From NCBI GenBank assembly GCA_950295325.1, contig OX485807.1:51364440-51428439 (forward strand): DNA of 64,000 nt, given 5' to 3'. Under the pieces are notes generated by a model. It worked only from the letters and a program-made list of their open reading frames with translations, ran no database searches and had not been told where the DNA came from. A program made the position numbers and the translations under genes. Below, piece after piece: positions 1-64,000 of this stretch; the stretch's first letter is position 1; each line of letters begins with the position of its first letter. The DNA is from Polytrichum commune (Eukaryota > Streptophyta > Polytrichopsida > Polytrichales > Polytrichaceae).

Positions 1-746
1 GTTAATCTTTGTTTAGTCAGGCCTAAACTACCGAGAGGCTGTTGGAATTATTTATCGGGCTAGCGGTTGAAGTTAATATTTGTTTCGGTCTAGGCTGAGT
101 TAGTGGGAAGCCTTCTGTATTAACTAGTTGTTAGTCAGTTGAGTTCAATCTTTGATTTAGTCGAATTTAAGCTACTGGAAGTTGCCCGGTTTAGTTGGAC
201 GATTAATCAGCTGAGTTTAATCTTTAGTTAGTCTTGAGAGTTAAGTTGCTGGGTTAGTATATCGAGTCGGACTACGTGGTTCAACTAATCAGTTAACAAT
301 TCCATTAAAGGGTTGAACTTGGAAGGAAGTGGTGAAGGCTTGTGAAGAGGAGGCTAAGATAAGTTATACAAGTATTTTTCAATACTTAAGCTTATGTGCC
401 TCATGGAATCAACATGTCATAGCCTCAGCGAGGTGTCATGCACTAGTGAGGAGTCAATAGCTAGGACTAGAGTTGTACGAGGTAAATCCTTGAAGGCGTG
501 TGTGGCCAAGGCGGCGGGGTGGACTTTGGAAAAAGCCAAGAATGTAACCTTACCCGAGGTTCCCATTAATAAAATGACATGACTTGGATTAAGTTGGAGG
601 TTCACCAAGAGTTGTGTGTTTTACGAATATCCCAACTGTGTATTGGAATCACATTTTGAACTACCGAGGAGGGAGTTGTTACGTGTCAATCCAAAGTTCC
701 ACACTCGGGCTAGGACGAAATCAAGGGTGATGGGCTTTGGGTGACA
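1..746 (+). mobile_element. Partial LTR of family 1 (copy A), left edge off-window
   Basis: The last 280 bases align by eye with the 3' end of copy E (54706-54991): both have the CACTCGGGCTA block, an AAATCAAGGGTGA block and end in TTTGGGTGACA. The other family members begin TGTGAGCCCAAA and end in CTCACA with 5-bp target duplications, so this is the right-hand part of one such repeat whose start lies before the window. It carries the 62-codon ORF listed separately. The first 300 bases show nothing else recognisable. Orientation follows copy D, which has a TATA-like box. Confidence 0.6.
394..582 (+). CDS. Small ORF (62 aa) inside LTR family 1, copy A
   Basis: I do not recognise the product. 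The ORF lies about 160 bases before the 3' end of the LTR. Its core, residues 31-49 (SLKACVAKAAGWTLEKAKN), recurs in the same position and frame in copy B (27790-27984, minus) and copy E (54656-54826, plus). Differences between copies in the core fall mostly at third codon positions (for example TGT/TGC, GCC/GCT, AAG/AAA, GGG/GGT), which suggests a translated and constrained peptide. The N-terminus is less conserved, although ME..ED-like starts recur. No signal peptide, membrane span or known domain is seen. It might be an LTR-encoded accessory peptide, or a shared ancestral fragment with no present function. Confidence 0.45.
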   Translation: MCLMESTCHSLSEVSCTSEESIARTRVVRGKSLKACVAKAAGWTLEKAKNVTLPEVPINKMT

Positions 747-1331
747 GAGCTTGAAGTAGATGCAATGGATTGGTCTACCATCTTCAACATTTGGAGAAAC
801 ATGTGAGACCAAAGAATACTTACACTCGATTGATAGTTTTTTTTTGTTACAAACTAAGATTGTATCTTGATTACTCAAAATATTATTTTTTCTAAAAGTT
901 GTGTGACCCAAAATTGAGGTGACATCTAAGAATAAGATGTATATGTCAATTGACATTCATTTTTGTTTTTGAAAACGTCATGTGACACTTTGGATTTGAA
1001 GTTGAACGTCAATTTAAATTTGTCAAACATACACACTGCTTGTGAGTGTTTAGTCCTCCAGCTATCAGATTCTCAACCCCAATCAGGAGAACCCTAATAA
1101 AAAAACATGAAGTCCAGTGTCACTCAGGTGAATAAATAAATCTAGCGTTACCACCATCACACCCCTCTAAATTCATACATCATTAACACTTATTTCACAT
1201 TGACTAAATCACATTAAACTACATCAACATTGAATCAGTGCCTACATACTCTGACAATTAGGCGCAATGATGCAAGTGTTTGGCAGATTTCAGCTCCACC
1301 CCTAACACCTAAAATCTCGTTGTTGTTCTCA
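747..1331. other. Intergenic stretch, nothing recognised
   Basis: A/T-rich sequence with short T runs and no supported coding frame. The minus-strand open frame overlapping its left part crosses the LTR end and is taken as chance. Confidence 0.5.
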
Positions 1332-1574
1332 TCATCTCAAAATTAGACAGAGAACCAAAGAAGAGAGAGAGAGAGAGATGAAGAAGTTTCTCTTGTCTGC
1401 AAAGTTATGATACTTTTGATCTTGAGGGATTTTGGGAGTGACAAGCATTAGCACCACAAATAGGCAGGCCGCAGTGATCCATACTGCCGCCCTCTGGCCT
1501 CTCCCTTGCATCATCCTCATCCTTTTGAACTTCCAACCTAATTCAGCAAACCCTTGCTCCAAAATTTCCAACAA
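1332..1574 (-). pseudogene. Alkaline-phytoceramidase-like N-terminal fragment
   Basis: An 80-codon minus-strand frame. The recognisable part runs from an internal Met (about 1520) to about 1386: a short basic N-terminus, one strongly hydrophobic segment (AAVWITAACLFVVLMLV), then TPKIPQDQKYHNFADKRNF. Plant alkaline phytoceramidase (aPHC) family proteins start the same way, with a membrane span followed by TP.IPQ.Q.YH.FADQR. The family has about 250-290 residues and seven predicted spans and hydrolyses phytoceramide in ER/Golgi membranes. Here the match stops after FADKRNF, where the frame runs into a CT-rich microsatellite, with no clear splice donor and no later exons to the left. It is therefore a truncated gene or a captured first exon. 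The family call is from memory of the motif and is moderately sure. Confidence 0.5.
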
Positions 1575-2781
1575 AACAGTTCAAGCTCCTCCTCAACACA
1601 AAATCGATTGTTCTGATGTTTTGCTCATCATCTCCACTAAACTTAGCACATCAAACGTACACATCCGGAGACTGATACCTAAGTTGCAAATTGCAAATAT
1701 CCAATAAAAAATCTGCCAAATACTAAGTTGAGTTCAACTCTTCAATCCAACAATCACGACACATATTGCTCCGACCCATTGAATTAGTACTGCACAACCC
1801 ACAAATTCATATACTGTCGGCACTAATTAATTGGTTTTCCACTCTTCGTGAAAAAGCCTTGAGTGGGTGGGACCGTGAGGATTCATGCGTGTCAGGCGAA
1901 ACCTTGTGTATTTCGGCAGAAGTTGCTCATACGGTAGGACTTGCCGGTAAGTTGAGTGCTAGTAAGGTAGATGGCTTTTAAATAGTTACTTTGACGATGA
2001 GCTCGCTTCTTCTTGGATATGAACACATGTTTAAGGTAGATTTACAGAAAACGGTGAAAATAAGTTGATTCAGCCAGAAAGAGTGGCTTGAAATTTGTGC
2101 AATAGTTTTCAGAGATAGGGTAGAAGAATTGATGAGGAATGCAAGTTGTTTCATAATTTTATTTTTTTGTAAATGATTAGTTACATTTTTTCAAAGAGGC
2201 AAGTAAGTCAAACTTCTTATTTGTACACTAGAGTCAGCTGAATTTGAGCATCAAGATATCCTACTATGGATACGAATGCACACAAAAATGGCACCCAAAA
2301 CTAATCGCAAGTCGTGTGAAACATCATCTATCCAACCAACTACTGCATCCCACCTATCATTACATCCTTTTTGGTCCCCCCCCTTTCTAAAATTAGTCAT
2401 TTTGGGTCAACACAAGAACCATTATACGTCTAGTGTAGTGCACCAATAATGGTCAATCACATGTTTTCGGTTTTCCTACCTTAGTGCAAGATGGTTAGGA
2501 AAGCCAAATCAAGGTTGTAGCAACTTTCTTGAGTCATTTTCAGAGCTCATATGAATTTTTTTAATTCATTATCAAAGTGAAGATTATTTTGCTTATTAAA
2601 AGGTCATATAGATCTCTCAATTATGTTGATTGTTGAGTTTACAATGGTTAGCATATTTTGAGCACGCAATGTAATTTTTATTTCCATGCTTGTCCCACTC
2701 AACACATGTATATATATATTAACATAATAAGAAAAGTAATTGAATAAGGGTTGCCTACTTTACAATGACAATTTATTTGCC
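1575..2781. other. Intergenic, includes one member of a diverged direct repeat
   Basis: No supported gene. Positions about 2031-2250 align with 7190-7410 (shared stretches such as GAATGCAAGTTGTT and TTTTTCAAAG), a diverged direct repeat 5.2 kb apart. Otherwise A/T-rich, with a short (TA)n run near 2710. Confidence 0.4.
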
Positions 2782-3125
2782 TCAACCTAACGATGAGGTC
2801 ATTATTGTGGCCACGCTACTACTAAGAGGATTATAGAAGACATTCTTGTACTTTATACATGGCTTCAATAGTAACCTCATCCACCGAGGGTGGAAAGTAG
2901 ACCCATTCATAGTCATCACGGTTGGAGCTAGAAGTACTATGAGAACAACTCCCTCAACTACACAACTAGAAGAAACATTTAATTTGTCTGAAACCTCCAT
3001 CAAAAACACATTCAAAACAATAAACACCCATGCCATACATTATGCTGGATCAATTCTCCTACACAAAAGATGTATAGAAAACAACCAATCAATACCAACA
3101 AAATAAGACTCCAATATTGTATTAT
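2782..3125 (+). mobile_element. 5'-truncated LINE 3' end (endonuclease-domain remnant)
   Basis: The plus-strand frame 2846-3106 (86 codons, ending at a stop) aligns with the last 85 residues of the LINE ORF at 61738-64000. Shared positions include RGWKV/KGWNV, a P-(I/L)-I-V stretch, GAR, TPS/IPS, I-(K/R)-NTF, AI-YA-SI and HK-IEN-Q. Identity is near 45 percent by eye, so this is a different lineage of the same LINE type. Only the end of the restriction-endonuclease-like domain remains; the catalytic core, RNase H and RT are absent. Twenty bases past the stop lies a (CA)n run, consistent with a LINE 3' tail. Typical 5' truncation of target-primed insertion would explain it. Confidence 0.6.
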
Positions 3126-3150
3126 AGACACACACACACACACACACAAA
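3126..3150 (+). repeat. (CA)n microsatellite at LINE tail
   Basis: About ten CA units directly after the LINE remnant. Confidence 0.8.
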
Positions 3151-3666
3151 ACAAAACAACAATTAAGGACCCGATTGATATTTAAATAACAACTATCCAA
3201 ACCTTCAACTTAGAGTTATTTTCACTAGGTAGTATGTTTTACTGATCACTACAGTGTCTATTCTCGACAGAGGATAGTAGTAGTGTCCCAATGAAATTTT
3301 GTCTGGTGGACATTTGGTCAGAAACATTACGAACATACACTTTATTCACGCCAACCTTGCAAGAGGTCGGGAGTTCTTATATGGCTTGAAAGATGTAATG
3401 TCTCATCATAGAAATAAGGGCTCCGGGATGCTCCACCCAATCGTTGACGACAAATGATATATTTAATTACAATTTATGATTTGTAATTTCAAATATGTAT
3501 TGATTTATATTTGGATATTGAGGAATGTTAGGAAGATCTTATTGTTCTTTGGCTTGAATGATACCAGGTAGTGGTAAAGAAATTAAACTGATAAACAAGG
3601 TCTCGATATGATGACTTAGTACCAAAACACATTAGCAAGGGCATGGAGTGGTATGAGCAAGATGGA
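3151..3666. other. Intergenic stretch, nothing recognised
   Basis: No coding frame, repeat copy or RNA gene could be supported here. Confidence 0.4.
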
Positions 3667-3674
3667 GGAATAGT

Positions 3675-4007
3675 CTCGGGGGGGCAGTGTGTTAAAAAGT
3701 TAAGGATATAGGTGTGAACAACCACTATTTTAAAGGAGGGTATTACTTTCAATTCTCTTTTTTTTTTCACATGCTATCATTATGTAAATTTCTACTTTGG
3801 GTTAATAGAAAAATGGCTTGCATTACTTATAATTCCAAATTACCTATTATTCCATACCCTATAGTACTTTAAAGATGTCCAGTGCCATTTTTGATACCCT
3901 ATATTACTCTTAAGTCCATTTATAATTTTTAGCCCCCATGTTTTTAAATTACCCTATCATTTGTTCGCATGTATATTGCTACTCCAACCAATGACTACCC
4001 CCCCGAG
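3675..4007. mobile_element. hAT-like MITE, copy 1
   Basis: A 333-bp element with terminal inverted repeats CTCGGGGGGG(C/T)AGT. It is flanked by a perfect 8-bp duplication GGAATAGT (3667-3674 and 4008-4015). An inverted, highly similar copy lies at 56244-56584. It has no coding capacity. The 8-bp duplication is the signature of hAT transposition; the family assignment rests on that alone. Confidence 0.85.
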
Positions 4008-4127
4008 GGAATAGTGTAAGCCAAGGGAAGACCTAGTAAGAGAACTTTACTACCAGGGTAGGGCATAGGAGATTAATAAAGTATTAGCAAATAGTACAAT
4101 CTAACTATAGGGGGGTTTTGGAATGGT

Positions 4128-4346
4128 AAACTAAATATGACATTTAGTGTCACTTATAATTTGGAATTACACAATGCAATATCTATTTATGCAAAATTGG
4201 TTGTTTGAACAAACATCAAATTGGTTGTTTGAACCTTATTAAACAATGAAAAATGTACTTGGTAGAAAATTTCATCAATAGTAAAAAGGTATAGCATTGT
4301 GTAATTCCAAATAATAAGTGACACTAAATATCAAATTTAATGTAGT
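4128..4346. mobile_element. Foldback/MITE with about 45-bp inverted arms
   Basis: The left arm (about 4132-4180) and right arm (about 4296-4346) are inverted copies sharing TTTAGTGTCACTTAT and TTGGAATTACACAATGC. The loop contains AAATTGGTTGTTTGAAC twice in direct order. The target duplication is ambiguous (TA or TTA). A related TTTAGTGTCAC palindrome occurs near 6925-6950. Confidence 0.6.
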
Positions 4347-5024
4347 ACTAGGAGGTACTACCTCCTACTAGACTTACAATACTACCAAAATCGTTAGGGT
4401 AAGGTAGTCGTATAAGGAGGGGACGCCAATTATTGACAAGGAGGAATTTTAAGCTAAGTGACGAGGAAGGGGGTCAATACTAGTAGAAAGAAAAGAGCCG
4501 ATAGCAATTTCAAGTACGAGTTACACGTAAGATATTTTTGTAGAATTGTTGGCTGTAGTAGTGGTGACGGTAATTGGTTATATACTATGACTAGTAGCTC
4601 AGTAGCCCATCACGGTGGAAGAAGAGGAGCCGGTAGAAGTAAAAGAAGAATGGGTGGTATAGGCAATGTTACCGTTACTATTGTAGAACGGGTAGGTGAT
4701 AGAAGGACAATCGTACAGAAGGAGGTCGGTCCTACCCATACAATACATTCACTTACCCATATGATCCTCCATTGATACACATTCTTCAAAAATCTTCAAC
4801 ACAATCATCTAAAATGGTAACTTAACCAAAATTCTCATACAAAATTGGGTTACACCTAATAATGGGTTTTGCCACTCCTTCCTTGTTCCATTAACTAGTT
4901 TGCCGCTAGTCACGTCTAAGCATGCAAAAACACCTCTCAAACTAGTCCTTCATCCTTAGAAAGTTGCTTTGATGTATAATCTCTAAAAAAATTTGTTGAA
5001 GGCTTGAAAATATGCTCTGGACAC
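4347..5024. other. Intergenic stretch with an unsupported 105-codon frame
   Basis: The frame at 4458-4775 on the plus strand has Arg/Gly-rich composition but no domain, no homologue known to me and no splice context. I would not call it a gene. Confidence 0.3.
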
Positions 5025-5290
5025 TACCTACCAACTCCCGTTTTTGGTCCGATCTGCCAACTTCTGAGGACCGATGTAAGCTTGGATCTGGCATCTCTAA
5101 CCTTCTACCAACCTATGGTAGAGTTTTCGGGTCATTCTAACCACTTTCATGTTTCCGACTAGCTCACGTTTTTTTGTCAGATCCGCCAACTTCTGAAGGT
5201 GGTTTTCGCATACCAAGTCCAAATCTGACCTCTCTAACATTCTACCAACTTATGATACATTTTTCATGTCATTCTAACTACTTCCTCTAG
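5025..5290 (+). repeat. Tandem duplication, period about 130 bp
   Basis: 5025-5155 and 5156-5290 share in order CCAACTTCTGA, a GCAT/CCTCTCTAAC block, TTCTACCAACCTATG/TTCTACCAACTTATG and GTCATTCTAAC. Two units only, about 75 percent alike by eye. Confidence 0.6.
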
Positions 5291-8200
5291 ACGTCCTCTC
5301 ATGAGCGTCACGTCCGTGCATACCCACCCATTATACTTTCTAATGCATTCTTTGGTACTACATCACAAGTTGTCCGATGCACCTTTTCAATATCACATTC
5401 AACACCTACGTCTTGTCAACACTAAGGACTAAGTTAGCTTACAAGAAGAGCAATAATGGGATAATACCCACAATGAATCTATTATTCAAATCCCTCTTTC
5501 AACACTTTATTGCTTGGTTTTTTCAGAATTGTGGTCCATCCGGAGTGCCATACATTTCAAGGACGCTACCCATCCAAATCCAAAACTTACAAGCATACAC
5601 ACCTTCTCTAAGAGTCTAAGCTATCTTCGCATATGTGTACTAAGAGAACCAAAAGGCTTTAGGACAATACTTATATACTTCAAAACAACTACTTACTAGG
5701 TGGATCAACTTGGTAGGTTGCCACCCTGTCAAAACACTGCAACTAGCTTATATGACGTGTTTTTGCCCAATGTCCAATTCATAACCAGTTGGCACACTGA
5801 GGTCATAAAAAACGGTCAACTAGTAAAAGGTTCGCAATGCCAATTTAATAACTTTGGACCTACAAGTCATTTTCTGACCAACTAAGTTACTAACACCAAA
5901 TAATTATTATAATTGAATAAATTGTTCAATAATAAAACAATATAAACCAACTAGTGGACGTTCTAACAATTAATTGCATTAGGGACATATTTGACGTCAA
6001 CTAGTAAATTGGCATTTTTTGCCCTTTCGACAATTTGTGACCAACTACAGTAGTCAGTTTTTGATGGGTTGGTTTATTATGGACATTTAGGTTCTTAAAA
6101 CATAGTGTTAAATTCTACCTTTACAACACCCAACTTTTTTCACTCTCCTCTTAAATATTTTCATCCACCCTATCTCAACTTCAAGTCTTAGCCACACCTT
6201 CAACAACGTTTATTCTTCATTAGAACCTTCTTTCTTATCCTTATCTGATTCTTTATTTCAACTAACCCTTATCCCTTCCTATATACTTCTACTTCTAAGG
6301 CTATTTCAATACAGGTAACTTCTAACTATTGTTAACAAAGATCCATGGCCTCCTTCTCTTACTCAAGAAAATAAGTATCTTCAATTGTGGCGACTAACCC
6401 AATTTTTTTTAAATAAAAAACTATTTAAAAAACATATAGCCCACTATCTTTCTTGTGGTTGCACAACTTCAGACATACGAATTCACAAACTGATGATACA
6501 AAAAGGGAGATTTGAAATTATATTGCAACATGCAAAGGCAATCAATTTATCATAGACACACAAACATAGGCTAAGTTACGAAATGGAAATTGAGATTGCA
6601 CAAAATTGTCAATTTCCACATCTTGGTGTTCAAACTAATGCTTAACCCTCACTTTGATGATGCCACTTTGATGACCCTTATTGACATATTCAACTCAACG
6701 GCCAAGAGGACATACAAACATGGTGATAGTTTTTGACTCATTCATGCTCATTGCCCAAGACTTGGCATGTCAAATGAAGGTGATGCATGCAGTTGAGAAG
6801 TGGTGGAATACACATGCAAGTCTTGTACTAGGGTATATTTTACATGGTGTTTGCATTCTTTTATGGTTGTTGCAAATAGGACAACGTTCTAGTTTATTGG
6901 ATCCCCTAATTGTTAGCACTACACTAAATATTGTATTTAGTGTCACCAATTCTAGTTGTCTTGCTCAATACTAATTATAAACCCTGGTGTAGTGTCACCA
7001 ACATTAAATGTTAACCTAACATTATTTATCATTCTTCTTAATGAAATTTGGGGGTTATAAATTTACAGTGTTGCAAATATTGTCATTTACTAAGTGATAT
7101 CTCATCCATGACAATATTCATCACAAATTTGCTAGGATGCAAATTATGCCAAACTTTGTTTCAATAATTGGCATGGATTTCATGCATTAAGGTAGAAATT
7201 CCATAAACCATGAAAATAAGGTGATTCGTAGTGAAAATTTGGTCTTGAAATCTTGAGATAATTTTCCAAGATAGAAGAAAAGGAATCATGAAGAATGCAA
7301 GTTGTTGCATATTTTTATTCCTTGTTAAAAAAAATTCTACAATTTTTCAAAGTGGAAAGTTTGTCAAACCCCCTACTTGTTCACTAGATTCTCCTTAAAC
7401 CAAACACAATAATGCTCATTTCCACATGGAACATCACCTAAACTAGTTAACTCATGAGTACATTAAATTGTGATGGATGGTAATCAAACATGACCAAATG
7501 TTTTGGTGATCAAGAAGTATATCTTATGAGAGATTATTCTCGATCAAGAAGAATGTCGTACGAGAGTAATCAATCACCCCATGTAGACCGAAAGCTTCGT
7601 TGCACCCAAATTTGGTTGAATGTACATGCATTTCAAGTTACCATCCTCGCAATTCTTCGTTTCAAAAAATATCACCTCACTATTATGATGGAAGTACACT
7701 GTACATGTAGAGGGTAGTTCACGTGTTGGGTATTTCTACCTTGTGCGCAACCCATAGAATAATAGATGACAAGAGAAGGTAGGGTTTTGGCCAATGAATG
7801 AACTCGTCCATCATCTATGACAATATTGGTTCACTCATTCATAAGAATGGTGTCATCAAAAAAAGTTATCACATTGACATAAAATACCATATGACACAAA
7901 ATACAATATTGAGTTTAGTACAACTCTTTGTGACAAAGATTTCAACATACAAACTAAAACCAAGAGATCTATGGCAAGACAAAAATGAAATATTTTCTAG
8001 GCACATGGCTTAAGTGCAAATTTGTGACTGCATAGTGGAAAGAAGAAGTCCTCTTGAAGAAGATTGCTCTTTAGTATGTGTGCACACCACCACCTTCCAT
8101 CCTCAAGTATTAAAGTGTTGAGGTGACTAACCTACTTGAGAGTCATTATGGGCAACTAACCACAAATGGCATTTTTTTCCTTCTCTTTCTTGCATGCACA

Positions 8201-8921
8201 CCGAATTCAAAGCCAACCCAACCATACCCATACCCAACCAATCCTCCTCTTCAATTTAACTCTAAGTTAGTGGATAGAAATGTATGTGTATAGAACATCC
8301 AACATTTGACATGTATGTGTATAAAACATGCCCAAAAACAATGGTTGAAACTTTAATAGTTGAGCACTTTGGAGCTCATCACAAAGGCCATAAACCATCT
8401 ATGACTTTAGGTCGTCAATGGAATTAAAATATTTAAAAGTTCTACAATTGATAAGATATTGAATGCAAATCAAACCCTGACACACGCATGCACAACTATA
8501 GAACTATATTTACGTATTTGTCAGAAATTGTATTGACCATAATAAAATCACTTTCAACTCTCATCTTTTGGTAGGTCATAAACCTACATGTGCTCTAAAG
8601 ACTTAAAGAGTTTCAACCCAAAGCTCTATAGTCTTGTCCTATGAAGAATTAAATTTTAACTTGAATTTTTAGAATGCTCACATAAAATTCATCAAGTCAT
8701 TTGAAGGCACCATCAATTGTTGTGGATAGATTTGATCTTTAAAGTGACATCAACAAGTTTTCTTCAACAAAAAAGTTTACGAGTATGGCCTTGCAACCTT
8801 CACTTCATAGCAAATGAACAGTGTGGGTTAGTAAGGCTAATCGTAAATTTAAGAAAGCCACCAACGGCCACAAGTTAGTAAAAGTAGACGATACAATGCA
8901 ACCTTGGCAATGGAGAGGTGG
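5291..8921. other. Long gene-poor stretch with old repeats
   Basis: No supported gene. It holds the second member of the 2.0/7.2-kb direct repeat (7190-7410). A segment at about 7110-7180 matches 37790-37860 in inverted orientation (shared CATGCCAATTATC/GATAATTGGCATGG-type block). A TTTAGTGTCAC palindrome lies near 6925. The remainder is A/T-rich and unassigned. Confidence 0.4.
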
Positions 8922-8931
8922 CCAAAGATTC

Positions 8932-9995
8932 GGCTAGGGTGAACCAGCAGCTACACTCGTACCTTCGGGGGATGAAGGCCTCGCGGATGACACTGAAAAC
9001 TTCATCCTTCTTTATGGGGAAGCCCGCTTGACTACAAATCCCATATTGAGTGCACTTCGCCTTCAAGGTCTAAAATCCAATATATATGTGCACTTCCAAA
9101 TAGTAAATAAGCAATTCATTGGGATTTTATTCCGGAAGTGAAACCATCAATGAAGCATGTAATCAACTTGGAGGTCAAATAAAATTACAAAATCCTCATT
9201 AACATTGAGGTTATAATTTTTTTGACTTACCATTTGAAATTCTCTTTGTCATTCTAAAATGACACTTAAATTTAGTGTGCTGATTTAGTATGTATATTTT
9301 ATAATATTTTAATAACGCCGCCTACTTTCACAAGTATTCATAAATAAATAAATAAAATATTGGAATTAATTAATTAATTAAATGTAATTACTGGAATTAA
9401 TTAATTAATTTAATTGCTGAAATGAATTACTGGAATGAATTGGTTCAGTTAATTAAACATTATAATTAATTATTCTTACTTTATTTGGTAAGCACACTTT
9501 TCTGATTTATTTGGGCTTAAATAGGATTCATCAGAATTAATTAGACTTAATGACATTAAATCACACTTAATTGCTTTGAATGTGTATGAATACTTGTGAA
9601 AGTAGGCGGCGTTATTGAAATATTATAAAATATACATACTAAATCAGCACACTAAATTTAAGTGTCATTTTAGAATGACAAAGAGAATTTCAAATGGTAA
9701 GTCAAAAAAATTATAACTTCAATGTTAATGAGGATTTTGTAATTTTATTTGACCTCCAAGTTGATTACATGCTTCATTTATGGTTTCACTTCCGGAATAA
9801 AATCCCAATGAATTGCTTATTTACTAATTGGAAGTGCACATATATATTGGATTTTAGACCTTGAAGGCGAAGTGCACTCAATATGGGATTTGTAGTCAAG
9901 CGGGCTTCCCCATAAAGAAGGATGAAGTTTTCAGTGTCATCCGCGAGGCCTTCATCCCCCGAAGGTACGAGTGTACCTGCTGGTTCACCCTAGCC
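8932..9995. mobile_element. Mutator-like element with 410-bp terminal inverted repeats
   Basis: The left arm (8932-9341) and right arm (9586-9995) are inverted copies with only about six mismatches seen by eye. The ends read GGCTAGGGTGAACC and its complement. A perfect 9-bp duplication CAAAGATTC flanks it (8923-8931 and 9996-10004). Long arms plus a 9-bp duplication are characteristic of Mutator-like elements. The 244-bp centre is A/T-rich (AATTAATTAATTAA runs) with no transposase, so this is a non-autonomous form. Each arm contains a short coding-like stretch (minus 8875-9066 in the left arm). A diverged copy of one arm lies at about 31340-31700. Confidence 0.85.
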
Positions 9996-10005
9996 CAAAG
10001 ATTCG

Positions 10006-10700
10006 TGGTGTTTACCGAACTCAACCAATAGTAAGGTGAAAATACATCGACCTATTCTATAGCCAATTAATGACTAGTTTTAGATGACGTGACTCTAAAA
10101 ATGATATCAAAGCACTCGAAATCAGTTTTAAATCGTTTATGGTATTTAATGTCACATACAGTATTGGCAAACTCTTTAAACTAGATGTGTGGAGATCTGG
10201 TAGTGTCACATACTTTAAATGTCAACATGACAGGGTTGCACATGAGAAATTCATCAGCCGACACGTTTACATCCGTCCGACAGATGTTCATTCATCCAGT
10301 TCTCCTCCTCCTCCTCCTCCTCTGACGCGGTCCTCCTCTGTCTCTCTCCTCCTGCGAGGAAGACGCAGGGCAAAATCGGGAGAACAGACGCGCAGAGCCA
10401 AGGAGCCATCTCTCCCATAGGCTCCAAGTTTCAATGATCCAGGGATGCGCCGAGCCTACCGACACTGCCCTTGTTTAGTAGTCCTTTTTGGTACTTTTGT
10501 TCTGCCTCCGTCCAGGCTGAATTGTTGGACATCTTGCAGGTGTGAGAACCATGCATATCTGTGGACAAAAATCCGTCTGATGTAAGAGATCCTCCACGGT
10601 GACTTCTTTATTATCTCTCTCTCTCTCTCCAAACTTTTGTTTCTCCTCCTCCCTTGGACTTGCCTCCCAGCAGCAGCGACTGCCCCACTTCTGGCTCTCA
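10006..10700 (+). other. Possible 5' leader/promoter of a plus-strand gene
   Basis: Composition shifts to CT-rich: (CTC)n at 10303-10321, TCTCTCTC near 10615-10630, and a G/C-rich patch at 10320-10460. Such pyrimidine-rich tracts are common in plant 5' untranslated regions. It precedes the short candidate exon at 10701. No TATA box could be assigned with confidence. Confidence 0.25.
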
Positions 10701-10723
10701 ATGAGCTCGGCCGAATTTTTCAA
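10701..10723 (+). CDS. Candidate short first exon, unknown product
   Basis: ATG followed by codons for MSSAEFF and then a consensus donor, AA|GTAAGT. It sits just after the CT-rich leader-like sequence. Candidate downstream plus-strand exons are at 13672-13763 and 15341-15495, but phases cannot be confirmed and no protein family was recognised. Treat as a hint of a gene, not a model. Confidence 0.25.
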
Positions 10724-11077
10724 GTAAGTGCCTACGTCGACCTGCTCAAGTGAGTTTCATTCAATGCGTTGTCACGGAAGGAGGTGGCTGGATTTGCTAG
10801 GTGTATAAGAGTGTGGTATGTCCGGGGGTTGGATTTCGGGTTCCCAAAGTGTGAAAAAGTATCTGCATTGCAGATTTTCTTCTTCTGAAACTTCAGTGTT
10901 TCTACTTTGATCGAGATTCAGCGAACATCATGTGTGCAAGAGGTTTAGGTGTTCGGTGACGGTGGTTGTCCAGGTCTAAATGTAATGATGATGATGCTAT
11001 AGCTCACAGTCAGTCTGGCACGAGGAACGTATTGTTTGAAGGCAAGTTTGTAAAGTTACGAACTGATTATTGACTAG

Positions 11078-11374
11078 CTAAGCCAGCTCGGAGGAACCGG
11101 AGTCAGAGTCAGATTCTAGCATTGCCTGCTCTTTGTTTCCATCAGGAAGAGGTAATACATATCCACCACGTTCAGAAAATGTGTTGTGGCCCACTAGATT
11201 TTTTACGAATTCTTTCAAAAAACGAGGTGCGTAATCTCTTTCCAGGAAACTGCGTTCAAAAGTGGGCACTGAGTGGAAACGATTACCCTCAAACCTAGGA
11301 TGCAATAATATAAGTGGTACCTTCATTGTTACACTGTCGTCTTCGTGAAACAGTTTAGGAACAGTGGTCGTCAT
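11078..11374 (-). CDS. Hypothetical 98-aa ORF, coding-like
   Basis: ATG at 11374 to TAG at 11078. Not recognised. Composition and codon use look protein-coding: a mixed hydrophobic/charged first 80 residues (for example the stretch FERSFLERDYAPRFLKEFV) and an acidic-serine tail (DSDSDSGSSELA). There is an in-frame stop two codons before the ATG, so this Met would be the true start unless an exon joins there. A possible acceptor (TTGCAG) lies about 75 bases upstream of the ATG. No transmembrane span or known motif. It could be a small stand-alone gene, a last exon or a captured gene fragment. Confidence 0.4.
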   Translation of the reverse strand: MTTTVPKLFHEDDSVTMKVPLILLHPRFEGNRFHSVPTFERSFLERDYAPRFLKEFVKNLVGHNTFSERGGYVLPLPDGNKEQAMLESDSDSGSSELA

Positions 11375-12251
11375 GTTTCAACTTTTCTGCCTAAATCGTT
11401 GCAAAGCTCCATAAAATTTCTTCAAGGTACAACCTGCAAACTTTGAGAAAATTCCTATTTGCACCTCCAGTGCACATGTTTAGGGGATTCTGCAATTGTG
11501 ATAATCCTCTCTCAAAAGTCACTCGTCATTGAACCTCAATGATATCTTTGCTAGTGCAACATGTAAGCCGGGTCAAAATTCTTTCCACCATTTTCTATTG
11601 CATCACAATAGATGCGGATGCCAGTGGGCACAAAACTTGAGTTCGTTGTTTTCATCTTCAATTATGGCCTTCCAACACTATTACCCATGTCAAATATTAG
11701 CACGATAGCAGCCGTTGATGGACATTATGTCCTGGTTTAAACCATATGATGGTTTCTTCTGTCTGGCATCTGTTGCAGTCATTGTATGACTCCTCTGTTT
11801 CTAACTTATTGACCGCAGTGAGCCACTGAAGTCATTTGACATCTTATCACTTAGTATGCTACACTACTCATCATATCATCCTTGTAGTTCATGGAGACAT
11901 TTATGGTAACAGATTGTTTGTTGGAAAAACCCTCATTGGATAGTCTTTCATTGCAGTTAGGGGGCTGAGAGGTGAAGTATTCAACTTATTAATGCACACA
12001 TGCTGGAATTCAGAAGTTTAGTCTTTGTGCAACAGAAGAGTTATTCTTGGAGGTCTATGGTTGTGAAGCGACGTGGATGCAATTGCATGTTTTATAATTC
12101 AAAGTCTATCAATTTGAAGAGCAACTCAGAAGGAGCATATCTAGGGTAGTTATGGAAGGTGTAGAAAAGTCAAATTGACGCATATCCACCTCAGCAAGTT
12201 CCTCTTCCAGCTGTATTTGACTTGACAAACAAGGGACCATAGTTACTATAT

Positions 12252-12346
12252 GCAATCTGGTGTAAATACTTGGGTTTAGGGTCCTCCTCGCGTGCCACAG
12301 CTTGGTGTAAATACTCTCCCGAGTCCTCCTCGCGTGCCACAGCTCC
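12252..12346 (+). repeat. Two-copy tandem repeat, period about 50 bp
   Basis: GTGTAAATACT followed by a GTCCTCCTCGCGTGCCACAGCT block occurs twice in tandem (12252 and 12303). Confidence 0.7.
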
Positions 12347-13671
12347 AGAGCAATACAAACGGGCCTTGTAGACCACACCAAAGTGAAGCCACTGTTGCCC
12401 TTCAATCTTTTCCCTCAAGTACGCATGCTTTCACCTTCGGATTCACCCTTAGCCTCCACGTTGATCCTCACATGCTCTCGGTGTGTGTGCTCAATTGGTG
12501 GTTGAAGCTCCTGCAATGAGAACACAAATGTGGGTTGTGGTAGCGTATATAGTAGAGACCAACGGATGAGTTTAAGTAGGTGTACCGGATGAAGGGTTAG
12601 GGTTTACTTACACACACTGTATTACTCCTTTCCATTTCTTAACCTCTCCATGCTCTTCTTGTTTTCGGAGTGCATGTGTATTCCTGGCTAAGGGCGATTG
12701 TGCTGTGACGGTAAGTCGTCTACTCTCTGTGGAAATCCCTTCCTCTTCGACACTTGAATGGTTGCAGGGTTGCACTCGCAAACCCTGATCGTCTACCATA
12801 GCCATCCACCGTGAATCTTGAAGTGTTTGAGTTTTGAATCTGTAAGAGTAACAATGTCTGATCGCATATGGGAGGCCTTTTGGTGGTAGTTGAGACCGAG
12901 ACCGGATCTTCTTTGAAGAAGCAGGAGAGGAGATGATGGCTGAATCTCTTTCTGTAAGGGTTTGATTCGAAATGTAGCTCTTTAAATGAAACTCTGTATT
13001 GAGTTCTTGGTTTCAAGTTCCAAGAAAACCCGCTTCTGTGTTCCGGGCTTGACAAAAAAGAAGTTGTTGATGTTGAGGTTTACTCACGTTTTGTGTTGCA
13101 AAAGTTGAATGGCAAGATCTGACAAATGTCTTGGAGCCAACTGGCCAGGGTTTAGCAGTGTTCATCATCATTTTGATGAATCCATCACTCTTTTCTGGTG
13201 CCTTGGATCTTTCTGAGTCAATCATCTCATTAAATAATGTGATGTGTTTGCAGTGATAATGAGAAGCAAGGATTTCTCAAACTTATTGGCCGCTACTTGA
13301 GGTGCCTACCAATCTCTCTATGCATCATTCCCTATTCAGACCAAGGAATTTCTATGAATTTAATTGTTTGCTCTCTACAATGAGTTCAAGTGCATGTAAT
13401 CCCTCTTTATACGTATTGGAGTGTACAGCCGGTTACATCGGAGTGGTAGGTGATGGATTTATTGGACCTACTGTATTCTCAGAGTAATAATGAACCTTGC
13501 ACTGATTTGGTGTTTATTGCAAAATTTAATAGCAGTCTCTGGTTGGGTTGCAGTAGCGTTGCCATATTTGATGAAATATTGTGCGCACGTCATTCATGTA
13601 ACTGAAGTATTGATAGTTTGACCTGTGACACGTCGTTATTTATCTTTGATACCTTACTACGGTCTTGACAG

Positions 13672-13763
13672 TGGAACAAGTGACACCATCCAATGGGAGA
13701 AGCTCAAGCCTCCTACCGATGAGGTTGTAGTTCCTTACGACAATTTGGGTGAATTTTCAGACG
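13672..13763 (+). CDS. Candidate internal exon, unknown product
   Basis: An open frame between a plausible acceptor (TCTTGACAG) and donor (GACG|GTAATA). The encoded peptide is strongly coding-like (DTIQWEKLKPPTDEVVVPYD). It lies on the same strand as the candidate exons at 10701 and 15341 and could belong to one gene. The family is not recognised and connectivity is unproven. Confidence 0.3.
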
Positions 13764-15340
13764 GTAATAACCTTGACTACCTTGCAACAAATCTAATTTT
13801 GAATACGACCTTATGTTCTTGGAAAATTATGAAATCGATAAATTCCTACGTGAAGTTTCTTCTCTTAGTTCATTCCAACCACGGAAGTCCAGGTTCTATT
13901 TGATTTCCAATGCTGACATTTGACAATCAGCCCCACCGTGAAGATTTGGTAGTCTCGTAGTTTGGAAAATCAGTCTGGTTGTTCAAATGGCCTTTTGGGT
14001 TTATAGCCATAAACTCTCGCAATATTGTAGATTCAGCATTCGATATGCTGTTGTTGTTTATACATTGTAATTTGTCGATGTCTTAAAAAACTTTTATGGT
14101 ATATGTGTTTCCATTTCATATTTAAATGCATTGAATAGGCTATTGGAGGGTTGTTTCTAACCAACTCGTTGACCTTGGTCAATGCAGAGCAAACCAAAGT
14201 TATGATAGTAAATGATAGTAACCAAATGTCAGAGACGTCACTACACTCAAATCTCTTCCATGTCAAGATGCACATGCACATCTGTTTCTGCTTCCCAGAA
14301 CTTGCAGATTTGTATGCACATGCACTAGTATCTATCCACCTCAATACATATGGCAAGACCTGAAATGTAAATGAACAGAAAGATCAAATTATATTGAAAT
14401 GCATACTCGGTGCAGTTCCTGGTCATAAGGTATGTAAGGATAAAAAAGTTGGAACATGGAGTCAAGGTGTGTATCGGAGTTCTTATTGCAATATCGTCAA
14501 TTTTTGGTTGTATATGTGGTTGCAGGAAATTTTTGGTGGATTGAGGTGTTTAGGTCAGGATCAGGTGCTTTCCCAGGTATGGATATCTCTTCTTATAAGT
14601 CTTCTCATATGATTGCATGATAATTGTAAGTAAGGAAATTGTGAATATGAATATTAATACGCCACACCTGCAGACTGATGTGCACATCTGTGAGCATACT
14701 TTCAATTCATGCTATGCAAAAGATCCTGAAGTCGTCAGTGACAACGCTGCGTTAATACATTGCTACCCCAAAGAGTTTTCTTTTGACGTGTCCAAGTGTT
14801 CTATTACACGCTGTCACTGCAGTCTAAATCTCTGTGGAGGAATGCTGTTTTTGCTAGGTTTTTAGACCACAACCCAAAGTCTTAACTCTTTTAGGAGCTG
14901 ATTGCAATCATCACCCACAAAGTTTGATGTATTTTGTCTTTTCAAAGAAATGCCTGCTCCTTTGCTATCTAAATATGTAACAGTCAGTAGGCAATCCTTT
15001 CAAGTATTTTGTGTCTTTGCAGTTCCAAAGAGTCTTTTTTCTTGTTGGTTAAGTTGTTCTATTTCTTGTGGTTTACTTACAACCCATGCTTCTAAAGGAG
15101 TTATGTTTCTGGCCTATCAAATTATAGCATTCTCAAGTGGATCATTGATACTGGAGACTCTTGTAGTGCATCATTGCCTTGATGTTGTTGGCGAGCCCTA
15201 AATTTGCTTGGATCAGTCACCAACTTACACAACAGATCTCATTGAACTAGAAATTTCTTAGAGCCCTCTGATATATTTCTTTCCAATTTCTGTTTTATTT
15301 TTTGTAGATCAAACTGTTTGAACATCAAATGGTGGCGACT

Positions 15341-15495
15341 TGCATTTTGAGACGACTTTGACAAAAGGGATAACAGAAACTTCAATGTTGTTGGCAGGCC
15401 TAGCAGCGTACTTTTTCTGTGCTCGAGGCTGGCGTGTTGCTGAATCTCTGGAATATGGCATCGTTGGCTTGAATGAGGGCCTTGTTTCAAGCGAG
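15341..15495 (+). CDS. Candidate internal exon, membrane-span peptide
   Basis: Open frame ending at a donor-like GAG|GTATTG. It encodes a short hydrophobic segment (TSMLLAGLAAYFFCARGW) followed by an amphipathic stretch. No stop interrupts the 50 codons after the last in-frame TGA. The acceptor is uncertain. Possibly part of the same unknown plus-strand gene as 13672-13763. Confidence 0.3.
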
Positions 15496-15833
15496 GTATT
15501 GAAGTCCGCATTTGTATCCAATATATGACTCTTCTACTTCATGAGCAATTTCAAAGTTCCATTGTATTTGCTCACGTATTTTCCGTCATCAGAACTATAC
15601 AAGTATCTACATACACAATAGCTGGTATTATGAGGAAAATGGCCATGGGCATGATTTGGGTTAGGTGATCATCTCGCACTAAATCAATTGCGTGTTTCAA
15701 TTCCTAGATTGAGAACTTTGGGTGCAGGGAAAAAAGTGTCCGTTTAAGGCCGCCTACCTTCTATCCAAATCTTTACTCATGTGTGAGTTGGTCGTAATGC
15801 AATGGATACTCTACAGGTGGCTCCATTTGGAGG

Positions 15834-15932
15834 CAGCCCGTGTAGCTGCCCGGCCCAATCTGGGCCGTCGATGGGCCCGGGGCGCCTCCATGGCCCAGAT
15901 TGAATTTGCGCCTGGGGCCATGGAGCGCCCCA
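15834..15932 (+). repeat. G/C-rich dispersed repeat, copy 1
   Basis: Matches 35988-36098 in inverted orientation, about 85 percent by eye, sharing GGCGCCTCCATGGCCCAGAT and GGCCATGGAGCGCCCCA. Very G/C-rich compared with its surroundings. It lies about 450 bases before the NLR1 start codon. Confidence 0.75.
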
Positions 15933-16377
15933 CCTGAACATGTAGCAACCCTAAACCACATAATATTCTCCCTTATACCGTATCTTATTATTAACCTCTC
16001 AATGCCCAAGGAGCTAAAAGGTGCTTGCGAGCAATCTATAGTTTCCAATCGTCCTGCCATATGACATGTTCCACCTGGGCTTACCTCACCTTCCTCGCAC
16101 ATGCTGTTGAATTTTGTGTCTGGATCGAGGTGAGTCGATTCCAAAGTCTAGGGCGTGTCAAGCTCTATCCCGAATTTCCTAAACCCTTCCGATCTTGCAA
16201 CCTCACAACCGGTGAGAAGTGTAAACTGTGAGCCATTCGCTTTTTGATCGTGATATCTTTGAAGCTGGCGAGCTGAATTCACATGCTTCCATAACTGTTT
16301 ATGAGTTTGTGGTGTCGTTCATCTCTTGCTCCTTGCAGCCGGTGTGGTAGTCAATTGAAGAGTGCTCGTGATGCGGA

Positions 16378-19300
16378 ATGATGGCAACCAGGTACGTAGT
16401 GATCATCCCACGCTTGCCAGTTGAGTTTTGAACCTTGTTATGTGCATTTACTGTTCTTTGATGTTAAGAGGAACAGAGCCTCTACGATGGTGGTTTACGT
16501 GATGAAACTGATGGTGCAGGGCGGACCAAGTGGCGGAACCTAAACACACAGTTTTTTTGAGTCACAATAGTGCTCAGAAGGACTTTGTTGAGCAGCTTTG
16601 CGTCGATCTTGAGAGGGTGTCGTACAACCCCTTCTTTGATAAAAGGCCTGCGAGCTTGGAAAAGGGTGCCCCTTTTCCAGGCCCTCTTTTTGATGCCATT
16701 CGAAAATGTCGGCTGTTTGTTGTTGTGCTGTCCGAAGACTTTTTTACTAGCACAAAATGGCCAATGATGGAGCTCGTTGCAGCTGTAGCAGCCCAGAGTG
16801 AAAACCCCAACCTCAAGTTACTCCCTCTCTTTTTCAAAATTTCTGTTCCAGAATTCAAGGCGGAGGAGAGGCGTGCCAATTGGTTTGAACGTTGGACGGA
16901 TTGGGCGTCTGAGACTTCGAGAATCGATGTAACGAAGTGGAAAGAAGCTTTGAAGGTGGTGGAGGTGTGGAATGGCATCCCATTTACGGCGGGCATGGGG
17001 GAAGTCGCGTACAGGAAGCTCATTGTTGAAACTGTTTGCAGAATTTGCCCGAACAGCATGTTTGATGTTTCTCGTGTCGTCGGGAGGGAAAGATTCCGTC
17101 AGGTAGTTATGCATCTTTTGCGCATGCTAGACTCCTCTTACATTGAAGTGACACATCGCAAGTATACATCATCCTGTCCTAGCAAAAATAGGATGTTGTC
17201 TGGAATAAGCTAAACTTGTGGCTTTTTGTTTTTCCTACCTCAAGGTTTGGTCTTTTCTCTCCTGGTTTCCTTGTGTCAAAAGTCACATGTTAGGGCACAT
17301 ATTATTCAACAATTTTCTTGAGTCTTTCTGTTGCCTCTAGAGATGTAGCAGAAACTCAAGGGAAGGATCTACTCTGTGGAACTGATATGGTCAGGCAGTG
17401 GGGATGTCATGCATGGAAGGTGGCTCCTTCCCAAGCAGATAGATTAATCTGGATAGTCCTTGGTGAAAGTGCTCGCCACCATTTGGCTCTTGCGGCATAT
17501 GTGATTTGTTTTCTATTTCATTGTAGTAGTTTGAATGTTTCTTTTTTATTAGCATTGTATTGAGAAAGTCACTTTTAGAAGCTTTGGATGACTATCTCCC
17601 CTGATTCCTAGTCTATGGATTAACTGAACCGGTTACCATTATTTATAAAAGCTTTGAATATCTATCTCTCTTATTCTTATTATTGGAAACCTGTAAGTGT
17701 TATTTGAGCATCGATACTTACAAGGATAGCATGCTCTTATAAGCAACTTACGCTCTTGTCACTATTGAGAGAATAGCTTGAAATTGTCGGAAATGAACCA
17801 AGGATAGAATGAGGTACATTGCTTATTCCATGATGCATTTGGCAATCTGTGTTGTTCCATGCCTGGTTATGGTAGGAGATGGGAACCAAAGCATTGTGAG
17901 CATTCTACTAGAATTCCTTAGAATCTAAGACAAAAGTCATCGATCTGCCTAGTATCTTCTTGAAACCATGAGGAGCATCCAATCCTGGGACATAGCTGAC
18001 CGGTTGACAACATGTGGTCTCTGACAGATTGTTTCTGATAAGTTTGATGAACTTAAACGTGAAACCCAATGGGGCCTCAAAGCTCCTCATATTGGTTTGT
18101 TTGGCATGGGCGGTCTTGGGAAGACAACTTTATGTAAGGTCATGTGCAACCATTACTTTGCGGAATTTGGAGGAAATGTCATTCACATCGACCTGAACTT
18201 GAATACCATTGTGGACCATCAAAAAAGGGTGATTGCCAAATTAACCGGAGCAACTCAAACGATAATCGATCCCGATGAGGTGAGAAATGACTTGAGGTTT
18301 TATTAACAAAGCCACTCCTAGGGTAAGGAGGAATTTATGATTTTGAGCACCTTCTGATTTTTCTCCATAGATGCTGGTTTGTAAAGCAGGCATGGAATGC
18401 ATTATTGTTATCAACGATTGGATTACCGATGAAATACCTAATAGTGGGATTTGGGGATTGGGATGAATGAGAATCTTAAGTTGCAAAAGATGATATTTCT
18501 TATTTGTAAGGAAGGTTATGTGAAGATGACCCCATTTTCTTAGAGAGGCAAACTTGAAGTATGGTGTCAGATGAAGCACCACTAACAATGACCTCTTCAA
18601 ATTTTCTTAGGGACATCTGTGGCTGAAAAATGTCCTCTCCATGCACAAGGTTTTTCTTGCTCTGGACAATGTGACAGATGCCCCAGAAATTTTGGAGGAA
18701 GTGTTGTGGTATTTATCGGTCTCCTATGGCGTGCGAAGTATGATATTGGTAACCTCACGCAGTCTTGAAGTTCTTCTTTCTAAGCTCCGAATTGCAAAAA
18801 ACCATTGCTTGGAGGTCCCAGATCTAAATGAAACGGAGGCAATTTCTTTATTCCTTCGAGGAGATCCATCAAACAAGCATCTGGAATTTTCTTCTTATAG
18901 TGATGATGAGAAACTCCGAGTTGTGGAGGGTGTTCGGAAGGCGCTTTTCCCAAGGACATCAAGATTAGACGAGCAATATCACCCATTGGCACTGAAGACA
19001 CTTGCGTCTAGGTTGGGTAAACTCATCGATAAACCAGAGCAATGGCGGAAGACCCTAGCAAATTTGGATTTGAAATTTACCCCACACAAGGTTCACCCTA
19101 TCTTCTCAATCTTGGGATCCTCCTTTGAGATGTTACCAGAGGAAGAGAAACTCATCTTTATGGATGTAGCCCTTTTCAAGCCATCTTGTGCGATTGTCAA
19201 GGAGGATATTTGCAAATGGTTAAGCCTTGTGCACCGGTTGCCATACGAAGGCATTGAAGAACATGTGAGTTTTACCAATGAAGTTTGAAACAGAGGATTT

Positions 19301-22283
19301 GTGATTCAATTGATTTTGAGCATGACATGAAATGGATGGGCTTTGAATAGTGTATGTTTTTCTGGTTGTGCAGCTCAGCAGTTTAAGAACAAAGTCCCTC
19401 TTAGAAGCAGGTTTAGGTGAAGAGACAAAGGCCATAAATATGGACGAAGGTGCAAGCACATCTATTGGAGGCCTGCAAGAGATGGAAATGTACTCAGGTT
19501 CTGAGGTTGTGGTGCACGACTTGTATGTTGAGTTTGCAAAGCTGGAGTGTAAGAGGGGTTCTCTTGACGAGATTGAGTGTTTTGCTCATGAAGACTGCGA
19601 TGATGTCCCACGTCAAATGCAAGGATCTCCATCAAGAGGTCGATTTTGGCCTTTGAAGAGGATTGCCCTTATTCGCGGAAGGTTGCCGAGTCTGAGTGTA
19701 TGCAAGTTTGGTAAATATTACAAGAATGTGGCGGTGTTGAAGTTGGAATACCTTACAGCACTGAAGGACTTGAACATGGAGGGTATGATTTGTTTGGCCA
19801 GCGTCGACATTTTCCATTGCGATGAGCTCCATAACATACGTGGATTGGATAAACTAACGAGGTTGGTATGGTTACGAGTGGCAAGGTGTGAGAAGTTGGA
19901 AGTTCTTCCCAATTTGCAAAATCTACATTTTTTGAAGCATGTTGAGGTCCGAAATACAAGCCAAGAACTATGTCCAATCATCTCCAACTGCCCACAGTTG
20001 CATGAGCTAAGATTGAGCAGTCACTACGCTGTCAAAGATCTCTCCAAAATTCAAGCATTGCATGCCCTACGAAAGGTGATGATCGAGTGGTGTCCTAAAC
20101 TTTGTACACTGCCAATGCTCCAAGGATTTTCGCAGCTGCATGAGTTGTATGTATTGGACTGTCCTGAACTTGGTGGAGTGATGGAGATTGGGGGTCTGGT
20201 AGCTTTGAGAAAGCTACATTTAAGAGGGATCAACATAACAGAGTTGGGTGGTGTTGGCTTGATGAGAGACTTGTGCCATCTCATATGTGAGCATTGTCCC
20301 CTTCTACATAAGTTGTCTGACAAGATTGGTGCATTGACAAAATTAACGTTGTTAAGGTTATCAAAGTGTCCTAAACTTGATGGGGTGTTGGCAGTGGGAA
20401 GCCTACTAGCTCTTGAGAAGTTGCATTTGACGGACATTGCAATCACAGAGTTAAATGGGGTTGGCAAGTTGAGATGCTTGTGCGAACTTGTTTGGTGTAC
20501 AGATCCCATCCGAATCCCCAAATTGAGTTGTCAGCTGTCGGATGTGGGTGGATTGACAAAATTGACAAAATTGCGACAATTATGCATACTTGCCTATTGT
20601 AAGAGCTTCAGCTTTGTAGATTTTAGACCTTTGCAACGCATCAGGAACTTTCTACAAGGTGAGGTGCATTGCGACATTGGTGATGTGAATCATGTGATGG
20701 AAATTTTGACACAACAGGCTATGGTCGTTGTCGATGATACACAACAGGCTATGGTTGTTGGAGTTGACAGAAGAATGTTGTCTTTTCTGATGGTGCAAAG
20801 CGCATTGGATGTGGTTGAAGAAATTGAACTTGGCAATGACATCATTGTTAATGCCAATAAGATTCCACATGTGACTGTCAGGGACATGGAATTCCAAACA
20901 ATACTACGGTTCTTCTATGGAGTTAGTCTCGACCATGTGAATGAGTGCGTCGCAGGCATAGGAAGTCCCATGAGGATTGTTTCCTTTACAGAAAACATTT
21001 TCCAAGGCCCAAATAAACCTGACCTGAGTACAATGCATTTCAGGAACATTGCTGAATTGTATTTGGATGACCTTGAGATTGGGCATTTGCAACTCAGTGG
21101 GATGAAATGTTTGTCAAAATTATACATCCGTAGATGCAAGAGATTGGTGAGGCCAGTTACACTTGAGGCCATGATGGCATTGGAAGACGTCGAAATGGAA
21201 GAGTGTGAATATTTGGATGATAATTGTATTGCTCTTAGGATTCGAGATTGCGCACAGCTTCGGAAGGTCACAGTTATGGAATGCAACAAGCCGAGGACTA
21301 TAGTTGTTTCTAAATTTGGGAGTAGTCATGACTCTCAGAACCTGCCTATTGAAGACATCTCCAACGTTCAAGCGACAAGTCCTTGGGTGAGTATTGGGTG
21401 GTGTGACAATATCCTCGAAGTTGATTCTTATGGAAGGAAAATTGGGTTGTGGATCTTTCAGTCGGATATTATGGGCGTTGTTCTTGAACCTGAAAGGGGT
21501 GTGATGGAAATTATGACACGATATATTGATTCCATTGGCATTACAAATGATCCAAGCCAATTACGTTGTTGGACATGTGTAGTATTGCAAAGTACATCTA
21601 CTTTGCCAGAAGAAGATTTTATGAATAAATTCGATGCTATTCTAGGGGGGTCTTCTATTCCCAATATTACCATGAAATTTGCGAAGCAAGAATTTGAAAC
21701 AACACTATATTTCTTCTATGGAGTACTTTGTGAGCAAGTCCTGCAATTCCTCCCTGACAATTGGAGGCCCATAAGAGTTGTCTCCTTCACAGGGGACAAG
21801 TTTCAAATCCTAAACCAAGAGGATGTGAATTTGCAACTTGGCGGGATCACCACACTTTGCTTAAATGGCATGGAGTTTGACAATGTGCTCCAAAGATTAG
21901 AATGTGTAACTAGATTTTATATCTGGAATGTAACATCAAGACCCATCTACTTGAATATCATGATGGCATTGGAATACGTAAAGTTGGTGAATGTAGTATT
22001 CAAAGGGGGTGGCCCAGCACTATTGATTGAACATTGCCCACGACTTCGAGAGGTGGTACTTGAAAAATGCGTCAATGTGGTCTTCGTGTGGAATAGGGCC
22101 AGTGAGTGCCTGCAGAAGCTATTTATTAAAGATTGTCCAGATCTTCTTGACTTTTGTGATGATGACCCATGGGGATTTTACCCCAAGCTTGAAGTGCAAG
22201 TCATAAATTGTCCACTGTGGCATCGTTCTATTGAGCAAAGACGGAGATCTAGATCACTACTTTATAAATGGGAGGCGCTTTGA
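16378..22283 (+). CDS. NLR1: TIR-NBS-LRR immune receptor, five exons
   Basis: Intracellular pathogen sensor of the TIR-type NLR class. Exon model from open frames and GT-AG signals: 16378-16391, 16520-17102, 18028-18279, 18611-19264, 19374-22283, joining to about 1,470 codons. A 14-nt first exon (ATGATGGCAACCAG|GTACGT, acceptor GTGCAG) supplies the ATG; the TIR frame alone has none. The other three introns are phase 0. Domains: TIR about residues 14-165 (FLSHNSAQKDF, conserved Glu in KWPMMEL near 89), P-loop GMGGLGKTT (225-233), kinase-2 FLALDN (about 298-303), RNBS-B SMILVTSR (about 326), GLPL-type HPLAL (about 407), MHD-equivalent VHD (about 548), LRRs about 590-930, then a duplicated post-LRR module (about 940-1200 and 1210-1455). 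No stop or frameshift in the model. Intron 2 (925 bp) is the longest. LRR-like decay after the stop suggests the ancestral protein was longer. Confidence 0.85.
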
Positions 22284-22835
22284 TACCGCTCCCGCGCATT
22301 ATGGAAATGGATTTATTTTCAAGGCTGGATATAGTAACACGAAAGCATATCCAGCCACTCAAACTTCAAGCAATATTGTCATTGAAACGTGTGAAGCTGG
22401 CAGAGTGTAGTCTGCAAGGTATTGGCCTGCACACCAGAGAGATCGCAAATGCCTGCTGTCAAAATTTTGTTGTGTGTATTTCGTAGCGGAGACAGATATG
22501 ATGGCTTGAAGAAGTTGTTCGTTGAGGATTCTCTAAACATGCATCAAATGATTGAATGTTATTATAACCTTCCATATCTCCCCAGTCTTGAGGAATGACT
22601 ATGTCAAACCCTGTCCAAAAGTGAAGACAAATTTTGCTCACTCCCTTCAAGAACTAGAGGATCTACATTGGATAAAACTGCCTGGCCCTGACCTCATGTC
22701 GCATTCAGATAATGCTATGTCAAGATTGACAGAGGTTACCTTTTGCAATTGTTCTACAACGTCTTATGCTTCCAACATTGACCGAGTTTCCTGGTTAGAG
22801 GAGGTCGATATCCTGCAAGGTACCGCACAATTATG
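22284..22835 (+). pseudogene. Decayed third LRR module after NLR1
   Basis: Past the NLR1 stop, different frames continue to encode LRR-like sequence. At 22300-22480 the peptide has LSLKRVKLAECSLQG. At 22490-22600 a frame reads YDGLKKLFVEDSLN, resembling ECLQKLFIKDCPD in the NLR1 C-terminus. At 22640-22820 another reads LTEVTFCNCSTTS then WLEEVDILQ, followed by a donor-like AAG|GTACC. Several frameshifts separate the pieces. This looks like a third copy of the post-LRR module that NLR1 lost by a stop or frameshift near 22283, although rescue by unseen splicing is possible. Confidence 0.5.
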
Positions 22836-24499
22836 AGGAAGATTGAAGGGTTGGAAGGACTAGATTCCTCCATCTCTTAAATTTTAAGAAAAGAAAGGTC
22901 AATGAATGACAGTATTCAGACTGTTATGAGGAGGTAAAGGCCAGCCCATGTCTCCATCCAGTGCACCCCAGCAAGGATCTGACAAAGGTATGGAGTTCAT
23001 TAATCACCCTTGCAGGATTCTAGGCAACCTTGTAAGGTTTCTAATAGGGTGCAACTTGGCAAATCAATATGAAACTCCTTGTGTTAGAGTGCATTTCAAA
23101 ATCCTCACAAGAGTCAATTTGGTTGTGATATTTACAGTTGGGGCTCTGAGCATAGTTCTATGCAGTCTTTGCCTTCAGGAAGGCCAATCCAACAGATGAA
23201 ATTAAGCTGGACATTGTTTCTCAACTTGTTGTCAATTATTACAATCTAGGTCGTGTTTCTCTTTTGTTGTAAAGAATCCCATGAGTTTTGCGGACAAGGA
23301 GCTAACATGAACTTGACATGATGTAGTGACTATTGGACCAAACTGGTTTCGGAAGCTCTTATTGTGCATGGATGTTGAAGATGTCAAATTGGCTCTAATA
23401 GATGCAATTGTGCCCAACAACCAATGCAACAGCTCTATCTCTGGAGAATGTAGCCCATGCCTCCCTCGTCATCGTGTTCAACCAGGAGCAAATAAAATGG
23501 TGGATAGGTTGTTGTTTCCGCCCCCAACGCTACTTGGTGAGTTATCTAATCTTGGATATCATGGTTCTCTCACCTTGGCTGTGTCAAGCACTTGTTGTCC
23601 GTGTCTGCTGCTCAATCTTGATATAATTTCCGAAGTTGCGGAGGGTGCTATGGTGCTATTCAAATTAGCTTTGATGAAGTTATATTTCGGACTAATGAAC
23701 CTGATGCTAATTCCCAAATTGGGGAATGCTTGGGAAACAATCAAGAACATTCGAACAATTCCCTTTTGTTTTGTGGCGCTCTTCATGTTGGTGATGCACT
23801 CATGTGTGGGTCTGCTTGCACTGTCAGTTGGCAAACTGGAATCACCAACGCAGACAAGTTTTGATGGTTCGCACTTTGTCAGTTTCTATCCTCTGTTTAT
23901 GTTGACCTACTTTGGCTCAACAAAAGTGATCCATATCTCATCCAAACATGAAGCAACCTTTAACTATTGTTAAAGTTGAATTTGGAAAACTTTGTCTATT
24001 TCTTTCCGCATTTTGCTTATACCCACATCATCATCTCACTGGCACATGTTGGTCAAACCACATATTTTGGTAGTCTACAATTGGGACGTGATTTTGCCGT
24101 TACATGAAGAAAATGTTATCTACAGGACAAGTTGAAGAAAGATGGAGGGCGAGTCCCAACCCTTCAATATGTCAAGCTGCAGAGCCCAATCGGAGAAAAC
24201 CAAACCTCGCTCCTTGGTTCTTCCCTTAAACCCCTTCGAGAAGGTTATTCATGGAGACATTGGGCACTGATCTCACAGCCCAAGAAGATTCTGGTTAGTC
24301 GCCAGTGAATTAGTTTGATGAGTATTGTGGAAGGAGGCGTCACTACGGATCCGACGGCAATGAAGAGAACAGAGGAGATCATGGTTTTCAGAAAAGTTGG
24401 GTCCAATGTTAAGATCATGGGCACCTATGGGAAGTGGCCACAAAATTTGATGATTAGGTTCAGACTCTACAGGATAGAATCATGTGAATCTTGAAATGC
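22836..24499 (+). other. NLR1 downstream region with coding-like debris and a diverged repeat
   Basis: The frame 23326-23973 (215 codons) has hydrophobic stretches but no recognised domain, and its 5' part overlaps a repeat. The segment 23080-23420 aligns with 24500-24850 (shared CTGAGCATAGT, CCTTTGTTGTA/CTTTTGTTGTA, GGATGTTGAAGATGTCAA). Around 24123-24300 a frame encodes KKDGGRVPTLQYVKLQSP and looks coding, perhaps a leftover exon. No gene could be assembled. Confidence 0.35.
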
Positions 24500-25030
24500 A
24501 TTCTCTTTGATTCTGTCCCAGAAAGGTAGATAGTGCAATTTACAATCCCCAGAGGTGTCAACATGGTGGTGTTATTTACATTTGTGGCGAGCTGAGCATA
24601 GTCTTGTCCAGCCCCAGCAACAGACTGGAAAGGCAGGTCCAACATACAACAAGAAGCTGAACAATCATCCTCATCTTGCTGTTGATTATGACGATCAAGG
24701 ATGCAATTCTCCTTTGTTGTAGAAATTTCTTGAGAATTTTGTGAACCTGCTTGTGAAATGCCCACGATGTCATGGTGTGGCTAATAATGGACCGAATCGT
24801 GATTTGGTGTGGATGTTGAAGATGTCAACCTGCAACAGGAGACCATAAGAGTTTGATCAGTCGATTCCTCTGCGTGAGAAATGCGAATTTTTGCAATGCA
24901 CACGTTCCGATCGTTTCCACTAAATGATCTTGTTACTCGCAGTTACTCATCTTGTCAATGTGTGCATAACTTATCATCTAATCTTTGATCTTTTTCCAGC
25001 AATTAGCGTGGGCCATACTAATTGTACTTG
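24500..25030 (+). repeat. Diverged duplication block downstream of NLR1
   Basis: The first part (24500-24850) repeats 23080-23420. The second part (24848-25025) repeats 29405-29595, sharing ATTCCTCTGCGTGAG, GCGAATTTTTGCAATGCAC and CGTTTCCACTAAATGATCTT. It therefore bridges two duplications and shows that copies of this region were spread over 6.5 kb. Confidence 0.7.
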
Positions 25031-27684
25031 AACAATCACCAACATAAGTGATCAGGAATACTGACCTTCAAAAGACCCCCACACACAATGCCAAGGGTAC
25101 TCCATGTGACTTACAAGGTCTCTGAAACGCTCTTCTAAAATTCCTCTGTTCTAAACAGATGGAGCGGACTCTCCCAAGTACTCTACTCTCTTATCGATAA
25201 TATTCTGCAAAATCAACTGTTTCCATATTTTATTGTTGATAGTTTGTTAAAGCCAGATGACATCACAATTGACAACAAAATTTCAGGCGATTTACAACAT
25301 CAAACCTCTTGGCTTTGGACAGGCATAACTTAGCACAAGCTGCAAGCTTTTGATGATGCTGATCACTCCTAAGCAAGGCTTGGCAAGGTGTAATCCCTGG
25401 CAAGCATCACAGGCCTGCGAATTAGTCTTCATCAACGATGAAACCCTAAAATTTGCAGAGCATGGGTGGTCATGAAGAAGAAAGGAAACAAGAGAGCGGA
25501 GCTTGCTATTCCCAAATATTTATTACGACTGATTATAAGATGCACTTCCTGTCGACCAAACTTTCTAGTTAATTCACGTCCATACTACAACTGCGATGCT
25601 TGTAATATGGCTTTTTTTAAGGCCCAATTTGTCATATAATAGAGGTAATTATTGTGCATAAATGGTGGGACATACATTTATTTCAAGGTTCCTAGGTGAT
25701 TAGTTCTTTGGGACATGCAAGGGAACCTTGGGGAATGTCGTAAGTATGGAGGAACCATGGGGAACGTTGGGGGAACGTTGTGAGCATATTTCTTCATTAC
25801 AAATGCTCTTTCGTACTTATGTACACCCTAACCTCTATAATATCACCCCCCTTGATGTCACTCTCTCTCTTATATCCCAAACCCCGAGGGAATGGATGTT
25901 CTCAGTGTAAATCTCCCTCCTTGTGGTCACATTTCCCTTCTATATATCATGGGTTTTGACATTAAAATAATTCACCAAAGAATTCCAACCTCATGCTCAC
26001 ACGCATTACACTGTCAATATTGCAATGTTGACTTTGTGTTACTCCATAATATCACACGATACACTAATTCTCTCTAATACCTTGTGTCCATGCTAACATT
26101 ACATACCTCTTTAATATCACATGTCGCCATAGGCGTTATATTAGGGAGGTTAGAGTGTATCTTCATTATGTATACACAATGACTTTTTACATGGATACAA
26201 GGCAATTTCTTGAAAAACCTCAATAGCAGGACATTTGACACCCAAATGTCTTATTACCAAGAATACGACAGTCAGATGATACAACACTTTCTTGCGCTAC
26301 CAAACATGTCTTAAAGAAGAGGGAGAACACTAACTCTGAAAGTGGAAGTCATAGATGGCCTATCTACACTACTATGTGCAATTAAGTTGACCTCACCGTT
26401 TGTGAAAATAGGTTTGACTCTTTACCCAAAAAAATTACCTTGGCTCAAAACCACATCACAAGAACAGTGATCGGGGAGATTTTAGCGCATAATCGGTTGA
26501 GATCCTAGTGTTTGCAAGTCCGAGCGGTTACATGTTGACATCCTTCGATTTCTCTATATTAATTTGAAGTATATATCCATAAATTCCTCTAAAGTCATCG
26601 GTAATCCTCCTGAAGTCTTGAACTTCAACCGGTTATACCTCAAACTCAACCGCTTCATCTGCAACCTACTGCCGGTTCTCCCCGATCATAGCAAAAGAAC
26701 TTATAACTTAGTTTATTCATACGCATAGCGACCACAGCAGAAACCATCTGTCGTGTACTGTTATTGTGGTAACAAATATCCAAAATAGTGCGGACTGTGG
26801 ATAAATTAGCTTAGGTCGACTGTATTGCACATATCAGTGTAGTTCCTTTCACATACTTATGCACATTTCAGACTTGGATAATTTTAGAATCCTTGAATAA
26901 GTCACACGTCACGAGAGATACACTGACATTATTCTGCTTTCACATGATTCATCAAGACTCCAGATTCCTTTGAGCAAATCAACAAACTGAAAATTGCAAG
27001 TAATCATGCCACCATTCAATCGAGAGGGTTTGTGTGGGCCATGAACAAAGAGTTCAAGTTGTTTACATTGATCATCATAGTCATCATCACAGCAAGTCTA
27101 AGCTTTCAATCTGCCGCACTCTCGAAGGCATCATCTCTCAAAATTCGAAGCAAACTTCGCGCCAGCTGAGGTTAAGGTTTGTCAGCAATCGAGAAACTAC
27201 AAACAGACTCCTTTTTTCCTGTCTCATCTCAGGAAATTATTATTCTCCAGGCACTCATTGGTTTCTAAATTTTCTAAGACTGAAAACTAGGTAGGCCAGT
27301 GGCAGAGGATGGTATAATACTAGGGAGGAAGAGAGAAGAAAAAAAGCGTGGTTTTATTGGAGGTCGGTGGTTGTGCCTGCCTGTTGCTAAATTGCTAATG
27401 AATGTGTTGTGGGGCTAGTATAATGATCTCAGGGTTTGATCTTCAATTTTAATGTCCCGAACTGAAAAACAAACCCATCCCAGAAAGAATTGGAATAGGT
27501 ATACCTAAAGTGGTAGTGTACAAGGATTTACTGACAGACTCGGTATAATTCTTCGATCATGGAACTAACTTAGCTACTTACAGATCTTTGTTTTTGCAAC
27601 ACCGAGGAAACTCTCGGTGCAAAATGCAACATTGTCCTTCAAACATGTGGACCTCCTGCTCTCAGGGCCTTTTATGTGTGGAAG
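25031..27684. other. Gene-poor stretch with two weak TIR candidates
   Basis: No supported gene. An inverted pair ACACCCTAACCTC...GAGGTTAGAGTGT spans about 25824-26158. A 221-bp segment at 26468-26688 is bounded by TGATCGGGGAGA and its complement. Neither has a clear target duplication, so both remain candidates only. Confidence 0.35.
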
Positions 27685-27789
27685 CAATGTGTGAGGCCAA
27701 ATCCACCACCCTTAAGCGTCCTAGTCCGGGTGATGGCTTTGAGAATCACATGTATCTCTTACAACCTTGAACCATGTGCAAAGTAATTT

Positions 27790-27984
27790 TCATGTCCAAA
27801 AGAACACATATTGTTTCCACTCATTGTGCTTATTAATGTTAGCCTCTTGGCTTGTGGTAGAGTTGGCTTTCTCAAGAGTCCAACCCGCGGCTTTAGCCAC
27901 ACACGCCCTTAAGGACATTCCCCTCGCTCGTTTAATCTTCACTTCCTTTTTCTTGCCATTGCAAGAATCTTCCACATTCTCCAT
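27790..27984 (-). CDS. Small ORF (64 aa) inside LTR family 1, copy B
   Basis: A homologue of the ORFs at 394-582 and 54656-54826. It starts MENVEDS, has a basic stretch (GKKKEVKIKRARG) and then MSLRACVAKAAGWTLEKA, after which it diverges and ends 64 codons in. Compared with copy A, the core shows about seven synonymous and two replacement codon differences. Product unknown. Confidence 0.45.
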   Translation of the reverse strand: MENVEDSCNGKKKEVKIKRARGMSLRACVAKAAGWTLEKANSTTSQEANINKHNEWKQYVFFWT

Positions 27985-28219
27985 TAATAATGCAAGTGAG
28001 TTATTTTGACCAAGAGGTGCAAGTGTTGAAAAACACTTTTCTCAATGATTAAACACACTCATACAAACCCACACGTGGCACCAACTAGCCTAAATGAATC
28101 TAACTCCTTAGCCACCACTAAAAATGGCCTAAGGTGATTTAGTTTTTTATGTGCTAATACTTACTAATTGAGCTAGCCTTGCTAACCCCTAGATGGTCTA
28201 AAATGATTTGTTGCTAAGC

Positions 28220-28597
28220 AGCCCAGCTGCCTTCGGCCACAGTCTCGGTATGGTCTAACCCAGCCCAGCTGCCTTCGGCCACAGTCTCAGTGTGGTCTAA
28301 CCTCCCACAGCCCAGCTGCCTTCGGCCACTCTCGGTGTGGTCTAACCCACCAGCAGCCCAGCTGCCTTCGCCCAGTCTCGGTGTGGTCTAACCCACCAGC
28401 AGCCTAGCTGCTTTCGCCCAGTCTCGGTGTGGTCTAACCCACCACCAGCCCAGCTGCCTTCGCCACAATCTCGGTGTGGTCTAACCCACCAGCAGCCCAG
28501 CTGCTTTCGCCCAGTCTCGGTGTGGTCTAACCCACCAGCAGCCCAGCTGCCTTCGCCACAGTCTCGGTGTGGTCTAACCCACCAGCAGCCCAGCTGC
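28220..28597. repeat. Minisatellite, about 8 units of 45-50 bp
   Basis: The unit contains AGCCCAGCTGCCTTCG, then CAGTCTCGGTGTGGTCTAAC. Eight units plus a partial ninth lie inside LTR copy B. Spacing and internal variation are typical of a minisatellite. Confidence 0.9.
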
Positions 28598-29368
28598 GTC
28601 TGAGTCCATGGAGTTACAATACCCGAATGGGTATCCCAACTACTAGTTGCACCTTAATCCAAACTCTCTCATTCCCTAATCACATGTTTTCTAGGTTTGT
28701 TTTCTTCTTTCTTTTTCCTTGCTCCTAAATAATGAACTAATCTAACACACTAATTTCACTAACTACTAACTAATCAACACGTGCAATTTTAAACTCTAAG
28801 AGCTCCCTCACTTGGGAGGCATTGAGAGAGAGAGCTTAACTAATTAACTTCACTAAGAACTAATGCCCCACACACGTGGCTCAAGCTCTTAAGAGCTTGC
28901 TCCCTTGAGAGCGCTTGATGGAGAGAGAGGAAAACGAGAGAAAAACACCTTAAGTAGCAAAGAGGGAGAGAGGGAGAGAGGGAGAGAGGGAGAGAGAGGT
29001 GAGGATAGGGTGAGAGGATTAGCATCCCCCAATCACAATCCTTTAACCCTCTCCTCCAAAGTAGGGACTAATCCCCATCCACCAAGCTTCCTTTTTCCTA
29101 AACTAACAAAGTGGATCCAAAAGTGGGCATTTAACCCATGGAGCTCACCTTGCCTCACCTTACCCCCTACTCACAATATCAAGGCATCCTCTTATTGAAA
29201 TCAACCTTGAAATAATCACACAACACCACCTAATGCCTAAAGTTAAATCCACACCACACTTCACTCTTTTTATGTCTTGTGAATCATCATAACACATCAA
29301 AGTCAAACTAAAATTGGTCTCGAAGAGTTAATCACCCCATGTGGGCACCATTTTGGGCTCACACAATG

Positions 29369-31618
29369 GTAATCTCTCCAGTCCCTGTAATTTGATTACC
29401 TGTAAGTCACAACACAGACTGATCATTCCATTCCTCTGCGTGAGGAAATGCGAATTTTTGCAATGCACGTGTTCCAATCGTTTCCACTAAATGATCTTGA
29501 AACTCGCAGTTACTTATCTTGTCAATGTGTGCAAAAGTTATCATCTAATCATTGATTTTTCCCAGCAATGAATGTGGGCCACACTAATTCCTACATATAG
29601 AGTGTGGAAAGAAAAGAAAAGGTATGGCGGACGACCTGTAATGAGAAAATGAAAATCACGAACAAAAACTTATGCAAATAAATATGCACAACCTACATTA
29701 GGATGGCTGCGAGTGATGCCAAAATTGTGGCCTGTTCGCTTGATATGTTCAAATACATCTAATGCGGACAAGTGGCCTATGAGAGTAACTCTTATGGTCA
29801 TTAGCAAATGATTCTCTCAAACATGATCGGCTTCCAAAGATTTTTGGGCCGAAGTCGCATGCTGATCTAGTTCTCATGTCCATGTAAACCTACTATAAAT
29901 TTTCACTGTCCACTAATTGTTGGGAGAGAGACAACCTTCTAATTTCTTTGACTCTCAATTCTTCAAGGTCGAAAGTGATTTAGAGGGTTACCTCTCTGCC
30001 AATAATAATTGGTGGGCAATGGGAATATGAACCTTATTGGACGGGGATGAGCATGCAGCCGTGCACCCAAGAGACCTACAATTGACTATTTTTCAATGCC
30101 ATAGGTGTTTCTCCAATGCTTCCCGTAAAAATCCATATGAAAGATTGAAATGTAATACTCAAAGAGTTTGAGTCATCTATGAATCTCACTACAAGAATTC
30201 AAAAGGATATTCACCTTAATTTCTAGATTCCTATATGAAATAATCCCAAAGTATGTTTTCCATTTTTTTAATATGTCTTTCTTAAATGCAATTATTGAAT
30301 TATTGCATCAAGGTTACATGTTTAAGGTTGCAGTTCCTATGAAACATGTATGTGGACCCTTTTTTGTTTCAACTTGTGTAATAAAAATGTAAAATATTTT
30401 CTTCAAAATTTATGAATATATTATGGATTTTATAATCGATGTTTGTAGACAATCTTGAGGACATGTTTGAAAGCTTAGGGCTTTCTAAACACCCACACTA
30501 ACAACATACAACAATAAAATCCTAAATCACCTTCATAAATATGTTTTTGCATATGCTCTTCTTGTTAAACGTCTATTATATGATGCAACACATGGTTCCG
30601 AATACTCATCTTTTTCCTTTTTTCAATACTTTTCTACATCTATTCTATACCATGATGATGTTAGCATTATGGCGTATGTGGTGGATAGGGCGTTCGCTTA
30701 ATGAATAGGATTTTGGACATGCATAGGGTTCATCCACCTACAACATGCTCAAACCACGGAAGTACTTAAAGGGACTCCAAAACTCCCAAAAAAATGGACA
30801 CTCTAAGTTGCATTTACCCATCACATGTACCAAATATATATTCTATTAGGTTATAATCTTTCTAAATGATCTTTAAAATACCCTATTATCAAAATATCCG
30901 CCCCATGACTTTTTGACCATTGAATGTTGGAAATATCTTGAATAGGTAAGTTCTTAAAGTTCATTCAAGTTTGGCATTTCACGTACGGGAAGTTCCTGAA
31001 ATGCCTAACTTCCTGACTAGGCCTAAGCCTAATTTGGTGCCCACATCGGTATCTCGATAAATGTGGCAAGTTTGAAAATTACATCAAATTAATCAAACTG
31101 ATTGAGAGTAATTAAATAAATAAAATATTACTTGAACTAATTATGATGTAATTGAAATTTTCGGATTGATGGGCTTAATTACACTTTTTTAGTTATCATT
31201 ATGCTTAATCAGGTGTAATGCACTCACTTGCACTTAACTAGGTAGTCTGGGCTTAATTAGTTTGAATGAGTATGATTACTTGTAGAAATTTAGGCCTTGC
31301 ACTTAATTGCGCTTGATTATGCTTAATTATTTTAATGGATTTGATTACGTTGAATGTGTATGAATACTTGTGAAAGGAGAACACATTAATTGAAATAGTT
31401 GAAAAAGAATTAACTAAAATCAACACATTATTTCAAGTTCAATTTTAACCTGACAAAGGCACTTTGAAATGGTAAAGCACAAAATATTATAACCTTGATG
31501 CTAATGAGGATTTTTTTAATATTCCTAATTTTGAAGTTGAATACATGTTTCATTGACAATTTCATTTCAAAAGTGAAATCCTAGTCAATTTCTTATTTAC
31601 TAAGTGGAAGTGTGTGTG

Positions 31619-31655
<37 letters not shown>

Positions 31656-33036
31656 GATTTTGGACCTTGGAGGTGAGGTGCACTTAATATGGGTCTTGTG
31701 GACAAATGGCCTTCAAGACTACAAGTGCAACTTTTTTGAAAGTCGGGTGGGGCAGGTAGCGTTTTTGTAGTCAACTTCTAAATTTTCTAAAATTTTCATC
31801 GAGAGAATAGCCCAAGGTTCTCTCTCCTCGTGAAATATCCTCTCATCTAGAAACTATAACAAACTCCACTACCAAAGGCTTCAAGCATGCAGGGTTCAAT
31901 TTCCCAAATGGCACAATTTGCCTACTCTCACATCAAAATTGGAGGAAGTCACCATATTTTATTTATTTTGCGTCTGTGTCAAAAATCGCCAAACCATATT
32001 TCTAATGCACTTAATATATTTTTTAAACTCTTAAATTTATGTTGCATGCTAACGCATGCACATACCTTAACATAGCCATTGTGGTTATGATATTTTTCTT
32101 TCTACAATAACCATACACTAATGTGTGCAAGTTAAGTGCAAGCATGTGAAGCTATAATTGAGGTTAACCTTTAGTAAGCATCCGAGAGGGCGAAACTGAG
32201 CCTCTTCATGCATAAAAACATGTATTTGAGTCACATGTCTTCATTTCGAGTTGATTATGGCAAAAGTTAGTATCCCTATCAAAAAATTAACTCGTTCTTC
32301 GAGTGCACTTTCCAAATTGGTTAAATGCCTTAATGTTTATTTATGAAATACTAAATATGAAAATTGAGTATCCTTGAATATACATACATTCATACATACA
32401 AACATTGTATTTTGATCATCAATGTCACGTATAAGTATGTTTAATCATATCCTTTGGACATCAGTGGTGAACTATTATTAGCCCCAACAAGGACTTCCAC
32501 TACCCCCAAGTTGCTCCAAAAGTGTATTAGAAGGTCCAAATGCATTAGACTTATCTATAAAGTCCCTCAAAAAGGGATCAAACCGTGGGTTTGATCCTTC
32601 TTTGAGAAAATATTTTATTAAGAGCTCCTTAGCTCGTTGAATGTTGAAGCCTAATTTTAAAATTGGTGCAAATTTTGGCTCCTCCTCTTCCCACCTTCCA
32701 AACTTTGAGAGAATTATAAGATCTAAAATAAGGCATGTGCATGGGACCTGCCATCCTAAATCCCCATTGACTAATGCAAGGTTACCTTGGCCCACCCATC
32801 ATAATAAGACAAGCTAGAAACTCTCTTTTTGATAGCATGCCACCACTCTTTGAGTATGGTAATTTAAACATTAAGAAAACTTGGTGACTTTGTGTTAATT
32901 CTCATGAACTCAAGGTTTTAGTACTAAACCCATGGTTTCATCTCCTACTCTTTCCAAATAACTTCATTATCTTTAAGAAACACATCATGTACACAATCTT
33001 ACCTTAAACTTGCATAATTTTTTGCTAGGTTTCTAT
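29369..33036. other. Gene-poor stretch with old repeat copies
   Basis: 29405-29595 repeats 24848-25025. About 31340-31700 is a diverged single-arm relative of the Mutator-like arm (GTGTATGAATACTTGTGAAAG, CTAATGAGGATTTT, ACTAAGTGGAAGTG). (GT)n and (TA)n runs lie at about 31612-31653. The 105-codon minus frame at 32478-32795 is not recognised. Otherwise nothing supported. Confidence 0.4.
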
Positions 33037-33041
33037 GCACT

Positions 33042-34196
33042 TGTGAGGCCAAACCGCCCACCCTTAAGCGTCCTAGTCCGGGTGAGGGAATGGGGATCAC
33101 ATTTATGTTTACATAACTCCCTCTTTCCAATTCGTAAAAATCCATCACATCTCCTCATTAATCATTGCACACCAATCCATTCCACGATAATATTACAAGC
33201 GTTGACAAACGCTCTTCTCTATTATCACAATCCTCACCTCGTGTTCTACTATCTTGCTAATGAACTAATTATCTAAAGTAACATTAAGTAACAACCCAAT
33301 CAACTAACTATCATTTAATCCAATATAGCACTACGGCTTTTCCCCTTATTATCAATAAGGTTCCCCCTTAATCATCTACCCAAGTCACTAAAGGCCTAGC
33401 ATTAAGCCTTGAAGTTGCCTTACTAAGTCACCTTACAAGTGTCGGCCGACTAAACTTATTAACCGGCAGCCCCAAAACAGTAGCTGCAGCTGCTCCAACA
33501 TATTAACCAGCAGCCCAAAACAGTAGCTGCAGCTGCTCCAACCTTGCACCATCAACCCGTAACCGGCAGTTGCCCAATAAGCCTTGCAACCTTAATAATC
33601 TGATTTTCTGGGCTCCTCCTAATCAAATCTATCTTTTAAACTACCCCTAATCTAATCTATCCTCTTAGTCCCCCTACTCAAATCTATTCTCTAATTTCCC
33701 CCTAATCAAATCTATTCTCTAACTTCCCCCTAATCAAATCTATTCTCTAACACACTACACCACACACACACTCCCACACACACTCTCACACACACACTCA
33801 CACACACACCTCTAAGAGGGAGAGAGAGAATGAGAGAGAGGAGGAAGGAAGGAGGGAGGGCACCCAAACCACAACCTCCTTAGCCTTCTCCTACTTAGTA
33901 GGACCTTATCCTATCCATTAACTCCTTACCCCCTAAACCAACAAGAACACGTTCTAATTCAAACAATTAACTCAAAGGCTCTTCCTCTTGCCTCCTCAAA
34001 CACTACTCCTCTAATCAAAACACTCCCTAATGTCACTAAGCTTCACTTAACCACACAAAATGGCTTAAGGCCTAAACACAAATCCACACCAAGCCTCACT
34101 CTTTTTATACTTTTGATTGTTTCAATAACACTCCAAATGCAATTCTAAGTAGATTCTAAACATAAAACAAATATGAGCACTCATTTTGGGCTCATA
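33042..34196 (-). mobile_element. Solo-LTR-like repeat of family 1, copy C
   Basis: Begins TGTGAGGCCAAACC, ends TTTTGGGCTCATA, with a perfect 5-bp duplication GCACT (33037-33041 and 34197-34201). It is 1,155 bp. It shares CTTAAGCGTCCTAGTCCGGG with copies B and D. Internal tandem repeats include a CAGTAGCTGCAGCTGCTCCAAC block (twice, about 33478-33542) and an AATCAAATCTATTCTCTAA block. It lacks the small ORF found in copies A, B and E. Confidence 0.85.
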
Positions 34197-34201
34197 GCAC
34201 T

Positions 34202-35060
34202 TGTATTGCAGCTTTCATATCAAGTGTCTTTAATTCAATTCATATGATTTTCTTGTAATATTCCTTTTACTTGATGTTTGATTTTATATCATGTCAATAC
34301 ACATTGGAGCTCCAATGTGAAACCATAAATGTCTCTTGGAAAATGTCAATAAATTTCCACATCTCCAGCTGAAGGCTCATAAAGAACTCGTTGGTTGAAG
34401 TGGTGGAACTCTGGTCCCATGACAAGGGCCTCGCTTCATTTCCCATCTCCCGACCTTGAGTAGATACCCCCATCAAATCATTCCTTATCCGAGCCTCTCT
34501 TTGAGCACATGAGTTCAACTTCAAATTTTTATCCTTATCTTTAAAGTTTGGTTATTGTGGTCGGAATTCAAACCAAGTATTCGAATACCTGATATAAATA
34601 ATGGTTTTAGGTCGCCTACAAGCCACTTCAAGCACTTTTGCTTACATTATTGGACTACTATGTTTGCCAATGTTTTTGGAATCTTCTCAGTAGTGTCGTG
34701 AAAAGAAAAAGAATTTGCATTTCTTGTCTCAATCATATGCTTAATGCTTATTCCATCGATTTTTCAAGTGTGTTGGACATACATTGTAACAATCAAGGTT
34801 TCACACTCCCCCTTGGTAAGTGCTACAAAAAAATGAATAAAATAAAAGTAATGTCGACATTTATTTTACATTGACGTGAATGGAAGCCCATACTACCATG
34901 CCTTGATCATGTTTTTACCAAGCTTTAAACGAGAGTTCCCCTCCTTCCTTTTGGGAGGTGTCAAGCTCCATGGGGAGTATCAAAGAAGTCAAGGTCTAGG
35001 GTGTTTTGTCTCTTGCATGGGGGAGGGGGGGGGGGGGTTCGCATGAGCTTGTTTGTTGTC
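34202..35060. other. Intergenic stretch, nothing recognised
   Basis: No supported coding frame. A run of 12-16 G residues lies near 35022-35037. Confidence 0.4.
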
Positions 35061-35063
35061 TAA

Positions 35064-35567
35064 GGGCCACTTCACACACGAGCCAAGAGCCATGACCATG
35101 AAATTGTGAGATCCCGAAAGAAAATGTCCAAAGGCCGCCCCAAGACACCTCCAGAATCACGTAGTGTGGTCACGGACCCTCAAGTGTAGTGTGAAGCCAT
35201 AATACGTGACCGGACCCTCAACCAAATGCTATGTCAATGAATTTCTATTCATGCGGGTCCTCACACATGATAGAATAAACTAATCAACGGTTGTGAATGT
35301 TCGGAGTGCCATGGTATCCCAATTTTGCGGTAGGTCTACCTCCAAGAGGTGGTTTTTGAATATGGAGCAAGTGACCATGAAACATGGTCCATTTGATGTC
35401 ATGTAGGAATCCATGTACACTTCACATCCATCTTCTTGCATTCACATACTCCATTGGTCCCTCAAGGGTAGTGTGAAGCGAACTTAGACCGGCTCCGCCT
35501 TTTCCATCAATGAGAGTGCTGGAAGTCCAATGGTCACGGGCTCTCTGTCTCCTGTGTGAAGTGGCCC
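35064..35567. mobile_element. PIF/Harbinger-like TIR element
   Basis: Inverted ends GGGCCACTTCACACA...TGTGTGAAGTGGCCC, extended imperfectly by a GAGCC...TGACCA block. The 3-bp duplication TAA (35061-35063 and 35568-35570) fits the TWA target of PIF/Harbinger elements. It is 504 bp and non-coding. A related end (GGGCCACTTCGCACACA) occurs alone near 36139. Confidence 0.7.
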
Positions 35568-35987
35568 TAATTTTCTGTTGTTGAGGACTACAAAGGTATG
35601 CAATGGACTTTACGGCGAGGTGCTCCAAAACATCACCCTCATGAGAGTCTCTTTTTCAAGAGCCAACTCGGCTTCAAACCAAGCACATGTTGCTTCTTCA
35701 GCCAATCAATACATATATTTTGCTGAGCTCATTCTTGCTTTAAAGCACCATCCGAATCTTCAAATGGTTTTCAAGTTTTTATTTAAAACAAGGGACCAAA
35801 AGAACTATTTGATCATTATTGAACAGAAGACTCTGAAAAGAATTAGAATCCGAGCCTATGGCCGGACTTGAACCGGAAACCTATCCCATTTATTATAAAT
35901 ATGTAATTTTTCTATTGTGATTCCCGAATTTAAGACCGACTTAGTACGAACATAGAAGCAAGGTTGAGTCACGATGGCGACCCCATG

Positions 35988-36098
35988 TCACTGGGGCGCT
36001 CCATGGCCCTGAGCGCATATTCAATCTGGGCCATGGAGGCGCCCTGGGCCCATCGATGGTCCAGATTGGGCCATGCAGATACCCCGGGCTGCCTCCAG
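35988..36098 (-). repeat. G/C-rich dispersed repeat, copy 2
   Basis: Inverted counterpart of 15834-15932. Flanking sequence differs, so only this 110-bp core is shared. Confidence 0.75.
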
Positions 36099-36374
36099 GG
36101 CAACGGGGTAAAGGGGGGGCGGAGGGCCCACATAACAGTCCCCAAGCTGGGGGCCACTTCGCACACAAGGCTAAGCCCTGTTCGCACTTGGAAACAATGG
36201 GATCTTGACCAATTATGCCCAAAAACCTCCCCAGACGTTGGGCATTGCAAATCCAAGTGCATGGTGAGTGTGCGTGTAAAGACCGGCAAAAGACTCCGCT
36301 GCAATTCAATGCAAAAGACTCGTGCTTCAAATGATGTTATTTGTGTTACTCTTAGTGTATAATTAGTATTAAGC

Positions 36375-36785
36375 CACGGGTAGATCACTCCATTGTCAAG
36401 TTGAACACCACGTGCAATCAAAAAAAATCTTCTTTTGGTAAGTTGCACCACCAAAATGGGTCAAAATTTTATCAAATTTTTTTCATGAGTAGATATACAG
36501 AGTACCTATGACATAGTCAAAAGCGGTAACTAAATTTGATGATTTGTTTTTTTCATAAAACATACCATTTCTAACTAGAATGACACAAAATTGAACTAAA
36601 AAAATTACTAAAAAAATTAAAGATGACTAAAAATTTCAAAAAATATATACAAAAGATACTATCAATGGTTATGTATATGTAGAAAAAATATCATAAATTT
36701 TAAAATTATATATGGCATGTAATATAGGGGTAGCAAACTTTGTCCGCACGTGGTGTCAACTTGACAATGAAGTGACCTCCCCGTG
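36375..36785. mobile_element. hAT-like MITE with 8-bp duplication TATTAAGC
   Basis: Ends are inverted copies: CACGGGTAGATCACTCCATT at the left and, reversed, CACGGGGAGGTCACTTCATT at the right, each continuing GTCAAGTTG and CACCACGTGC. A perfect 8-bp TATTAAGC lies at 36367-36374 and 36786-36793. The 411-bp element is A/T-rich inside, with no coding frame. Confidence 0.85.
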
Positions 36786-37008
36786 TATTAAGCAAGACAA
36801 ATAGAATTGGTGACACTAAGTACCTTATTTAGTGAAGGACAATAAGGGGGTCCATTTCGCACTCAACTTTGACACGAAGTGTTTTCATGTCAAAATCTAG
36901 AAGGTGGTATTGACACATGTGCTACTTAGTAGAGCAAATTCGAGTGAATTGGGCACCCATCTTAGTCGACAAGTAAGGGAGAAGAAGGCTTGCAAATAAA
37001 ATGAGAAT

Positions 37009-37172
37009 AACACCATATTCATCATAATGGGAAAATTCCATGATTTTGGGAAAATACAGTTTAGGTTGAGTCGACCTAAAATGTACCCAGTGGGTACATT
37101 TTAGGTCGACTCCACCTAAACTGTCATCAAATTGGGAGACCGGAAATCTCCCAAAATAACGAATATGGTGTT
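37009..37172. mobile_element. Foldback element with long central hairpin
   Basis: Outer inverted ends AACACCATATTC...GAATATGGTGTT, with GAAT on both sides as a possible 4-bp duplication. Its centre (37056-37124) is a near-perfect palindrome with about 32-bp arms, starting ACAGTTTAGGTTGAGTCGAC. The transcript could fold into a stable hairpin. Confidence 0.65.
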
Positions 37173-39744
37173 GAATGTGTATTTACGTATTTATTAAGAC
37201 TAAGATTTCTTAACTCACAAATATTAAGATAGAATACAAAGATCAAAGATCATACAAAATACAAACAAAATAGTCTCAGTTATTTTCAAAGAGCTCAAAT
37301 CACCTAGTGGGTGGTGTTAGGCAATTCCAAACTTTTGATGAGCTTGGAAATAAGAAAGCAATTTTTGAAAATGTGATTACTCGTGCTTGAGAAGATGTTA
37401 TTTGTCGTTTTGAAATGTAGGTGATTGTATACTAAAAGACCGTGGACATGATGTGTGCAAGCATTTGGCATCATAGTGGAGACATTAAACTGGATGTGCA
37501 CCAACGATTTATTCCAGCATTGGCCAAAAAGTCCAAAATTATCTAAAGATTAATTTACTGTTTTAGTGAAGGTTTGGCCCATGCATCTTTGGCAACCATC
37601 AACTAAGATATGGTGGTAGCATCGGCCAATGTGCTAGATGCCAACTGCAATCGTCACGGATGGAAGTTTGGTCAATGCAGGTGAGCATACTGCTTTGAAT
37701 GGTCCCAACTCTCTAAGCATATTCTAATTGAACAAGGTGAAGAAACTAAGGAACCAATCACAAATAATTGAGACTTGAATGAAATCCATGCCAATTATCA
37801 AAACAAAGTTTTGGTATATTTTGCATCCAAGGAATGATGTGATGAAATGTTATCATGGAGGATTCATATTTAGATGAAAAATATCAGTCCTCCGTTCACT
37901 TTCACACATCGCATTGTTAAGCTTGTCATGAGAGGCATTTCTTGCAGATCTTGTGTATCAATGAACATATTACTTAAGATCTAAGGTCTTCAAAAATTTA
38001 TGTGTCAATTTTGCACATATAGTTCAACAATCATTTTTTCAACACAATGACACGATGGTCTACCAATGATCCTGCCCACATGACACCGTCTAACTATCTA
38101 ATTATCATTACGGGTGGGATATTACAGTAGTGATCTCAAATGTCTTCTGGTCTTATATGTAGAAAGAGCCACTCACAATTTTGTGACAGTAGCTTGAAAA
38201 TTTGTGTCCTTCACATGATGAGCAGTTGTCCATAGTCAACAATGCAAAGTTGTTGTGAAGTGTCTTTCACAAAATGTATCCATTGCTTCAGATGTACTAA
38301 TGGATCAATCAACCAATGGTCTGTATTTCTCCTGTCATCCTCTGAAATAAAATTTGACTCTAGTCTTGGTTCAATTTCAATGCAGAATGGACCAAAAAGC
38401 GTTTATCCTTCAAAACTTGTACAAATTAATTCATAGGACCTAAACTTTAGGAAAAACTTAGAGATGCAATACGGTAGGTATAATGACATTTTAGTACATA
38501 TATAGCATGGAAGGATACATCTTTAATTGTAGATTTGATGTTTTTAAAGTGTTGCCTAATTTATTAAGGTATGACAAAATTGGAATTTGTAGGCTTAGTT
38601 GGCGACATAATGCACACTACATTGGTGAATGCATTATTTGTAGTGATGGAGAAAATTTTCACCTTGTGGTGGATGAAAAATGTAGATGACATGTTTGTGT
38701 TGCTTCCCATGTGCTTCCACACTCCTCAGGTTTGGTGTTTTGAGGGTTTGCACATCCGTTCGTTGCTTTCATGGTTGGGTGCTTTGAGGATTAGGTGCAA
38801 TAATTTCTTCAAGGTTGCTTCAAGGTTCAAGAGTGCTTGGTGCTCTCCTTTGATTTTTATTTGTTAAAATTGCTCTTAGAGCAGTTTCATGCTAGATTTC
38901 CACACCTACTTGGCAATTGCACCACCATAATTATCCACATCTTAATATAGTTAACTTTCCACCTATGGAAAGAAAAAAAACTTATATTGTGACTTATCCA
39001 TTAGTGTAGAGGAGAAAGTTGATTTGGGTGGCACTTAGTGATGCTACAAACATAAACAAATATTTTATGTCTCTTTGTATTTACAAAATGATAGTTGTAC
39101 ATCATCTTTTCATTCATCCATTGAAAAACCCCTAATAGCATGAATCATACTAGGCATGTTGGCAGGATAGATTCAAAAGCACCATTTGAATGGTGCTAAT
39201 GCAAATACCATCCTTTAATAATACTAGTGGTAATATCTTGTGACTCACCATCCCTATGCCCATTATTGAACTCATTTTCTAACAATTGCACTTCCACCTC
39301 TAGAATGGGTCCTACTACATGGAGTGACATCACATGACACAATAGAATATACATGTAGAACATATTTGCAGGTGACATTCTTTAACTTGAAATCACTATA
39401 GTAAAATTCGTGTAGTGCAATTTTTTCATTGTCCAGACACTATCGTCAACACCATGCAATCCCTCTACAATAGAAACAAATGCACCTTGCATTTTAATAG
39501 AAATATGGGCAAGTCAACACCAATATGCATGTGAATAGTCTCAACTCAAACATTGAAATTATATGACCAAATAGAGTCTCTTGTCCCTAGCATACACATG
39601 AGAAAAGGAAATGATTGGAGGGGGTGCTATATCTTGTATCCAACCCTTGAAATAATCGCAGTCGCCGATTAAGATTTGGTGACGAGGTTTGTAGGATTAG
39701 GGCTTCATAAAAGACATGGTGATAACCCTCAGCCCTAGAGTAAC
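37173..39744. other. Gene-poor stretch
   Basis: No supported gene. About 37790-37860 is the inverted match of 7110-7180. The plus-strand frames at 38507-38867 overlap each other and carry no domain. Confidence 0.35.
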
Positions 39745-40330
39745 TCACCCAACCCCACTATGCGCACCCACTAGGCTACTGAATCCCATGGCCTCAGTAC
39801 CTACTAATTTGGTCGTTGGTCCTAGAGTAAGGCTCCAAATATTTTCCACGTCTCGGATTCCAAAACCTTTTCCAAGAAGGTAGCCAACTACAGAGGGGAA
39901 ATGAAGGTCTTTCTCCTCCCATCCCCACTCCTTCCATGTTTGCCAACCTTTGTAACCCCAAAATTCTCCGGAAAGATGATACATTATCTTATGTCTCTTA
40001 AAGTCCAACCCGTATGAGCTATAAAAGTCGTGGTATGAGGGACCCGCCACCAATACTGGTTTCAACGCCTGCAATCCTTCAAGCATATGAATGTCCTTCT
40101 CATGTAACTCTACTCCAATGGAACTTAGGACCAACACCTTTAGGTTTGTCAGTTTACTCATGTCTGACAACCGACATAGCGATTCACTCCCCCACAATTC
40201 GATATCTGTCAGTGCACGTAAATCTCCAAGGCCTTGCAAACTAGTCAGTTGCATGTTGTTAAGGTCACCTTCAACCCTCAGCCTTAGACGGTGTAACCCG
40301 TTGTTGACCGGTTTACACAGACATTACTCT
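39745..40330 (-). pseudogene. C-terminal LRR fragment of an NLR, probably NLR2
   Basis: A minus-strand frame of 169 codons from the Met at 40254, with in-frame LRR sequence extending upstream to about 40325, where a stop blocks it. Repeats such as LTSLQGLGDLRALTDIELWG, SLCRLSDMSKLTNLKVLVLS and HMLEGLQALKPVLV are clear. A non-LRR tail follows, rich in Trp, Gly and Tyr (for example GEFWGYKGWQTWKEWGWEEK), ending at a stop. Strand and order fit the missing 3' end of NLR2, whose LRRs stop at about 50666, but 10 kb of inserted DNA lies between and no overlapping sequence proves the link. It could be a separate NLR relic. Confidence 0.55.
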
Positions 40331-40633
40331 TATCCAAATTAGCCCTCTTTATGTTTCCATTCGGAAGGTGGACTGATGCATATTAGTTTAATATGGTATT
40401 CTCGTGGAGTGAATCTCCGAGGAGTGGGTGCCCTAGGTTTTCAAGTTAATGTTCTCCTAGATCCTAATGTCAAGGTTAAGTGTTCTTAGAGGAAAACCAT
40501 TCTTATGTTTACTATCTAGGAGAATATTCCAAACTCTTTCATGGTTTGAATAACTTATAATGATTTTTCTTCCATTCAATATTCCAAGAATGTCTCACTA
40601 AGAGAGTTATGGATTCTAAGCATACTCCTTCAC

Positions 40634-41601
40634 TGTGAGCCCAAAATGGTACTCACATGTGTTCTTAACTCTTCGAAACCATTAGAAGTTATGTTTTGAT
40701 GTTTTATGATTATTCACAAAAATATAAAAAGAATGAAGTTTGAATGAAGTTATGTTTAGAGCTTAGGCTCGTGTGAAGTAGTTGATTAAAAGTTTAGGGG
40801 TGTGAAGAAAATTCCTTAGTTAGGTGAGCATAGTGTATGATGAACCAAGGGTGGCTCCTTGAGTTAAATGTTTGAATTAGGATCTATGTTGTTAGTTTAA
40901 GAATTGAAGGCTTAAAGGATAGGATGAGAGCCTACAAAGTAGAAAATAATCAAAAGGTTTATTTTGGTCCTTGGGGGTGCTCACCTACTCCCTTGAAGGC
41001 TTAGAAGATAGGATGAGAGCCTACAAAGTAGCAAAGGATCAAAAGGCTTATCTTGAGCCTTGGGGGTGTTCACCTACTCCCTCTCAACTCATTATATAAA
41101 CCCTCACTCTTCCCTCTTTCATCCTCTCTTTCCTTTGTGCTCCTTGGCACCCCACGTGTTATGAGTGTGGGTGTGTGGAAAGCAAGAAAGGAGCATATGT
41201 GTGTGCAAGATCTTGAGGTGAAGAACCAAGACTAATTAGCCTTGAAGTTAGTTGACACTTGTTAGGAGTAGTTTTTGGGTTGAGGTATTTAGAGCTTAGT
41301 TTGTTGTGTTCAACTTATAGAATTTAGACTTATATCATTTAAGTTTATAATCATGAGGGAATAAGCTTAGTAAGGATTTGAGTGTGGGGGTTGTGAATTA
41401 ATGTAGGAGGAAGAGAATAAATATAGAGAAACATTTTTCAATGCTTGTACTCGTATTATGGAATAAATTGGTGTGCAAGAGTTGATGGGGAATGAGATGG
41501 ATTTGTACAAACTTGGAAAGAGGGAGTTATGTGAACATGAATGTGATCCCCATTCCCTCACCCGGACTAGGACGCTTAAGGATGGGCGGTTTGGCCTCAC
41601 A
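40634..41601 (+). mobile_element. Solo-LTR-like repeat of family 1, copy D
   Basis: TGTGAGCCCAAAATGG...TTTGGCCTCACA, 968 bp, perfect 5-bp duplication TTCAC (40629-40633 and 41602-41606). It contains a TATA-like ATTATATAAACCC at about 41089, then a block GTGCTCCTTGGCACCCCAC shared with copy E (about 53607), so the plus strand is taken as sense. A roughly 100-bp tandem duplication lies at 40908-41084. No small ORF of the A/B/E type. Confidence 0.9.
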
Positions 41602-42756
41602 TTCACTAATGTAAGTTTATTCACTTAGAGAATATTCAAGTATAAGAGTTCCTCATTCATGCATTAATTTCTCAATGTAACATCAATCTCTTTATATCAA
41701 AGTGTTTGAACAATATGCCAGGTATGTTCTAATTCTCTCGTACATTCTATATCTTTTGCGTACTTATCCAAAGATTTTGTCTTGATAGTGGTGATAATTT
41801 TAGAGTCTTGAGTTTTAAGCTTAGTTGGATGATACTTGATGAATCCGTATTGTCGATTCCAACTTGTCTTGTCACTTTGATTCACTCGTATCTCTTGAGG
41901 AATTCAAGTGTTAGAGATTTCCAATTTCCTTTTTGACTAAAGTTTCCGGGTCTTCAAAGATTATGTGAGAACTTAAATCTTCTAAGGTTTATGAAAACCC
42001 TTAGTCTTTTGATGTTCTTCAATTCTTCATCTTTGAAGGCTTTTATGAAAACCTTGAATTTTCTAAGGTTCGTTAGAATCCTTAGTCTTCTTGTCTTCAA
42101 TTTTTTTAGTCTTCGAAATTCTCTTTAAGAATTTTCTTCAATTTCCTTCATCTTCGAGTCTTCAAAATCATCTCTTCAAATGCCCTTCGGTCTTCAAATG
42201 CCCTTTGGTCTTCAAATGCCTTCCGCCTTCAAAATAATCTCTTCAAATGCCCTTCGGTCTTCAAATGCCTCCAGCCTTCAAAATAATTTCTTCAAATGGA
42301 ATTTGGTCTTCAAATGCCTTTGGCCTTCAAAATAATCTCTCTGAATGCCCTTCGGTCTTCAAATGCCTCTGGCCTTCAAATGAATTTCTTCAAATGCCCT
42401 TTGGTCTTCTAATGCCTTCGGCCTTCAAAATAATTTCTTCAAATGCCCTTTGGTCTTCAAATGCCTTCAACCTTCAAAATAATCTCTTCGAATGCCCTTT
42501 GGTCTTCAAATGCCTCTGGCCTTCAAAAGAATTTCTTCAAATGCCCTTTGGTCTTCAAATGCCTTCGGCCTTCAAAATAATCTCTTCGAATGCCCTTCGG
42601 TCTTCAAATGCCTCCGGAAGTCTTCGAGAAAATTCGCTCCTAGTAACTCTTCGTGACGCTCACGTCGAATGGTTCGTGCTTGAATGAGGTGCTTTAGGTG
42701 TCCTAAGCCCCCTCCTTATATAGGGTCTAGGATCTACTAATTTCTTGATTAGGCGG
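41602..42756. other. Spacer with minisatellite, left flank of copia element
   Basis: No gene. 41607-42168 is A/T-rich with repeated TTCTAAGGTT(T/C) motifs. 42170-42620 is the minisatellite listed next. A TATA-like CCTTATATAGGG lies at about 42712, just before the LTR. Confidence 0.4.
42170..42620. repeat. Minisatellite, about 7 units of 58-60 bp
   Basis: Repeats of TCTTCAAATGCC(C/T)T(C/T)(G/T)G followed by CCTTCAAAATAAT(C/T)TCTTC. The period keeps a plus-strand frame open for 146 codons, but that frame is a by-product of repetition and not a gene call. Confidence 0.85.
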
Positions 42757-42986
42757 TGTTGAATCTATTGAGTAGCGATGGTGAGAAAGAAGCCAAGACA
42801 TAGATCACTGTCTGGAACACACTTGTTCAAGGGAGAGTGTGAAGCACCCTGAGATATATACACAGGTTCGACCTTGTCGACAACTAAACTAAGTTAGCTA
42901 TAAACCCTAATGAAAGTGTACATTAATCTACAGTAACTTCTATCTACCCTAACAAGTAACATGCCATGTGGGCATAGTGTCCAACA
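42757..42986 (-). repeat. 3' LTR of copia element
   Basis: 230 bp, TGTTGAATC...GTCCAACA on the plus strand. It differs from the other LTR at about seven positions (roughly 3 percent). A G-rich polypurine tract (minus strand, AAGAGGGGG) lies at 42987-42995, immediately inside. Confidence 0.92.
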
Positions 42987-43192
42987 CCCCCTCTTGCACA
43001 CATGTCAACAAGTTAGCAGTTGAACACAAGAGACGAGCATCGGTGAGAGAAGCGAGAGATGGATCTGAGGTTGAGAGAAATAACATGGGTCCGATTGCTT
43101 TCGCTGCTGCTGTGGACAGTCCTGGTGATGATGAGGAAGGGAATAACGGCGTTGATAGAGGTTGTTGAAAAAAAAGTTTTCTAGGTGAATGA

Positions 43193-43810
43193 GCGATCGA
43201 TGAGAGAAGAGGAAGGTCAGGAGGAAAAGGAGAGAAATCGACTTTGCTACCCCCTCTTAGCGACGAACTGGTGCTCTCGCATATCTGGCCGCTTCTTCAC
43301 CAACGAGTAAATGTGTCGTTGTTGTGGCGCCTCAGAAGGGTTAATCATGCTTGGAAGAGAAGTGTAGGTGAAACTTTACAGTGGTCAGCCTTAGAGATTG
43401 TGAGAGTGGATTCTCCAGGCTTCGTGAGGTACCTCCGAGAGCGTGGCGAGCGTCGACCATCGCTGAGAGAGCGAGTGGAGAGCGAGATGAGATCAATTGT
43501 TGTGCTGCTGGCTGAAGACTTGGTAAGCGATTCGGCAGATTCGAAGTCGAGGATGAAGAACAAGAGGGTCGATGACGATGCAGAGAATTGGAGTCCAGCT
43601 GAGGAAACTTGGAGGGAGTCCAAGGTTGAAGAGTCAAATGGTCATTTTTGTACCTGTAGGAGAAGAGAGTCTACATATCCCGATGAATCCTGGGATGAGA
43701 GTAATGAGGAAAGTTTCTGCTACAGGGACAGAGATTTCGAAGCAAGTGCTTCATCCTCTGAGGGCTCTCTGAGGGTTTATTACCCTCGTCACTCAGCAAG
43801 AGTAGTGTGA
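43193..43810 (+). pseudogene. F-box-like ORF carried antisense in the copia element
   Basis: A frame open from the stop at 43190 to 43810. It has no ATG before the domain (the listed start at 43244 is TTG). The first 30 residues read LPPLSDELVLSHIWPLL, then LLWRLRRVNHAWKRSV, which fits the F-box pattern LP.ELL..I...L......RL..V...W. F-box proteins bind SKP1 and recruit substrates to SCF ubiquitin ligases. The rest (SALEIVRVDSPGFVRYLRERG, then an acidic/Arg-rich low-complexity tail) is not a known substrate domain. It lies between the RNase H end and the polypurine tract, on the strand opposite to the element's genes. The RNase H stop (43789) overlaps its last codons. Most likely captured host sequence or an antisense accessory ORF. 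The F-box call is moderate. Confidence 0.5.
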
Positions 43811-44272
43811 TTGAGATAGTCGTAAAGATGAAATTTCTTTCGACATTTCTCAAATTTAGTTTTTCCAAGTGGTTTGGTGAGGAGGTCAGCCGGTTGATCT
43901 ATAGAGGATATGAATTCAACCCTGATTGTGTTGTTTTCAATTTGCTGTCGAGTAAAGTAAAGATCAATCTCAAAGTGCTTGGACTTCTCATGAAAAACAG
44001 GGTTATAACTCAATTTGATACTACTCTGATTGTCATAGAAAAGAAAGGTGGGTTTGTTATCTAAGATTTTCAGTGTTTTTAACAACCTGCGAATCCAAAT
44101 CGCTTCACATGAGCATTGGGCAAGAGCCCTATATTCAAATTCACATGAGGATCTAGATGTACTTGATTGCTTCTTGAATTCCAAGAAATAGGAGAATTCC
44201 CAAGAAAAAATATGTAGGCCCCTACTGAGATGCGATCGTCAATATCTTGGCCATAGTCAGCATCAATGTAAC
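43789..44272 (-). pseudogene. Copia RNase H, C-terminal part
   Basis: Begins at the left edge of the nested insertion with YIDADYGQDIDDR (first catalytic Asp region) and FFLGNSPISWNS. A 1-base deletion near 44186 shifts to KKQSSTSRSSCEFEYRALA, then LFYDNQSSI and HEKSKHFEIDLYF-type copia RNase H motifs, ending at 43789. Only the insertion separates it from the RT frame at 46719. Confidence 0.88.
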
Positions 44273-46718
44273 TGTAGTTAGCTTTTTAGGGGTTGGGTTC
44301 ACACTCTTAAAAACCCCAGGGAAGACTAAATGAGTGTCAGATTGATCTTTAGTTGTCACAATAAGATTGATTGATAGGTTAAAACGATTATGGAATGGTT
44401 TTGATGAACAATTAACTGAAGGATTATTCTTCCATGTATATTTCTTTATCACTTCTCACGACGAGTTAGAAAATAATGGTTAAGATACACAGTCATAATT
44501 ATCTTCTTCACAAAGACATTTAAAACCTTTAATGTTCATAAATTAATTATATTATTTTGATGATTAACAAAACCTAATTACGAACGACGAGAACGGACCC
44601 TAAGCGAACGAGTCTGCAGCGTGCAAACCGGCCTAGAGTAATGAGTCAAATAGCGAGTCAAGAGTCTAGATTCCAAGTCACAAGTAGCGAGTCTAGTTAC
44701 CAGTAACAATTCCAAGTGACGAGTCTGGGTGTGCCAAGGGAAGCGTCTAGACACATAAGCGACCTGTCAGGTTTAGGTTATATACCTGCCTTCCACGCTC
44801 ATCCCAATCGATATGGGATAAGTTACGCCCAACTCTCTCTTACATCTTCTACTCCTACGTGCGTCTTCTTCTCGCGGCTGTTTCGCGGAACTAATTCCTT
44901 CACTCCTTCACAATCTGAGACACACTCCCAGCAGACTCCATCCCTGCGAACGATTACTTCTACGAATTCTCATAGGCAAGTGGAAACTCATAATCAAACC
45001 CCCTTTATCTGTGAAAGCAAAGGTCTCCCAACAGAAATGCTCACATTAACAACTCTCCCAGTTTTGAGAAGAGGACTCTATTCGTTGTGCACAAATAAAT
45101 TACACTAAGAAGATGAATTTTCCCCGTGGAGAGTGCACAGCTCTAATTCAAACACATTGACATTTATGAAAGATCCACACTCCTTTCCCAGGACTATACT
45201 TCACACGATTTCATCACAGTGCTCTCGTAACAAGTACGAGGATAATTCTCTCCTTTCTCAGGAAGAATCCCTCACTTTCTGTTCGTTGTCTAAGTCAGAT
45301 TCAAGATAATCTCTGAATCTTGATGCATGTATTAATTTGAGACAAGAGAAGTTCTCAGTTCGCCAAAGCTGGTGACATATCCTCTTTCACAGAGATATGC
45401 ACTACTCTTGCTCTCAATTTACATGATCCACATAGACTCAGGTTAGGTAGTGGTAGCTCCTTTCTCAGGAGGTTCACAATCAGTTGAAACTTTGAAATTT
45501 CCTTCGCTTACTTAGTTGAATAAACCTCTCTCAGCCAAAGAGAATGATTTCCTGATCTACCCCCGGGTTGAATCGCTAATTTCCTTTCACAGGAAATTCC
45601 CGGAGTTTACATTCATACATAAATTCATTCACAATGTGACATTTAAGACGTCAAGTTCTCTCCTGATTATTCCCCAATAATATTTCAAGGTAGGGACAAT
45701 TCTGTCTCTCCGTCCTCGATAAGATCACTGTAATTTCTCTCACCAATTTCACATACGGGGATGATACAGGTATTCACAGTGGAATTTCACATTCCATTTG
45801 TGAGACATTGACATGAATAATAATATTGAAATTAGGATACTCCACTATGTCGCGCAGTTTCAGTTCTGTCTTACAACCACATAGGCTAAGACACACATGA
45901 GAGAGTAAAAATGCACTGGTCCATACAAAGTTAGAATTCCTCAAATATTTTCCACTCAACCGAGATGTCACAATCAAATTCTATGACATGCTCTTTCTCA
46001 TGAGTTTAAGATAACACTACCAAGTTTTTACTTCTTTTCACGGGAGTAGTGTAATTGAATTAATCACTGGATTCTTCCCGAACCAGGGATTTTCACTTGC
46101 TACACATCCACTTCATCTTGATGATTCAGAATCTTAAGAGACTATCCAAGAAATTATGGACTAATGTGTTCTCAGTACACACATAAGATTCTCACACAAT
46201 AACATTCAAGAGTTTCACACCCTTGAATCTAATCCCACCCGAGTAACACAACATTCCACTTACACAGTCACAAACAACTTGTACAAATGATATATCCGAA
46301 TGTACACTTTATATATTCAAAAGTATGATTTACAGTAAGTTCAAGGGTTTCACACCCTGGAGATAGGAGAGATGACAAAAACAGGTTCACTCTCTTCACG
46401 AGAGGAGGATCAAAAATTACACTACTCTTTGTCTTGTCCTCTTCCTCCTTCCTCTTATCTCTTTCTGTCTCAAAAGGTAGTGTCCTACCCTAGCTAAGAT
46501 ACCAAGTGCTTTCCTATTTGTCACATGTTAATTACATGTCTCCTGATATCTTCTAAACTATGGGCAGCAAGGAAAATTTCTCTATTACTTGCATGTTTCC
46601 ACTTCCGAGTGACTAATTGCCTAACATTTCACTATTTTATTAGTCTCAAGTAAGATTTGTCGTTCATTTACCTTCCGAGACTAAAATTTAGGCATTCTGG
46701 CCAAAAAATAGCACCACA
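44273..46718. mobile_element. 2.4-kb LTR-like insertion inside copia RNase H
   Basis: Starts TGTAGTTAGC and ends GCACCACA (TG...CA ends), flanked by a perfect 5-bp duplication GTAAC (44268-44272 and 46719-46723). Removing it joins the RNase H reading frame exactly. No terminal repeats within it and no recognised genes, so it is probably a long solo LTR of another family or a non-coding LTR element. The interior has many spaced copies of CTTTC(A/T)CAGGA-like motifs. A TATA-like TTATATACC lies at about 44779. The 130-codon plus frame at 44716-45108 carries no domain. Confidence 0.85.
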
Positions 46719-48047
46719 GTAACCTTGAAGGCGATTTTCCTCCCCTTGTTTAAAAAACAAGCCTAAGCCGGGAAATTTTCGAATGTACCTAAGAATGTGT
46801 TTGGCAACCTGAAGATGAGCTTCTTGTGGGTTCTGCATGAACCTACTGACAACGCTGACGGCATGAGTGATATCAGGGCGAGTCTTAGTAAGAAAGAGGA
46901 GTTTGCCTACTAGCATTCTATATAGAGTGGCATCGACTGAAGGGGTAGAAGAATTCTTTGACAAAGTCGTACCTTCAGGAAGAGGAGTAGAAACGGGGTT
47001 ACAATTTTCCATGTTGAACTGTTGTAGAATGCTCTGGGCATACTCCGTTTGGTGCATGTAAAGCCCAGTGGAAGTTCGATCAAATTGAACACCAAGATAG
47101 CGTTGGATAGGGCCAAGATCATTGGTTTTGAAAGTTAGATGAAGATGGCGTTTTAGTTGAGAGATGAGTTGAGGATTACTTCCTGTGATAAGAATATCAT
47201 CTACATAGACTAAAAGAGCTATGGTGTCAGGACCAACATGGGTAAAGTAAAGATTGGGATCAGAATAAGACTGGGTAAGATGCCAAGCAAGAAGAGCAAT
47301 ATGAAGTCGAGCGTACCAAGCGCGAGGACTTTGTCGAAGGCCATAGAGTGACTTGTGTAATTTGCAGACGAAATGTTCAGTCCCGGGTGTGACGAATCCG
47401 AGTGGTTGACGCATGTAAACTTCCTCTTGGAGAATGCCATTTAGAAAGGCTGTGAGGACGTCTAGCTGATGAAAGGGCCAGTTGAGATGGATTGCAACAG
47501 CAATGAGAATGCGGATTGTTTCCCATCGGACAACAGGAGCAAATGTGTCAAGAAAGTCGATGCCATCCTGTTGTTCAAAACCACGAGCCACAAGGCGGGC
47601 TTTGTAGCGTGTGGGACTGCCATTAACACTGGGTTTAATTTTGTATACCCATCTCGATGAAATAGCTCGCTTGCCAGGGGGAAGCGGAACAAGTGTCCAA
47701 GTATTGTTACTGCGAATGGATTCGAGTTCGGTTCGCATGGCCTTCTGCCAATGAGGAAGGAGATGAACTTGCTGAAAAGTGAGGTGATCGGTGTTGACTT
47801 CTGTCGAGTGATCATCGAGTTCGATGTGAGCGACAAAGTCTTGGAGGTGGCGTGGAAAACGCCTGATCCGATCGGATTGTCTGAGGGTATCAGAAATTTG
47901 AGGTGGTGGAAGAGTCGATGATGACACGGAATCTTGAGCTGGTTCCGATTGAACGGGTTCTGAGAGTGTCGGGGAAGGCGGAGCTGTTGGTTGAGGTGTG
48001 TGATGTGGACTTGGTTCCTGAGGATAATCTAAGGGAAAAGAAGATGA
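46719..48047 (-). pseudogene. Copia reverse transcriptase
   Basis: Frame open from the stop at 48048 through the linker (Pro/Ser-rich) and the RT domain. Motifs: ALPHW-type LLPHWQKAMRTELESI, NNTWTLVPLPPGKRAI, the RLVARGFEQQ block, FAPVVRWETIR, QLDVLTAFLNG, SLYGLRQSPRAWY and the catalytic LLVYVDDILITG, then TRPDITHAV and LRYIRKFPG. This is the standard plant copia RT, and the catalytic Asp pair is intact. It ends inside RNase H where the nested element begins. Upstream of the linker, VLLYENVSRDIF resembles the last residues of a copia integrase, placing the deletion just before it. Confidence 0.92.
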
Positions 48048-48204
48048 CTAATGTTCAAGAAAAGTTCGATGTTCTTCTGTGTAAGTCGGTGCAGAGAGAT
48101 TGTTGTCGGGGGGTACCTCCATTGAAGTAGAATTGTGATTTGCATGAGGAGGAGTATCTTCATCAATGAAGATATCCCTGGAGACATTTTCATACAAAAG
48201 GACT

Positions 48205-49663
48205 TCAAGACTTGAAGACTAAGGTTTTATCTTGATCTGCTAGGGATCCAACGCTCAAGAGATTTTTTGTTATACCAGGGGTGTACAGAACATTTGAAAT
48301 GTTTATTTCTTCAGACATGAAGCGAACATCAATATTTCCAACTCCGGTGACAGAGTGATTCTGTCCACCGGCTGACCTAACCTGTGCACCGTTAGTTCGG
48401 TGAAGGGAAGAAAAGAATGGAAGGATCACCAGTTACATGGTGAGTGGCCCCTGAATCAAGGTACCAAGAGCTATTCTGCTTGGGTTTCTCTACCAAATTG
48501 AGCTCCACTAAGCAGGCATCTACTACCTGATCAGCAGATTCGAAATTTTCTTCCTTCTGCTCCTGATTGAAGAGATCCAGTGGTTCTTCGATGTGATGTG
48601 CTTGAGCGTTGAGTGTCCTGGTGCGCCGTTCCTGTAATCGGTGCTCATACTCCTTCATTCTATCAAGGATGGATTTCAGGTCGCATTCCCGTTCGAAGTG
48701 ACCATCCAAGCCGCAGTAGTTGCACTTTTCGTTTCTGGGTCTCTCGGGTCCTCTCGGCCTGAATCTGATTTGCTGAGCTTGTGAGTTGCGAGCTTGTGTC
48801 GATCCAGGGTGTCCCGAGAAATGTCCGAACCTTGAGATGGTTCCTCCCGATTCCAGTGTTGGGTAACGCGATCCTCTGATCGGCGCTAGATCCAGGTACC
48901 GCGATCCTCCCGACTCCGGGTGGCGTCTGTAGCTATAGGAGTGTCTTTGTGGTGCCGAGACATGCTGGTGTCTTGATGCATTTGACTGTGGCCACCTCTG
49001 TCGATGCAGGAAGAAGGCCTCTCCCTCGTCTTTGTCTTGATTCTCTATCTTGATGGCAGTCTCTTCAGAGATCAGCTTGGCTTCAAGCTGTTCGTAGGTG
49101 GGAAGCGTCTGCCCCGAGATCTGCATCCGTTTAAAGATTTCATACTCCTTTGGTAGGTGTTTCAGTGTATAATACACTATTATATCCTCAGGGATATTGA
49201 CATCCACCTCCTCCAAGAGATTAGCAATTTCTCTAGCCTCGGTTAAATGTGCATCCATCGAAATGGAGTCAGTTTTTCGAAGTGCAAAAAACTTATCAAT
49301 GAGCATGACACGCCGGGGACCACTGTCTGATTCATACCTTCTCTTTAAGCCAGTCCAACATTCGTAAGGGTCGTGGTATCGGCGAAGAAGTTTGAGTGCG
49401 TTGTTCTTGGCGTTGCTGTTGATGATGTTCATCACCTGCTGCCTTGCCATCTTCTCTTCTTCGCTCATGGATTTGCTGGGCGGTGTGATGCAATATCAAA
49501 ATCGTCCATCCTTCTGTAGGAGGTTCTTCATTCTGTAAGCCCATACCCCAAAGTTGTTTCCACCCTCAAGGTGGTAGGTTTCAGGAAGACCACTATCCCC
49601 TGTCATGACAATGCGACGGCCGTCACCTGTGTGTAAACTACTTTCTGTCTCTATGATCGACAT
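48205..49663 (-). pseudogene. Copia gag-protease with nonsense and frameshift
   Basis: The start is the ATG at 49661-49663 (MSIIETESS), followed by the copia gag signature YHLEGGNNFGVWAYRM. An in-frame TGA at 49496-49498 stands where copia gags usually have Trp. The frame then runs to 48392 with a UBN2-type gag core (LKLLRRYHDPYECWTGLKRR), a CCHC zinc knuckle (CNYCGLDGHFEREC) and the aspartic protease motif WYLDSGATHHVTGD. A frameshift near 48425 moves the rest of the protease (VLYTPGITKNLLSVG) to the frame ending at 48205. Gag packages element RNA and the protease cleaves the polyprotein; neither would be made intact here. Confidence 0.9.
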
Positions 49664-49720
49664 CTCAGAATGATAGTAGAGAAGAGAGACTCGTCTATCC
49701 TACTCCACTCTACCATACCT

Positions 49721-49732
49721 GCTCTGATACCA
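49721..49732 (-). promoter_or_regulatory. Primer-binding site, initiator tRNA-Met
   Basis: Minus-strand TGGTATCAGAGC directly next to the 5' LTR is the usual plant copia primer site complementary to the 3' end of initiator tRNA-Met. It fixes the element's orientation. Confidence 0.92.
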
Positions 49733-49962
49733 TGTTGAATCTATTGAGTAACGATGGTGAGAAAGAAGCCAAGACAGAGATCACTGTCTGGAACACACTT
49801 GTTCAAGGGAGAGTGTGAAGCACCTAGAGATATATACACAGGGTCGACCTTGTCGACAACTAAACTAAGTTAGCTATAAACCCTAATGAAAGTGTACAGT
49901 AATCTACAGTAACTTCTATCTACCCTAACAAGTAACATGCCATGTGGGCATAGTGTCCAACA
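49733..49962 (-). repeat. 5' LTR of copia element
   Basis: 230 bp, the same length as the 3' LTR. About 3 percent divergence from it points to an insertion that is not brand new. Confidence 0.92.
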
Positions 49963-50665
49963 GTTATGCCTCTTTACCCTATTACCAAATGTTCAGTCTG
50001 TCTGTTTTTAGCACGGTAAGTTTGTATTTACTAAATTTGGTACAACAGATCTATTTACAGTAATTTCCACGTGCTATAATTAAATGTTCTTGTGGACTTG
50101 ATTTGGTGCAATTACTAATTACCTAGATGTGCCATGTGGTTCGGTTGGCTCCCGCGTATTCCATCCATCCATAATTCATGCATTCATTCAAGGTAGTTAA
50201 AGAAGTTTGTGTTCATCCAAGGAGACGATCATCCCTTGGGCATGTCCCTTCATCCACACCTCTAAAGTAACCAAATGTTCACTTGTTTAGCCTACTCACT
50301 AATGTGGCCGTTCCGGGCTACCAGCTCCTGGGCTATTCTACTAAGGCGTTCCCGAAGTACTAGGTCGCGTTCCCGAGGCTTGGGGTCCGTTCCCTATGCT
50401 TAAGCCCTAACCTAACTGTCCATTCGAAGCCGCCTCGCTGCCTCCTTCGACTGTTCTTTCTCCCCCCCCCCCCCCTCGTCCTTAAATTCCCGGCCTAGCG
50501 GGTCTTCAGCCGGTGCATCCGCCGGTCCGGGTCTCAAGAGCCTTGCCCGCTTCCATGGTCTGGCCTCGCTCCGGCACGTCACTCCTCGGCCATTCCTCCT
50601 CGGTACTCTATGTCTGCAGCTGGCTGGCTGCCTCTTCCTGCCATCCTTGTTGGGTGTACACCTGT
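49963..50665. other. Spacer between copia element and NLR2 LRRs, G/C-rich right half
   Basis: 50290-50665 is clearly richer in G/C than its surroundings, with a run of 12-14 C at about 50461-50474. The NLR2 frame runs open into it to 50412, but LRR character ends near 50666, so this is inserted or foreign sequence, perhaps part of another LTR. Confidence 0.4.
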
Positions 50666-51466
50666 TGCCAGAGGCGTTGATAACTTCTAATTGCTCCAAC
50701 CCACTGAGGTTCGGTATCTCTGTTATTCCCAAGCCATAAATATCCAACTTACGAAGACACTGAAGCCCAGTAAGAGTAGGAAGCTTGGACAATCGATTGC
50801 AATTACTTAAACATAATGATTTCAAACCAACCAAGCCGTCCAATCCAGGAACGTCATCTATATCCAACCAACTACATTCTAGTGTATGAACATCCTTGAG
50901 CTTGAGCATTACCAAGTTGGTGCACAAAGCAAGGACATGCCGCTCAAACACAACAACAACATCCATTCCCAGAACTTTAAGTGTTGCTGGTAGTTGTCCT
51001 ACATAAGCTCCACGATGGAAACAACCACCAACCATCTTGAAATAAGTCAAGGATTTCAGCCCTTCCAAGCCCTCAATTGAAAGCGTGGATGGAGAATAAC
51101 CACCTCATGCTTGCACAGGTAAGCCTCTCAACCGAATGAGGTCTTTGAAATTCAAAACTCCAGATAATTCGTACTCAAAATCTAGCTTCAAGACCACAAG
51201 GTTCATGCAATATTTCCATTTGATCGTTGTTAGACTCGTAATCCCGGATTTCCTCATATATTCAGAAGTCCCTGAAATACAAACTCGTGTCAACTTCTTC
51301 GAACTACTTCTTGGCTCCTCCTCTAGCTCTATAGGACGTGCATCCCTAGCATACACCCATCTCCGCTCCTCCATGTCCAAGGCCATTAATTTCCCTTGCG
51401 TTTTCAATCTTGCAAACTCGAGATATAGATCATGTATGCTTACTTTCCCAGACCTCATCTCGGCAT
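50666..51466 (-). pseudogene. NLR2 exon 5, main part: MHD-equivalent and LRRs
   Basis: Continues NLR2 after the LTR F insertion. The opening AEMRSGKVSIHDLYLEFARL matches NLR1 (MYSGSEVVVHDLYVEFAKL), including the HD of the MHD-type switch motif. LRRs follow: MNLVVLKLDFEYELSG, LEGLKSLTYFKMVGG, LVGLKSLCLSNCNRLSKLP, LQCLRKLDIYGLGITEIP. A TGA at 51105-51107 interrupts the frame in place. The LRRs stop abruptly near 50666 and the missing end may be the fragment at 39745-40330. Non-functional in this form. Confidence 0.85.
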
Positions 51467-53084
51467 TGTCAGCCCTAAACCTACACCGTTAAGCGTCGTA
51501 GTCCAGGTGAAGGTTTATGGCTCACACGTAATTGAGGCACCTCACTCAACCATTGGTAATTTCCATCAGTTACTCCACAGACTGAATTCCACACACACAA
51601 CTTTAATTAAAAAAAGGAAGGGCAAGATTACAAGCACTCATAAGTGCTTTTCTCCTTCGTTGGTATTTCATGCACCCTTAATCTTTGAGCCACCCTCTCT
51701 AGACTAAAACTCTTACCCTCATTACAATGTCCATAGCGGTCATGATGTTACCCGCCTTACAAAGACATTCTAGCCTCATCCTCTAAACCTACTAATCCCA
51801 CTAACTCCCCTTCACCCACAATTCAATCAACAACCAGCTGATCAATGACAGGGCCCCATTCCGAGGCTCTGGTCCACCTCCACCTGCCGCTCTTTGCTGG
51901 TATCTAGCTGGTTAGCTGGTCGGGCAACCCCCGGTCATCAGCTGGCTCCACAGTAAGGGCTCAGCTCTCCATTACCTCAACCGCATCCCACCTCGTGGTT
52001 GCATGCTGCCTCCTTACGGCAGCATTGCTGGTTCGCCTCACCCCTTGCCCCCGATCCTAACAGTCGCCCTGAGGCAACTGCCTTTGGAAGTCAGATCCCA
52101 ATAAGCCACATTCGGCCTTCTCCTACCCCTCCCCGCCTGCCGCTCCTGAGAGTGACGGCAATAACCATCCTCTGTAAATCCTAAGGCGGCCGAGCGGCTG
52201 GATGCAGCTGCTACGATTACTCTCCTTCCTGATGTGCAGAAATTGCCTGCAGCCTTCCTGAATCCTGGCCTCCTCCTCTACACAATGCAGTAGAGATGCC
52301 GAGCCCGGATTTTTCCTTCTCCCCTGTTTCATCAATCTTGCAATATGTTGCTTCATACTGCAGCTGCGGCTTCTTGGTGTTGGGCATTCCATCCATCACC
52401 ACCTTCCAATAACCTACTTCCCTGCCCATTCACCATGCCAAGCTCCCCCATCCCAACATTGTTGCTCCCAAGAGTTTGAGACCATGAGCCTCGGTTCTCC
52501 ATTTTCCAATCGGTGACAGATTGAGCGGTTGGTTCCCTCACTACAAACATCATCTTCCCTTCAGTGACAACAGTAGCAGCAACATTTCAAAGAGGAATTT
52601 AACATCCTGGCAGGGCTTCGCCTGGACCGTGCCTTCGGTGCGGTGGTGATATGTGTCTTCCGCTGCCCCCTCCCGAGAAGCCTCTCGGGACTCCTCCTTG
52701 GTCCGAGAATCCAGGGTCTGATCCATACTTGGAACAAGGCCCCTCCTCTTAAACGGACATCGACAAGTCTTATTCTAGACGGTCAAACCCCAGCTTTGCT
52801 TTAGTTTAACTCAAGGTCCTAATTACTCCACTAACCAACCCCCAAGCTAACCATTTTCCTTCTCACAACACAAAAGCACTAGCAATCTATTACTAACTTC
52901 TAACTTAATTCTTTCACGCTCTTAACACTGGTAACTCACTACCAAGTCTCTAAATTAACTCAAGCCCGTGCAAAGAAAACATAACTCTTTTTATCTTTAT
53001 GAACATTCACGATAACCACCAATATAAGTTTTCATGTTTTTTTGTGAGATTAAGGACACATGTGGGCACAGTTTTGGGTTCACA
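51467..53084 (-). mobile_element. Solo-LTR-like repeat of family 1, copy F, in NLR2 exon 5
   Basis: Plus-strand start TGTCAGCCCTAAACC, then a TTAAGCGTCGTAGTCCAGG block as in copies B-D, ending TTTTGGGTTCACA. It is 1,618 bp. Flanks GGCAT and AACAT match at three of five positions, an eroded duplication. It sits within the coding exon of NLR2, which continues on both sides. The G/C-rich middle (about 51850-52700) resembles the variable interior of the other copies. Confidence 0.75.
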
Positions 53085-53123
53085 AACATGCTCCAACAAG
53101 ACACTATCCACCAAATGCCGCAA
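53085..53123 (-). pseudogene. NLR2 exon 5, first 39 bases
   Basis: Follows an acceptor GGAATTGCAG and reads LRHLVDSVLLEH, the counterpart of LSSLRTKSLLEA at the start of NLR1 exon 5. The remainder of the exon lies beyond LTR F. Confidence 0.75.
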
Positions 53124-53170
53124 CTGCAATTCCATCACAAAACAATCACAATTTAATCCATCATACATGG

Positions 53171-54991
53171 TGTGAGCCCAAAATGGTGCCCACATGTGTT
53201 CTTAAGTCTTTGAGACCATTAGAAGTTATGTTTTAACGGTTATTGATTATTCACAAAAATATAAAAAAAGTGAAGTGTGGTGTGGATTAAGTTTAGACAT
53301 TAGGGGGTGTTGTGTGATTGTCTCAAGGTTTAAGTTCAATGAGGTAATGCCTTGACTAGGTGAGTATGGAATAAGGTGAGACGATAGGGGATCCGCGGGT
53401 TAAATATCCACATTAGGATCCACCTTGTTGGTTTAGGAACGGAAGAGCCTTATGGATGGGATGAGTCCCTACTTAGAAGGAGAAGGTTAAGGAGTTGTGA
53501 TTGGAGGCTCTAATCCTCTCACTCTATCCTTACCTCATTCTCTCTCTTCGTCTTTGCTACTTAAGATTTTCTTCTTTCATTTCTTCTCTCTCTCTTTCCT
53601 TCGTGCTCCTTGGCACCCCACTTGTTATAAGTGTGGGTGTGTGGGAAGCAAGATAGGAGCACGTGTGTGTGCATGATTTTAAGGTGAAGAGCCAAGACTA
53701 GTTGGCCTTTAAGTAGGCTTGATCTCTTGTTAGGAGTAGTGTAGTTTGGAAAAGTTTAGAATTTAATTTATAGTCTTCAAATTGTAGTGCTTGGATTTAT
53801 ATTATCTACTCCTATAATTATTTAGACTTGCAAAGTTATATTTGTCAAACATTGGAGCATTTAGTTTTGTTGAACTTACAAAGTTACATTATTGAAGTAG
53901 GTGAGGTTGTGTATGTGTGGAGTAAGAGAGAGGCACGTGTGTGTGCAAGGTTATAAGGTGAAGAATCAAGATCAATTAGTCTTGAAGGTTAGTTTTACAT
54001 TATTAGATGTGGTTTAGACTCAAAGCATTTACGATCAAGTGACTAGCTCTAGTATTTAGATTTTTAGTAAGTGGAATTATAGGGTTTGGATTTATGGTAT
54101 TCATTCTTATAGTTTAGACTTATGAAGCTTAGATTTTTAGTGTGGGATTTATATTAAGCAAAAGCACTTGATGGTGATTAATATTGGGAGGGGTTAAGGC
54201 CGAAGCCACTAGGTTACTGGTGCTGGGTCTAAGGCCGAAGCCACTGGGTTACTGGTGTTGGGAGAAGGCCGAGAGCGGCTGGAGCTGGATTTAAGCTGGG
54301 GCTTAGGCATAGAGCAGCTGGAGCTGGGATTTAATCTGGGTTAACCCGGTTTTAAGCCTAGGTTGGATAGGTTAAACTCTTAATTAGTTAGGCTAGCTAA
54401 TTAGGTTGTGGGTGAGGCTAAGCCTTTGCAGGATTGCAATCAATCAATCAAGGCCTAGCAACTTAGTTGCTTTGCAAAAATTAATCTAGACCATACTAGA
54501 ATTATTTTAGGCCATCTTAGCTCTTAGGTAAGTGTTGGATTCATTAGGTAGGAATGGGTGTGTGTAACTTTTGAATGTATTGGTGATTGACCATTGAGGT
54601 AAGTGTTTTTAAACACTCGCACTCTTTTGGTTGAAATAAATCAAGTGCACAATCAATGGAGAGGGTGGAGGACCCCCTAATGAAAGATGGCGAGACAAAG
54701 GAAGCTAGGACAACGGGTGCAAGGGGGATGTCTTTAAAGGCATGCGTGGCCAAGGCGTCCGGGTGGACTTTGGACAAAGCTAAAGATGTAACCTTACCCG
54801 AAATCAAAGGTAATAAAATGACATAATGTGGGTTAAGTTGTAAGCTCATCAAGAGTTGCGGGTGTTATGTATATTCCAACGGTGTATTGGAATGATACAT
54901 TGAACTACCAAGAAAGGAGTTATTACGTGTCAGTCAAACATTCCACACTCGGGCTAAGAACGAAATCAAGGGTGAGAAACTTTGGGTGACA
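53171..54991 (+). mobile_element. Solo-LTR-like repeat of family 1, copy E, in NLR2 intron 4
   Basis: TGTGAGCCCAAAATGG...TTTGGGTGACA, 1,821 bp, perfect 5-bp duplication CATGG (53166-53170 and 54992-54996). It shares the GTGCTCCTTGGCACCCCAC block with copy D, here followed by a second, partly duplicated AGGTGAAGA.CAAGA block near 53940. It has a GGCCGAAGCCACT tandem repeat near 54199 and contains the small ORF at 54656-54826. It lies 47 bases upstream of NLR2 exon 5, inside the intron, in opposite orientation to the gene. Confidence 0.88.
54656..54826 (+). CDS. Small ORF (56 aa) inside LTR family 1, copy E
   Basis: Starts MERVEDPLM, then GARGMSLKACVAKASGWTL and DKAKDVTLPE, and ends in NKMT. 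Residue by residue it matches the copy A ORF in the core and at the C-terminus (VTLPE..NKMT), with about seven synonymous against four replacement codon differences in the core. Product unknown. The matching stop position in copies A and E supports a real reading frame. Confidence 0.5.
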   Translation: MERVEDPLMKDGETKEARTTGARGMSLKACVAKASGWTLDKAKDVTLPEIKGNKMT

Positions 54992-55332
54992 CATGGACAT
55001 GAAATTTCCATGCAAACCCTTCAAATCATTGAATCCAAAATCTCTAGAAATTTTTTGTTCTCATACTTAACCATATTCACACTTTCATCATAGTTCAACC
55101 TATCTCCCCAACGATTATGGTGTTTTACAAACGTAAGCTTGTGAATTGTCCATTTTGCATGTTCTCCAAGGATTGCTCGTCCATCTCGAAGGAGCAGCAA
55201 TCCAAGAAAGATTAAGACAATTAATACAAAACAATTCAAACTTATATTAAGATCTTAAGATGAATTAAGATTTTATTATATTGATATTCATGTTTGGACT
55301 TGAGGCATCAAAGAGGGGGATTGACTACATAC

Positions 55333-55980
55333 CCAATTTTCAATCACTTCCTTCTACTTATTGTGAACAAAACACAACCACTCCATCAAATCCGGCTTGA
55401 ATTTGTAAGTTCTTGATGGGGAAAGCACAGCTAAATCCATAAATAACTCTTGCTCCCCTTTAGGCAATCGGTCGAAATTATTTTTGAGAATGTTGAACAA
55501 AGGATTTTTTGGTTCTTGCAAATAGCTCGAGTCTTTGAGTTTCTGTAAGTCCTTCTTCCAAACCGAAGGTTCTTTACCTCCATATTGTAAGAAAACACCC
55601 AAGGCTTTCAATGATAATGGATGATAATGCGAACCTTGACCTTCGCCCTTGCCAAAGTAAGAACGTTTGATACACTCCTCAATAGCATCCACATCTTCCG
55701 TATTTTCAAAAAAAATTCCATTTGCTGCATGGTACAAAAACATATTCCTTGCATCATCCTTGTCAAGTTTTGGCATCTCAAGACATGCACTTTCATCCAC
55801 TTTAAGACTTATGAAAGTCTTTCTGAACCGGGATGTTATAATCACCCAACTTCCCTCAACAAAAGGTGCTCGAAGAAATAATTTCCCTTGTTGCAATGAA
55901 TCAAAATCATCCCAAACGTTGTCTATAGTTAAGAAGCTTTTTTTCTTCCAAATCTGGAATATCAAAAGGACATCTTCACA
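55333..55980 (-). pseudogene. NLR2 exon 4: NB-ARC kinase-2 to ARC region
   Basis: Acceptor TATTTGCAG, then CEDVLLIFQIW and kinase-2 SFLTIDNVWDD, RNBS-B SWVIITSRF, and a GLPL-type HPLSLKALGVFL, then NILKNNFDRLPKGEQELFMD, aligning along its whole length with NLR1 exon 4. A TAG near 55354 interrupts it, and a donor NW|GTATGT follows at 55332. NB-ARC domains bind ADP/ATP as the NLR switch. Confidence 0.88.
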
Positions 55981-56226
55981 CTGCAAATACACCCAAATCA
56001 TGAGTGGAAGGCACAATTAAAGGCATTGGGTTTCAAAGCATTGTACATCTTCTCCTAGAATTAAAATAGATGTCAATAGAATGCTAAGAACATTGGGAGT
56101 TGCATCCTTAGTTGCCTTCATTTGCGTATAATCTTGAGGTAAGCAATAGTTGTCTTACTAACTCATGAAGCTCCCAAGCTTAACATTGGATTCATGAAAA
56201 TGTTTATGACTTTAAAGAACAAATAC

Positions 56227-56833
56227 CTTGTCCTCCCCCACTTCTCGGGGGGGGGGGGTAGTCATTGGTTGGAGTAGCAATATACGTGCGAACAAATGAT
56301 AGGGTATTTTAATTAAAAACATGGGGGCTAAAAATTATAAATGGACTTAAGAGTAATATAGGGTATCAAAAATGGCACTGGACATCTTTAAAGTACTATA
56401 GGGTATGAAATTATAGGTAATTTGGAATTATAAGTAATGCAAGCCATTTTTCTATTAACCCAAAGTAGAAATTTACATAATGATAGCATGTGAAAAAAGA
56501 AGAGAATTGAAAGTAATACCCCCCTATAAAATAGTGGTTGTTCGCACCTATATCCTTAACTTTTTAACACATTGCCCCCCCGAGAACCACTTCTTGAACA
56601 ACCTCCGCACTTGTATTTGTCAATGTGGTCAATACCTTCTTTACTAACTCATGTTCACTTTGCTTTCCCAATTCCACGTGGCATACCTTCCCATCAAATT
56701 CTCCATCCATTTCGTTACACATCATCTTGCAAATTTGAGTCTTTCCCATTCCGCCCACACCATACAAGCCAATCACACGAACGCGTGGAATCTCGGTGGA
56801 ATTTGGAGTGTTTCCAAAATGGTCTCGTATAAC
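56227..56833 (-). pseudogene. NLR2 exon 3: P-loop exon split by a MITE
   Basis: Acceptor CTTCCATAG, then VIRDHFGNTPNSTEIPRV and the P-loop GLYGVGGMGKT, matching NLR1 exon 3 position by position. After AEVVQEV the exon is cut by the MITE at 56244-56584 and resumes with GEDK before a donor AAG|GTATTT at 56226. The P-loop itself is intact (GxGGxGKT). Confidence 0.85.
56244..56584. mobile_element. hAT-like MITE, copy 2, inside NLR2 exon 3
   Basis: Inverted copy of the element at 3675-4007 with the same CTCGGGGGGG ends. Flanking octamers CCCCACTT and AACCACTT agree at six of eight positions, an eroded 8-bp duplication. It is 341 bp and disrupts the NLR2 reading frame 16 bases before the splice donor. 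Confidence 0.85.
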
Positions 56834-57446
56834 CTATGGAAGTCACATCATAATTAATGTCCGCCAAATTAGACCTCCATGTTAGTTTGAAGGGCTTAAA
56901 CTAGAAGTATTTTAGTGACATTGAGTTATAATGCTCACAACGGAAGAAACAACAAATGCGATTCATACAAAATTTAGTTAGTGGTTCCAAAACTTGGTAT
57001 TTATCATGTTATATTGAACAAACAAATTCGTGTTGAAGACCAACATCGTGATTAAAGATTGTGAACTAGGTTCCAATATTGTTGCAAAGTCAAGAGTGAT
57101 TGATCCAAATTGTAGCATTGAGACATCATACATCATCCCCTCATCGGAAGGTCAACTTACAAACTAGAATCTTTGAAATAACATTTTCGAACCAATCCCC
57201 GAAAATAAGTGTTCCAAGTGAAGGAAAAAATTACATGCATGGAATGATTGACAATTATATGTTTTGTGTTGATAATCTCTTTTATTTCATTCTATGCAAG
57301 TGAATTAAACTCATTTTGAACTTATAGTCATCGTAGCTTAGATTTGGAATGTACATGTACATTAATAGTTGAGGTCTAACTAACAAATTATGGCTGACAT
57401 GGATCCACCAAGAATCAACCTTTGAAAATATCATCAATGATATTAC
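56834..57446 (-). other. NLR2 intron 2
   Basis: A/T-rich sequence between the donor CAA|GTAATA and the acceptor CTTCCATAG. No separate feature seen. Confidence 0.55.
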
Positions 57447-58007
57447 TTGGCATAATTTTGAACGCCCTTGAACATGTGATTCATCATATTTAATGTTTGA
57501 TGGAATTGACTTGCAGATACTTGAAACAATGTCTTTTTGACAAGCAACAACTTCTTTTGAGTGTCACTCATACACCAAACCATTGAAAGCACTAAACCAC
57601 CTGATAGATTATTTCCATTCAACCACTTCAATTCGTTTATCGCCTTTGGCCATTGTCTCCCACTTCTTGAACCATTCCTCTTGTCTATCACTATCAGAAA
57701 ATTCTCCCACATTGAGCCCCAAAAATAAAGGAAGAATCTCCAAAGTTGGATCTTTCTTAGTTGCTTGCATAAAGCCATTGAATTCAATCATTGGCCACTT
57801 TGATGTAAAGTACTCCTTAGAAACCACCACCACCATCATTTTGCATTGTGCTACAACAACTTTGATAAGGTCTGGAAACCTCTCTCCCTTGGGCAAGCTT
57901 GAAGGTCGTTTGTCAAAAAATGGATAGCGATGGCGGCTCTCCAGGTCCACACACAATTGCTCTACAAATTATTTTTGCACTCCACTATGGCTCAAGAAAA
58001 TTTCATG
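57447..58007 (-). pseudogene. NLR2 exon 2: TIR domain with three stops
   Basis: Reads EIFLSHSGVQK, stop, FVEQLCVDLESRHRYPFFDK, ..., VVVVSKEYFTSKWPMIEFNG, ..., IEVVEWK, stop, ..., and after a further stop EVVACQKDIVSSICKSIP, ending at CAA|GTAATA. It aligns with NLR1 exon 2 throughout (for example FLSHNSAQKDFVEQLCVDLE). Stops lie at 57969-57971 (TAA), 57609-57611 (TAA) and 57564-57566 (TGA), all in the same frame, so point mutation and not frameshift caused them. The Glu that TIR NADases use is present in KWPMIEF. No equivalent of the 14-nt first exon was found. Confidence 0.88.
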
Positions 58008-60332
58008 ATGTCAGAGCAATATTGGGTCCTCGTACTCGAGATGAATTGACACGTGTTGGCAAACGAAAGGCATTTCAAAATTTACAAGGTGCAAAATACA
58101 TTGAAGCCACATAAGGACAACTGCTTGACAATATAATGAAAGCATAGGAAAATACGAAAACTCCTTCTCAATCGTACAACCAACTTGATGGATTTACTTG
58201 TCTATTTCTATTTATTTTTTGTTAGATGTAGCCATCTTGAAACTGAATGTTTATTCAAAAAGTGGTGTAAAAACCTGCAAAACCAACCATGTCAATTGGT
58301 AAATGTCTAGACTACAATCTTGTACATAGACCAAACAACACAACTCTACAAATGTGCATCATAAACAAATAAGTTGTATTTAAGAGATACATTATCAACA
58401 AGTTTCGATTGATCAAGTCACGTAGTTTTGCAAGGATCAAAGCTCAACAAGACGGCTTGCACAACCATTCAAACATTGCAAACTTTGCTTGCTCTACTGC
58501 ATAGAGATTTCCAGGTAGGTTGCCCCAAAACCAAAAAGGTAGAGACAGTTGGGGTCCCCTCTGTACCACTCTACCCAAGAGTGAATCAAATAAGACCAGA
58601 CCAATATTTTTCAAAGACAACCGTCCCCTGGAATTAGCCACACTTCAGAACCATGCAGCAGAATAAAACTTCACACTCATTGTTGACAGCTTCAAGAAAA
58701 TTTCAGATATGGAATCAAACTGCGGGCATACCGAGATACACTCAAAGTAATCCAACGTAAGCTAATGCAGTTTGGGAATGCCTGGAGCCCCTGAGACAAA
58801 TTAACACAGCATATTCGTGCAGCTTAAGGGGTACCCAAGCTGTTCTAAGTCCTCATCAAAGGTCTTGAGAGAACCGAGAACAGCCTGTGAAAGCAGAATA
58901 GGGATGACTCCTCTGCTATTGAAATTTGATTTTTCCTTTACTGCGCAAGAAGGTTGTCACGAAATTAGTGATTGGGATGTGCAGCTCCCACACCATAGCC
59001 GTGTCTGTAAATTCAAACTTTCAGTACTTGCCCTTTCACAAGGTACAACAAATGAAGTGTTACGCCGATCTCCATAGTCGGAGCCGATGGTAGATATATA
59101 TTGATGAAATAGGTTTTAAGGATAGAGTTTCAAACAAACAGAACACAGTGTGCTCATGTTGGTCGGGGGCCCTAGGTTGATCGAGACTACATCATCATCA
59201 CTCATACCCCTCCAAGGAACATGTATTTGGTTGCGCCTGTCTTCCCATCTCAAGCTTCTAAGTTGACACTCATGCAATGATCGGGGAGATCCGGCAGCTA
59301 GTTGTAAATTAGTCGAGTAAAATTGCAAAATTACTGATTTTTTTTGGGAGATTTCGGCCGTATAACCGAGCTAAATATGAAGAGTATAGGAAATCAACCC
59401 ACCAATATGAGATAATGTAGGAAATTTAACCCCTCCGGCTCATAAAATGGCATAAATGAGTTGGGTCTCCCAAGGGTATAGGCGGATATTGGCTAGTCTT
59501 CCGAGGGTATGGGTGGATATTGAATGAGGGAGGTTCTCAGCCATGTAGGTCACATGAAACTTAACGACGCTTTTGCTTCATTATTGCATTTCATTGTTGA
59601 CGGCTAGCGTTTAGAATGTATTATGAGTGTGTCTATGGAAGATCTTTGTGGTGATCTTGATAATGTACTAATGGAAGCCATAGCTTTATGAAGGAACTCT
59701 ACAAAGTTTAGATGGTTGTTTTCACATCCACAAAGATACCTTTTAGGGTGTTTTCCTCTTGAAGGTGAAGATGATATTGTTGATTTTGACTCTAACAGTT
59801 GGTGAATTTCATTTTTGTATATAGTATGGTATGTTAGGTTACTCTTTTATCATGTTGTGGCCTCAAATATAATATGAGGTTCTAAGACCTAGGTATGATA
59901 GAAGAGTTTATCCATGGCCATCAACCGGTTGATGGATTATTTTAGGTTCAACTCCTGCTACGGATAAATTGTTGATCATTCTTGTTGGATGTTGATATCA
60001 TTACATATTATTGTTGTATGTTGATATGTTCTTTGGACATTGTTGTTGAATGGTGTATGTTGTTTGTAGATATAATTGGAAAACCAACTTACTTATCAAT
60101 GCCCGAGTTTTTGGTCGGTTGTTATTACAATGAAGAGGAAATTAACTGGCACTTGAAAGAAAATATAGGATATTGGCCGATCCAAATTAATGACAACAAA
60201 TTTGCAACCAATCAAATCCTATAAAAACCGGTAGAAATTATGAAGGGACGGATTTTAGTTGGTTGAGCTCAAAAATCTCCCAAACCCTGCACTCACATGC
60301 GTAAGAAATGGCAATTGATTGTGCACATAAGA
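58008..60332. other. Spacer between NLR2 and right-hand TIR element
   Basis: No supported gene. A short tandem repeat with units ending AGGGTATAGGCGGATATTG and AGGGTATGGGTGGATATTG lies at about 59470-59530. 59343 and 60280 carry inverted TTTGGGAGATTT blocks without a clear duplication. Confidence 0.35.
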
Positions 60333-60846
60333 CCCGGGTACGCAACTCCCATATTATACGCAGGGGGCATCGTACTTAAAACGGCTTAGAGGACGGCTTT
60401 TGTAAAAATTATATCAAATTATATCAAATTAAAATGATCAAAAAGTTGGGTGAAGACCAAATTATATAAAATGAGATGAAAAAAAAGTTGGGTGAAGACC
60501 AAATTAAATAAATGAGATGAAAAAAAGTTGGGTTGCATATTTATTAAGCCTCCCATTAAAATTATAATTCATTCACAATGTTAAAATTTTATTAAAAAGT
60601 CCAAAAAGTTGGGTAGTTTGACCTATGGTACATGTATTTTAAAAAATCATATAATTAGGTTTTTAATGCAATTATATGCTTCAAAATATATTCATTTCCT
60701 ATATATAATTACATTTTTGGATTCCTTGTTAGAGGGGCTACAAGGGTTTCCTACATTAAAACAAATTGTATCACTCAATATTGGACTAAAACGCATTATA
60801 AGTGATTATAATCAGGACCATATAATACGGGAGTTACGTACCCGGG
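60333..60846. mobile_element. TIR element with 8-bp duplication ACATAAGA
   Basis: Ends CCCGGGTACGCAACTCCC and, inverted, CCCGGGTACGTAACTCCC. A perfect 8-bp duplication lies at 60325-60332 and 60847-60854. It is 514 bp, non-coding, and contains three tandem units of AAAAAGTTGGGTGAAGACC (about 60440-60535). An 8-bp duplication is hAT-like, although the CCCGGG ends are not the usual hAT CA.GG start. Confidence 0.85.
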
Positions 60847-61200
60847 ACATAAGAATGATAAGCAAGTACTACTCTTGTGGAACCTAGAATTTAACAGACT
60901 AACATTGATTAATATCCCTCGCTTACCAACCTCGTAGTACACTATTACTATTAGCCAAGCACAAACACTAAATTGTCGGTCCAGGACTTCGTGCACTCAC
61001 ACTTCCGGTTGGTATTTCTCAGCGCTTACAAACGAGAGCTTGTCACATTTGTTCCAACCTGTATACATGACACAACACATACCAATACTTTCAAGCCTTC
61101 CCTAGTCTCAGTTGTTTGGACAGATCTCTTTTCCGACTATGGCAACTCTAGCCACCCATGACACTTAGATGCTTGAGAAATCAAAGGCGGTTGTGCATAT

Positions 61201-61737
61201 AAGAAGAAGAAGAAGAAGAACTCCGGTCCCTATTAGGGGCCGGAGTGAATAAAGTGTCTATTCGTAGGACAACCGTGGCCGTACCCCAGGGTAGCGGCGT
61301 TGGGTGTAATACTACTTCACCCTTTGCAGGGAGTAGACACTATGTTAGTAACTAATGTTTTAACCGGTTAGACCGGGGGGGGGGTATGTAGGGTGTATGG
61401 GTTTAATTTAGAGTTTTGTGGGTTTTGCTACTTTGTTTGAGACTAGAAGCGTGCTTATTTGTTTGGAGTATAAGTGGTGGTTGGTTGTATGGTTGGTCGC
61501 CAAGTCATGGTTCCAAGGTTGGTTGGATGAGGACGTGCGTGTTGTATTAATACGGTCCGGGTTCGATTCGCGTTGAATCCGTCTGAGCGTGTTAGTGCAA
61601 TACACTTTGACTTGGTGCTGCAAGTGAGTTAATCATAGGCAGGAAAGTTATGCCAGCCAGCCGGCTACTCCCCGCCTTTCTGAGCTATAGGTGGTAACTT
61701 CAATAACTAGTGGTTTGACCACTACCCCTTTCTAATT
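61201..61737 (-). other. LINE 3' untranslated region and (TTC)n tail
   Basis: Between the LINE stop codon and a minus-strand (TTC)n run (61201-61221). It contains two inverted segments close to the tail: CTCCGGTCCCTATTAGGGGC pairing back on itself (about 61221-61246), and AGTGTCTA with TAGACACT (about 61254 and 61327). 3' hairpins next to a microsatellite tail are typical of LINE RNA recognised by its own RT. The exact 3' end is inferred. Confidence 0.5.
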
Positions 61738-64000
61738 TTAATTATGATTTTGTAGGTCTGTGATGGGTTGTCTATTTTCTATTCGACTTTTGTGGATTAG
61801 TATTGAGTGTGCATATTGTATGGCAATTATGTTAAGTTGTTTGAATGTGTTCCTAATTTGTGATGTAGGGAGTTTAAGCTTTGTTTCAAGTTCGTTCATT
61901 GAGGGAATGTGCGTTGTGGCTCTAGCGCCCGATGCTAATACAATAAGTGGGGCTACGTTCCATCCTTTTGCGATAATATTATTTATGAGTGGTTGATATT
62001 TTGTAATTTTTTGATTTATGGTTTCAGTGGAGAATCTGTCATTACAGTATGTGAATTCTATGAATTGAACTGTAATTTCCGGTGTGGGTGCTTCTGGTGG
62101 TGGGGATTTATATGGGTGTCCTATTATGCATAATATGTCATGTTTGAGCCTAGCGTTGCAGTGACATCGTTGGGTGGTACATGTGCATGGAAGTAACCAT
62201 GCTGGTACTGTGTTTTCTTGGGGGAGCTCATTATATGTACCTGCATTCATGAGTGTGTAGTATCTTGTTTTTTTGTTTGAGATGAGAAGTTTGCGTATTT
62301 CCCATACGGCTTTGTTATGCCTTTTGGTTATTAGTGCGTGAATGTGTTGTTGTTTACATTTGAGGAGTACATGTAACCATGTGTCTGCTTCTTGCGCGTT
62401 GCATATGGGGCACGTATGTGAGGGGTATGCATTTCTTCCGAAGAAGAGTTGTTTTCTAGCATGTCCCATGTATTGTCCGGTTCTAAATTTGATTAGGCAT
62501 GTTTTTTGTTTGTCCGTGATAATCGGGTTGTGCCAAAAATCATTTGATAGTATTTTGTCAATATCTTTGTTGTCTAGCCACTTGTGGAGTTGATGTGTTT
62601 GGGTTGCTATGATGGATAGGTTAAGTTTTTTGTCATGTTTAGCGATGTATTTACCAAGGTGTCGGATGGGGCCTTTATCTGGTGTTTCTTGCATTGAATG
62701 CCACCAGTCTCTCTGTAGGTAGTATGGCGTAGGGTGTGCATGTTCATATGTGGTTGTAGCATCTCTATGTTCGAGTTCACAACCCATTTTGGCTAGTTTG
62801 TCCGCTTGTTCGTTACCACTGATGTTTGTGTGGGCTTTGACTTTATGGAGTGTAGTGGTTTGTGAGCGGGATTGCAACATTTCAATTATAGATTCGAGTA
62901 TCTTTTTGTCCGGGTGGCTATTGTGTAGGGTTGGATGTTTTATTTGTGTGTTTAATAAGTATAGCACATTAAGGCAGTCTGTGAAGATGTGTGCCGGTTC
63001 GTTGCGATATGTGGTAATGAGGAGGCGGAGGGTATGGTGTATAGCCATTAGTTCGGCTCTTAGTATATTTTGGAGTCCGGGTAGTCTTTCTGTGATTTTG
63101 AGGTTTTTGAAAGGGTTGTATATACCATATCCGGCTTTTTCTCGTTTCCAATGTCCTTGGGTTGTTTCTTTGGGTGGTATGAATGATCCGTCTGTGTAAT
63201 AGCAGAATTGTGGTTGATATTTAAGGGGAAGGCATATATCTTGGTTGGTGAAGGTGGAGACAGCAATAACTTGGGCCGTAGGTGGGGGAGGGTATATGAG
63301 TTGTGACCATTTCTTACTACGGTTTACTAGGGTATTTATGGGTGTGGGTGGTGCCGTTGTGTTAAATGTGGTGGGTAATTGTAAGGTATTGCTAATAATG
63401 TCCATTTGGTGCGCGTAATTTCCCGGGCCGAGTGACGTATTTTTGTGATGTATACATAGTATGCGGATGTCACGGCTTTCTATGCGTGGTTCAATTCGTA
63501 ATTCGGGTGGTATAGTGGGTTCATCGTATATAATGGTGTCCGCTTTGAAGTGTGTTATGACATGTGAATCTGGGAAAGGGCCTATATGAGGTTGAAGGTT
63601 TTGGTACCAGTTCGGGTCGGTTGTTATGAGTATTGTAGTTGTATCTGGGTTATTTTGGGCTGCAAGTCTTGCCCAGTGTAGGGCTTGTTGGGCGTCTGCT
63701 TCCGTATGTGGATGGGCATACCCATTCCCTATCCATTTATGTTGGAATGTTGTTCCTATTGAACCGAATACTTTGTCTCGGGAAAATGGGGAGGAAAATT
63801 GTGTTAGCGTGGTAGGGCATGTTACAGGGGACGAAAAATAGGAGTGGGTGATGTGGAAGGAGTTGATGAGGTGTTCAATGATGGCATTAGGGAGGGTGTA
63901 TTGTGCGAGTTTGAGAGGGTCATTTTTGGGCATTCTATATTTGTACCTTTGGTACAACCACGCCACTTCTTTTTCAAATGTTTGTATGGGGGGTTCTAAG
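61738..64000 (-). CDS. LINE ORF2 3' part: MTase-like, RNase H, CCHC and RLE-like domains
   Basis: Open to the right edge (the displayed GTG start at 63966 is internal). Numbering from there: residues about 25-175 have FGSIGTTFQHKWIGNGYAHP and ATILI-type strands resembling a Rossmann methyltransferase. RNase H is at 255-395, with YTDGS (D259), RAELMA (E305), IFTDCLN (D330) and NEQADKLAKMG (D389), all catalytic acids present. A CCHC finger is at 519-537 (CPIC, H532, C537). The C-terminus at about 600-735, LKHDILCIIG, FIEFTYCNDRF, KITKYQPLI and GWNV.PLIV..GAR, fits a restriction-like endonuclease (D610, E637, K653 or K656). Such order suggests a Dualen/RandI-type LINE. The RT should lie off-window. 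No stop or frameshift in 754 codons, so possibly recent. Confidence 0.8.
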   Translation of the reverse strand, partial: LEPPIQTFEKEVAWLYQRYKYRMPKNDPLKLAQYTLPNAIIEHLINSFHITHSYFSSPVTCPTTLTQFSSPFSRDKVFGSIGTTFQHKWIGNGYAHPHTEADAQQALHWARLAAQNNPDTTTILITTDPNWYQNLQPHIGPFPDSHVITHFKADTIIYDEPTIPPELRIEPRIESRDIRILCIHHKNTSLGPGNYAHQMDIISNTLQLPTTFNTTAPPTPINTLVNRSKKWSQLIYPPPPTAQVIAVSTFTNQDICLPLKYQPQFCYYTDGSFIPPKETTQGHWKREKAGYGIYNPFKNLKITERLPGLQNILRAELMAIHHTLRLLITTYRNEPAHIFTDCLNVLYLLNTQIKHPTLHNSHPDKKILESIIEMLQSRSQTTTLHKVKAHTNISGNEQADKLAKMGCELEHRDATTTYEHAHPTPYYLQRDWWHSMQETPDKGPIRHLGKYIAKHDKKLNLSIIATQTHQLHKWLDNKDIDKILSNDFWHNPIITDKQKTCLIKFRTGQYMGHARKQLFFGRNAYPSHTCPICNAQEADTWLHVLLKCKQQHIHALITKRHNKAVWEIRKLLISNKKTRYYTLMNAGTYNELPQENTVPAWLLPCTCTTQRCHCNARLKHDILCIIGHPYKSPPPEAPTPEITVQFIEFTYCNDRFSTETINQKITKYQPLINNIIAKGWNVAPLIVLASGARATTHIPSMNELETKLKLPTSQIRNTFKQLNIIAIQYAHSILIHKSRIENRQPITDLQNHN

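Follow-up and report, generated by a model that had tools for sequence, protein, structure and literature searches.

LINEs of the Dualen/RandI type, which Kojima and Fujiwara reportedly treated in 2005, possess a cysteine protease. As described in excerpts of two publications (PMC4640811, PMC8226300), they unite APE, RLE, RT and RNase H in a single element. Methyltransferases borne by retrotransposons are mentioned in a partial text of PMC5890265, namely Dam-like enzymes in DIRS elements and C5-cytosine enzymes (DNMT) in LINE ORF1 or DIRS Pol, and non-LTR retrotransposons bearing 2A peptides are the subject of another excerpt, with D[V/I]ExNPGP as the published motif (PMC4981915). PCIF1 itself, in the excerpted part of one survey, occurs only in eukaryotes and stands apart from other adenine methyltransferases (PMC8868631).

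The window analysed here, the whole stretch of 64,000 nucleotides from Polytrichum commune, holds at its end the 3' part of a LINE polyprotein frame (61738..63999, minus strand; 753 aa in translation, open at the window edge). This LINE has APE, RLE, RT and RNase H in one element in common with Dualen/RandI, and a Josephin match upstream of the APE in the relative P0160 (Pleodorina) parallels the Dualen cysteine protease. Beyond what the excerpted Dualen/RandI descriptions contain, the comparison being one by description, it carries a PCIF1-type domain between RT and RNase H, a chromodomain-like module before the methyltransferase, and 2A-like repeats. It resembles the DIRS and DNMT-bearing elements in being a retrotransposon with a methyltransferase domain, but unlike in those elements the domain is of PCIF1 type and lies inside the RT-holding frame. 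The 2A-like peptides are comparable to the D[VI]ExNPGP-type peptides of other non-LTR retrotransposons, although a copy here has up to four of them, many reading H or Q instead of E, and the element is Dualen-like. No description of a PCIF1-type domain in a LINE was found among the open-licence literature matches listed; fusions with retroelements may be mentioned in surveys of the adenine methyltransferases of eukaryotes. The most fitting name for the element is Dualen/RandI-like LINE with a PCIF1-derived domain; architecture and algal relatives suggest membership in Dualen proper.

The element and its copies in the genome

In the genome, where the window occupies G000:C5:51364440-51428439, the frame of the window copy reaches its full extent of 949 aa beyond the window edge, and a frame change and in-frame stops lie upstream of it. 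The LINE is multicopy, with at least 61 matches to the frame in the 407.8-Mb assembly, 35 of them uninterrupted by a stop. From these 61 we fetched 20 copies, chosen for score and long frames and therefore biased toward intact ones. A search with Pfam PF12237 gave 150 scored matches in the assembly, all above the cut-off, of 697 candidates, in frames of up to 2924 aa, and eight further copies were taken from among the best of them; none of 14 control genomes had a PF12237 match. Two loci (G000:C3:874360-876618 and G000:C24:11573-13831) show equal score and equal frame length, and one may duplicate the other in the assembly.

One copy, L010, contains a single 2169-aa frame with APE (PF14529, 5.3e-7, above the cut-off), RT (2.5e-26), a chromodomain-like module, a PCIF1/CAPAM-type methyltransferase (PCIF1_WW, 1.6e-9), RNase H (8.3e-15), CCHC and RLE, its C-terminus showing the CCHC and then KPDIL...FIEFT. 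An in-frame stop directly precedes this frame, and a frame of 648 aa lies upstream of that stop. An earlier note on the window, made from its letters only, had held that RNase H plus RLE fits Dualen/RandI and had proposed following the frame past the window to the RT; the extension to 949 aa in the window copy, and the APE-RT-RNase H-RLE order with its RT in the L010 frame, bear this out by architecture. Taken together, the copies support a layout that opens with an N-terminal region bearing 2A-like peptides and continues with APE, RT, the chromodomain-like module, the PCIF1-type methyltransferase domain, RNase H, CCHC and RLE; the chromodomain call in it is weakly supported.

The RNase H domain of the window copy (62779..63207, minus strand; frame residues 265-407; PF00075, E 3.2e-15) retains its catalytic-residue motifs. 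Motif comparison delimits a C-terminal region from CCHC to RLE (61741..62412, minus strand), which comprises a CCHC zinc knuckle C-x2-C-x9-H-x4-C (62356..62412, minus strand; residues 530-548) and the PD...E stretch of the RLE (62050..62145, minus strand; residues 619-650). The RNase H, CCHC and endonuclease-like motifs that the earlier note had listed are thus all present, as is its quoted pattern FGSxG / GYAHPH / TDPNWY in the translation. The RNase H, RT and APE motifs of the window copy are those common among the copies; the RLE is the exception, as it reads KHDIL, whereas 18 of the 20 fetched copies have KPDIL and one has KPDII. Alignment column counts show the CCHC followed by the PD and E/D of an RLE, and an RLE profile run against the PDB gave no match to R2. 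The C-termini of P0011 and P0016 (2/7 members) have a sub-threshold Pfam match to L_protein_N (best E 2.4e-4), which starts after the PD, spans the E motif of the RLE, and may reflect a shared PD-(D/E)xK fold.

Upstream of the APE, one to four 2A-like motifs per locus are found in 18/20 loci, and the two loci lacking them (L027, L028) are both 5'-truncated. We counted 40 such motifs in sense frames and none in antisense, codon shuffles containing a mean of 0.05. Nine loci have the strict D[VI]ExNPGP form; since the published motif has E, the H and Q forms are regarded as variants whose activity is only putative. Several of the peptides in L009-L026 follow a YYTWNNS...LILL context, and single 2A-like motifs also occur in 7/201 relatives' proteins (e.g. 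P0090, P0093, P0108, P0123, P0159).

Comparison of copy ends defines a 3' UTR of 540 nt including the stop codon (61201..61740, minus strand), which runs to a shared 3' end made of a terminal hairpin (61221..61245, minus strand; from the 3' ends of the 20 copies and folding) and a (TTC)n tail at 61201-61220. The 3' arm of the hairpin and (TTC)n form the terminus of all 20 copies, the 5' arm being altered in some, such as L021. With 3' ends picked from BLAST match ends, the distance from the last codon to the 3' end is 538-553 nt in 18 copies, the other two being L011 with 592 nt and L012 with 247 nt. Folding of the 3' end gave -23.2 kcal/mol (z -6.3) for L010, z -2.2 for the window copy (96 nt) and z -1.9 for L012. 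Among the five copies with a 5' junction, exact matches of 14 nt (L021), 14 nt (L027) and 16 nt (L028) flank the element; that of L027 overlaps the element by up to 3 nt, so that target-site duplications of 11-16 nt are present in 3/5 copies, and none were found in L010 and L012. The 3' flanks vary between copies and no single target site was seen. Retrotransposition is supported by the shared 3' end, the 5' truncations and these duplications, and the element would move by target-primed reverse transcription.

Elsewhere in the window, matches at 16515-22283 (plus strand) and 55354-56013 (minus strand) comprise a TIR domain (4e-16), a large frame with LRRs and a weak NB-ARC match below cut-off (5e-4), and would mark a plant-type disease-resistance neighbourhood, as judged from these matches. 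At 46668-49492 (minus strand) lies a Ty1/copia element whose RVT_2 (2e-75) and copia gag (3e-19) occupy different frames. In the protein collection, P0028, a member of the window LINE family, is recorded as the RNase H of a metagenome bin assigned to Candidatus Nitrosocosmicus; it is probably eukaryotic DNA binned with the archaeon.

The PCIF1-type domain and its active-site loop

Just before the RNase H, the earlier note had seen a methyltransferase-like region of 150 residues and of PCIF1/Dam type. The methyltransferase assignment stands, with a greater length of about frame residues 1-215 (63355..63999, minus strand; from PF12237, the structure model and PCIF1 matches) and a start before the window edge; the affinity is to PCIF1, by PF12237, profile and Foldseek, and not to Dam. 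The Pfam family PF12237 (PCIF1_WW), which despite its name represents a CAPAM-like methyltransferase domain instead of a WW domain (excerpt of PMC7641849), matches residues 5-94 with E 3e-9 and 37.1 bits (curated cut-off 31.1), and exceeds the cut-off in relatives as well. A family profile matched zebrafish PCIF1 at 1e-13 over the whole methyltransferase domain, whereas the near-family profile alone reached only 1.1e-3 for zebrafish and 0.28 for human PCIF1, and PCIF1 was not among the PDB matches of the window protein as single query. Foldseek with the predicted structure returned six matches at E <= 0.001, all six to PCIF1, with loose superpositions (query TM-scores 0.35-0.46 in one search, 0.29-0.33 in another); PCIF1 came well ahead of other methyltransferases both there and in VIA. 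The fold check proposed in the earlier note thus gave the Rossmann methyltransferase domain of PCIF1 as the best match of the prediction. Like PCIF1/CAPAM, the window domain is a methyltransferase domain by sequence and predicted fold, but structure and profile matches span only about human residues 417-668, with the helical cap-binding and WW domains of PCIF1 outside, and the LINE domain is embedded in a retrotransposon. We regard the PCIF1 relationship of the domain as firm.

In the alignment with relatives and PCIF1, the motif AHPH (63706..63717, minus strand) forms a rewritten catalytic loop, where PCIF1/CAPAM has NPPF and many relatives have NPEY. The earlier note had put AHPH in the place of NPPF, which is correct for the loop and shifted by one residue in register: the motif starts one residue ahead of the catalytic Asn position, so that H96 and P97 stand at the Asn and Pro of NPPF/NPEY. 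Compared with the relatives (eight pieces in the NPEY alignment, P0131 and P0143 being left out), the loop is possibly one residue shorter and the residue replacing the aromatic one is uncertain, whereas the loss of the Asn is certain. The sequence A-H-P is present in 20/20 genomic copies with synonymously varying codons, and GYAHP is retained in 8/8 further copies. Across alignments made of the window protein or a piece of it with matches from a set of 70, A-H-P is invariant in 27 sequences, and in 32 sequences A and H show no variation and P almost none. His-Pro is found in 44/49 lettered rows of the near set, 10 rows with gaps being left out of this count, and the remainder read HL (2), HH, HS and MP. 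According to an excerpt of PMC10544176, mutation of the NPPF loop inactivates PCIF1, and the Asn553/Phe556 mutants APPA and SPPG serve as inactive forms. Because of this effect, and because the Asn is His here, the window lineage is predicted to be without methyltransferase activity, catalysis having been lost, which agrees with the earlier suggestion of a possibly inactive domain in that both the catalytic Asn and the aromatic residue are absent.

Relatives and the RT tree

A protein search with the RT yielded 137 proteins at E <= 1e-10, including some of the green algae Haematococcus, Pleodorina and Cymbomonas; with phmmer, the RT matched R2 at 1.8e-25 and the best human L1 ORF2p entry at 6.9e-14. 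Precomputed annotation gives PF12237 in 41 among the 120 relatives listed, two of them from Cymbomonas tetramitiformis. Our local profile, run on the distant set (P0084-P0201), found the domain in 77/118 proteins, including those of Haematococcus (motif WNVP), and the distant domain-bearing proteins show an RT identity of about 30-43%. The order APE-RT-MT-RNH-RLE is present in 53/119 proteins (118 relatives and L010, whose methyltransferase domain fell outside the architecture scan and is evidenced by its Pfam match). The domain, which the earlier note had thought unusual for such an element, is therefore widespread in the related group. Among the 77 domain rows, 26 have NPEY and one SPPF, and Asn stands at the first place in 35; the other 50, one of them a gap row, have neither NPEY nor SPPF, a variation of the catalytic motif that would be compatible with both loss and change of function.

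All 71 domain-bearing tips of the RT tree (FastTree, midpoint root, 118 tips of 137 RT rows, seven distant domain-bearing proteins being absent and several deep supports low) fall in one group of 96 (SH 0.82). The window element groups there with elements of Haematococcus and Pleodorina. The 86 distant tips of this group carry the domain in 66/66 cases where RNase H or RLE was found; 16 distant tips without it end 1-733 residues past the RT, the domain starting at a median of 624, and are mostly too short to judge its absence. Complete proteins of the group have APE and RLE together, and the RT phylogeny, another check named in the earlier note, thus places the window family in a clade with an RLE. 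Outside the group the domain is found in 0/22 tips, which are RLE-type and APE-type elements, and P0180, one that lies outside, has APE, RNase H and RLE and lacks the domain. As NPEY is scattered over the group and occurs in all nearest neighbours of the window family (P0084, P0086 and P0118; SH 0.96), it is probably the ancestral state, with several losses since. P0118 additionally has a stretch of C5-cytosine DNA methylase (PF00145, 3.5e-8; residues 2004-2077) between its PCIF1-like domain and RNase H.

The segment between RT and methyltransferase domain varies. PHD fingers are listed in only 9/120 relatives, and in the three of these nine that were scanned, one lies above cut-off between RT and methyltransferase domain (3/3); P0118 has a match below cut-off at this place, and none was seen there in P0169, P0086 and P0160. 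At the same site, the window family has a segment of about 80-90 residues whose predicted structure is three strands plus a helix, as in the model of P0066 (residues 11-89: three strands, one helix; block pLDDT 69-93). A faint Pfam Chromo match (2/11 members, best E 0.027), with no PDB profile match and no fold match for the piece, points weakly to a chromodomain-like module before the methyltransferase domain.

Constraint on the domain and its possible role

We consider it likely that the domain was an ancestral N6-adenine methyltransferase of Dualen-like LINEs, which in the window lineage would be retained as a pseudo-enzyme beside a possible chromatin-reader module. A chance resemblance of some generic Rossmann-like domain to PCIF1, without common descent, could account for the PDB search in which the window protein alone did not list PCIF1 and for the low TM-scores, yet it seems very improbable in view of the profile E-value across the whole methyltransferase domain, the Pfam matches above cut-off in window frame and relatives, and the lead of PCIF1 over other methyltransferases. 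That the domain has remained catalytically active, with His96 replacing the catalytic Asn and a changed chemistry or specificity, would agree with the non-random motif, invariant in the 27 aligned sequences, and with the fold, which the model predicts to be retained; we find this quite doubtful, as NPPF-loop mutants of PCIF1 are inactive in the excerpt cited above and the aromatic residue is also absent.

A third possibility is that the ancestral methyltransferase has lost its function here and is a decaying passenger, kept only for spacing in the polyprotein. The rewritten loop would suit such a fate, as would the many further relatives that lack NPEY in differing ways, and the PCIF1-like domain has the highest median dN/dS between copies (NG86) of all measured segments, 0.134. 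This value is nevertheless far below 1, and three other segments come near it, the RT thumb with 0.102, the chromo-like module with 0.116 and the APE-RT linker with 0.129; the lowest values are those of RT (0.056), RNase H (0.062), APE (0.083) and RLE (0.087). These medians stem from 97-134 of 190 possible pairs per segment, with stop codons skipped and pairs dropped that had <70% of codons, dS <= 0.1 or dS >= 2, and are approximate, since saturation partly affects dS near 1 and the pairs are non-independent. All measured domains are under purifying selection. The PCIF1-like domain is thus constrained, though least of the measured segments, and its low dN/dS argues for a retained function without catalysis and, more weakly, against a mere spacer. 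Decay is further contradicted by the constancy of A-H-P among the in-genome copies and of His-Pro in the near set, and we consider it unlikely.

Returning to the retained pseudo-enzyme, NPEY relatives would act as N6-adenine methyltransferases on nucleic acid met at insertion, be it element RNA, cDNA or target DNA, and in some of them the methyltransferase adjoins a PHD finger. In the window lineage, replacement of the catalytic Asn and the aromatic residue would have abolished methylation, and the domain, lying between the reader-like part and RNase H, may be retained as a module for binding or scaffolding; with the catalytic residues absent, this role is only a guess. More tentatively, we propose that a PCIF1-type methyltransferase is ancestral to the whole group of Dualen-like LINEs, in algal and plant-like hosts and frequently with a PHD or chromodomain-like chromatin reader as its neighbour, that the NPEY members of this group methylate adenine while they insert, whether in their own RNA or cDNA or in target DNA, and that the window lineage has a selected pseudo-methyltransferase still binding the same nucleic acid.

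The domain fills the RT-RNase H stretch of Dualen-like elements and is absent from the excerpted Dualen descriptions compared here. A large group of LINEs that carries the PCIF1 catalytic domain would be a possible route for the travel of such domains, and its members offer a natural series of active sites, from a near-intact NPEY to the rewritten AHPH. They also provide a testable case of LINEs with a nucleic-acid-modifying domain in the RT frame, in some beside a chromatin reader.
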